In this document: positions 1 to 37,001 of the stretch, in pieces
How the letters are laid out: every line of letters starts with the position of its first letter
Position numbering within the stretch: position 1 is the first letter of the stretch
IMG/VR virus record: IMGVR_UViG_3300040811_001105
Span: 1-37,001 of that record
From: a virus
Strand: one strand, 5' to 3'
Length of the DNA stretch: 37,001 nt
Notes under the pieces: model-generated
Told to the model about the DNA's origin: nothing
The model's database searches: none
Seen by the model: only the letters and a program-made list of their open reading frames with translations
Translations under genes and position numbers: made by a program

Positions 1-1044
1 TTCGGTATCAACATTTTGAGGTAATTCCCAGCCATTTGATATTGCAGTGTTGATTAATTTGCTGATTGAAGCCCTGATTGGCGCATCACCAATTGAGAGG
101 ATTTTCTTGGCTGGCTCCCATGTACCGGGTGATTGCCAGTCAGCTTCTAGAACGATGTCTTGTGCAAGAGACTGTCCGAAATGGTGGGTTAGAGCGGCGA
201 GGCAGGCGAAGCATACCGGATAGGTGCCTTGCCCTGCTTCAGTGCGAAGGGGAATGTAATCACGAAGGATTTCAACAGCAAGTGTGCGCTGCTCTGCTGG
301 TGGAAGTTTAGAAAACCAGTGATGAGACGGTTCTGCTGGGCGGGTGCCACGTTGAAAAATTGTTGGAGCAGCGGCACCGATCTCGTCTGGGGTGAATGTT
401 TCGGTAGTGGTCGAGGCGATAACCGTGCGTTCGCCAGTGCTGGGGTGGATACCACCGGGCAGGCGCATGACACGGGATGCGTTAGAGATCGCCTTGTCTG
501 GCTTGGAGTCCGGCGCAACGATCTCGATTGCGGTTGCGATTCTGCGTTGCAGGTCGGAGAAATCTTGGATGTCAGGCTCTCGGCCTGGGGTGAACATCCA
601 GTAATGGTGAAGAGATTTACCACCAGTCCAGACCGAGACTGTTGGCTCTGGGAGGCCAGCCATTGCAGGCAGTGCTGCTTGAGCTTCGCGGTCGAGATTG
701 CCGTCGCACTCCGCGAAGCAGGCGATTGCGTGCTCGATGTGTGCGTTGGAAGCTCCCCAAGCTTTGATCTCACCAGCGCGGTTAATGTGCTCCGGCTTGG
801 TGCCCCATACAGCAGGCTGGTCTGAGGGTGGATTGACGACAAAACCTAGGCTGCTCCCTGAGTTGCGAGCAAGGATGCGTTCGATTTTGTTGCGTGGGAT
901 GTCCTCGGCATCGGCCTTGATATGGATACAAGGCCGCGACGGATCGGAGGGATAAACAGCGAAAACTATGGGGCCGGTACTGCGACCGATGGCCTCAAGG
1001 AAGTCTTCGGTGATTGACCAGTCAATAAGGGCAGGGTTAGGCAT
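1..1044 (-). CDS. Primase-polymerase (AEP-type) N-terminal part, runs off left edge
   Basis: The frame is open for all 348 codons from an ATG at 1044 down to base 1, so the gene is partial at its 3' end. The visible part looks like an archaeo-eukaryotic-type primase domain: an acidic motif with E112 and D114, the GGKSLHHYW motif with H146 at about 141-149, a later acidic residue D183, and an RLPGG segment near 194. Plasmid and phage prim-pol proteins carry this order of hD/E-x-D, sGGKsxH and hD motifs. A helical region at about 270-340 may be a PriCT-like linker, and a helicase domain could follow outside the window. The role would be primer synthesis at the phage origin. It is transcribed divergently from the 1306 gene. 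The family call is from motifs only. Confidence 0.72.
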   Translation of the reverse strand, partial: MPNPALIDWSITEDFLEAIGRSTGPIVFAVYPSDPSRPCIHIKADAEDIPRNKIERILARNSGSSLGFVVNPPSDQPAVWGTKPEHINRAGEIKAWGASNAHIEHAIACFAECDGNLDREAQAALPAMAGLPEPTVSVWTGGKSLHHYWMFTPGREPDIQDFSDLQRRIATAIEIVAPDSKPDKAISNASRVMRLPGGIHPSTGERTVIASTTTETFTPDEIGAAAPTIFQRGTRPAEPSHHWFSKLPPAEQRTLAVEILRDYIPLRTEAGQGTYPVCFACLAALTHHFGQSLAQDIVLEADWQSPGTWEPAKKILSIGDAPIRASISKLINTAISNGWELPQNVDTE

Positions 1045-1069
1045 TTAATTTTGTTGTAGGGACTGAGAG

Positions 1070-1162
1070 TACACGAACGCTGCAAGGTTGGCGTGTATAT
1101 ACGTGTACACAACATCTGGCCGTGATTCTTTGTGCGCACACTCTGAGGGGCGGGTATATACC
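1070..1162. promoter_or_regulatory. Palindrome cluster in divergent intergenic region (operator or origin candidate)
   Basis: Between the divergent primase and ParB-like genes there are four perfect short palindromes: GTATATAC (1095-1102), GTGTACAC (1103-1110), TGTGCGCACA (1131-1140) and GGTATATACC (1153-1162). TACAC at 1070-1074 faces GTGTA at 1093-1097. The GTATATAC core occurs twice, about 60 bases apart. Sites like these commonly bind dimeric repressors or initiator proteins. A neighbouring ParB-like gene, HTH gene and primase gene make either reading plausible. No convincing -35/-10 promoter pair was found for either direction. Confidence 0.45.
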
Positions 1163-1205
1163 GCAAATTCGACAACACAGGCGTTTGACTGCTATGGTTC
1201 TTGCA

Positions 1206-1240
1206 GCATGAAAAAACCCCGACGCCAATCGGGGTCATGC
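1206..1240 (-). terminator. Intrinsic terminator pointing leftward
   Basis: On the minus strand ACCCCGA (1222-1216 on the other arm) pairs with TCGGGGT around a six-base loop, and six T residues follow (plus-strand A run 1211-1216). Outer GCATGA/TCATGC can add a further stem. It lies upstream of the leftward primase gene and would stop leftward transcripts entering from the rightward gene block. Confidence 0.7.
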
Positions 1241-1305
1241 AATGGCTAAATGGTTTGCCTATCCGCTTCCCATTTTAGCTCAGTCCTTTCGTTTACTGAG
1301 TTCAA

Positions 1306-2295
1306 ATGAACGCCAACACTTCGACCAATTACGACCCCTGCTTGATTCCTTCTCTCGCTCCTGTGATCAGAAAAGCGACTGAGGCTCTAAACAGTTCAAA
1401 GACCGGCTCCTCCGAGCTAAAGAAAAACATCGAAAGAGTTGTTTCTTCGACTCAAAGCTTAGAAAGCGAGTTTCAAGTTCAAAAACCGGACGGTGGCTCT
1501 GCTTTACGTTGTTTTACTTTTGCCGAACTAGCTGAAAGTTCAAAGCACGAAGTAACAGCTCAAGCCGTTGACCCTTCAGCGGTTAATGACATCTTGTTTG
1601 GGCGGTACGGGCTAATCCGCAAGTCAGGGGGCGGTAGAGAGAAAAGGCTGATGGAAGATATTGAAGTCGCTTACATTCACGACTTACGAGCAGGATCAGT
1701 TATTGGCCCAATCATTACGTCAGGCCGTCACCGCACATTAGCGTTGCAAATAATGTTAAAAGCAGCTGGCTTTAATGGCTATCAAAGCGTAAAGGTACGT
1801 TGCTCGGTTATCAATTGCTCTCTTCAAGAAGAGGTACAGGCTCGAATTATTTCAGCCAATACTGGCTCTAGGGATTTTTCTCGCGCAGAGATTCGTGAAA
1901 GGGTTGGTTCTACGAGTGGAGTTGAACTGTTTAGCTGCGAAAGCATTCAAGATTCAATTTTGCACGCAGGGAACGCTAAAGACTTTAAGGCAGCCTTTTC
2001 CTGCTATGTAAAACTTTTAGCAGCAGATCTTGACTTAAATCACTTTACCCCCGCGCAGTATTCCGACGCAGGAAATAGTCTCTGGAATCAGCTTGAGAAA
2101 GCAAGGCCAGAAGGAGGCACTTTTCTCAAATGGATCAAGGCAGACAAGCCTGGAAGGTTTGAAAAAGTAATGTCATCCGTCAAGGCAGCTCTTCCGCTGG
2201 CAGTTGTTACTGCACAGCATAACCCGCAAAATGGCTCAAAAGCAGGAAAAGTCGCTAGAGCGTTGTCACCCACAGTGATTGAGCGATGCTTTTGA
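1306..2295 (+). CDS. ParB-like nuclease-fold protein
   Basis: 329 residues. The segment SGRHRTLAL at 139-147 resembles the G-x-x-R-x-x-A signature of ParB/Srx-fold proteins. SANTGSRDFSRAE at 183-195 resembles the motif that follows it in ParB-like families. The N-terminal 60 residues are Ser/Thr-rich and look flexible. No clear C-terminal DNA-binding domain is visible. In phages such proteins act in DNA partition, replication control or nicking, but which applies here is not visible. It is the first gene of the rightward block and ends just before an intrinsic terminator, so it is probably its own transcription unit. The start has no strong Shine-Dalgarno sequence. Confidence 0.5.
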   Translation: MNANTSTNYDPCLIPSLAPVIRKATEALNSSKTGSSELKKNIERVVSSTQSLESEFQVQKPDGGSALRCFTFAELAESSKHEVTAQAVDPSAVNDILFGRYGLIRKSGGGREKRLMEDIEVAYIHDLRAGSVIGPIITSGRHRTLALQIMLKAAGFNGYQSVKVRCSVINCSLQEEVQARIISANTGSRDFSRAEIRERVGSTSGVELFSCESIQDSILHAGNAKDFKAAFSCYVKLLAADLDLNHFTPAQYSDAGNSLWNQLEKARPEGGTFLKWIKADKPGRFEKVMSSVKAALPLAVVTAQHNPQNGSKAGKVARALSPTVIERCF

Positions 2296-2322
2296 CTTCA
2301 CTTCTAAATTGAACTTTATCAC

Positions 2323-2344
2323 CCCGCTTTTAAGCGGGTTTTTT
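2323..2344 (+). terminator. Intrinsic terminator after ParB-like gene
   Basis: CCCGCT (2323-2328) and AGCGGG (2333-2338) form a stem around a four-base loop, followed by TTTTTT at 2339-2344. It closes the ParB-like transcript. The next ATG (2350) follows after only five bases, so downstream expression needs either read-through or an internal promoter. Confidence 0.85.
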
Positions 2345-2349
2345 ATTCC

Positions 2350-3108
2350 ATGAACAGCGAAGAGCCTAGATGCGGAGACGACTGCAAACTCGTTGAAATG
2401 TTGGCAAGTAGAACATCAAGAGAACAAGTAATGGAAAACGCTATTGCTGCAGTTAAAACTGGCAACATCAGTCAACGTGGTGCTGCAAGGCAATTTGGCG
2501 TTGCTCAAAAAACGCTTTCTCGCAGACTAAATAAAAATGACGTCGTGAGTCAAGTGACTCATGACGCATCCTCGCCAGAAAGCGCACCTGCTAAACCTAA
2601 AAAAGCTGATCAAGCTGAACGTGATCAGTGGTACGCGGACTATGAGGCTGGCGAATCTATCCGCAGCCTCTCTAAGAAATACAGGCGTAGCGACAAGACT
2701 ATTGCAAAAGAGATAAACAGCAGGAAGAGCAATGGAAGCGAGTCTGAAGCCACAGAGTGGCCACCTGTTAATGATCAACCTGTTACGCCAACAGGCGAAC
2801 TCAACGATCACATGAAAGCTCTTGTTAAACGTGAAAGCAAAAGCAGCAAAGATCGGCTGAAGATTGTAGCGGCATTGAAAGAAATCCAAATTCCGTTAGA
2901 GAAAACAATGAGAGCAGCTTCAAGGGAGTTTCGCTTCGGGCGAGGTATCGTTTATCAAGACGTAATGGCAGCTGAAAGACAGTTGGCCAAGGATGGCAAT
3001 CCTGGTATCAGGGAGACATTGGAAGAAGTTGCTCGCGAAGCGGAGTCGGTCAGAAAGTTTGCCACTGAATCGCTGCGCCTGTTGCAACTTGATAGGGACG
3101 AGGCATGA
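2350..3108 (+). CDS. DNA-binding regulator with psq-type helix-turn-helix
   Basis: 252 residues. Residues 31-60 have the classic pipsqueak/transposase-type helix-turn-helix pattern, with a GNISQRGAARQFGV core followed by QKTLSRRL. A second HTH-like segment, SIRSLSKKYRRSDKTIAKEI, lies at about 102-121. The C-terminal half is helical and charged. The protein may control early transcription or assist replication. The ATG at 2350 sits right after the upstream terminator and has no Shine-Dalgarno site. An internal ATG at 2431, just before the first HTH and preceded by AAGAGAA, is a plausible real start. The stop overlaps the helicase start by ATGA. The DNA-binding call is good; the target is unknown. 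Confidence 0.65.
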   Translation: MNSEEPRCGDDCKLVEMLASRTSREQVMENAIAAVKTGNISQRGAARQFGVAQKTLSRRLNKNDVVSQVTHDASSPESAPAKPKKADQAERDQWYADYEAGESIRSLSKKYRRSDKTIAKEINSRKSNGSESEATEWPPVNDQPVTPTGELNDHMKALVKRESKSSKDRLKIVAALKEIQIPLEKTMRAASREFRFGRGIVYQDVMAAERQLAKDGNPGIRETLEEVAREAESVRKFATESLRLLQLDRDEA

Positions 3109-4496
3109 CTCTCCGCCCCCGCCAAGTCCAAGCGATCAATGACATCAGGGTTGCGTATCGGTCTGGGTATCGGGCACCGATTTTGTGTGCTGCTACGGGG
3201 TTCGGCAAGACCCATACCAGTGCAGCGATTATCCAGTCTGCGCTCGACAAGGGCAAGACTGTTTGGTTTCTCGCTCATTTGAGGGAGATCTTGGATGACA
3301 CGGCCAACCGTCTGCGTTCGGTGCAGATCCCGTTCGGTGAGATTGCTGCTGGCAAGCCAATGGAGTATCACCGCCGGGTTCAGGTTGTGAGCGTTCAAAC
3401 TGCTGCGAGGCGTGATGGGTTCCCGCCGCCGGATCTTGTGATTGTGGATGAGTGTCACTTGGCGGTGGCCACGACCTATCTCAAGGTGATGGGCAAGATT
3501 GGCAACCCACCGCTGCTGGGGCTGACCGGCACCCCGTGCAGACTGGACGGCAAGGGATTAGGCGAGATCTTTGACGAGATCGTGCCAACATGCAGCACCA
3601 ACGCACTAATTCAAGAGGGGCTTTTGGCCCCGATCAAGTATTTCGCGCCGCATCGACCGGACCTGACCGGGTTAAGGGTGCAGGCCGGTGACTACAGACA
3701 ATCAGACATCGATGGTGAGATGGACCGTTCAACCATCACGGGTGATGTGATCAAGCATTATCAGAAGCATTGTGACGGCAAAAGAGCGGTGGCATTCTGC
3801 ACGTCGATTAGCCATGCCGAGCATGTTGCTGCTGAGTTTCAGGCTCAGGGTTATAAGGCCGTGGCAATTTCAGGCAAGAGCAAGCGATCAGAAAGAGTCG
3901 CGGCCTTGACTGGTCTTAGGGATGGCAGTTTGCAGGTTGTATGCAATGCCCAGCTGTGGGTGGCTGGTGTTGATGTACCTCAGATCGAGTGCATTATTTT
4001 GCTCAGACCGACAAAGAGCTTGACTTTCTATCTGCAATCAATTGGTCGCGGCCTGCGAACATCGCCGGATAGTGGCAAGCAGCATTTGACCGTTCTGGAT
4101 CATGCCGGTTCGATTTTCGAGCATGGCCCACCGGACATGGAACGGCAGTGGAGCCTGGAGGGCCGGAAGAAACGTGGTGAACAGGCGCCTCCCGTCAGGC
4201 AGTGTCCTGCGTGTTTTTGTGCTCATGTTCCAGCGCCGGTTTGCCCTGAATGCGGGTATCGGTATCCGGCTCCGACTCGTGGCGGCCCAGCTGAGGTTGA
4301 TGGCGAATTGGGTGAGATTGATCCAAGGCAGGCAGCAGCGTTAGAGAGGCTTCAAAAACAAAAAGCGCATATTGCTAAACGTGCGGAACAGGGCAGAGCT
4401 AAAACGTTGGAGCAATTAATCGAGCTAGGCAAAAGTCGAGGCTATAAATATCCAGTACCATGGGCAAAGAAAATAATGGCATCGCGGCACTTTTGA
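3105..4496 (+). CDS. Superfamily 2 DEAD/DEAH-type helicase with C-terminal zinc-finger
   Basis: 463 residues. Seen in order: RPRQVQA (4-10), Walker A ATGFGKT (30-36), DECH Walker B (115-118), TGTP motif III (141-144) and QSIGRGLR motif VI (311-318). After the helicase core comes a cysteine cluster (C367, C370, C372, C380, C383) that could bind zinc. The layout matches phage SF2 helicases of the UvsW/RecG-like functional class, which unwind or remodel DNA in recombination-dependent replication. The start overlaps the HTH gene stop by ATGA, indicating coupled translation. The 3' end overlaps the VRR-NUC gene by 37 bases, the usual neighbour of this helicase type in phages. Confidence 0.88.
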   Translation: MTLRPRQVQAINDIRVAYRSGYRAPILCAATGFGKTHTSAAIIQSALDKGKTVWFLAHLREILDDTANRLRSVQIPFGEIAAGKPMEYHRRVQVVSVQTAARRDGFPPPDLVIVDECHLAVATTYLKVMGKIGNPPLLGLTGTPCRLDGKGLGEIFDEIVPTCSTNALIQEGLLAPIKYFAPHRPDLTGLRVQAGDYRQSDIDGEMDRSTITGDVIKHYQKHCDGKRAVAFCTSISHAEHVAAEFQAQGYKAVAISGKSKRSERVAALTGLRDGSLQVVCNAQLWVAGVDVPQIECIILLRPTKSLTFYLQSIGRGLRTSPDSGKQHLTVLDHAGSIFEHGPPDMERQWSLEGRKKRGEQAPPVRQCPACFCAHVPAPVCPECGYRYPAPTRGGPAEVDGELGEIDPRQAAALERLQKQKAHIAKRAEQGRAKTLEQLIELGKSRGYKYPVPWAKKIMASRHF

Positions 4497-4840
4497 GCGA
4501 AACCAGCATCCAGCAAGAGATCAGACTGGCATGTAGTCGCGGCCCGGTAAGGCTGTGGAGGAACAACAGCGGGAGTTTGCCTAATCCTAAAACCGGGACT
4601 TATGTGCAGTTTGGTGTCGGGAGTCCTGGCGGTTCAGATCTGATTGGCTACCGCAAGGTCGCGATAACGCCGGAAATGGTGGGTACTGAAATCGCCGTAT
4701 TTGCAGCCGTAGAGGTTAAGACTGCCAAGGGGCGTGCGACTGAACAGCAGAAGGCATTTATTGAGCACATCCGAAACGCAGGCGGAATCGCAGGAGTTGC
4801 TAGATCGGTTGACGAAGCAAAATCTATACTGCTAAACTAA
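4460..4840 (+). CDS. VRR-NUC-type nuclease
   Basis: 126 residues. The pattern of an early Glu in QQEIRLA, GSPGGSDLIGY (an aspartate in a G-s-D context) and then EVKTAKGRATEQQKAF, followed by GGIAGVARSVDEA, is that of the VRR-NUC branch of PD-(D/E)XK enzymes. The E-x-K of EVK would be catalytic. Family members are structure-specific nucleases, some resolving Holliday junctions. It is translated from a frame overlapping the helicase end. No good Shine-Dalgarno site precedes the ATG; a TTG at 4493 is an alternative start but would remove only 11 residues. Confidence 0.8.
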   Translation: MGKENNGIAALLSETSIQQEIRLACSRGPVRLWRNNSGSLPNPKTGTYVQFGVGSPGGSDLIGYRKVAITPEMVGTEIAVFAAVEVKTAKGRATEQQKAFIEHIRNAGGIAGVARSVDEAKSILLN

Positions 4841-4870
4841 TGAACGATACAATCGCTTTTGACTAAAAGG

Positions 4871-4896
4871 AAGCAATGCGCCCACAGGAAGACAAC
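4871..4896 (+). repeat. Boundary repeat copy A (orphan)
   Basis: The sequence from AAGCAATGCG to GACAAC matches the 3' ends of three downstream genes. In the right frame it reads EAMRPQEDN, but no upstream gene body is attached here. It supplies the AGGAAG ribosome-binding site for the gene at 4898, so it looks like a leftover gene tail kept as a translation signal. Confidence 0.8.
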
Positions 4897-4897
4897 A

Positions 4898-5122
4898 ATG
4901 ACTGAACAACACCCACTGACTGACGAAATCTGCGATCAAATTCAAGACTCAATCCACCCTTGTGACTCTGCAAACATGCGTGCCGCTGCTGATTGGCAGT
5001 TGGAGCAGGTGATTGAGTGGATTGAGGAATGTTCAAACTATGACCTTGATTTTCATTCCGAATGTCGAAGGATGATCGCAGACCTCAAACGGGCGATGCG
5101 CCCACAGGAGGACAAATCATGA
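4898..5122 (+). CDS. Small cyanophage-type protein, paralogue of the 5753 gene
   Basis: 74 residues from ATG 4898 (MTEQHPLTDE). A longer TTG-started version from 4859 is unlikely, because its extra residues are the repeat read in the wrong frame. The protein has MTEQHPLTDE at its start, MRAAADWQLEQVIEWIEE in the middle and LKRAMRPQED at the end. The gene at 5753 shares all three blocks, so the two are duplicates. AGGAAG lies eight bases upstream. The stop overlaps the next start as ATGA. I recall this family from cyanophages; its function is unknown. Confidence 0.8.
   Translation: MTEQHPLTDEICDQIQDSIHPCDSANMRAAADWQLEQVIEWIEECSNYDLDFHSECRRMIADLKRAMRPQEDKS
5091..5116 (+). repeat. Boundary repeat copy B
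   Basis: GGGCGATGCG through GGACAA encodes the RAMRPQED tail of the 4898 gene and contains AGGAGG, the ribosome-binding site of the 5119 gene. It differs from the other copies by a few bases. Confidence 0.8.
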
Positions 5123-5532
5123 CTTACAACGCTGAACTGACATTCAAATTTGATGCTACCTACACTCATGATTATACTCGTGGGTTTGCATCTCACCTTG
5201 GTGCTGATGACTTTCTCCCTGAAGAGCATTTCCTGATCACAGCACCTGCTGCTGATCTTAATCCCAAACAGTATTTCAAACTCTTTGAGAAGTTCATGCT
5301 GTGTGTAGGTATGGACCCCGCAGATATTCGCTCTGGTGCTATGTCACTGGTGTTTAATGAGTATGTCCGTGAAGAATACCAGCGCAAAGTATGTGCTGAG
5401 TATGAACTGACTATGGATGAAGACCTTCATGAAAAGTTTAAGGAATGGAAGGAACGTGATGAAGAGATTGACGTTGATGACGTTCTTGATGACTCAAAGG
5501 AAGCAATGCGCCCACAACAAGAGGACAACTGA
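5119..5532 (+). CDS. Hypothetical acidic protein with AMRPQ tail
   Basis: 137 residues starting at MTYNAELTFKFD. The start is fixed by the AGGAGG six bases upstream and the ATGA overlap with the previous stop; an in-frame ATG at 5062 is inside the upstream gene. The body is acidic and does not resemble its neighbours, yet the last residues (KEAMRPQQEDN) carry the same tail as the 4898 and 5753 genes. This implies that an unrelated gene body was joined to a common tail. No known domain was recognised. Confidence 0.75.
   Translation: MTYNAELTFKFDATYTHDYTRGFASHLGADDFLPEEHFLITAPAADLNPKQYFKLFEKFMLCVGMDPADIRSGAMSLVFNEYVREEYQRKVCAEYELTMDEDLHEKFKEWKERDEEIDVDDVLDDSKEAMRPQQEDN
5501..5529 (+). repeat. 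Boundary repeat copy C
   Basis: AAGCAATGCGCCCACA is identical to copies A and D, followed by a three-base insertion (ACAAGAGG instead of AGGAGG). It encodes EAMRPQQEDN of the 5119 gene and supplies the ribosome-binding site of the 5532 gene. Confidence 0.8.
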
Positions 5533-5738
5533 TGAACAACACATTCAAATCAACGTGGACGTCAGTTATCGCATTAATTCTATTCTTTCTTATTAATGCA
5601 GCTCTCGTTTGGGTTAGCCTAAACTTTCTCATTGGATATTCTTTAACACCTCTGGCTTCACTTGGTTACGTCTTATTGTTATTCGTTGTTCGCATTGTAT
5701 TAGTAGCGAATTACAGTGCTTTTACACGCTCATACTAA
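5532..5738 (+). CDS. Small two-helix membrane protein
   Basis: 68 residues with two hydrophobic segments, roughly residues 10-34 and 40-59, so an integral inner-membrane protein is predicted. The start ATG overlaps the previous stop as TGATG, behind a GAGG from repeat copy C. Its base composition is more AT-rich than that of its neighbours. No family was recognised. It could be an early host-takeover or membrane-modifying protein, but nothing in the sequence shows this. Confidence 0.65.
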   Translation: MNNTFKSTWTSVIALILFFLINAALVWVSLNFLIGYSLTPLASLGYVLLLFVVRIVLVANYSAFTRSY

Positions 5739-5752
5739 CAAGGAGAAAACTC

Positions 5753-6055
5753 ATGACTGAACACCCACTGACTGAAAAGATGATTCAAGCAATTTCTCAC
5801 AACATTCATGCTTACGATGATACTCGTCCCTTCCGAGCCGACATGCGTGCTGCTGCCGACTGGCAGTTGAAGCAAGTGATTGAGTGGTTGAAAGTGAACT
5901 TAATGAAACATGACTTTTATGAAGGTTATGCCTATTTGGTTAAAACGGCTTGGGTCGATCTCTACGATGACTGCTCAAATGCTGAAATCGATGTAGACAA
6001 GGTTCTTGAAGACCTCAAACAAGCAATGCGCCCACAGGAGGACAACTTTTCGTGA
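5753..6055 (+). CDS. Small cyanophage-type protein, paralogue of the 4898 gene
   Basis: 100 residues. It shares MTE-HPLTEKM at the start, DMRAAADWQLKQVIEWL in the middle and LKQAMRPQEDN at the end with the 4898 protein, but carries about 25 more residues between the middle block and the tail. AAGGAG lies about nine bases upstream of the ATG. The stop overlaps the following GTG start as GTGA. The function is unknown. The conserved central helix could be a protein-interaction segment, which is a guess. Confidence 0.78.
   Translation: MTEHPLTEKMIQAISHNIHAYDDTRPFRADMRAAADWQLKQVIEWLKVNLMKHDFYEGYAYLVKTAWVDLYDDCSNAEIDVDKVLEDLKQAMRPQEDNFS
6021..6046 (+). repeat. Boundary repeat copy D
   Basis: AAGCAATGCG through GGACAAC encodes QAMRPQEDN of the 5753 gene and holds AGGAGG, placed ten bases before the GTG start of the next small gene. 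It differs from orphan copy A by a single base in the shared 26. Confidence 0.8.
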
Positions 6056-6153
6056 CACCAGCATTCATTCGATACCTGAAAGAGCAGTACGCCAAAGCAA
6101 TGCGAATTGCGAAACAAAAAGCCAAGGCAAAAGAATCAAAATCAGAGGATTGA
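6052..6153 (+). CDS. Small basic peptide
   Basis: 33 residues from a GTG start (MTPAFIRYLKEQYAKAMRIA, then a Lys-rich tail). Support comes from the AGGAGG at 6036-6041, the GTGA overlap with the previous stop and the TGATG overlap with the next start. The second half is strongly basic (repeated AKQKAKAKE), predicted to be helical. The function is unknown. Confidence 0.6.
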   Translation: MTPAFIRYLKEQYAKAMRIAKQKAKAKESKSED

Positions 6154-6335
6154 TGAACAGCCTTTATTTTTGCGTAGCCTGTGAATCTCCGGGCCAGGAT
6201 CGACAGTATGTCGAGGTATTAGCTCGGTCTGAGGAGCAAGCGATTCACAAGGCATCTCGGATTCATCGCAACCGCCAGAGCTATCGGCTCTTGGTGCCTG
6301 AGCCGATTGTCAAATTTCAGGAGCGAAGCTTTTGA
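6153..6335 (+). CDS. Hypothetical small protein
   Basis: 60 residues starting MNSLYFCVACESPGQ. The start overlaps the previous stop (TGATG). The sequence (EVLARSEEQAIHKASRIH) suggests a small alpha/beta fold similar to small phage proteins of unknown role. An upstream in-frame ATG at 6006 lies inside the 5753 gene and is not used here. The stop overlaps the next TTG start. Confidence 0.6.
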   Translation: MNSLYFCVACESPGQDRQYVEVLARSEEQAIHKASRIHRNRQSYRLLVPEPIVKFQERSF

Positions 6336-6583
6336 TCTGCCCCAATTGCGGTGCTTCCGGTAGGGGCACCAAAGCGGTCTTGAGCACTCGGCCATCGCAT
6401 GGTGGCACTGTCACTCGCTACACGAAATGCAACATTTGCAATTTCTTGTACTTTACCTGTGAATTTGTGATTGACTCTACGTCGGTGAGCTGTCGCGGCG
6501 GTCATTATCATGCAAGCTCGAAGATGGTTGATGCAGTGTTTTCGACACTCGATGCGCATGGACTGGGCCAAGATGATGCGTGA
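6332..6583 (+). CDS. Zinc-ribbon protein
   Basis: 83 residues from a TTG start that overlaps the previous stop as TTGA, with CAGGAG nine bases upstream. CPNCGASG at 3-10 and CNICNF at about 33-38 form a two-knuckle zinc ribbon. The spacing and the TRPSHGGTVTRYTKC stretch recall the N-terminal ribbon of the NrdR repressor, but the ATP-cone domain is absent. It could be a small DNA- or RNA-binding regulator. The zinc-ribbon call is firm; the role is open. Confidence 0.7.
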   Translation: MICPNCGASGRGTKAVLSTRPSHGGTVTRYTKCNICNFLYFTCEFVIDSTSVSCRGGHYHASSKMVDAVFSTLDAHGLGQDDA

Positions 6584-6770
6584 TGCTGGGATTGAAGACT
6601 CACCCGGAAGGGAAGAGGCTTCCAAGATGTTGCGGTTTGAGGCAGCTTTTCGCGAAAAAAGCGGATTACAGCACTCTGAAATCATCAACGCGATGAGCTA
6701 TCACGGTGCGTTAAAGAAGCTCAAAGGCAGGTCCAAGACCTTGTATTCGCTGTGCATTGTTGATGACTAA
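6558..6770 (+). CDS. Hypothetical helical protein
   Basis: About 70 residues if begun at ATG 6558 (MDWAKMMRDAG). ATGs at 6552, 6573 and 6576 are equally possible, and none has a clear Shine-Dalgarno site. The track-length form from 6510 would lie deep inside the zinc-ribbon gene. The body (SKMLRFEAAFREKSG, then SYHGALKKLKGRSKTLYSLC) is basic and helical. No family was recognised. Confidence 0.5.
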   Translation: MDWAKMMRDAGIEDSPGREEASKMLRFEAAFREKSGLQHSEIINAMSYHGALKKLKGRSKTLYSLCIVDD

Positions 6771-6915
6771 TGCTGAGGCAAAGCGTCTGATCGCCGAATC
6801 AGACAAACGATTGCTGGACATTTATCACTGGAGATTGAATCCTCATGAGCATGAAACTATTGATCATCGATACGGAAACGACTGGGTTGACTCCAGCCGA
6901 CAGTACGGTGATTGA
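6763..6915 (+). CDS. Possible 50-residue overlapping gene
   Basis: The frame MTNAEAKRLIAESDKRLLDI and onward starts eight bases before the stop of the previous gene and ends 71 bases inside the exonuclease gene. The first 24 codons fill what would otherwise be a gap, and their amino-acid pattern looks protein-like. The second half may simply be the exonuclease start read out of frame. No Shine-Dalgarno site stands out. Confidence 0.35.
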   Translation: MTNAEAKRLIAESDKRLLDIYHWRLNPHEHETIDHRYGNDWVDSSRQYGD

Positions 6916-7528
6916 GCTGGGAGCTGTGCTGTTTGATGTTGAGTTGCGATCTGTTATCTGCCAGGTGTCATTTTTGTTGCCGACATTGACAAACGAGGCT
7001 GAGTTTGTGAATCGCATCCAACCGTCACTGACCATGAGAGCGCCGGATCTCACGTCTCCAATGGCGGCATCATTCTGGGCGATGGTTGCGGAAGCTGATT
7101 ACGCGGTGGCTCACAATGCGGCTTTCGACCAGCAATGGTTCGGAGGGAAAGGCTCACTACCGTCGATGCCTCTGCGGTGGATCTGCACGATGGACGATAT
7201 TCAGTGGCCGCTGAGCAGTAGGCGCAGCCGTCCGTCCGTAATGTCGCTTTCCGTCGACTACGGGGTGCCGGTTTGGAACGCTCACCGTGCGCTGACTGAT
7301 TGCATCTACTTGGCAGAGGTCATGAAGCGCGAGCCCCAGCTAGAGCAGCTGATTGATAATGCCTTGCTGCCAAGGCATGTCTACGTCAGTAATTTGGGGT
7401 ACGAACAGCGTCAGCACTGCAAAGACGCTGGTTTTACTTGGAATGATCTGGTTCCGAAGATGTGGGCGAAGAAGATGACAGAACATGAAGCTGCGGCACT
7501 GGGCTTCTCCGTTTCCATTGCGGAGTAG
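6845..7528 (+). CDS. DnaQ-like DEDDh 3'-5' exonuclease
   Basis: 227 residues. All three exonuclease motifs are visible: ExoI IIDTETTG (D9, E11), ExoII HNAAFD (D95) and ExoIII HRALTD (H147, D152), which makes it a DEDDh enzyme. The C-terminal 55 residues (HCKDAGFTWND...PKMWAKKM) form the short extension often seen on standalone phage DnaQ-like exonucleases. It could proofread for a host or phage polymerase or trim recombination intermediates. No polymerase gene lies in the window. GGAGA lies about 11 bases before the ATG. A second ATG two codons later is an alternative start. Confidence 0.88.
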   Translation: MSMKLLIIDTETTGLTPADSTVIELGAVLFDVELRSVICQVSFLLPTLTNEAEFVNRIQPSLTMRAPDLTSPMAASFWAMVAEADYAVAHNAAFDQQWFGGKGSLPSMPLRWICTMDDIQWPLSSRRSRPSVMSLSVDYGVPVWNAHRALTDCIYLAEVMKREPQLEQLIDNALLPRHVYVSNLGYEQRQHCKDAGFTWNDLVPKMWAKKMTEHEAAALGFSVSIAE

Positions 7529-7575
7529 TCGAAACAGTGGTACTATTTGCCTTGCAAACATCATTGCGTTTTTGA

Positions 7576-7791
7576 ATGACAAGCAAAGCTGTGCCTGTAT
7601 GGGAGCCCAAGCGGTTCGGACCGGTCAAGGCACGAGCCTTGGCCGCTTCCGCTGAAGATGGCACTTGGTGCGTGATCGGCTACCCCGGCGGTACTGATGA
7701 AGATCTAATTGAAGATGCACGGCTACTGGTTGGTGATGGCGAAATGCGCCATTACTGGATTGAAATGGAACTTGAACTACCAAACCAATGA
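7576..7791 (+). CDS. Hypothetical protein upstream of RecE-like gene
   Basis: 71 residues, acidic at the C-terminus. It begins after a 47-base gap and ends with the ATGA overlap that starts the RecE-like gene, so the two are probably co-translated. The segment DGTWCVIGYPGGTDEDLIEDA resembles no domain I can name. No Shine-Dalgarno site is evident before the ATG at 7576. Confidence 0.55.
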   Translation: MTSKAVPVWEPKRFGPVKARALAASAEDGTWCVIGYPGGTDEDLIEDARLLVGDGEMRHYWIEMELELPNQ

Positions 7792-8618
7792 ATTATCACG
7801 ATCATCCCGCCTTATCAGCTAGCAAGCTAAAGAAATACGCTTGCGGCACAGCAATTGACTATTGGGCTGCTTATGAAGATCCAGACCGTATGCCGATGGT
7901 GCCATCTGACGCAATGCGCCAGGGCTCATTGGTTGACTGTTTGATCACAGAGCCCGAAAAATTTAGCCGTAAATACGTCGTTGCCCCAAGAGCAGACCGT
8001 CGCACAAAAGCAGGCAAAGAAATCTGGGCCGAGGCTCAAGAACTTGCCCGCTCCAAGTGCGCGGACTTAATTACTGAGGAGTGGCACCACACTGCGCAAT
8101 TGATCGTGAGCAAGCTCAAAAACGATCCAGTTGCCTCTGAGTTTTTGCAGGGTTCGGGTCAGGTGCCTCATTTCTGGCATGACGCTGATAACGATGTTGA
8201 GTGCCGTTACCTGCCTGATTTAGAGCAACCAGAAGACGGCGTGCTTGTGGATCTAAAAAAAGCTCGCAGTGCAAACCCACGCGATTTCGCAAGGCAGTCA
8301 TTTGCGTTGGGCTATGACATTCAATGCGCACACTATGCTGAGGGGTTCCTCGACCGCCACGGCGCTTATCCAAAGCAGATCGTGTTGCTGGCTTACGAGT
8401 GGGCTTATCCGTTCAATTACTCGGTGAATATCATCAGCGATGAGCTGTTGGAGGTTGGCCGTCAGCGTCGTGACGATGCGATTGCAGGCATCAAGGCTTG
8501 TCGCGGAACTAACGAGTGGCCATCGTGGGGCATTAACACGATGGAAGCTCCACGATGGTTCCAAGTTGACGATCCAGCCAATGACACTGACGTTGCTGAT
8601 TTATTGGAGGGAGTTTGA
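7788..8618 (+). CDS. RecE/exonuclease VIII-like PD-(D/E)XK exonuclease
   Basis: 276 residues. The layout matches the nuclease domain of phage RecE-type exonucleases: an N-terminal SASKLKKYACG, then AMRQGSLVDCLITEPE at 42-57, RYLPDL with D144, GVLVDLKKA with D155 and K157, and GYDIQCAHYAEG at 175-186. These supply the D-x(n)-D-x-K catalytic set and the downstream Q-x-x-x-Y helix. Such enzymes digest one strand of double-stranded ends to give 3' overhangs for single-strand annealing. Helicase, VRR nuclease and SSB-like genes nearby support a recombination module. A partner annealing protein is not obvious. Confidence 0.82.
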   Translation: MNYHDHPALSASKLKKYACGTAIDYWAAYEDPDRMPMVPSDAMRQGSLVDCLITEPEKFSRKYVVAPRADRRTKAGKEIWAEAQELARSKCADLITEEWHHTAQLIVSKLKNDPVASEFLQGSGQVPHFWHDADNDVECRYLPDLEQPEDGVLVDLKKARSANPRDFARQSFALGYDIQCAHYAEGFLDRHGAYPKQIVLLAYEWAYPFNYSVNIISDELLEVGRQRRDDAIAGIKACRGTNEWPSWGINTMEAPRWFQVDDPANDTDVADLLEGV

Positions 8619-9175
8619 TGGAATTTGTAGGTGATCTAATGAATGAGCCTTGGCTAAAAGCTTTCATGTTCCCGGCTTCCGGGCGCATGACTCTGACGGT
8701 CAAAGGCGTTCGTACAGCTGAGGTGGCCTTTGATGATCAGGAGCCCAAGCTCCAAACGATCATGTCGTTTCAGGAAATTAACCCTGAACTGACTTTGGCC
8801 AAAATCAATGCCATTCCATTGATCAAGCTTTTGGGTAACGATGTGGCGTTGTGGCCTGGACGGCGTGTGACTTTTTACGCGACCAATCAGGTCATGCCCC
8901 ACCCTCTTCGCAAGGATGAACCCTGTATTCGCATCTACGGAAGCCCTGAGATTGACGAACAGATCAGCTGTGAGTGGACACCGCCTAAACGCCGCAAAAT
9001 TGTGCAAAAGCTGCACCCTACAGGTGTGTTCAAGCCTGCAATGAAAAAGATTGATGAGGCTGACCCATCGCAGCTTGAATCGATTCGTCAGCGCATCTCT
9101 GAACTAAGGGCTTCCAACGATCTTTCGGAGGACGAGCACAATCAGCTTATTGCTAAAATCGCAAGCTTGAGTTAA
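8618..9175 (+). CDS. Hypothetical protein of the recombination module
   Basis: 185 residues from ATG 8618, with GGAGG seven bases upstream and a TGATG overlap with the RecE-like stop. Residues from GVRTAEVAF through WPGRRVTFYA to PCIRI resemble a widespread small phage protein found beside recombination nucleases and annealing proteins. The C-terminal part (about 140-185) is a predicted helical hairpin. A role in helping the exonuclease or in binding DNA is inferred from position only. Confidence 0.6.
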   Translation: MEFVGDLMNEPWLKAFMFPASGRMTLTVKGVRTAEVAFDDQEPKLQTIMSFQEINPELTLAKINAIPLIKLLGNDVALWPGRRVTFYATNQVMPHPLRKDEPCIRIYGSPEIDEQISCEWTPPKRRKIVQKLHPTGVFKPAMKKIDEADPSQLESIRQRISELRASNDLSEDEHNQLIAKIASLS

Positions 9176-9202
9176 AGTATTTCTCGCAAGCTAAGACCTT
9201 TT

Positions 9203-9478
9203 ATGTCTTCTATTGAGGTTGTCAATGCTGCTGATATTCCAGCACGCACAAGCCGACACAGTAAAACAACCCCGCTACGGGAGAAGATTTCCTCCTTGAC
9301 TCCTGATACTAGCCTTTTTGTTTCTTACTACAACAAGGAAAGCAATGAAGGCTTCAAGGCCAGCACCATCGCCCAGATCACCGGTCGCATGACTAAGGAA
9401 TCTGATCAGTACAAGTATTCAGTTCAGTCCGAGTCAGCCAAAAAAGGCTGCTACATCATCTGCAAAACAAAATCATGA
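9203..9478 (+). CDS. Hypothetical small protein
   Basis: 91 residues, starting MSSIEVVNAADIPARTSR. The sequence is rich in Ser and Lys, with a likely beta-rich second half (SLFVSYYNKESNEGF). It begins 27 bases after the previous stop and ends with an ATGA overlap onto the SSB-like gene, suggesting a functional pair. No domain was recognised. A small DNA-associated protein is possible. Confidence 0.6.
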   Translation: MSSIEVVNAADIPARTSRHSKTTPLREKISSLTPDTSLFVSYYNKESNEGFKASTIAQITGRMTKESDQYKYSVQSESAKKGCYIICKTKS

Positions 9479-9843
9479 CCGATTCATTTTCAGTTAACGG
9501 GGCCTTGTTCCCTCAGACCGCTGAGGACATGAAAGCTCGAATGAAGGACAGGTACGATCCCTCTAAAAATTACCCTACCGTTGACGGGGTAGTTAATATT
9601 CCTGCTGATCAAGCTTACGCTTTGGCGGAGTACATCATGCAAGGCAAGCCTCTTGGTGAGCGCAATGAAATTCCACTCGCTATTAGCGGCTGGAAGAAGC
9701 AATCAACAAGCGGCAAGACTTACATCAGTCTGAGCTTCAAGCCTCACTACAAGTACGAAAAGAACACTGAAGGCGCTGTCAATGACGCTGCCCAGTCTGT
9801 GGCCAAGGCCACTGACGGCAACGTTGTAGACGACTTCTTCTGA
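9475..9843 (+). CDS. SSB-like protein with acidic C-terminal tail
   Basis: 122 residues. The core has alternating beta-type segments (EIPLAISGWKKQSTSGKTYI, then LSFKPHYKYE) followed by a low-complexity linker and the terminal residues VVDDFF. An acidic tail ending in aromatic residues is the hallmark of single-stranded-DNA-binding proteins, which use it to recruit partners. The basic, Trp-containing core could be an OB fold. It lies last in the recombination cluster, just before a terminator. No sequence-level match to a known SSB can be claimed; the call rests on tail, size and context. Confidence 0.45.
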   Translation: MTDSFSVNGALFPQTAEDMKARMKDRYDPSKNYPTVDGVVNIPADQAYALAEYIMQGKPLGERNEIPLAISGWKKQSTSGKTYISLSFKPHYKYEKNTEGAVNDAAQSVAKATDGNVVDDFF

Positions 9844-9852
9844 ACCCTTATC

Positions 9853-9880
9853 GGGGCAGATTCACTCTGCCCCTTATTCT
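9853..9880 (+). terminator. Intrinsic terminator after SSB-like gene
   Basis: GGGGCAGA (9853-9860) pairs perfectly with TCTGCCCC (9866-9873) around a five-base loop, followed by TTATTCT. The U-run is imperfect, so termination may be partial. It separates the recombination cluster from the next set of small genes. Confidence 0.7.
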
Positions 9881-9883
9881 AAA

Positions 9884-10273
9884 ATGGCAATTTACAACAG
9901 CATTTCGCTAGACAGATCGATTCTCGCCACAGAGCTTCCACATCTCGGAACGAATGAGCTTCGCAAGCTTTACCATGAGCTTATTGACTGTATTAATGAG
10001 ATCACGGCCTCTTTGGCGGAGGTTTCAAGCTTTGAAGAGAAGCATGGCTATGCGCCCGACACTGAATGGTACTATCGGGCCAAAAAAAAGCTAAGGATCT
10101 CGACGCAATTTGCTGCCAAGATTGAAGCGATGAACAAACCGCTCCCGAAAAGCTATGACGAACTGTACCAAGATCATTTTCTTCGCATTCTTTTAGAAGA
10201 ACTTGGGCCTGTTTCACTGAAAAAAATTCAAGACGAAGCCTCGGTAATCGCTCGCTCGGAATCCAATGAATGA
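9884..10273 (+). CDS. Hypothetical helical protein
   Basis: 129 residues, mostly helical, with heptad-like spacing in HELIDCINEITASLAEVSSF and a basic patch RAKKKLRISTQ. The ATG lies four bases after the terminator region, so it needs read-through or an internal promoter; no Shine-Dalgarno is apparent. The end overlaps the next small gene by eight bases. No family was recognised. Confidence 0.6.
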   Translation: MAIYNSISLDRSILATELPHLGTNELRKLYHELIDCINEITASLAEVSSFEEKHGYAPDTEWYYRAKKKLRISTQFAAKIEAMNKPLPKSYDELYQDHFLRILLEELGPVSLKKIQDEASVIARSESNE

Positions 10274-10430
10274 AAAGCCACTTGAAGTCAGTATTGAGTC
10301 AGTCAAACGTCTTTTGATTGACGGCTACAACAATTACGAAAAAAGCCTTCAATGCCGTCAAGGCGATTCCCGCTACTGGGATGGCTACATTCGCGGCATT
10401 CAACATGTACTGGAGATGCATGACCAATGA
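10266..10430 (+). CDS. Small hypothetical protein
   Basis: 54 residues starting MNEKPLEVSIESVKRLL. It is a typical phage small protein with YWDGYIRGIQHVLEMHD near its end, predicted helical. It overlaps the previous gene by eight bases and the next by four (ATGA), and no other frame is open here. The function is unknown. Confidence 0.6.
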   Translation: MNEKPLEVSIESVKRLLIDGYNNYEKSLQCRQGDSRYWDGYIRGIQHVLEMHDQ

Positions 10431-10594
10431 AAGTTAAATTTGGCATTTACACTCGCTTTCAATTTGTTTTGCTTGCTTTATTCAGCCCTGAACGTCTTGT
10501 CACAGCCGTTACGGCTGGATTTCTGTCAGCTGTAGATTCAATGGACGACGAAGAACTGAAAAAATTAGTACAGGAGTTTAACGATGCAAATTGA
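10427..10594 (+). CDS. Small hypothetical protein before ThyX
   Basis: 55 residues from an ATG in an ATGA overlap. The middle (FQFVLLALFSPERLVTAVTA) is moderately hydrophobic and the end is acidic (MDDEELKKLVQEF). A CAGGAG near its 3' end (10571-10576) is the ribosome-binding site for ThyX, whose start lies 11 bases before this stop. Membrane association is possible but weak. Confidence 0.5.
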   Translation: MKVKFGIYTRFQFVLLALFSPERLVTAVTAGFLSAVDSMDDEELKKLVQEFNDAN

Positions 10595-11309
10595 TCCATA
10601 TTTCCAGGTTGGCGTTTTAACCCAGACCATTGATCCTGCCACGCTGTGTTGGCAGGCAATGCACCAGGATTACTCAGAAGGCTGGGTGTTTTACGACGAA
10701 CCGCTTAGCGAACCAGACGCTGGTGATCGCATCGTTAAGCACCTACTCCTGGGAGGTCGCGGCCATTACGGGCCACTGGAGCACGCCAGTATTACATTTG
10801 CTGTGGGCTATTTCCCTCACTCGGTGATTCAACAAGCCCGGACGCATAGGGTTGGCACTAGTTGGGATGTCCAGTCGATGCGCTACACCGGTAAACGAAT
10901 TGCTGCGGTTGCTGAAGGTGTTGTTGATGTAGAGGAAGCTTTTTATCTGCGGCCTGTTGGTGATTACACCAACCGCCAAGGCAAGAAGTACACCTACGAC
11001 GAGCGTTTAAGGGCAAAAGATCTTCAACACTGCGAGGACTCGGCTCGACGCTACAAAGAGGCTCTTGATGCTGGTATATCAGAAGAACATGCAAGAGGAG
11101 TGCTGCCGTTCGACTACCGGCAGCATTTTGTTGTTACGTTCAACCTGCGCTCTCTCATGCACTTCCTTGACCTGCGGGGCAAGGCCGATGCACAGATAGA
11201 AATTCATCAGATGTGCCAGATGATGATTCCTCACTTCGAGCTGTGGACTCCCTCAGTCCATAACTGGTACACAAAAAATCGCTGGGGCAAGGCCCGTTTA
11301 GCACCATGA
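10584..11309 (+). CDS. thyX: Flavin-dependent thymidylate synthase
   Basis: 241 residues. ThyX makes dTMP from dUMP using FAD, NADPH and methylene-tetrahydrofolate. Visible hallmarks: PLEHASI at 65-71 and the signature RTHRVGTSWDVQSMRY at 86-101, where the His-Arg pair contacts FAD/dUMP. The canonical spacing RHR-x7-S becomes THR-x8-S here, a form I associate with the marine cyanobacterial and cyanophage branch. The C-terminus (RSLMHFLDLRGKADAQIEI) also matches the family. CAGGAG lies about eight bases before the start. The enzyme fits with the dCTP deaminase encoded in the late block, which leads to dUMP. Confidence 0.93.
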   Translation: MQIDPYFQVGVLTQTIDPATLCWQAMHQDYSEGWVFYDEPLSEPDAGDRIVKHLLLGGRGHYGPLEHASITFAVGYFPHSVIQQARTHRVGTSWDVQSMRYTGKRIAAVAEGVVDVEEAFYLRPVGDYTNRQGKKYTYDERLRAKDLQHCEDSARRYKEALDAGISEEHARGVLPFDYRQHFVVTFNLRSLMHFLDLRGKADAQIEIHQMCQMMIPHFELWTPSVHNWYTKNRWGKARLAP

Positions 11310-11602
11310 CAAAAGAATCACGCCGCACACCATTCAAGTTTGCCGTTGGCGATAGAGTTGCTGAAAAGCCTCGCATTCACCTTGGTATTGCTGTCAAGCC
11401 AGAGAATCAGCGCCGCTATTCGTCGCGGGTTGGTACGGTAACAGAGCTTAGGACCAAGACCAGAAAAGACGGCCATCAGCGCAAATACCTTGCTGTGCGC
11501 TGGGATGGCTTCAACTCATCATCAGAGCACGACCAAATGAGAGTATGCGCTGCCACGGAACTGAAGTCCTTGGAGGAAGACCTGATTTTGAATCACGACT
11601 GA
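11306..11602 (+). CDS. Hypothetical basic SH3-like protein
   Basis: 98 residues, strongly basic. FAVGDRVAEKPRI, SRVGTVTEL and KYLAVRWDGFNS have the spacing of a small SH3-like beta barrel as found in KOW or chromo-like domains, so nucleic-acid or ribosome contact is possible. The start overlaps the ThyX stop by ATGA, indicating coupled translation. No named family was recognised. Confidence 0.55.
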   Translation: MTKESRRTPFKFAVGDRVAEKPRIHLGIAVKPENQRRYSSRVGTVTELRTKTRKDGHQRKYLAVRWDGFNSSSEHDQMRVCAATELKSLEEDLILNHD

Positions 11603-11605
11603 ATT

Positions 11606-11720
11606 AGGAGGGGATGCCACCGGCTCTCGCGCCTGCATGGCTTGGTTGATGCGCTCCCCATGCGCATCAGGACAAGATGACTCCTCGGAATCAAGTTGAA
11701 CAAAAACTTTAACACTGACC
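11606..11720 (+). other. Non-coding gap with strong SD-like sequence and hairpin
   Basis: No frame is open across this 118-base gap. AGGAGGGG (11606-11613) abuts an ATG that opens only an 11-codon reading frame. Downstream, GATGCGC (11648-11654) pairs with GCGCATC (11662-11668) around a seven-base loop, with no T-run after it. It may be a translated leader or a decayed gene. Confidence 0.35.
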
Positions 11721-11894
11721 GTGAACACTTCAGAAATAGGCATAAAACTAATTGCACACGGAGTGGATTCATACTTCAAGCCTTGGTATTTTGATGGGAA
11801 AGTTGTCTATTGGGGCAATCCAGAGCAAACTGAGTCAGACGCACGTGCGTCAGCGCAAGAGCTAAAAGCTTTCTTTATTGATCGCCTCAAATGA
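11721..11894 (+). CDS. Small hypothetical protein, GTG start
   Basis: 57 residues starting MNTSEIGIKLIAHGVDSYF from a GTG. An in-frame stop at 11697-11699 limits the start to this GTG or to a CTG two codons earlier. Aromatic-rich KPWYFDGKVVYWGNPEQ and a helical end look like a real small protein. The stop overlaps the next start as ATGA. No Shine-Dalgarno site was seen. Confidence 0.5.
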   Translation: MNTSEIGIKLIAHGVDSYFKPWYFDGKVVYWGNPEQTESDARASAQELKAFFIDRLK

Positions 11895-12199
11895 CAAGTC
11901 ATCGCTCTCACTCTGGCAAATTAAACATTTCCGACAAAAGCGGAGAATGGATTGCAACCATTACCACTAAATCCGACACTTTTGAGATTGCTTTAAATGC
12001 AACTAATATCGAAAGCGCAATATTGCAGGGCGAGCAACTTTATGCTGATTTGCGTGCAGTTGCTAGTCCGAAGCCGTATTGCTGGCAGTGCCTGCATTGG
12101 AAGTTAGTAAAATCAGAATGCAGTCTTGGTTTTGCCGAGGGGAAATCAAGTGGCGGAAGATTTGCCAGCCAATGCTCGGCCTTTTGGATCAACGACTGA
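11891..12199 (+). CDS. Hypothetical protein with C-terminal Cys cluster
   Basis: 102 residues. The first half is beta-rich (GEWIATITTKSDTFEIAL). The second half holds CWQCLHW, then CSLGF and SQCSAFW, four cysteines that could form a zinc site with aromatic residues around it. The gene is tied to its neighbours by an ATGA overlap upstream and a 50-base overlap downstream. The function is unknown; the zinc-binding reading is an inference. Confidence 0.6.
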   Translation: MTSHRSHSGKLNISDKSGEWIATITTKSDTFEIALNATNIESAILQGEQLYADLRAVASPKPYCWQCLHWKLVKSECSLGFAEGKSSGGRFASQCSAFWIND

Positions 12200-12404
12200 T
12201 GTCCCTAGCTGGGCGATAGATTTCGGCAATGGTTTTTACATTGAGATATTGAATGACGACACCCAAGGCGTTTACTACAGGGCTTGCAGTCCTGGTGGAG
12301 CTATTTGCAGATATTCAGATGATTTTTGGCGTGCAAAGACTTATCTGTATCACATGATGCTTCCTATGGCTGATCCAAAGTTCCATGCTCCATCCAATAA
12401 TTGA
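12150..12404 (+). CDS. Last rightward gene, hypothetical
   Basis: 84 residues from GTG 12150 (MAEDLPANARPFGSTTD), chosen because GAGGGGA sits six bases upstream; the longer TTG form at 12126 has no such site. The sequence WAIDFGNGFYIEILNDDTQGVYYRA is beta-rich. Its last 41 bases overlap, tail to tail, the end of the leftward HNH gene, and no terminator hairpin is visible in the overlap. The function is unknown. Confidence 0.6.
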   Translation: MAEDLPANARPFGSTTDVPSWAIDFGNGFYIEILNDDTQGVYYRACSPGGAICRYSDDFWRAKTYLYHMMLPMADPKFHAPSNN

Positions 12405-12996
12405 TCAGATCTTCACGCTCTTGGCTCCAGAAAGGCTGTGCCCTAAACCACTCCCATACTGCCTTGTCACTTTTTGATCCGTTGCAAAACCTACAGCAAC
12501 ACAAAAGATTGTTTACAACGCTCATACTGCCACCTTTCGATCTAGCAAGGATGTGATCCAAGGTGTCTCCGGGTTGGCCGCAGTAAGCACATCTATTGTC
12601 CCATTCATCAAATATTTGACGCCTGAACCTGTGCTTGCTTGTTTTCTTTGGTACAAGCTCTGATCCTATTATTTCATGGCCAATAAATCCGCCGCTTAGA
12701 GGCACTACTTCCATTTCAAAACTTACTATTTCCTCTGTTAGCTCCTCTAATCGTGATGCAAATATCTCACTAAACTCTTCAGGTTCCTGATCTTCCTTTG
12801 CTGAGGTCAGAAACATAATTGTCGCAGTTGTTAGGTAGCGTTTTTCGACTTGATAAGAAGCACTATTTTCGGATGCTCTCATGGGGCACCTTCGAGGATC
12901 ACAAAACCATCCGTTTTTTCCGTGCGTCATCTCCGAGGTATGCAAATACTCTCGACATAGACTGCTTCTCCGACACTGCCTAAACTCAGCTACCAC
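12364..12996 (-). CDS. HNH endonuclease
   Basis: 210 residues from a GTG at 12996; ATGs at residue 23 or 39 are alternatives. The C-terminal part has CAYCG (C136, C139), TLDHILARSKGG (D147, H148), NNLLCCCRFCNGSKSDK (Asn 162-163, C168, C171), which is a zinc-supported HNH fold with the catalytic His in the DH pair. An N-terminal Cys-rich stretch (C8, C14, C32, C37) might bind zinc as well. Phage HNH enzymes act in packaging or as free-standing homing nucleases. Lying as the last gene of the leftward block, after dcd, it could be either. Confidence 0.8.
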   Translation of the reverse strand: MVAEFRQCRRSSLCREYLHTSEMTHGKNGWFCDPRRCPMRASENSASYQVEKRYLTTATIMFLTSAKEDQEPEEFSEIFASRLEELTEEIVSFEMEVVPLSGGFIGHEIIGSELVPKKTSKHRFRRQIFDEWDNRCAYCGQPGDTLDHILARSKGGSMSVVNNLLCCCRFCNGSKSDKAVWEWFRAQPFWSQEREDLINYWMEHGTLDQP

Positions 12997-13040
12997 TACT
13001 GCCGGTATCAGGCTTACTAATGCTAGCCAAGGAGTCTGCT

Positions 13041-13556
13041 TTAACCTTTGCTGCCTTGAACCGTCGAATCGCCGTTATAGCGACCCGTCTTCGAGTAACT
13101 GTTCATAGGGACTTCGCTCATCCTCATAAAGATTATCTGCCCTATTTTCAGGCCAGGGTATAGTGGTAGGTCGTAATGGCGTCTTGCGTTTACTAATTCG
13201 AGGGTTAATTTGCTGTTACAGAAACCTGGATCTATCCAACCGGCAAGAAGATTTTCGTAGCCCTCCCTAGCTCTGCTTGATTTCAACGCAAACTGAGCGC
13301 AAATGTGATCAGGTATTTTTTTAAACGTTTCATGCGTCTCGGCAAGACAGAACTCTCCGGGGGTTAATCGATAAGGGTTCTTTTCAGTTCTGTTCGAGAT
13401 GTCAACATGTAGCAGGTCTTTTTGCCCAGCGACTTCAATCATCAGCCCACTGCCCAGTCTCACATCAAGCGAGGCCGGGTTGATTAGATCTTCAGACCAG
13501 TCTTCCATTGCTCCGCCGGAGCACAGCAGAGTAATTTCTCGATCAGAAAGCACCAT
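13041..13556 (-). CDS. dcd: dCTP deaminase
   Basis: 171 residues, typical for the dCTP deaminase/dUTPase trimer superfamily. Seen: INPASLDVRLG (25-35), LKSSRAREG (91-99, with S93-R97), GWIDPGF (106-112), LTLELVN with E120 as the likely catalytic Glu, YPGLKIGQI with Q140, and GRYNGD near the end. Dcd converts dCTP to dUTP; some family members also hydrolyse dUTP to dUMP. The product would feed ThyX. Only two bases separate it from the endolysin stop, so it is probably co-transcribed with the lysis genes, an uncommon place for a nucleotide enzyme. Confidence 0.85.
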   Translation of the reverse strand: MVLSDREITLLCSGGAMEDWSEDLINPASLDVRLGSGLMIEVAGQKDLLHVDISNRTEKNPYRLTPGEFCLAETHETFKKIPDHICAQFALKSSRAREGYENLLAGWIDPGFCNSKLTLELVNARRHYDLPLYPGLKIGQIIFMRMSEVPMNSYSKTGRYNGDSTVQGSKG

Positions 13557-13558
13557 TT

Positions 13559-14632
13559 CTAGTAATCCCAGCGTATTCTTGGACCGCCTTCTCGCATACC
13601 GAGATGAACGAATCCTTTATTGGCTCCATATCCTAAGCTATGCGGCCAGTTTTGGTCACACCATTCTTGTACCGCATAAATGTCAGCGCCTTGCACATAA
13701 AAATCCACAGCACCAACTCCCGGTGCCGGGTATAGGTGCTCTGACCCGCTAGCACCGCCAACCGATCTGTTTATAGCTGGTGGTCTGTAGCCAGATGTGA
13801 TTACGACTGGCTTGCTACCAAACCTGCCACGAACACGCTCTAGAAATGCCGCGAGAGTAGCTGCAGTGTCTAGCTGGTACTGCTCGTTAAAGCGCCGCTC
13901 TTCTTGATTTAGAGCAAACTCACCGAGCGTGATGTGTGGGGTCAGCCGACTGGTGAATGGAGACCCAGGGCGCAGTTTTGCAGTCTCAGTAGGCGGTGAC
14001 TGATCGCCACCTTTCCAGAGGTTTCCCTCGGCTTGCCTTCGACGCTTTAGACCGGCTTCAAAGCTGCTCCCAGGGTTTCGATAGAGCAGCATCGCGTCAG
14101 GAACAGCTTTCCAGTCTTTCGCACGAAGCTTTTGGCTGATTGTCTCAAAACCTTTAGAGCCATAGAATCCAGAACCAAGGTTGTAAGCGAAACTGATTAA
14201 AGCTGCCTGCTGATTCTCCGCCATATCCGCCCAATAAGGAACGGTCTGCGAAAGCTTTTCGTCAATTTTGTCTACTGTGCCTTCCAGTAAAGCATCGCCT
14301 TCTTTCCTTCTGATCCAGTCGCCTTCTCTTACAGGGCGACCGTCTGGATGAGACAGATTACCCCACCCAATCGTCCAGAACCCTGCGGGGCACAGGTATG
14401 CCTCGGCGTGCCATCCTTCAAACTTTTTAATCAGGTCTAATGCTTGCTTGTGATCAGATTGCTTACCTGATTGACTCCAAGTCGCAAACCATTCACGGTC
14501 ACGTCGCATCGCTGCGTCGTAACCATTACTTGCTAGATCTTCTTCCAGGAGCGAAATACTTGCGGCTTGATGTGGCAAGCCTTTGTAGTACCTAAAGAGC
14601 TGTTCAAGTGAGATTGCCTTACTGTTCGTCAT
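13559..14632 (-). CDS. Two-domain endolysin: GH24 lysozyme plus M15 peptidase
   Basis: 357 residues. Domain one (about 64-205) is a T4/P1-type lysozyme: E72 in FEGW, then C81 and T87 in TIGWG, i.e. the E-x8-C-x5-T catalytic triad known from P1-type lysozymes. Domain two (about 235-350) is an M15-type metallopeptidase: SGYRPPAINRSVGG, SEH with H299, AVDF with D310 and FVHLG with H343 as zinc ligands. One half would cut glycan chains and the other stem-peptide bonds. A 64-residue N-terminal region is unexplained; no signal peptide is visible. The start ATG overlaps the reading frame of the frameshift extension upstream. Confidence 0.88.
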   Translation of the reverse strand: MTNSKAISLEQLFRYYKGLPHQAASISLLEEDLASNGYDAAMRRDREWFATWSQSGKQSDHKQALDLIKKFEGWHAEAYLCPAGFWTIGWGNLSHPDGRPVREGDWIRRKEGDALLEGTVDKIDEKLSQTVPYWADMAENQQAALISFAYNLGSGFYGSKGFETISQKLRAKDWKAVPDAMLLYRNPGSSFEAGLKRRRQAEGNLWKGGDQSPPTETAKLRPGSPFTSRLTPHITLGEFALNQEERRFNEQYQLDTAATLAAFLERVRGRFGSKPVVITSGYRPPAINRSVGGASGSEHLYPAPGVGAVDFYVQGADIYAVQEWCDQNWPHSLGYGANKGFVHLGMREGGPRIRWDY

Positions 14633-14986
14633 TGCTCCACGGTGATTTTATGTGTAAGTCGTCTATCCGCTCAGGCGGTGGCATTGCTGGTGGCTGCGAC
14701 TTATGCCAGCGTTCGACCTCAGCGTCGATTCGAGGCTTTAGTGTTGCCTCGAATTTGCGACGTTGAATTTCGCGCTTCAATCCTTCAAGAGGTGATCGCG
14801 TCGAAAATCTAAAAAGCCACCTCCCATCCGCAGGGATCAGTCCTTTTTTGTTTTTAAAGAGCGCAAGACAGTAAACAAGAGCTGTACAAGCGAGTTGTCT
14901 TTGAGCTTACTCATCCCGATCAGCTCACTAGCTGCTGCTACCACGATCCAAAAGGCTGGATGCGCCAAAACTTCTTCGATGCCCAT
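14619..14986 (-). CDS. Predicted -1 frameshift product (122 residues)
   Basis: The -1 frame is open from 14906 to the TAA at 14621-14619, about 96 codons, yet contains no ATG and no GTG; the only TTG lies far inside. Its coding pattern looks real (KGLIPADGRWLFRFSTRSP, then EGLKREIQRRKFEATLKP, ending PWSNDEQ). A -1 slip at T TTA AAA or A AAA AAG in the upstream gene joins it to residues 1-48, giving a 122-residue protein with an N-terminal membrane helix and a long charged, proline-containing tail. It overlaps the endolysin start by 14 bases. Alternatives are CTG initiation or a sequencing indel. Confidence 0.55.
14837..14986 (-). CDS. Small membrane protein of the lysis region (zero-frame product)
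   Basis: 49 residues: MGIEEVLAHPAFWIVVAAAS, then SELIGM, then KDNSLVQLLFTVLRSLKTKKD. Residues about 9-25 form a short membrane helix, and the second half is amphipathic and basic. It sits between a membrane-anchored coiled-coil protein and the endolysin, so a holin-related or other lysis role is likely but unproven. The ribosome-binding site is weak. The gene ends within six bases of a slippery run, and the -1 frame continues, see the next entry. Confidence 0.65.
   Translation of the reverse strand: MGIEEVLAHPAFWIVVAAASELIGMSKLKDNSLVQLLFTVLRSLKTKKD
14843..14858 (-). other. Tandem slippery heptamers (-1 frameshift site)
   Basis: In the zero frame the minus strand reads T-TTA-AAA (14858-14852) and then, two bases later, A-AAA-AAG (14849-14843), both fitting X-XXY-YYZ; A-AAA-AAG is the dnaX signal. 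The zero-frame stop TGA follows one codon later. A short stem (ATCC/GGAT) is possible downstream; no strong pseudoknot was seen by eye. Confidence 0.55.
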
Positions 14987-15003
14987 TTGAATGCCGTTGA
15001 TTC

Positions 15004-15279
15004 TTAGTCGATTCTAGCCTTAGTGGTTTCTAAAACAGTTAGTCGGTTGCCATGATCATTCAGCCGTTCGTAAATTTCACGGCGATCAGCAGTAGCTTGA
15101 ACCTTTTCTGCCTTCATGTCCTGATGCAAGTCTTCAAGCTTAGTCGCAATGGATTCAACGCCAGCGGTGAGGCGAATAACCGCTTCACGGCTTTCGCTGG
15201 TTCGCCTAGTAAACCCAGAGACACTCATCCCAGCTATGCCGAGAGAAGCCCCTAGGATTGCTGCGTAAATCTCAATCAC
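15004..15279 (-). CDS. Membrane-anchored coiled-coil protein, probable holin/spanin-type lysis protein
   Basis: 91 residues. Residues 3-20 (EIYAAILGASLGIAGMSV) form one membrane helix. Next comes a linker with FTRRTSESRE and then a long heptad-patterned coiled coil (about 32-88) ending TVLETTKARID. One helix plus a coiled coil is seen in phage lysis proteins such as inner-membrane spanins and some holins. It lies two genes upstream of the endolysin in the direction of transcription. The identity as holin or spanin cannot be settled from the sequence. Confidence 0.6.
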   Translation of the reverse strand: MIEIYAAILGASLGIAGMSVSGFTRRTSESREAVIRLTAGVESIATKLEDLHQDMKAEKVQATADRREIYERLNDHGNRLTVLETTKARID

Positions 15280-15300
15280 GGCTTAGGCGCTCCTTCCCTG

Positions 15301-15429
15301 TTATTTTAGTGGGTCTGGCTTGCCACTTAATATTGCAACTGCACGTTTGTAAAACATGCAGTCTTTTTTGCCTGTTTCGCGTAGAGCCTTCTCGATCCGT
15401 TGCCAGTTTTCTAGAGTATGTTGATCCAT
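15301..15429 (-). CDS. Small conserved cyanophage-type protein
   Basis: 42 residues, starting MDQHTLENWQRIEKALRETG and ending with MFYKRAVAILSGKPDPLK. It fills the whole space between the fibre gene and the coiled-coil lysis gene. The W-x-x-I-x-x-A-L...GK-x-D-x-MFYKRA pattern is one I recall in small cyanophage proteins, with unknown function. Only a weak Shine-Dalgarno site precedes it. Confidence 0.65.
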   Translation of the reverse strand: MDQHTLENWQRIEKALRETGKKDCMFYKRAVAILSGKPDPLK

Positions 15430-15433
15430 GGTT

Positions 15434-16111
15434 TCATGGCTTAGTGATCTCAACCAGTATCGTTACCCAATTGTCATTGTTTGGAGTTAGTGATCCCCAT
15501 GCACCCCACGAATAACTGCCCGCTGCTCCAATCATTTGGAAGGAAGCCGCCAATGACCCTGTATTACTCCCGCTTGTTGCGGACTCTATTAAGGCTGCCC
15601 CTGAAGGAGGAACCCATAGATTTTTAGGTATACTGTCATCACCCCAAAAGACGAGCTGAAGGGTTAATGAATTTGCGGAATAGTTTGAGGAAAGATTGTC
15701 ATGACTTGGAGGATCGAGTATTCCTGTAACTCTAAGACTATCTCCTTTATACGTGACTCCATTTGTATTTGTAAAACTATTATCTGCTCTAACGGTAAAA
15801 GCTATGGCTTGATTGAAGTTCTGAAGAACAGCTGTCATAGGGAAGGAGTTTATTGACCCATCAGCAGGTGCTGCGAAAATGCCGTAACCTACGTTATTAG
15901 TGAGATTTCGTTCTATAACACTCAAACCGCTTCCAGGCTGAGCGTCAGGTGTTAAGTTATCTGAAGACGCCACTAAGAAGAACATGTCCCCAGATTGTAT
16001 GTTTGGGAAAGACATGTTGTTTCCTTCAGTATTAACATCCCAAGTGTCAACTATCAGCCATTCGCCTGCGCCTTCTGTCACAAATAATGGAAAGATGCTG
16101 CCTGGAATCAT
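15434..16111 (-). CDS. Virion or tail-fibre-associated protein
   Basis: 225 residues, rich in Ser, Asn, Gly and aromatic residues, predicted all-beta. It starts MIPGSIFPLFVTEGAGEW and contains FPNIQSGDMFFLVASSDN and WGAWGSLTPNNDNW. No named family was recognised. It lies directly after the beta-roll fibre gene (nine bases), so a fibre tip, attachment or fibre-chaperone role is likely, but this rests on position. Confidence 0.55.
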   Translation of the reverse strand: MIPGSIFPLFVTEGAGEWLIVDTWDVNTEGNNMSFPNIQSGDMFFLVASSDNLTPDAQPGSGLSVIERNLTNNVGYGIFAAPADGSINSFPMTAVLQNFNQAIAFTVRADNSFTNTNGVTYKGDSLRVTGILDPPSHDNLSSNYSANSLTLQLVFWGDDSIPKNLWVPPSGAALIESATSGSNTGSLAASFQMIGAAGSYSWGAWGSLTPNNDNWVTILVEITKP

Positions 16112-16120
16112 CGTTCTACC

Positions 16121-18379
16121 TCAAGAAAAATTGGTTGCGAGTGAGCAAATAATTGACGGGATTGCTCCGTCCAAGCGGACAACGTAACTCAAGACATCAA
16201 CAGCACCAGGGCTAGCCGACAGGGCTGGAGTGATACCTCCAGCGAAATCGTAATTGCTTCCGAATGCAAGTGTTCTGCTTCCCGTGCCATCCTGAGTAAT
16301 GAAAATACAACCGGATTGTCCGGCAGTCAAGTTTGTTGGATTGTCAAGTGTTCTGTTTCCGGCGAGCGTTACGCTGTAAAAGTTGTTTTCATTAAAATTG
16401 ATCGCTATGTTGACTGCATCGGTTAATGCTGTGATACTTCCACGCTGAGCTTTAGTAAATGTTTGATTTTCGTCTTCCTTGACTGTTGCAGCGTCAAACG
16501 CTTCGACAGTTACGCCAATATCTGAAGCAGTTAGATACGATCCTGCGCTTCCATTGCTAGCAGCCGTAATCCTTCCTTGCTGGTCTACTGTGATTGCTGC
16601 GTTTGTATAGCTTCCTGGTGTTACGGCGGTGTTGTCTAAGTTGAGCGTAATGGATCCGCTAGCGTTAACAGTTGTCAGCCCTGTTCCACCAGTAATAGTG
16701 GCTTTTGCTAATGACCCACTGCTGGTGCCTACAAGAAGCTCGCCATCTGCATAAGTCGTCTGTCCGGTTCCTCCATACGCAACTCCGACCTCAGTCCCTT
16801 GCCAAGAACCTGTAGCAATCGTGCCGACACTTGTCAGGCTTGATCCGACAATGCCTGCACCCAAGCTCGTAGCGTCTAGAACCTTTGTCCCGGCGATTCG
16901 ATATTCCTTGTCAATTGCAAGATCTAAATGTTCAGATGATGTCCAATTTTCTCCACTCTGTAACCACCTAAAGGTTTTGTCCGTGGCTCCCTTAAGTGTT
17001 ATTCCTCCAAGGTCTGCGGTTGTGTTTGTTGGGCTTGCTACTACGCCAAGCTCAATGTTCTTATCTTCGACCCGAAGATTCTGAGTGTCCAGTGTTGTTG
17101 TCGTTCCATTGACAGTCAAATCCCCTGTAATCGTGACCGAACCAGCAAAGCTTCCATCTCCGCTGCTATCAAACTGAATATTGGGGCTAGCAGGTAACGA
17201 ACCACCAAAAAGTAGAGATCCAGTTGAATTAATCCTAAGCTTCTCTGTTCGGCCTGCTGAAATAACTACGGTATCACTTATTGCTGTTTCGCTTGAATTA
17301 CCTAGATAGGCTCCAAGAACCGTGTTATTGTTTCCGCTGAAGTAGTATGCAGCTCTGTGCCCCAAAGCGACATTAAATTCTCCTGTTGTGGAAAACCTTA
17401 AAGCTGAAGACCCCACTACGGTGTTTTTGCTCCCTCCAATAAGATCAGCTGCTGCAAACGAGCCGACCACTGCGTTATCAAACCCTGTTATGCAATCAAC
17501 AAGAGACGCGTTGCCCACGGAAGTATTTCGAGAACCAGTCAAATTGCTCTTAAGAGCTGATCTTCCGACCGAAGTGTTATCTGCTCCCTCGGTATTGCTT
17601 TGAAGGGATTGTCTTCCGAAGGAAGAGTTCGACGTCCCAGTAGTATTGCTGTCTAAGTTTTCTACTCCTACACTCGTATTGCTTACAACAGAATTACCGC
17701 CACGACCTACATTAATATTGTTGTATGCTCCAGCAGTAATCTCGCCGTTTGAATGAATGGTTAGGCTAGGAGAAGAAGGCGCTCCAGGACCTACGGAAAC
17801 ATCGCCTATGACATCCAAATTTCCAGGAACGCTTAAATCGCTTGTAAATTCAACCGCATTGCCCTGCGCGTTGGTTCTAAATATTTGACCTGCCGTGCCA
17901 GGAGTAATTGAAATGTTTGGCTGGGTTGAGCTTCCGCCAACCGCCAACGGAGATGTTGCGTTAACGCCAATAAGAAAGCTGCTGATTTCAGACTGCAGCT
18001 GAGAAGCATCTACTACACGCCCAGGCGATCCATTAGTAATGTCAGTTGCGCTAGCAAGCTGAACAGTGCCACTTGCGCTAGAAGTCGCTGTGTTTACTGT
18101 TATTGCAGGAGTGAATTGCGTCGAAGAATCTTGATATATGAAAAGCCTTGCCGGGGTTACGCTTATGTCAAGCCAAGGATCTCCAGGGCTTGCCCCAGTT
18201 GGCGCAGTGGCGCTAACCCAAATATTGTTAATTTTTCGGACATTTCCGGCAGTGTCTTTGCATGTCAGAAATGGGCCGTCAGCGTTGTAATTGACAGCAA
18301 TTTCGCCTAGTCCTAGATCGCTAGCGACCGGAAGCCTTTGAGATACACCACTCTTCTTGTGGACAATATCGAGTGCCAT
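16121..18379 (-). CDS. Tail fibre with beta-roll repeats
   Basis: 752 residues. The N-terminus (MALDIVHKKSGVSQRLPVAS, then LGLGEIAVNYNADGPFLTC) is like the virion-binding start of many phage fibres. Residues about 220-358 hold repeats of roughly 22-23 residues built on N-T-S-V-G-x-x-x-L (NTSVGRSAL, NTSVGNASL, NTVVGSSAL, NTVLGAYLG), the pattern of left-handed beta-roll heads as in YadA-type adhesins. Later come YADGELLVGTSSG and TGGTGLTTVNASG, typical fibre shaft elements. It probably forms a trimeric receptor-binding fibre. No C-terminal endosialidase-type chaperone was seen; the next gene may do that job. Confidence 0.8.
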   Translation of the reverse strand: MALDIVHKKSGVSQRLPVASDLGLGEIAVNYNADGPFLTCKDTAGNVRKINNIWVSATAPTGASPGDPWLDISVTPARLFIYQDSSTQFTPAITVNTATSSASGTVQLASATDITNGSPGRVVDASQLQSEISSFLIGVNATSPLAVGGSSTQPNISITPGTAGQIFRTNAQGNAVEFTSDLSVPGNLDVIGDVSVGPGAPSSPSLTIHSNGEITAGAYNNINVGRGGNSVVSNTSVGVENLDSNTTGTSNSSFGRQSLQSNTEGADNTSVGRSALKSNLTGSRNTSVGNASLVDCITGFDNAVVGSFAAADLIGGSKNTVVGSSALRFSTTGEFNVALGHRAAYYFSGNNNTVLGAYLGNSSETAISDTVVISAGRTEKLRINSTGSLLFGGSLPASPNIQFDSSGDGSFAGSVTITGDLTVNGTTTTLDTQNLRVEDKNIELGVVASPTNTTADLGGITLKGATDKTFRWLQSGENWTSSEHLDLAIDKEYRIAGTKVLDATSLGAGIVGSSLTSVGTIATGSWQGTEVGVAYGGTGQTTYADGELLVGTSSGSLAKATITGGTGLTTVNASGSITLNLDNTAVTPGSYTNAAITVDQQGRITAASNGSAGSYLTASDIGVTVEAFDAATVKEDENQTFTKAQRGSITALTDAVNIAINFNENNFYSVTLAGNRTLDNPTNLTAGQSGCIFITQDGTGSRTLAFGSNYDFAGGITPALSASPGAVDVLSYVVRLDGAIPSIICSLATNFS

Positions 18380-18429
18380 TTGCTATAGAGCGAAGATTCT
18401 GGTATTGACCATTATGCTGATTCTAGCTG

Positions 18430-19362
18430 TTACAGCGACGCATCATACAATAGCTCTCCTAGTATTTTGCCTAGCACCGCAAACGTCAACGGAAAGTTCG
18501 GAGTACAAGCACTCAAAGCAAGCACTGCACCACCTGTAAGATTTGCGTAATGTCCAACGTTCGTAGTTGTATCTTGGTCTCTATTAGAGCCACCGCTTCT
18601 GCCTGCAACAAATCCTTCGCATGAAAGAGTTGTCTGACTAATATTTTTTACGATAGTCAAGTCACTTAACTGCGTTCCGGTTCCTACTATGTTAGGTGAA
18701 AAAATAACCGTTGCTTCAGTTCCTCCTGTAAAAACAAACCCGTAAACCCTAGACCCGCTAGGAACAGTGCCTATACCAATCAATCCCGGCAAAACGCTGC
18801 AACTTGGCTCTTCGTCATCTCTACCACCGTCAATAAAGACCAATCTTTGTTTTTCATTAGTCCTCATCAAGTTATCTAGCCGAGCACCATTGAACAGTCC
18901 TTCACTCTCTTCTGTTGATTGTGAAATCGTAATTCGACCAATATTGTTACCTATAGGTCTAAGGTTGTCCTGCGGTGCATTTACACCGGAAATTGGACTC
19001 GAAGCAGCGAAAATGGCTCCTGTTTCGTCTTCTCCGTTTGCCCCGTATTGAATATCAGTTAACTCTTGGCCCCATGCTGCGTCCTGAATTTCGCTGCTAT
19101 TGATAAACAATTTCTGAGGGTTAGAGTCTGCGGCAAGAGCGGCTTGGAATAAGCCAATCCTATATCTATTCAAAGCAGTTCCAGCACCAACGCCCTCTGT
19201 CACCAGAGAGTTTTCAATTGCGATAATGTTTGCTTTATCTCTAAAAGCATTAATAAACGGACCGTTAGAGCCTGAGCCGTCAAAAAGAATAGTCAAATCT
19301 ACAGCAGAAGGCTTGCGGGTTTGAGCCTTGCTGTCAAAAAAAGCGGGTACTGCAGTGACCAT
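18430..19362 (-). CDS. von Willebrand factor A domain virion protein
   Basis: 310 residues. After 20 residues the sequence reads VDLTILFDGSGSNG, with D28-G-S30-G-S32 forming an intact DxSxS metal-ion-dependent adhesion site. Helix-strand alternation and RLVFIDGGRDDEE and YGFVFTGG segments fit an alpha/beta vWA fold. Such domains bind ligands through Mg2+ or Ca2+. It lies between two large tail-fibre-type genes, two bases from the upstream one, so a host-surface adhesin or fibre-linking role is inferred. The remaining 100 residues are unexplained. Confidence 0.75.
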   Translation of the reverse strand: MVTAVPAFFDSKAQTRKPSAVDLTILFDGSGSNGPFINAFRDKANIIAIENSLVTEGVGAGTALNRYRIGLFQAALAADSNPQKLFINSSEIQDAAWGQELTDIQYGANGEDETGAIFAASSPISGVNAPQDNLRPIGNNIGRITISQSTEESEGLFNGARLDNLMRTNEKQRLVFIDGGRDDEEPSCSVLPGLIGIGTVPSGSRVYGFVFTGGTEATVIFSPNIVGTGTQLSDLTIVKNISQTTLSCEGFVAGRSGGSNRDQDTTTNVGHYANLTGGAVLALSACTPNFPLTFAVLGKILGELLYDASL

Positions 19363-19364
19363 AA

Positions 19365-22300
19365 TTAAGCAACCATAGAGGCGGTGAAAACTATGTTAGT
19401 TGAAGTCGCAACATAATATCCAATCAACACGTTCCCCGATAATCCTTCTGAATTAGTTATTGGGCTTACAAATGTATTAACTACTCCAGACCAGTTGCTC
19501 CCATTAATTGAAGTGAATGGAGTATTTACTCCAGCCGCTCTGGTAACTAAAATAAATCCAGAAGTACCAGGTACAGCATTCAGCGGTGTTCCTAAAGCAA
19601 TCGCAGCCGTGTTTGCGTTTTGCACAAAAGTAAAGTTTGTTGAATTGTCAAAATTAGTCGCTGAACCGTTTACCCACAGTGCAGGCGTTAGCTTGATAAC
19701 ATCGCTTGGATTTACTGGAGGAATCTGCGCTACTGGCACAAGACCTGTTGCATCCAGGCTTGCAAAACCGTTCGCGACACCTCTTGCGCTGCTTAGTGAC
19801 GATGGAGTTACAGTTCTGGTTGCATCACTTAGCGCAAGCGTTTCGGCACCAGTAGCAAGCTCAACAATACCTTTGACCGTAGTAGAAGCGTTTTGAATCA
19901 GACCAGAATCATCTAGGTCGGGTATCCTCGCCACTGGGATTTTGGCGGTCGAATCCAGATCGCAAAGACCATCTGCCACCCCACGCACAGAGCCGAGATT
20001 TTTTGCTGTTAAAGCGTCAACATCGTTTGCACTTGATGGGCTGCTAATTCCTGCAGCATCTGAGTCAGTTGCAAGCTTAACAATACCTCTTTGCGTTTCT
20101 GTCGCTTCAGGTAATACGCCATCTGCAAATGTGACGGAACCTTCAACCGTTCCATTAATTAGCACCTCGTTAGTCAACTCTGTACGCTGAGAAGACTGTA
20201 AAAGTTGTGTAACGCTTAAAGTTTCAAAATCAGTAGGAGTTGCCGGGAAATCAGGATCTCCGGCTAAAGCGCCCAAACCAGCAATTTCACTATTTACAGT
20301 TTGGTTGGTGCCAAGGTCCGTAATTACGTTGCCTTGGACTAAAAGGCCATCTTCGTTGAATCCAGTGTTATAGCAGCGACCGCCTAATAAATTCACCGCA
20401 AAATAATCAATTTTATTTTGCTGAGACAATGGTGTTGCTTGATATTTTGGCAACGCTTTTGTGTAATTTCCGTATCCAACAAACTCATAGGCGTGCGCAA
20501 AAGCTCTAATAAGGCTTGGTCGGTTAAACTCTAGTGGCCAGTTTGTCCTAGAGTCGATTTTCCCAGAAGGGACAGGGCTGAGGGGATCAGCAGGGTTCCA
20601 ATCTCTTGATGCCTCTGTATCTTGTTGTTCAAGAATAGTCCCAGAAAGTGTTCCGTTCTCTTGTATTCCAACATTTTGAGCTGTGTACCCAATGGCTCTC
20701 ATAAAAGAACTTACGCCTTGGAAATCGGTGCTGCTCCTTACTTGATCAAGAATCAAGGTGTTTGTTGATTGATTTATTCCAAGGTCAGTGCTTGTAGGAC
20801 TGTTTGACAAGTCGCTATCTAAAACTAACAACGGTCCCGAGGATGTTCTCAAAAGTTCAACACCTCTTTCATCAGGAAGCATTGGCAAGCTTGCCTCAAA
20901 GCTTTCAGTGGAGAACGTGCTAAATCTTTTGTTTCTTTTGCTTCGGAACACTCTATTATTTCTTGAAACAGGAGTTCCTACTCTGTAAAAAGTAGAAGAA
21001 TTGAAAGAAGATGCGCTATCTCCAGGGCGGATAACAATTTTATAAACATCGCTGCCAAAAGAGCTGTCTGAGTCTTTTGAAGTCGAAACAATAAAGACCT
21101 CATTTGAATTGTTTGCAGGGTCTAGTTGTTGGTTGAGGGTACTACGGTTTCCTAAGCGTAAAATGTAATTTCCTACAGGTCTGCGAGTTGTTGAGCTACC
21201 AGAAACAATCAATGAATATTCACGTTCTTCGGGCTTCCTAGTGTCAGAAAGCCTTCTGATGTAAACACGGTTACCTTCTAAAGTTTGGTTTGAAATGGTT
21301 GAGATATTGTTTACGGTAGGGTCGTCAATACCTCCATCAACAACGATTATCTGAGTAGGGGTTGCCGAATCAAAAGGCACAGAGGCCAGCTTTGCACGTA
21401 CATCAATTGCTTGGTTTGATGAAGCCCCAGGCCCCTCGGAACGACTGCTATTTTCAATCCAAATATAGTCTCCTTCTTTTAAGCTATACCCGTTGTTAGC
21501 GAAAGCTGTCTCTGGGTCAAAAGCAACTTGTAAATTAATAGCGCCTGTTGCACTGTCGTATCCCAAGCTGGATACGTTACCAATTCCGATTCTGCGGATG
21601 TTGCTTCCATCTGTTTTTACTTTTAGAGGTCTACGGACACGAAGTGCTTGGAATCCCTTGTCTTGAGCGAACGCACCACCTGTTGTTCCAATACCTCTAA
21701 AACCACTGCTAAGTAAAGCTGTGTTACCAAAATTGCTATTACTATTGGTAATAGTGCATTCTCCGCCTGAAGAAGTCCAGTGATGCACGCTTGAGCCGAT
21801 AACAAAACAGCTGACCTCTTGCGTTAAAGCGTTATTTGTAACCTTAAAGCCAAAACTTCTATAATCAACTTCATAGCTTCCAGTAGAAGCAGAAAAGTTT
21901 CCAGAGATTCGCGATCTTACATCATTACTATCTGCGTTTATGTACTCACTGTATCCACTACAAGTCTGCCAAGACCCTCCTGTATAAACCTGCCAAGCGT
22001 TCATGTCACGCTGAAGCGCAACAATTGTGAACTGGGCTACGACCATTGAGCGCAGGCCTGAGACACCATCGCTTCCGTCGAGATACATGCCGCACATGCC
22101 GTAATTGGAGCGCAAGCTGCAATTAAAGACGTACCCAGAACTGCCATTGACAGAATCTGTCGCAGCTGAAACCTGATTGTCAGGGTATTCGGTGGTAATT
22201 TGTGTTTCGCCTGGATTTATAACTTCAACGTCAGAAGAAGGAATTCCAAATGCTGTTGCAACTTTTTGATAATATGCGACTAAATCTGACTGAGAGCAAA

Positions 22301-22985
22301 AAGAAAACGCTTGAAGTAAGTGATGAGACGAAGTATAACTGAGAGAATCTTTAAAGGTAAAATTAAAAAAGAACGAACCTCCAGTGGTCTTGAATAAACT
22401 GCCTCTGTCGGTTACTGGATTGCCGCCTGCACTTGGCACAGACCTGGGACGTATAACGCTTTTGCGCAGATCTGCGCCAATAATCGAAACACCCCTGGGG
22501 AGAATAACTCCCATATCGTCAGAGTTAAAAGCCCTAAGGTCTTCATCTGTTGGCTCGTAACTGTTTGGCCACTGGCTTACAGCTAGACCTGTGCTCGGAG
22601 TGTTATCAATAACGTATTCGCTGGCCGCGACTCTGATTACAACACGGTCATACAAATCATTTCCAACTCCGCTTTGAACAGACAAGCGAGCTGCTTCGAT
22701 TAGCCCCCTATTGAGGGTCTTGAAGGGGGCTGACTCCGAGTAGCCGCAAGTAAGCTGTTGATTGCTTAGGGGAGGAGTTACCGTATTGTCTGCGATACCC
22801 GCAACAAATTTGTCAGAACCAATTTCTTGGTTAACGTAAAGCGTTGTCGTAGACGTTGAGTCCACTTCTCCGCCAGCAAGACGCAACACCGCGCTGGTGA
22901 CTTCACCAGCCTGAGTACGGAACGTGTTTTGACTAATGTCAATATTGTCAATAGCTCCAGGCTGACCCGGTGTAACGATTGCCAT
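19365..22985 (-). CDS. Large tail-associated adhesin/fibre
   Basis: 1206 residues. The first part (about 50-300) contains GSDKFVAG, SAPFKTLNRGLIEAARLS and ILPRGVSIIGADLRKSVIRP, the pattern of virion proteins with a pectin-lyase-like beta-helix seen in cyanophages. Residues about 963-1095 hold fibre repeats: ETQRGIVKLATDSDAAG, then TTVKGIVELATGAETLA, each followed by RGVANGFASLDATGLVPVAQIP-type units. The last 110 residues form a separate beta domain that may be the tip. The role is likely to be host contact; the enzymatic potential is unknown. No catalytic residues could be assigned. Confidence 0.75.
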   Translation of the reverse strand: MAIVTPGQPGAIDNIDISQNTFRTQAGEVTSAVLRLAGGEVDSTSTTTLYVNQEIGSDKFVAGIADNTVTPPLSNQQLTCGYSESAPFKTLNRGLIEAARLSVQSGVGNDLYDRVVIRVAASEYVIDNTPSTGLAVSQWPNSYEPTDEDLRAFNSDDMGVILPRGVSIIGADLRKSVIRPRSVPSAGGNPVTDRGSLFKTTGGSFFFNFTFKDSLSYTSSHHLLQAFSFCSQSDLVAYYQKVATAFGIPSSDVEVINPGETQITTEYPDNQVSAATDSVNGSSGYVFNCSLRSNYGMCGMYLDGSDGVSGLRSMVVAQFTIVALQRDMNAWQVYTGGSWQTCSGYSEYINADSNDVRSRISGNFSASTGSYEVDYRSFGFKVTNNALTQEVSCFVIGSSVHHWTSSGGECTITNSNSNFGNTALLSSGFRGIGTTGGAFAQDKGFQALRVRRPLKVKTDGSNIRRIGIGNVSSLGYDSATGAINLQVAFDPETAFANNGYSLKEGDYIWIENSSRSEGPGASSNQAIDVRAKLASVPFDSATPTQIIVVDGGIDDPTVNNISTISNQTLEGNRVYIRRLSDTRKPEEREYSLIVSGSSTTRRPVGNYILRLGNRSTLNQQLDPANNSNEVFIVSTSKDSDSSFGSDVYKIVIRPGDSASSFNSSTFYRVGTPVSRNNRVFRSKRNKRFSTFSTESFEASLPMLPDERGVELLRTSSGPLLVLDSDLSNSPTSTDLGINQSTNTLILDQVRSSTDFQGVSSFMRAIGYTAQNVGIQENGTLSGTILEQQDTEASRDWNPADPLSPVPSGKIDSRTNWPLEFNRPSLIRAFAHAYEFVGYGNYTKALPKYQATPLSQQNKIDYFAVNLLGGRCYNTGFNEDGLLVQGNVITDLGTNQTVNSEIAGLGALAGDPDFPATPTDFETLSVTQLLQSSQRTELTNEVLINGTVEGSVTFADGVLPEATETQRGIVKLATDSDAAGISSPSSANDVDALTAKNLGSVRGVADGLCDLDSTAKIPVARIPDLDDSGLIQNASTTVKGIVELATGAETLALSDATRTVTPSSLSSARGVANGFASLDATGLVPVAQIPPVNPSDVIKLTPALWVNGSATNFDNSTNFTFVQNANTAAIALGTPLNAVPGTSGFILVTRAAGVNTPFTSINGSNWSGVVNTFVSPITNSEGLSGNVLIGYYVATSTNIVFTASMVA

Positions 22986-23017
22986 TTAACCGAATGCTCT
23001 TTGTCCCACTTTAGTCA

Positions 23018-24100
23018 TTATACTCCTACTTTTAATGCAATCTCGCCAGATGTCGCGAAGTTAGCAGAACCGACGATGACATCCGCAGCCCTGACGTTCA
23101 CCGCAATGTTCGTTATCAAAATATTTGTAGCGTAATAAAGCCCACCTCTAGCCAAAACACTGCACGCATCGCTAACTTTTCGCTGCATTAACCAAAATTC
23201 CGCTTCAGCCTTCGCGCCACGCTCCGTCAACTGCAGAAGCTGAAGCAAGTAGCTTGCGTCAACAGCCCTGTCGCCGCTAGCGGGCGAATGCCCTACCTCT
23301 CCAACTTGGAAATCAAACTTTCCACCACCTGTAATAATACTTTTTACATTTTCGCCAAACTTCTCCCCCACCTGGGTTGTATCAACAGCAGAACCGTCTA
23401 GCTCCAAAGACCATTCAGCAAGCTCGCACTGAAGAACCCAAGGAAAACCGTTTACCGCACTCCTTGGAGCAAGGTCCGCGTCATCATACTCAGCAGTACC
23501 TGCAACGGGACTTAAGTAAGCAGGGGGGAAGTCACAAATACTTTCAAGCGTTACTTCATCTCTAACGTCGCTGAATCTGTAATCTCCGACGCCTGAGACG
23601 CATTCGGTTAGAGCATTGTTGTATTCCTCAGTACCTGCAGCGGCAATTAACAAAAAGTTGAAATCGTACTGAGCCAAGTCCACTTTATTAGCAGTGCCAC
23701 CGTTGACCGCCGAACAGTAATCGGTATAGAAGCTAAGCCTGTTCAGGGAATCCCTGTAAATAAAATATTCCGCACTTTTGACTCCAATTCCACAGTAAAA
23801 ATTATCCGAATCTTCTCCTACGCCTCTTTTGTAGAAGAAATCATCATTGCCTGATATGTGAGAACGATTAGGGCCTGTTTCAAGAAATCCTCCTGCATAC
23901 ATTGCAGAGCCGTTTGAGCACTGGCCTGACAAAGGAAGCCCTTCTTGCGAGAAAAGATAGACCTCATCCCCTGACCAGAAATCTTGATTATTTAAAACAA
24001 GAGCGTTAATATCGGCCCTGAGGACTGAAGAGCTTACAACAATAGGCAGCGGCGCTTCTCTTCTTAGTCGAACAATTCCATCAATTCCAAGTACCGCCAT
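23018..24100 (-). CDS. Minor tail or baseplate-type protein
   Basis: 360 residues. It starts MAVLGIDGIVRLRREAPLPI, a start resembling the two small tail genes that follow the J-like gene. Cysteine-rich for a virion protein (CSAVNGG, CVSGVG, CDFPPAY). The C-terminus (NFATSGEIALKVGV) is beta-rich, like tube or hub proteins. It lies directly between the second tube-like gene (four bases away) and the large fibre, which suggests an adaptor between tip and fibres. No family was recognised. Confidence 0.6.
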   Translation of the reverse strand: MAVLGIDGIVRLRREAPLPIVVSSSVLRADINALVLNNQDFWSGDEVYLFSQEGLPLSGQCSNGSAMYAGGFLETGPNRSHISGNDDFFYKRGVGEDSDNFYCGIGVKSAEYFIYRDSLNRLSFYTDYCSAVNGGTANKVDLAQYDFNFLLIAAAGTEEYNNALTECVSGVGDYRFSDVRDEVTLESICDFPPAYLSPVAGTAEYDDADLAPRSAVNGFPWVLQCELAEWSLELDGSAVDTTQVGEKFGENVKSIITGGGKFDFQVGEVGHSPASGDRAVDASYLLQLLQLTERGAKAEAEFWLMQRKVSDACSVLARGGLYYATNILITNIAVNVRAADVIVGSANFATSGEIALKVGV

Positions 24101-24104
24101 AGCA

Positions 24105-24503
24105 TTAGAATCCTCCAGTTAAAGGTCCAGAAATCTGGAAACCAACGCTGCAAGAGGTGACCGCGCCAACGGAAACGCTGGCAGAAATACTTGTCAAAAC
24201 TGCAGAACCGCTTAACTGGCTGCCGCCAGCAGAATCCAAAACAAGCTCAATGTTACTCAAAGGTTCTGAAGAATTATTCAAAACATCGTTGAAAAGCGCT
24301 GTCGCGCTTGCCTCGCCTGGGTCGTACATAATGTCCGCTGTTCCCGTTACACCCCTCAAACCCGAAACGTAGGAACGGTCAAAGGCCCCAATGTTCGTAG
24401 TCTCCAACGAGTCTTTTGCAATATTTGCTGACCAAGAGCGCACGCGAGCGACTACAGCCCCCCTCCATCGCAATTGCCCATTACTGCCAGTGCGAACAGC
24501 CAT
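24105..24503 (-). CDS. Tail-tube-like protein (second copy of fold)
   Basis: 132 residues. GQLRWRGAVVARVRSWSANI, then GVTGTADIMYD, and late GSAVLTSISASVSVGAV and SVGFQISGPL match the pattern of the short lambda-type tail tube fold: a W-containing first strand, a G-x-a-D central strand and final s-s-v-S-f-x-G strands. The real tube gene lies upstream of the chaperone (34137-35075). This copy after the J-like gene may form a distal ring or link fibres to the tip. Fold assignment by eye only. Confidence 0.5.
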   Translation of the reverse strand: MAVRTGSNGQLRWRGAVVARVRSWSANIAKDSLETTNIGAFDRSYVSGLRGVTGTADIMYDPGEASATALFNDVLNNSSEPLSNIELVLDSAGGSQLSGSAVLTSISASVSVGAVTSCSVGFQISGPLTGGF

Positions 24504-24539
24504 GCCTATAAGCCTTTTGATCTATTCTACTCACTGAAG

Positions 24540-24920
24540 TCAACCATCCAATGTGCCGATTAATTTGACAGTAACTGTTGATCGATCATTGAAAACTGAT
24601 TGGACTTGAGGAGTTTCTTGCCAACGCCAAGTCACATGGCTTGGGATTTGACCCTGTAAGGCAGCATTCATTCCATCGAAGATTGAAGACGGAAGGCTTA
24701 AAGCAGTGCCTGAACCGTATGCAGAGTTAAAACAAACCAAAATCGTTGTTAGCTCTGCATCGTTAGTTGAGAATTCCAAGTCCAAGACAGCATCAAAGGC
24801 TTTGCTGCCATAAAGCCTGGTCGTTCCAGCCCCGCTTATACTGTTAAAACGCTTGGTTGGGTAATCGCCAACCGTGTAAGTACGCCGAGTCGGCGTAAGT
24901 GATGGAAAGAAGACTGCCAT
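24540..24920 (-). CDS. Minor tail protein
   Basis: 126 residues. FPSLTPTRRTYTVGDYPTKRF, LYGSKAFDAVLDLEF and PSHVTWRWQETPQV suggest a small beta-sandwich tail protein. The start overlaps the J-like stop by one base, so it is translated with it. Its position right after the tip protein suggests a distal tail or adaptor part. The exact family was not recognised. Confidence 0.6.
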   Translation of the reverse strand: MAVFFPSLTPTRRTYTVGDYPTKRFNSISGAGTTRLYGSKAFDAVLDLEFSTNDAELTTILVCFNSAYGSGTALSLPSSIFDGMNAALQGQIPSHVTWRWQETPQVQSVFNDRSTVTVKLIGTLDG

Positions 24921-27900
24921 TAGTTGATCAGACCCTCCAAGATCCAGTTGCTGTCATTGTCAAAGCCATCGACGATTAGGCTTTCGTCGTTGCTGTTGGT
25001 TGGAAAGTGAATAGCTTCAACCTCAATGTTACCGTCTTCATCGAACGAAAGAGATTGAGTTTTGTATGTCTGCACATTCGTGCTTCCACTGTTTATGCAA
25101 AACACTGAATTAGGGAAATTCGTTGCACCGCCTTGAACCGACATGGTTGTTTCGGTAATGCTTGTTGACGCACCATCCCAAAGCAATACAGAGTAATTAC
25201 CGTCAGCCAAAGGTGGCCAAGAAGTAATCGTGCCGTCAGCGGCAATTGCTCCATTCTGCGGTTGATTGAAGGTTGTAGTTTCAAGCCCTAGCTTGAAGAC
25301 TCCTCCAATATCAAGACTTGCTTGGCTAGGGGTAGTCTTAAATTTGATCGAATGGGTCACAAGCCTGCGGAACTTACATTCCCATTTGCCTCTATCAACT
25401 GCGTGCCTTTCGCTTGTGGCAAAATCGCTAATATCAATTGACTCTATAGGAGCAAAATTTTCAACGCCAGCTTCTCTGACTATGACTTCTCTTACGACAG
25501 GGAATAAGCCCTTGGACGAGTCTCCAAGATCGGTTCGCTCTTGGCGCCACTTGACGGAAACCCTTGGCGGGATGCGATCCGCAGCGTCAAAATAATTTAA
25601 CTCAAACGAACCTTCGATAATATTGCCTGAGGTGAAAAGTTGCGTTATTTTTTCTGACCCTTCAAAGTTGGCTACAGGCTGCAAAGCAAATTTGCCATTT
25701 CTTATAACAAGGTCTAGAAGAAAATCAGCAGCTCTTTGAGCGCCCCAAGTCCTGAGATTCTGCTTTTCGGTAATAGCGCCATCAAAAAAATACTTTCTTG
25801 AATAGTTCCAATCTGCCGCCGAATCAAAACTTGCTTTGTCAATCTGAGCAGAACTCATTATTTTACCAACCCCGTATCTATCGTTCGTAAAGAGATCGTA
25901 TAGCACGTTAGGGAACATGCTTGTGGAGGTAACGCCTTTGTTAACGTAAACGCTAAATTGCTGAAGGTTTTTTACCTCCTCGCTGCTTTTGATGTTTAGA
26001 CCTACAATTGCTGAAGCAAAATACTTTGGGACTGTAGAGCTAGTTGAAACGTTGTTCACGTAAACAATTTCATGCTCAGGCTGAGTGGCACTACTTGTAA
26101 CCTCGTTGTAAATAAAAGCCTCAGCAATTTTCGCGTAAGAATCAACATAGTAAGGGCTGTCTTCTCTGTTACTCGCCAGTTCGTTGCCGTCTTTTGGATA
26201 AAAAACTGATACTCCAAAGCTGCCGACACTTCGCGGAATGATTTCTCCAGAGAATTCGATCCGAACTCCACCTTCGTTGATAATTTGAGTATTTTGAACC
26301 GCGTAATCCAAAACGGCTAGATCCCCACTAGCCGCGCCGGTCCTTATTTCCCAAGAGGTCAAGGGCTCGATCTTTATTTCGTAACGATTTTCAAAAGTAA
26401 AATCTAATTTTATGTAATTGTAGACATCAACACCTGTGGAACTTCTGGTTCCAAAAATAGTTTTTATTTCTGTGAAGAATGCGTTGCTTGAGGCTACTCG
26501 GTAGGAGATACGGAAAAAACTATATCTCAGCTCCGGGCCGGTGTAGGTGCCGCTATTAAAATTAACAGGATTAGCGCCATCGGCATCGTCGCCAAGGAAG
26601 TTGTCACAAGCCTCTGCATCTATTTGAGAATAAGGCTTAGTGTCTCTGAAATTGCAGATACCTGAAACGCTTAACTGCAAGCGACTTCTAAGGCCAATTT
26701 CTATCATCCTGGAACCGCGCTCGGTCACGATATTGGCTATAGCACAGCGCATTATATGAGCCGTGCTACTTGCTATTCGAGAGGAGGAATTATCTGCATC
26801 GCTCAGAGAGACAAAATCAACTGCGCCTGAGCGAACCACCGTAAATGTTGCGGTCATATCCCGACCTCCACCAGTTGGAGTTTGATCGGCATCGGATAAG
26901 AATGGCTGCGTATCCCGACTAGAACAAATAGCTAATGCGCTGCCTATCTTGTAGAGTTGACCAATAGTTATCAATTCGTCGTATTGTTTTTGGCGACCTG
27001 CTACCGCCCCGGCAACGTCTCCAACAGTCGCTTGACCTAAGTTTCCACCCCGCGTGAAACCGTTTGGATAATCGCTTAGGGCACATGTACTTAAAAGCCT
27101 ATAGCTCAGCTGATCTTTTTCAGCCACTTGAACGCTGTTGCCAGATATTTCTGATCCATTTCTTGCGTAAAGACAAGACTTGCCGGGAAAAATTGTGTTT
27201 TGTTTGTCACGATTTGCAAGTTCCTGCCAATCAGACTTGCAATTAACTTCATTGTCTGTTCTTACAACAAACTGCCTACCTGGCCTAAATGTAGGATTAA
27301 CCCTGTAACCTAGGTTGTTGCCAATGAATCCATACACTCCTATTGAGGTTTGAGTAGAAGGTTTTGATGCAAAACAAAAAGAAGGCTGATACCCCCCGTT
27401 TACGTTTTTCACTTGGAATACGTCATCTGCGCCTTCATTTTCCGAATTTGCTATATCAGAAAAAGGAGAAGCGCCAGCAATATAGTCACCTGAAGTAATC
27501 CGCCCGCCAATGTTGTTGTAATAGATAGACAGCCTTCCTGTTGTCGAAAGACTTAAATCGTAACCATTTAAAAGATTGTTACCAATAGCAAACTGCTCGT
27601 TGTCAAGAATCATTCCAGCAAGCCTGTCATCAATGCTGCTAGATTCGCCCACTAAAAAAATAGCTTTCAGCAGTTGCCCGCCACCGATACTGTAAATTTG
27701 ACTCCAAAGTAAGTTTGTATTAATTCTAATTCCACCGTAATATTTACCGTCAATTAACTGGCGATTGGCGTAAACAATAGGTATAGTGCTGCCGATCTCG
27801 ACAACGTTTTGAATAGTGTCAAAACCACTTTTGGCTGTAAACTGATCCCCCCTGACAATAGTCTGCCCGTCTACATTCCTTGTTCTAACGTCAGGAGCTT

Positions 27901-28141
27901 TTCTTACTTGGGGCTTGGGTGCTAGTAATGCCGACGCAGCAGAAAGAACAAGACCAATCGCCAGGTTGATCAGAATAATGGTGAATGGTTCTAAAGCAAC
28001 AGGCTCTCCAGGTCTTAGCTTGCTGTGTAAAATCGCCTGTCGGCAGAAAAAGACATACTGCTCTTCAGACATCCCAGTGATGTCAATAATCTCCCGATCC
28101 TGGGGGAGAAGCATGATTCGATTTTTGTTGGGACTTAGCAT
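24920..28141 (-). CDS. Tail tip attachment protein, J-like
   Basis: 1073 residues. After 50 residues there is a single hydrophobic stretch (53-73, FTIILINLAIGLVLSAASAL), typical for the N-terminal region of lambda gpI/gpJ-type tip assemblies, then IVRGDQFTAKSGFDTIQNVVEIGSTIP-type early J sequence (about 92-118) with the GsxIPivYG-like element (IGSTIPIVYANRQL). The remainder is a long beta-rich body with fibronectin-like C-terminal strands. It would form the tail tip and contact the host. The gene order tape measure, small tail protein, J matches lambda-like tails. Start ATG overlaps the previous stop. Confidence 0.75.
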   Translation of the reverse strand: MLSPNKNRIMLLPQDREIIDITGMSEEQYVFFCRQAILHSKLRPGEPVALEPFTIILINLAIGLVLSAASALLAPKPQVRKAPDVRTRNVDGQTIVRGDQFTAKSGFDTIQNVVEIGSTIPIVYANRQLIDGKYYGGIRINTNLLWSQIYSIGGGQLLKAIFLVGESSSIDDRLAGMILDNEQFAIGNNLLNGYDLSLSTTGRLSIYYNNIGGRITSGDYIAGASPFSDIANSENEGADDVFQVKNVNGGYQPSFCFASKPSTQTSIGVYGFIGNNLGYRVNPTFRPGRQFVVRTDNEVNCKSDWQELANRDKQNTIFPGKSCLYARNGSEISGNSVQVAEKDQLSYRLLSTCALSDYPNGFTRGGNLGQATVGDVAGAVAGRQKQYDELITIGQLYKIGSALAICSSRDTQPFLSDADQTPTGGGRDMTATFTVVRSGAVDFVSLSDADNSSSRIASSTAHIMRCAIANIVTERGSRMIEIGLRSRLQLSVSGICNFRDTKPYSQIDAEACDNFLGDDADGANPVNFNSGTYTGPELRYSFFRISYRVASSNAFFTEIKTIFGTRSSTGVDVYNYIKLDFTFENRYEIKIEPLTSWEIRTGAASGDLAVLDYAVQNTQIINEGGVRIEFSGEIIPRSVGSFGVSVFYPKDGNELASNREDSPYYVDSYAKIAEAFIYNEVTSSATQPEHEIVYVNNVSTSSTVPKYFASAIVGLNIKSSEEVKNLQQFSVYVNKGVTSTSMFPNVLYDLFTNDRYGVGKIMSSAQIDKASFDSAADWNYSRKYFFDGAITEKQNLRTWGAQRAADFLLDLVIRNGKFALQPVANFEGSEKITQLFTSGNIIEGSFELNYFDAADRIPPRVSVKWRQERTDLGDSSKGLFPVVREVIVREAGVENFAPIESIDISDFATSERHAVDRGKWECKFRRLVTHSIKFKTTPSQASLDIGGVFKLGLETTTFNQPQNGAIAADGTITSWPPLADGNYSVLLWDGASTSITETTMSVQGGATNFPNSVFCINSGSTNVQTYKTQSLSFDEDGNIEVEAIHFPTNSNDESLIVDGFDNDSNWILEGLIN

Positions 28142-28611
28142 TATCTCAATGAAATGTTTCCGGTAGAAGGAAGTTCCCCGACGCTTACTTGGGTAAGGAC
28201 ACGCCTTGGGATGTTTGCTTCAATCGCGTCCAAAGGGTTACCCAGTCTTACCTGTAGCCTACTCGTATCATGCTCAAATCCAAGCACTGCATACAGCTCT
28301 TCGCTGTAACGGTTTGTCTCAACCAACGTATCTGGGTCAAGCCATACCGTGCGTATCTCCGCAAGCCAACGTTGATCTGATGCTGTTTGAAAAATACTTA
28401 AATCCAGTTGATTTACAGCAAAAACAACTGCCGCTGAAATATTGGCAGCCTGTAGGTCCAGGGTCCCGCCACTAAAGCCAAAACCTGCAAATACATAACT
28501 TGTGCCTAAATACGTGCGCGACTCGCCTTGGAAAAAGTTCTGGAAGGCATAGCCAGTGTCTGAGCCTTCAAAGTCAACAAGCTTAAGATAAGTACCAATC
28601 GCAAGCATCAA
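28141..28611 (-). CDS. Minor tail protein between tape measure and tip
   Basis: 156 residues. It occupies the place of lambda L or of DUF1833/DUF2163-type proteins. VWLDPDTLVETNRYSEELY and NPLDAIEANIPRRVLTQ are reminiscent of tail-tip adaptor proteins in which the chain ends in an arginine-containing P-x-R motif. The start overlaps the tape measure stop by four bases. Assigned mainly by position. Confidence 0.55.
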   Translation of the reverse strand: MMLAIGTYLKLVDFEGSDTGYAFQNFFQGESRTYLGTSYVFAGFGFSGGTLDLQAANISAAVVFAVNQLDLSIFQTASDQRWLAEIRTVWLDPDTLVETNRYSEELYAVLGFEHDTSRLQVRLGNPLDAIEANIPRRVLTQVSVGELPSTGNISLR

Positions 28612-31600
28612 CCAAGCCCCACTTTTGACCTTGACGCAGGTCGCTGCCTTAGGTCAGAAAACACTTGGCTACGAGCCTTGCGAGAAGCGGACTCAGAAAG
28701 CGCAAGACCTTGCTCAACGGTGAGATATTCCACGTTGTTGATTACGGTGGTGTCCAGCTTAACTCTGATCGGTTCTGACATTTCAGTTGCTTGACGCTCT
28801 GCGGCCTTGCGCTCAATCACGCGCTCCATTGACATTGAACTTGACGATACAGCTGCTTGACTTTGAGCAATGGCTTGCTGAGTTGAGTAGTTGTTGCTGA
28901 TGTAATTGCGGCTCTCGACCATTCCATCTTTACCAAGATCACCAGAGTTTCCAGCGGCACCTAACGGACCACCGCCAGAGATAGCAGCACGACTTGCCGA
29001 AAAGACATCGTTTGGAATAATGGTTCCGTTGCCTGAAGGGACCATAAGCTCAGGCCCACGCTCGCCAACGATGTAAGGCGTATTCGCGTTCACTGGACCG
29101 CCTGCGGCGCGTTGAGCAATGCCGAAGTTTGGCCCTAAAGTCCCGATCCCACCAACTTCGCCACCACCCGCGCCTAGCGGTGTGCTCCCAAGATTGAATC
29201 CGCCACCAGGCAGCAAGTTAACAACAGTATTTAAAACTGCCATTGTCACCATCTTCGCAATAATCTGCCCCGCCATGTCCAAGAAATAACTGCCAACACT
29301 CTTAAAGAAATCAGCTAATGCCTGCTTCGCACTTGTGGCACCAGTAATTGCATTTGTGAACGACTGTGAGAATGCACTGCCAATAGCGTTTGCTGCGCCA
29401 GTGATTTGGTTGATTGGATTTACTAGATCTTCCAGCTCTTTTTTCAAACCACGAATGTTTTGGCTCAACCCTTCCGTCAACGTTGGGTCTATTGTTTGGC
29501 GGAACAGATCGGTTTGCTGTTCAGCATTTGGATCTCCTGCGTCTATCCTTGACTGCCTGAATCTGTCAATTTTCTGCTTTTTTGTCACCAAGCCAAGCTG
29601 ATCGCGCAGGTTGAACAATTCGTCTTCAGAGGCTTTGGCGATTATTTCCGATGCAATAGCTTGGTCTTGCTTAAGGGCTAGTAGCTCACCATTTGCCGAA
29701 ACACTTAGCTTTTCAAGATCAAGGTCTCGTTCCAATCCTGCAATTTTTTCTTGTAATTGACGTTCTGCAATATCCTCCGTTTTGTTCGCAGCATTCATAG
29801 CATCCAGGTATTTGTTTCTTACTCCAAGCTCTTTCTCCCCGAAGTCAAGATTTATAGCGTTATTTTTTATCGTGTAAACTAGCTCTGTATTGTTATCTTT
29901 TTGCGCCCGAACTAGGGCGAGTGAATTTGCGATCTGAAATCTTTGAATGTCCGCCAGTGGGCCGGATCGAATCAGCGAGTCGTACTTGTCCTGAAGCCGT
30001 GGCAGTTGCGACTCTCTGAACTTGCCGCCGCCGCCGCCGCCGCCGCCGGTATCAGTGCCGGTGAGAGAACCGTAGTCGGTTAGACCTTTAGCGGCTTCTG
30101 GAGCACTAGGGTACTTCTCAATTAAAGTTTTATAGTTCAGTCGAAGTCTTGCTATCTCTGCCTCGTCTGCTTTTAGCCTTGATGTCAAGTCTTCTGGGAC
30201 TGCTACACCAGCGAGAGGAGGCGCACTTCCCCCCATGGCCCGCTCGCCACCATCTGATTGCGATGCCTTAAACTCTTTAATACTTTTCTTTGTTTTCGCG
30301 AGCCTAGCTTCGACAATATCAAGATTCTTGACAATATCCTTAAAGTTTGATCTCAGCGTTTCTTTCGTTGCAGCCGTTCCACCGATTGACCTGAAGAAAA
30401 CTTCACCTTGAGGTTTTGTGCCAGAAGCGTCAAGGTCAGCTTTTGCTTGCTTAATTCTATTGAAGTAAGATATAACCAGCTCTGCGCCAACGATGGCAAA
30501 GGTTATTACGATTGGCGCCACTAAGGACGCAGCTAAAGTTTTCACTGTCGCTCCAAACCTGGCCAGCTTTGTCGCAGCAAGAGACGCCTGCTGAGTGGTT
30601 TGTCTGAACCCAGTTCTTATTAATGCGAACATAAGTTTTAGTGGCCCATTTAAAGCAACAAACGCTTTTAGTGCAAAATTCACGGCAACAAGCTTTGCCG
30701 CGAAAGATGCAATAGTCAATATCGCGCCTCTGTTTTGAATAATAAAACGCATCCCTTCTCCAACAGCCTTCGCCATAACCACCAAGCTTGGGCCAATATC
30801 GGTAATAAATTCCAAAAACGCTTCCTGAAACTCAGCCCCGATTGGCTGAAGAGCTTTGCCTATTTCAATCCGCATCTTGTTATATGCAACCGTCAACCTT
30901 GCTCCAGCTGACTCGGAAGACCCGGCAATCTTTTCAGCCAATTCGCCGTATTCACCACCCAGTTGAACCAAGAACTTCATTAGATCATTCAGGCCGACCT
31001 CACCCTGCTGTAAAGCTTTTGTTAGTTCTGGGCCGGTCCTGCCTGACGCTTCAGCAATTTTGTTAAATGTGCCAGGCAGTCTTTCTGCAATTTGATTGAT
31101 CTCTTCTGCGCTGACTTTGCCCTTCGAGAAAATCTGAACGAGCGCAGTTACGGCTCCTTCAACCTGCTCTGCTCCGCCGCCCGTAGCGATAATTGCAGAG
31201 TTGATGTTCTTGAACGCAAGTTCTGCATCAGCAATGCCACCGCCAGCACCTTTTACTGCGGCTGTAAGTCGAGTGATTCCTTTGATAGCAACTTCTTGTG
31301 GAATGTTTAATTCTTTTGTGACATCAGCAGCGGCTTGCAGTGCTCGGTTGTAATTACTTGCGTCACCTGCAATACCATTCAACGCGATTTTGAGTTTCTC
31401 AATGCTCGCCGCATACTCAGCAAACCCACCAAGCTGCTGTCTGAGCTGACCTACCTGAGCGCCAAGTGCAGCACCAGCAAAAGACCCGCCAACACCACCA
31501 AGCGCACCACCAAGCGCACCACCGAGAAATCCTTCAGGGCCGCCAAAGATACCGCCCGAGAGCGTCGCGCCAGCAACCTGGGCGGCCTTGCCGGGGGAGA

Positions 31601-33401
31601 ACCTGCGGCGGCTCATGCCTTTACTAGCTTTTTCCGACTGCCTGTCAAGGTTTTCAATTTGCTGGGTTAAACGCTTAAATGCAGCCGTGGTTGTAGGCAG
31701 CTCGTTGCGCTTCCTTTCCAGAGCAGCTTTAAGGTTATTTATGCCAGAAATACTTCCATTGTTTGCGGCTTTAGCCTTTCTTATCTCTGCGTTGTATGGC
31801 TTGTAGGCAGTGGCAGCTTCTCTTAGCGCATTCGCTTGCTTCTTTATTGGCTCGCTCATCCCTAAAGCGGCATTTACGCCAGTCGCAGCTGTTGGTAACG
31901 CAGCTGCGTCTTCTTTTAAGCCGGGGAAGTCAGCGGGGACTGGTCGTCCTCTAGTGACATTGCCTGTTAAATCGAAGACTCCGCGAGCCATTCCGCTTCT
32001 GGCCAGCCCAGTACCCGGAGCTGTGGTCTGACCTGCAGCAGGCAACGCTAGCTGCGTTGAAGCCACGCCTGCCCTAACGGCTGCACCAAGCTCAGCCCTA
32101 GCAGCCTCTTGCTGCCTGACAATACCTCGACGAAGATAGTTGCTAGCGACAGAAGTGTTCGCATAAACGCCTTGGGCAGTAGAAGCCTGCCTCGCCATGT
32201 CAGTCACATTGCGGTAACTGCCAGCGATCTCGTTCAATTCTTTCTGTAAATTATTAACCTGTCTTGCGTTTTCTGCATACTTAGATGAACCTTCAGCTGT
32301 CTCTGTATTCAGCTCATTCATCTCAGCTTGAAGCTGGCCAATAGCTTCACGCAGATTCTTTTGATTTCTAACCGTATTGCCGCTAGCTAAATCTTTTACC
32401 AGCGCAGCGCCTAATCCCTGAGCTGTCGCTGTTGCCTCTCGCTGCACCTGTGCAATACGCAACGCAACAGCAACATATTGATCGCTTGATCTGACAGTAT
32501 TTATCAACCGATCTTGCAGTTCAGTGAGCCTTTGAGAAAAAGCAGCAGTGGTGGCTGGTAGATCGCCTAATCGCCGGTCAAGTGCATCTATAGGGCCAAG
32601 CTCTGTTTTGCCTGTATAAACTTGAGCACCAGCTCTTACTGATCTTCTAGCCTCGCGAGCAGTCTCTTGAACGCCTAGCTGCTTCCTTCTCGCTATCGCT
32701 GCAGTTAATTGATTTTCTTTCTTCGCAAGCTCTTCGGTAGCCCTACCTTTTTCGCTAAGAGCTATGACTTCACCTCTAACAATTTCCTCTCTTTCTTTTG
32801 CCGCTTGGGCTTGTTTTCTCGCAATGGCTTCATACTTCGCCAAAACTCCTGTGACAGAAGCAGCCCTAGCCCTGTTTCGGCTTGCGTTTTGTTCTAGTGC
32901 AGCGTCAAGTGAGTTGACTTTTTTTGTCAACTCATCAATTTCTTTTGAAAGTCCAAAGAATGCTTGAGAGTCCTGAGACGCTTGATTCCTTAATTGCTTA
33001 AGACCGTCAATTGCTTTTTTTATTTGCGCCGAACTGGAAGAAGCGGCGGACCCTATTTCCAGTAACGCGGATCTTTGCTCTTCTATCTGCGCACTAGACC
33101 CCTTAAGGGTTAGTCCTAAATCTATAATACTTGCACCAAGCTCGCGGTAAACCTTGCCGCCCATAGCGGCTTGAGAACGCAAGCCTTCAAACGCTTTAAT
33201 CTGAGCCCTTATCGTCGCTTCGCTATTGCCAGACTCTGCAGCAAACTTTCGTACATCATCAGTTGCTTTTTGAAGGTCTCCGGCTGAAAGCTTGTTGAGT
33301 TGCTTTGATAGATCGCGAAACGAGCTGTTTAATTTTTGCAGCTTTTCGCTGCCTTTAATGCTAAGTACAATATCAACTGGTGAGACTTTCTTACTTGGCA
33401 T
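28608..33401 (-). CDS. Tape measure protein
   Basis: 1597 residues, the longest gene here, as expected for the protein that sets tail length. Residues about 1-420 are coiled coil (SFRDLSKQLNKLS, ELNTETAEG). The region about 680-850 is the conserved tape-measure N-terminal domain (EEINQIAERLPGTFNKIAEAS, GEVGLNDLMKFL, SSESAGARLTVAYNKM). Hydrophobic segments lie near 870-960, possibly for membrane insertion during DNA entry. A run of eight glycines sits near residue 1122. At roughly 0.15 nm per residue the tail would be about 240 nm. It starts inside the end of the T frame (11-base overlap). Confidence 0.92.
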   Translation of the reverse strand: MPSKKVSPVDIVLSIKGSEKLQKLNSSFRDLSKQLNKLSAGDLQKATDDVRKFAAESGNSEATIRAQIKAFEGLRSQAAMGGKVYRELGASIIDLGLTLKGSSAQIEEQRSALLEIGSAASSSSAQIKKAIDGLKQLRNQASQDSQAFFGLSKEIDELTKKVNSLDAALEQNASRNRARAASVTGVLAKYEAIARKQAQAAKEREEIVRGEVIALSEKGRATEELAKKENQLTAAIARRKQLGVQETAREARRSVRAGAQVYTGKTELGPIDALDRRLGDLPATTAAFSQRLTELQDRLINTVRSSDQYVAVALRIAQVQREATATAQGLGAALVKDLASGNTVRNQKNLREAIGQLQAEMNELNTETAEGSSKYAENARQVNNLQKELNEIAGSYRNVTDMARQASTAQGVYANTSVASNYLRRGIVRQQEAARAELGAAVRAGVASTQLALPAAGQTTAPGTGLARSGMARGVFDLTGNVTRGRPVPADFPGLKEDAAALPTAATGVNAALGMSEPIKKQANALREAATAYKPYNAEIRKAKAANNGSISGINNLKAALERKRNELPTTTAAFKRLTQQIENLDRQSEKASKGMSRRRFSPGKAAQVAGATLSGGIFGGPEGFLGGALGGALGGVGGSFAGAALGAQVGQLRQQLGGFAEYAASIEKLKIALNGIAGDASNYNRALQAAADVTKELNIPQEVAIKGITRLTAAVKGAGGGIADAELAFKNINSAIIATGGGAEQVEGAVTALVQIFSKGKVSAEEINQIAERLPGTFNKIAEASGRTGPELTKALQQGEVGLNDLMKFLVQLGGEYGELAEKIAGSSESAGARLTVAYNKMRIEIGKALQPIGAEFQEAFLEFITDIGPSLVVMAKAVGEGMRFIIQNRGAILTIASFAAKLVAVNFALKAFVALNGPLKLMFALIRTGFRQTTQQASLAATKLARFGATVKTLAASLVAPIVITFAIVGAELVISYFNRIKQAKADLDASGTKPQGEVFFRSIGGTAATKETLRSNFKDIVKNLDIVEARLAKTKKSIKEFKASQSDGGERAMGGSAPPLAGVAVPEDLTSRLKADEAEIARLRLNYKTLIEKYPSAPEAAKGLTDYGSLTGTDTGGGGGGGGKFRESQLPRLQDKYDSLIRSGPLADIQRFQIANSLALVRAQKDNNTELVYTIKNNAINLDFGEKELGVRNKYLDAMNAANKTEDIAERQLQEKIAGLERDLDLEKLSVSANGELLALKQDQAIASEIIAKASEDELFNLRDQLGLVTKKQKIDRFRQSRIDAGDPNAEQQTDLFRQTIDPTLTEGLSQNIRGLKKELEDLVNPINQITGAANAIGSAFSQSFTNAITGATSAKQALADFFKSVGSYFLDMAGQIIAKMVTMAVLNTVVNLLPGGGFNLGSTPLGAGGGEVGGIGTLGPNFGIAQRAAGGPVNANTPYIVGERGPELMVPSGNGTIIPNDVFSASRAAISGGGPLGAAGNSGDLGKDGMVESRNYISNNYSTQQAIAQSQAAVSSSSMSMERVIERKAAERQATEMSEPIRVKLDTTVINNVEYLTVEQGLALSESASRKARSQVFSDLRQRPASRSKVGLG
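30024..30047 (-). repeat. GCC/GGC trinucleotide microsatellite in tape measure gene
   Basis: Eight tandem GCC units on the plus strand encode eight glycines on the minus strand. The codons are all GGC, unlike the mixed codon use around it. A perfect triplet run is prone to in-frame slippage. Confidence 0.9.
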
Positions 33402-34061
33402 CTTTCTTGTTCAGCTCAGAGAGTGCAGCAGCTTCCATTACTTGAAGGCTCTCCAGCATCTCACGGGGATTCTCTACATCATAAAGGGACATCAGTCCCG
33501 ACGCACCTAGCAAAACCTCATATTTCAAACCAACGTAACCTCCCATCGTGACGGTCCATTGCGTTTGCATCCGCAAGAACATCATCAACGCTTCCCAATT
33601 TTCTTCCCACACCTCAAAATGCTCCTCTTTAGGAGCCGTCTGACGCAACGGCTTCAAACCAAATGCCGCTGCGTCATCTTCACTTTTGTCTTCTATTTTT
33701 TTGCCGCCATTCGCCCAATACTTGACGGCATCTTTTAGTTTCCCAGTTTTGCGCCTTCAAAAGTTTCCGTATATGCCTTCAGGACGCCACGAATCCAATA
33801 CGGATCATCAGCAAATTCTTTCATTGCTGTCTGGGAAAACGGCAACGGCTTCCCATCTTCGTCCTCGATACCTTCCCATCCAGTCATGACAGCTTTTAGC
33901 AGCTCAAGGTCGCCTTTGTCTGCAAGCTTCTGGAACTCAGACCGTGGAACTCTTTTGAATACTGCGTCAAAGCTGGATTCATCAAATACCCCGCCATCAG
34001 CAGGTTCTTCTACTGTTACAGGCCACTTGAAAGTCTTGACCTTTTTGCGGACGAATGCCAT
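33391..34061 (-). CDS. Tail assembly chaperone GT fusion by -1 frameshift
   Basis: If ribosomes slip at GGGAAAC (33744-33738), residues 1-108 of the G-like protein continue as LKDAVKYWANGGKKIEDKSE and onward, giving 223 residues. The extension contains DDAAAFGLKP and VWEENWEALMMFLRMQTQW and GGYVGLKY, which is the DUF1799/lambda T-type signature; AAFGL just before the T body is characteristic. The T frame has only a TTG (33657) as possible own start. The T part binds the tape measure in the lambda system, and its end overlaps the tape measure start. Seen directly: heptamer in the right phase and an open -1 frame. Confidence 0.85.
33735..34061 (-). CDS. Tail assembly chaperone, G-like (zero-frame product)
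   Basis: 108 residues: MAFVRKKVKTFKWPVTVEEP, ESSFDAVFKRVPRSEFQKL, ending EGAKLGN. Size, position between tube and tape measure, acidic helical nature and the slippery CTG-GGA-AAC-TAA end all fit the short tail chaperone. It would be made in excess over the fusion and would coat the tape measure during tail assembly; neither form is expected in the virion. It follows a terminator that may lower expression relative to the tube protein. Confidence 0.85.
   Translation of the reverse strand: MAFVRKKVKTFKWPVTVEEPADGGVFDESSFDAVFKRVPRSEFQKLADKGDLELLKAVMTGWEGIEDEDGKPLPFSQTAMKEFADDPYWIRGVLKAYTETFEGAKLGN
33738..33744 (-). other. Slippery heptamer of G/GT frameshift
   Basis: G-GGA-AAC in the zero frame, directly before the TAA stop, fits X-XXY-YYZ. 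Lambda uses G-GGA-AAG at the same place. Confidence 0.88.
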
Positions 34062-34095
34062 TGAGCAAATTTAACTGCAATTAGCTTACAGCAAT

Positions 34096-34121
34096 AAAAA
34101 AGCCGTGCTCTCCAACACGGC
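34096..34121 (-). terminator. Intrinsic terminator after tail tube gene
   Basis: On the minus strand GCCGTG (34121-34116) pairs with CACGGC (34107-34102) around an eight-base loop, followed by TTTTTT (34101-34096). It would cut most transcripts after the abundant tube protein and leave fewer for the chaperone and tape measure. Confidence 0.88.
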
Positions 34122-34136
34122 CTTGGCTCCCTCGGA

Positions 34137-35075
34137 TCAACTATACACCAGCGTCAACTCATCGTTCCCTGCCGTTGACGGAATCGCAGTGTATGGAATG
34201 TTTAGCATCGCAATGCCGTCTTGGTCGGCATAGCTTACGTCCCCAATGTCGATCCGGGTACTAGCAAAATCAACAATGTTCCCTGCGGTTGTGCCGTGCT
34301 GGAACGTGAGGTTGCCCAGCGCACTGTCAGTCAGCGCAGCAGTGAAATAATCCTTCGTGGCAATCGAAATCATCTCCATACTCACGCTTCCGCTGGCTTG
34401 GCGATCAGTAATGATCACTTCCTTGTTGCATCCAATCAGCTCGCGGTAAACAACAGAGTTGCCGATGTCAAAACTAATTGACTGCAGGCAGCCAGAGTAA
34501 GAAAGCAAGGAGAAGGTGTCTGTGTTGCCGTTCTTGAAGATCAGCGGTGTTGCTTGGTCTGCGTAGGTGACGCTAGGCAGTGCTGAGTCATCAGGAGCGT
34601 TATAGATCCCAGTAAACGTAAAGTCAATCGTGGGGATTTCACCTACGCTTCCGTTCAAGGTAAAGGTTCCTCTAGCGCCAGTCACTTTGTGGCGAACACC
34701 ATCAATGTTGTAGTGAATGGTGACTGAACTAAAAGCTGCACTTACTGGTGCGTAAGTGACACTAACGCCAGCAGCAACAGTTTCGCTAAGGCCACAAGCC
34801 TGAAGAGCCTTACCGTACTGAGGCGCGGTGCCAGCAGTGCCAGACCCCGCTAACTCAACGCTGAAAGTACATTCAACGCGAGTGTTAGCCAGCAACTGTT
34901 CAGAAGCGCCTAAGTAAGGACGGATTAAATCACGTCCAACAACTTCACTTTGCTGCGGGGTGATGTTCAGATCCCTCACCAAAACCGCGTCGGTTCCTGT
35001 TGGAGTCGGATCGACTCCGTAGCTCGACTCTGTTTCGATCAGAATCAGTCGTTTCCGTAGAAGAAGTGGTGCCAT
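34137..35075 (-). CDS. Major tail tube protein
   Basis: 312 residues. The start MAPLLLRKRLILIETESSYG, followed by DAVLVRDLNITPQQSEVVGRD, is typical of siphovirus tail tube proteins, and the later VRHKVTGARGTFTL-NGSVGEIPTIDFTFTG element gives the conserved strand-turn-strand of the tube fold. It is placed just before the terminator and the tail chaperone, as expected. About 131 bases of its 5' end overlap the small gene at 34945-35181. The start is set by family length; the ribosome-binding site is weak (AAGAAA). Confidence 0.82.
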   Translation of the reverse strand: MAPLLLRKRLILIETESSYGVDPTPTGTDAVLVRDLNITPQQSEVVGRDLIRPYLGASEQLLANTRVECTFSVELAGSGTAGTAPQYGKALQACGLSETVAAGVSVTYAPVSAAFSSVTIHYNIDGVRHKVTGARGTFTLNGSVGEIPTIDFTFTGIYNAPDDSALPSVTYADQATPLIFKNGNTDTFSLLSYSGCLQSISFDIGNSVVYRELIGCNKEVIITDRQASGSVSMEMISIATKDYFTAALTDSALGNLTFQHGTTAGNIVDFASTRIDIGDVSYADQDGIAMLNIPYTAIPSTAGNDELTLVYS

Positions 35076-35181
35076 TTTCTTGTGGGGTGTCGGCGGGAAG
35101 TGTTCGCTTGATCAGAGTGCGTTTTCCGGTTTCTGGATCGAAAAGATACGACCCACCTTGACCGCTGTACTCGTCTTTCAT
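34945..35181 (-). CDS. Small protein overlapping tail tube start
   Basis: 78 residues, MKDEYSGQGGSYLFDPETGK, then KRTLIKRTLPADTP and a Ser/Thr/Arg-rich tail. The first half (GGSYLFDPETGKRTLI) resembles a small protein often found just before the tube gene in cyanophages. It is open before the tube start, supporting its reality. The last 44 codons are read in another frame of the tube gene and are low complexity, so their function may be slight. Probably coupled to tube translation. Confidence 0.55.
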   Translation of the reverse strand: MKDEYSGQGGSYLFDPETGKRTLIKRTLPADTPQENGTTSSTETTDSDRNRVELRSRSDSNRNRRGFGEGSEHHPAAK

Positions 35182-35206
35182 CGTAATCCTTGCAACTGCT
35201 TAAACC

Positions 35207-35635
35207 TTAGTAGGAAGTAAGGTCTGCTACTGATGTTCTGTATTTAACGTCGTACTCGTTAGAAAACACGCCAGCAGGTTGGTCTGCATCAAGAAACTCA
35301 AAGCTTGTCAAAACAGGCTGAATATCAATCGCCAATCCACCCAGAGTCAAATCAGCCATAAGTTTGGAGTGCATCGATTCGATTACCGAATCTGCATCTG
35401 TATAGGGAGTTGTTGACCTAGTAATCACAACGACTCTCACCCGCATTGTCCAGTCAAGCTTTGGCAAGGAAGTCTGCTGCTGCGCAACATCATTCACTGG
35501 CTCAATCACGATCATCGGAGTCTCAGCCCTTGCAGCCGCTGTCACTCTTGACCTGTACACCCTCCCATTAACGCCAGCGGTGCTGGCCAGTGTCGTGGCA
35601 ATCTGCGCCAGGATTTGTTCGCGCCTAGTAGTCAT
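35207..35635 (-). CDS. Tail terminator/completion protein, gpU-like
   Basis: 142 residues. The pattern REQILAQIATTLAST, then TPMIVIEPVND, RVRVVVITRS and DADSVIESMHSKLM, followed by LTSFEFLDADQPAGV and a final EYDVKYRTS strand, fits tail terminator proteins of the lambda gpU/minor tail U type. These cap the tail tube and join it to the head. The gene sits upstream of the tube gene, as expected. The match is by pattern only. Confidence 0.7.
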   Translation of the reverse strand: MTTRREQILAQIATTLASTAGVNGRVYRSRVTAAARAETPMIVIEPVNDVAQQQTSLPKLDWTMRVRVVVITRSTTPYTDADSVIESMHSKLMADLTLGGLAIDIQPVLTSFEFLDADQPAGVFSNEYDVKYRTSVADLTSY

Positions 35636-36469
35636 TTAAGTAGGGTCAGGTCCATTCTGAGTGATGTCCCAGCCCTTGGCATCAAGACTCAGCCAAGCTG
35701 CATTAGCAGCAGCTGACCATGTGGAGGTATTAGCGTTAGTGCCACCATTGATGTCCAGTGTGATACCAGTAGCACCGTTAGTATCTAGTGAGACAAGAAT
35801 GTTCTCAATTGATTGCGCGGTGAGTGCACAGAGTTGCCAAGCAAAAGCAAACGCATTAGCCACAAGTGTTCCCGTTGTGTCAAACATGTTGGCGGGGAAA
35901 TCAGCAAGGCTGTTGCAGCCGTACCAAGTAGCGAAAAAGTTAGTCCCGCTTGAAGTGTTGAGCACCGGGAAGCTGGTAAGCCCTGTGCAGGTTTGCCAAG
36001 CAAAGCTAAAATTAGTCCCGCTTGAAGTGTTAATTAAGGGGAAGCTTGTAAGCCCGGCGCAGCTGCGCCAAGTATTGATAAAGTTAGTTACACCAGCAGT
36101 AACGCCAAAAGCAGCGTTAAAGTCGGTCATGTTATTTGCACCGTACCAAGCGTTTGTTAGGTCTGTCCCTAAATTAGCCCCTGGACCAGTAAGAACAGAA
36201 GTAATCTGAGTTGCATCAGCAGTTACGTTATTAAAATACGGCCTATAAACCCCATCACTATAAACAACCACTGAATAATCACCAGCTGTATAAGTATGAG
36301 GTAGGACGTTAACCGTACTTATCTCAACATTACCATCGCCCCATTCAGCTTCGTAATCAACAGTGCCTGTAGACCTTAAGTTAAAAACACCACCAGCATT
36401 TGTGATGTCATAAGTAATCGCAGCATCCCCAGGTGGGTTGACCTGATCGCTAGTAATAATCCAAGTCAT
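35636..36469 (-). CDS. BspA/DUF285-type repeat protein with PKD-like N-terminus
   Basis: 277 residues. Residues about 30-75 contain YEAEWGDGNVEIS and HTYTAGDYSVVVYSDG, the W-GDG...HTY..G.Y pattern of PKD-like domains. Residues about 120-203 are three to four repeats of 24 residues (AGLTSFPLINTSSGTNFSFAW, TGLTSFPVLNTSSGTNFFATW), a BspA-type leucine-rich, DUF285-like array. Such proteins are usually surface adhesins. It interrupts the head-tail connector area between the terminator-like gene and a LamG-like gene, which suggests an inserted decoration or receptor-binding gene. The DNA repeat has a 72-base period. Its start overlaps the previous stop by ATGA. Confidence 0.72.
   Translation of the reverse strand: MTWIITSDQVNPPGDAAITYDITNAGGVFNLRSTGTVDYEAEWGDGNVEISTVNVLPHTYTAGDYSVVVYSDGVYRPYFNNVTADATQITSVLTGPGANLGTDLTNAWYGANNMTDFNAAFGVTAGVTNFINTWRSCAGLTSFPLINTSSGTNFSFAWQTCTGLTSFPVLNTSSGTNFFATWYGCNSLADFPANMFDTTGTLVANAFAFAWQLCALTAQSIENILVSLDTNGATGITLDINGGTNANTSTWSAAANAAWLSLDAKGWDITQNGPDPT
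35869..36108 (-). repeat. 72-base tandem repeats in DUF285-type gene
   Basis: TAGTCCCGCT recurs at 35941 and 36013, and a diverged TAGTTACACC at 36085, giving a 72-base period (24 codons). The middle two units are nearly identical over about 25 bases while the outer ones have drifted. Confidence 0.8.
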
Positions 36470-37001
36470 GATGTAATCTCCTGTAAAGTGGCATCAGCCA
36501 AGCGGTAAGGGTAGTAGGCGAGACGAGCGATGTGGCCGTTTAAGTAGCTAGATACTGTGGGATGTCTCCCGATAAACAAACGATCTAGTGACGATGGCAT
36601 AGTAAAAGAAGTGTCAGGTGTACCACCATTTACTGATACATTATCCGTTTGCAATCCTAGTGCTGTTTTGTTACTAGCAGCAGCAGTATTAAAAGACGAG
36701 CCATCAGAGCTGTTATTGCCATAATGATTTATACCCTCAAGCCTGACCCTGTTAAGAACCAGTACACTGTCGGTAAAATAGTAAGTTTGACCATTATTGA
36801 TGTTGAAAGTTCTGTCAACAAACACCGTCCCTTCACTTTGGTTATACCAAGAGCTAAAGTTAGTCCCCGTAATACTCGCCACATCAGCAGCACGGGTTAC
36901 GGTTGTGCCGGTGGTGGGGATGTAGGAGGTTGGGAAGGAACCTTCTTCTACTTGGGCTCCCCAGACGCTAATCACTTGAGCAGGCTGCCCTGACTGAGCA
37001 C
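36466..37001 (-). CDS. LamG/concanavalin-A-like virion protein, runs off right edge
   Basis: The frame is open to the right edge, so the 5' end lies outside; a GTG at 36975 is only an internal codon, since upstream codons QSGQPAQV also fit. The visible end, WGAQVEEGSFPTSYIPT followed by TVTRAADVASITG and GTVFVDRTF, is a frequent phage and bacterial LamG-type lectin-domain sequence. IARLAYYPYRLADATLQEI is its usual last strand. It probably binds sugars on the virion surface. It overlaps the next gene by ATGA. Confidence 0.75.
   Translation of the reverse strand, partial: AQSGQPAQVISVWGAQVEEGSFPTSYIPTTGTTVTRAADVASITGTNFSSWYNQSEGTVFVDRTFNINNGQTYYFTDSVLVLNRVRLEGINHYGNNSSDGSSFNTAAASNKTALGLQTDNVSVNGGTPDTSFTMPSSLDRLFIGRHPTVSSYLNGHIARLAYYPYRLADATLQEITS

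Follow-up and report, generated by a model that had tools for sequence, protein, structure and literature searches.

A palindrome-rich gap between divergent genes of a putative cyanophage: a possible control region carried by an exchangeable cassette

Introduction

The divergent promoter and operator regions of phage early control are typified by OR and OL of phage lambda. The locus described here is like them in having palindromic words clustered between divergent transcription units, near HTH genes, and unlike them in that it holds three different palindrome words instead of repeats of one operator and in that it is part of a cassette that relatives exchange, the protein that binds the palindromes being putative.

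A second type of arrangement concerns origins of replication. In pRN1 the origin lies just after the orf904 primase-polymerase/helicase gene as a 100-nt stem-loop without iterons, and the same layout is proposed for Bordetella phages (PMC4234260). In the Vibrio PLEs, the RepA_N domain is reported to co-vary with the origin and to match it in function (PMC8263062). Relatives of the DNA analysed here resemble pRN1 in combining an AEP primase and a helicase in one protein and in having candidate origin DNA right after its stop codon, outside the DNA analysed; they differ in carrying pentamer iterons in several versions where pRN1 has a stem-loop free of iterons. They resemble the PLEs in that a DNA-binding domain, putative in the present phages, and origin repeats change together between relatives, although the PLEs have a RepA_N initiator and iterons of about 30 bp, and the present phages would use the C-terminal end of a primase-polymerase and 5-bp words. 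An origin placed after the primase-polymerase gene is therefore a variation on arrangements already known.

The gap between the primase-polymerase gene and its divergent neighbor was originally predicted to be a possible origin or early operator. On balance, and with no great confidence, we favor a reading in which positions 1045-1305 form a two-module divergent regulatory gap, part of an exchangeable cassette between primase-polymerase and helicase, and not a replication origin.

Genomic context

The window, that is the whole stretch of DNA analysed, is a virus record of 37,001 bases without end repeats, and a circular form was ruled out, as terminal overlap is absent and the reading frame is not continuous across the joined ends. 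Its close relatives are IMG/VR contigs of at most 58 kb. Three long contigs among them (G004, G005 and G007) end at the same place, a tandem-repeat zone at about 35168-35540 of G003, and the two ends of G003 itself are adjacent in G004, so that this may be a break in the assemblies or a true end of the genome.

At its left end the window holds the 5′ part of a leftward gene for an AEP primase-polymerase/helicase (prim-pol; 1-1044, minus strand), truncated by the contig end and 888 codons long in the relatives. Beyond the gap at 1045-1305 lie, on the plus strand, an ORF of 329 residues (1306-2295), an HTH_psq protein (2350-3108) and, at the right flank of the cassette, an SF2 (ResIII-type) helicase (3105-4496), so the neighbors named in the original prediction are in place. 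The ORFs on either side of the gap, 1-1044 on the minus and 1306-2295 on the plus strand, point away from each other, as expected of an operator/promoter region. Rightward early genes, among them helicases, a VRR-NUC nuclease, exonucleases and Thy1, begin at 1306, and the leftward genes include those for tail, virion and endolysin.

The prim-pol part in the window is 37% identical to the S-2L primase/polymerase gene in a match that covers 36% of the query, and the prim-pol of the relatives matches the solved PrimPol domain 6zp9 (E 4.6e-11), which we take to be the S-2L protein. The C-terminal part (residues ~362-888) also occurs in isolated phages, with Synechococcus phage S-H1 as the best match at 37.9%. 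Because of the matches to S-2L and S-H1, the host is presumed to be a cyanobacterium. Elsewhere in the window, positions 5119-5470 are 80-84% identical in DNA to a hypothetical gene carried by the Synechococcus phages S-PM2, S-RIM50, S-M1 and others (genomes of 172-196 kb), a similarity that may reflect exchange between unlike cyanophages.

The palindromes and the cassette that carries them

Four perfect palindromes of at least 8 bp are present in 1070-1240, as predicted: GTATATAC (1095-1102), GTGTACAC (1103-1110), which abuts it directly, TGTGCGCACA (1131-1140) and GGTATATACC (1153-1162). The repeated core described for this stretch was likewise found, GTATATAC lying inside a 13-nt direct repeat, GGCG[T/G]GTATATAC, with copies at 1090 and 1149 (12 of 13 positions alike) of which the first spans 1090-1102 and the second belongs with GGTATATACC, and so were the TACAC (1070-1074, 1106-1110) and GTGTA (1093-1097, 1103-1107) elements.

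The density of these palindromes had been called unusual, and it is so only moderately. From the rate in the window as a whole 0.43 would be expected and four were observed, a count that 0.3% of 171-bp windows reach and that was attained in 44 of 5000 dinucleotide shuffles of the stretch (0.0088; mean 0.78). The stretch is the densest in the window, but each of the six contigs scanned has some place that holds four or more palindromes; the densest places in G003 and G004, with 14 and 18 palindromes, stem from a TA run. Moreover, the palindromes are located within alternating purine-pyrimidine tracts, and such tracts favor self-complementarity. The feature is thus real, and its density moderately out of the ordinary.

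The window is one of nine contigs with the same prim-pol; repeat searches returned the same eight others, and one of them added five more distant loci. The palindrome gap occurs in three of the nine, the window and two near-identical relatives, G003 (= L009, 98%) and G005 (= L011, 94%), and is missing from L008, L010, L012, L013, L014 and L015. In those six contigs the blast alignment to the window ends at 1029-1031 and restarts at 3104-3111, so that the cassette with the palindromes, the gene at 1306-2295 and the HTH gene (window 1032-3103) is replaced as a unit by other genes, and the flanks are kept, with 81.6-94.3% identity in prim-pol and 69-95% in helicase. The slot holds two HNH endonucleases (Pfam) in L012, a DUF5131 protein and another ORF in L008, and an ORF of 110 residues in L010. 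Upstream of prim-pol, L010 and L012-L015 carry different sequences of their own. L013 and L012 are identical in this upstream sequence as well as in the prim-pol protein, and the two may be one lineage. Since the slot contents differ and the flanks are kept, the palindromes travel with the cassette (about 1032-3103).

Within the three carriers, G005 differs from the window at none of the 36 palindrome positions and at 15 of the 125 other positions of 1045-1205 (Fisher p 0.024, in a G005-only test chosen after the data had been seen and with indels treated as changes). G003 has one change within the palindromes, which breaks GTATATAC to GTATGTAC, and three elsewhere in 1045-1205; pooled, the two relatives show changes at 1 of 72 palindrome and 18 of 250 other positions (p 0.086). 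It is suggestive only that substitutions avoid the palindromes, and, as the carriers are just three close sequences, their conservation is weak evidence.

These figures bear on an alternative in which the palindromes have no function and arose by chance, from alternating purine-pyrimidine tracts, in intergenic DNA that changes fast. As 0.9% of shuffles give four, palindromes in a gap that is replaced in most relatives could be chance, and the equally dense places in six of six contigs and the palindrome broken in G003 agree with this. The avoidance of palindromes by the G005 substitutions speaks against it, as does the uniqueness of the core words, GTATATAC, TGTGCGCACA and GGTATATACC having no second occurrence in the 37-kb window. 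We regard an origin by chance as a real but lesser possibility.

Two further occurrences of palindrome words were set aside. The word GTRTRTACGTGTACAC was found in 27 stretches of viral contigs, the known relatives L005 and L006 and 25 others, and these are background because none of the 25 others encodes relatives of the nine left-end window proteins tried. An occurrence of GTGTACAC near a second site in G004, G005 and G007 adjoins the end of a gene, where the contigs align with one another, and is not taken for an operator.

A conserved leader and the proteins around the gap

The right part of the gap has a different history. A 39-kb contig, G001, shares the gene at 1306-2295 (67% identity in protein) and the sequence from 1206 onward, and contains none of the five palindrome words searched. 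Across the leader (1206-1305), 74 of 104 alignment columns are identical (71%; 81% by blast over its own stretch), in a comparison where identity at the third codon positions of the adjacent gene is 35.4%, close to saturation. Within that coding sequence the best 100-nt windows reach 75-76%, so the overall identity of the leader is not unique; it is notable for being reached without a kept coding frame, the frames of small ORFs at 1209 and 1242 not being kept in G001. Judged from these alignments, the leader (1206-1308), rather than the palindromes, is the most constrained part of the gap and the part that most deserves bench study.

Two elements stand out within it. The first is a hairpin at 1206-1240 (GCATGA-CCCCGA-loop-TCGGGG-TTTTT-TCATGC), conserved in G001, which read leftward has the GC-rich 9-pair stem and T run of an intrinsic terminator. 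Between the window and G001 all pairs remain standard on the leftward strand, including a change from A-T to G-C and one G-T, and on the rightward strand one pair becomes C-A in G001; because the pairs are all kept leftward, this suggests a leftward terminator. The second is a dyad with arms CATTTTAGCTCAGT (1271-1284, plus strand) and ACTGAGTTCAAATG (1295-1308, plus strand), each 14/14 identical in G001, the right arm containing the ATG of the downstream ORF. The arms pair at 13 of 14 positions on the rightward and 12 of 14 on the leftward strand. Rightward RNA of 1205-1320 folds at z = -4.2 in the window and -3.7 in G001, and the leftward strand of 116-121 nt at -3.0 and -2.4. A tRNA was rejected as the source of the dyad, ARAGORN finding none in the window, and a pattern search of genome contigs found no further dyad of this kind. 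The cyanobacterial PsrR1 was also rejected: its full-length Rfam match is below threshold (18.8 bits against 42; E 0.59), consists mostly of terminator stem and U-run, is absent in G001, and is not among the matches listed for L002 and L003.

The leftward orientation of the hairpin raises the alternative that a short leftward antisense RNA, ending at 1206-1240, controls the downstream gene in the manner of plasmid countertranscripts on rep genes. To the right of this left-facing terminator all genes run rightward (in the window, and in G001 as far as the same gene and the next), its pairing is better kept on the leftward strand, and that strand folds at the z-scores given above. However, the promoter scan lists no leftward promoter in 1240-1400, the dyad pairs better rightward, and Rfam offered only the sub-threshold PsrR1 match. 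We consider this antisense control unlikely.

The promoter scan found two promoters in the surrounding 4 kb against 3.0 expected in shuffles, a total not above chance; its one match in the gap is rightward (1169-1198, plus strand), a TCGACA-18-TATGGT element with TG before the second hexamer, from which RNA would start near 1205. As a binder of the palindromes the HTH protein (2350-3108), one of the two named for binding assays in the original prediction, is unlikely. When the window, G005 and G003 are aligned, the protein hardly changes over its first ~27 and last ~130-140 residues, the HTH half being variable and the C-terminal half nearly constant, and that this HTH middle varies strongly and the palindromes hardly at all argues against a dedicated pair. 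A hypervariable middle between constant ends may in itself indicate a DNA-reading part under exchange or diversification. The second gene of G001 matches only the C-terminal part of the HTH protein (43% over 100 residues) and has by eye a GRHR-type motif and an HTH, of which Pfam gives the HTH only.

The name ParB-like for the 329-residue ORF rests on a GRHR motif recognized by eye, and no ParB match was obtained in Pfam, PHROGs or NCBIfam. The AlphaFold2 model has a mean pLDDT of 49, and no relatives of the protein were found in bacterial genomes. An adjacent ORF of this kind could mean that a ParB-like protein binds the palindromes as a centromere, similar to parS, in a plasmid-like phage partition system. 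Besides the missing family match, G001 lacks all five palindrome words searched although it keeps the gene with its leader, and no ParA was seen among the proteins scanned, which were part of the ORFs. Partition of this kind is thus quite improbable.

In the two-module arrangement that we favor, the left module (1045-1205), with the palindromes, would be the promoter/operator island of the cassette, serving the leftward prim-pol and the rightward early genes through a putative dimeric regulator that binds the palindromes. The right module (1206-1308) would be the conserved leader of the ParB-like gene, in which the leftward terminator may insulate the two directions of transcription and the dyad over the start codon may act as a start-codon hairpin or a protein operator, and the whole gap would be swapped with the cassette between prim-pol and helicase. 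In favor of divergent control are the divergent genes, the restriction of the palindromes to contigs with the cassette, the G005 changes that avoid them, the retention of the leader in G001 and its folding, and the lack of both a skew change and a pentamer excess, described below. It is weakened by the lack of a promoter above chance, the variable HTH and the palindrome broken in G003.

Where is the origin of replication?

Of the two roles first suggested for the gap, that of operator survives, as part of a divergent control region, and that of origin does not. Measured by the refuting conditions of the original prediction itself, GC skew shows no sign change here, being +0.178 over 1-1000 and +0.052 over 1001-2000, and the sites are kept only in two relatives that are nearly identical to the window. 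The local cumulative-skew minima of four long relatives (G003 27531, G005 45763, G007 49564, G004 7510) all lie inside prim-pol, although coding strand confounds skew and makes this evidence weak. Iterons are not over-represented in 1045-1305, where the best pentamer has four copies, equalled in 207 of 300 shuffles; GATAC, GTATC, GACCC, GTAAC and CTAAC are all absent from the gap, which holds one GGGTC at 1232. An iteron origin is expected to be kept with its initiator gene, and 1070-1240 is missing from six of the eight other contigs with this prim-pol. Furthermore, G003 and G005 share the palindrome stretch yet differ in the type of iteron found downstream of prim-pol, so the two have been inherited separately. 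The position beside the prim-pol gene and the highest palindrome density in the window do favor an origin, but the stretch is probably not one, and a phage origin with the palindromes as initiator sites seems to us highly improbable. Setting this call aside removes a tempting but wrong origin assignment and illustrates that a palindrome cluster can ride with swapped cargo.

A much better origin candidate in the relatives is the DNA immediately downstream of the prim-pol stop. Each of the eight has an AT-rich tract and repeated pentamers there, about 3 kb from the palindromes (L009 6667-7090, that is G003 ~28257-28680, and the same place in L060-L067), in DNA that lies beyond the window, which ends inside prim-pol. 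Counting both strands, six contigs (L060, L061, L062, L063, L064 and L067) have 11-12 copies of GATAC and two (L065, L066) have nine of GACCC, at corresponding places of the alignment. The more distant L073 and L074 (~50% relatives) have GTAAC 11 times, and S-H1 (L081) has seven copies of CGTTA and six of CGTTAG. Of 300 shuffles made for each sequence, none equalled the top pentamer of the six GATAC contigs, L073 or L074; one did so for L066, one for S-H1 and five for L065. Of the five more distant loci, these counts cover L073 and L074, whereas L076, L079 and L080 are partial or weak matches. Three other phages with a related gene, Microcystis phage Mwe-JY13, Serratia MQ-4 and Bordetella PY223, show no iterons above shuffles downstream of it. 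Among titles and abstract beginnings in an open-licence PMC subset, no description of such a cyanophage origin was found.

The pentamer type also follows the protein. Among seven prim-pol proteins (L008, L009, L010 and L012-L015), six positions separate the GACCC group (n=2) from the GATAC group (n=5), and five of these are at 857-873 of 888, within the last 32 residues. In the prim-pol of G005 (L011/L064) the last frame has a GATAC-type end, with GATAC repeats downstream. The same gene has a frameshift before codon ~719, an assembly error or real, with the frame recovered downstream. We give about even chances to a cyanophage-group origin just after prim-pol in which the pentamer is rewritten as a set (GACCC, GATAC, GTAAC or CGTTAG by lineage), and in which, as the GATAC/GACCC switch goes with residues among the last 32, prim-pol would act as the initiator and read the pentamer through its C-terminal domain. 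Two observations temper this. Nucleotide differences climb from about 2400-2500 of the prim-pol gene straight into the repeats, so that both might have arrived in a single recombined block with no causal link between them, and as only two contigs have GACCC, independent switch events may number one. If true, the series would represent natural swaps of initiator and origin specificity, and would provide a testable origin candidate, in two interchangeable versions, for cyanophages with AEP primase-polymerases.

The model of the prim-pol C-terminal domain is moderately confident, with a pLDDT of 75, and its best Foldseek match has an E of 1.2. A second structural comparison placed first, with a best Z of 4.3, the Salmonella STY4665 C-terminal domain, accessory proteins of the pCW3 relaxosome and HSF-type DNA-binding domains. 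These weak matches, DNA-binding domains among them, are compatible with a winged helix, which the predicted domain may be.
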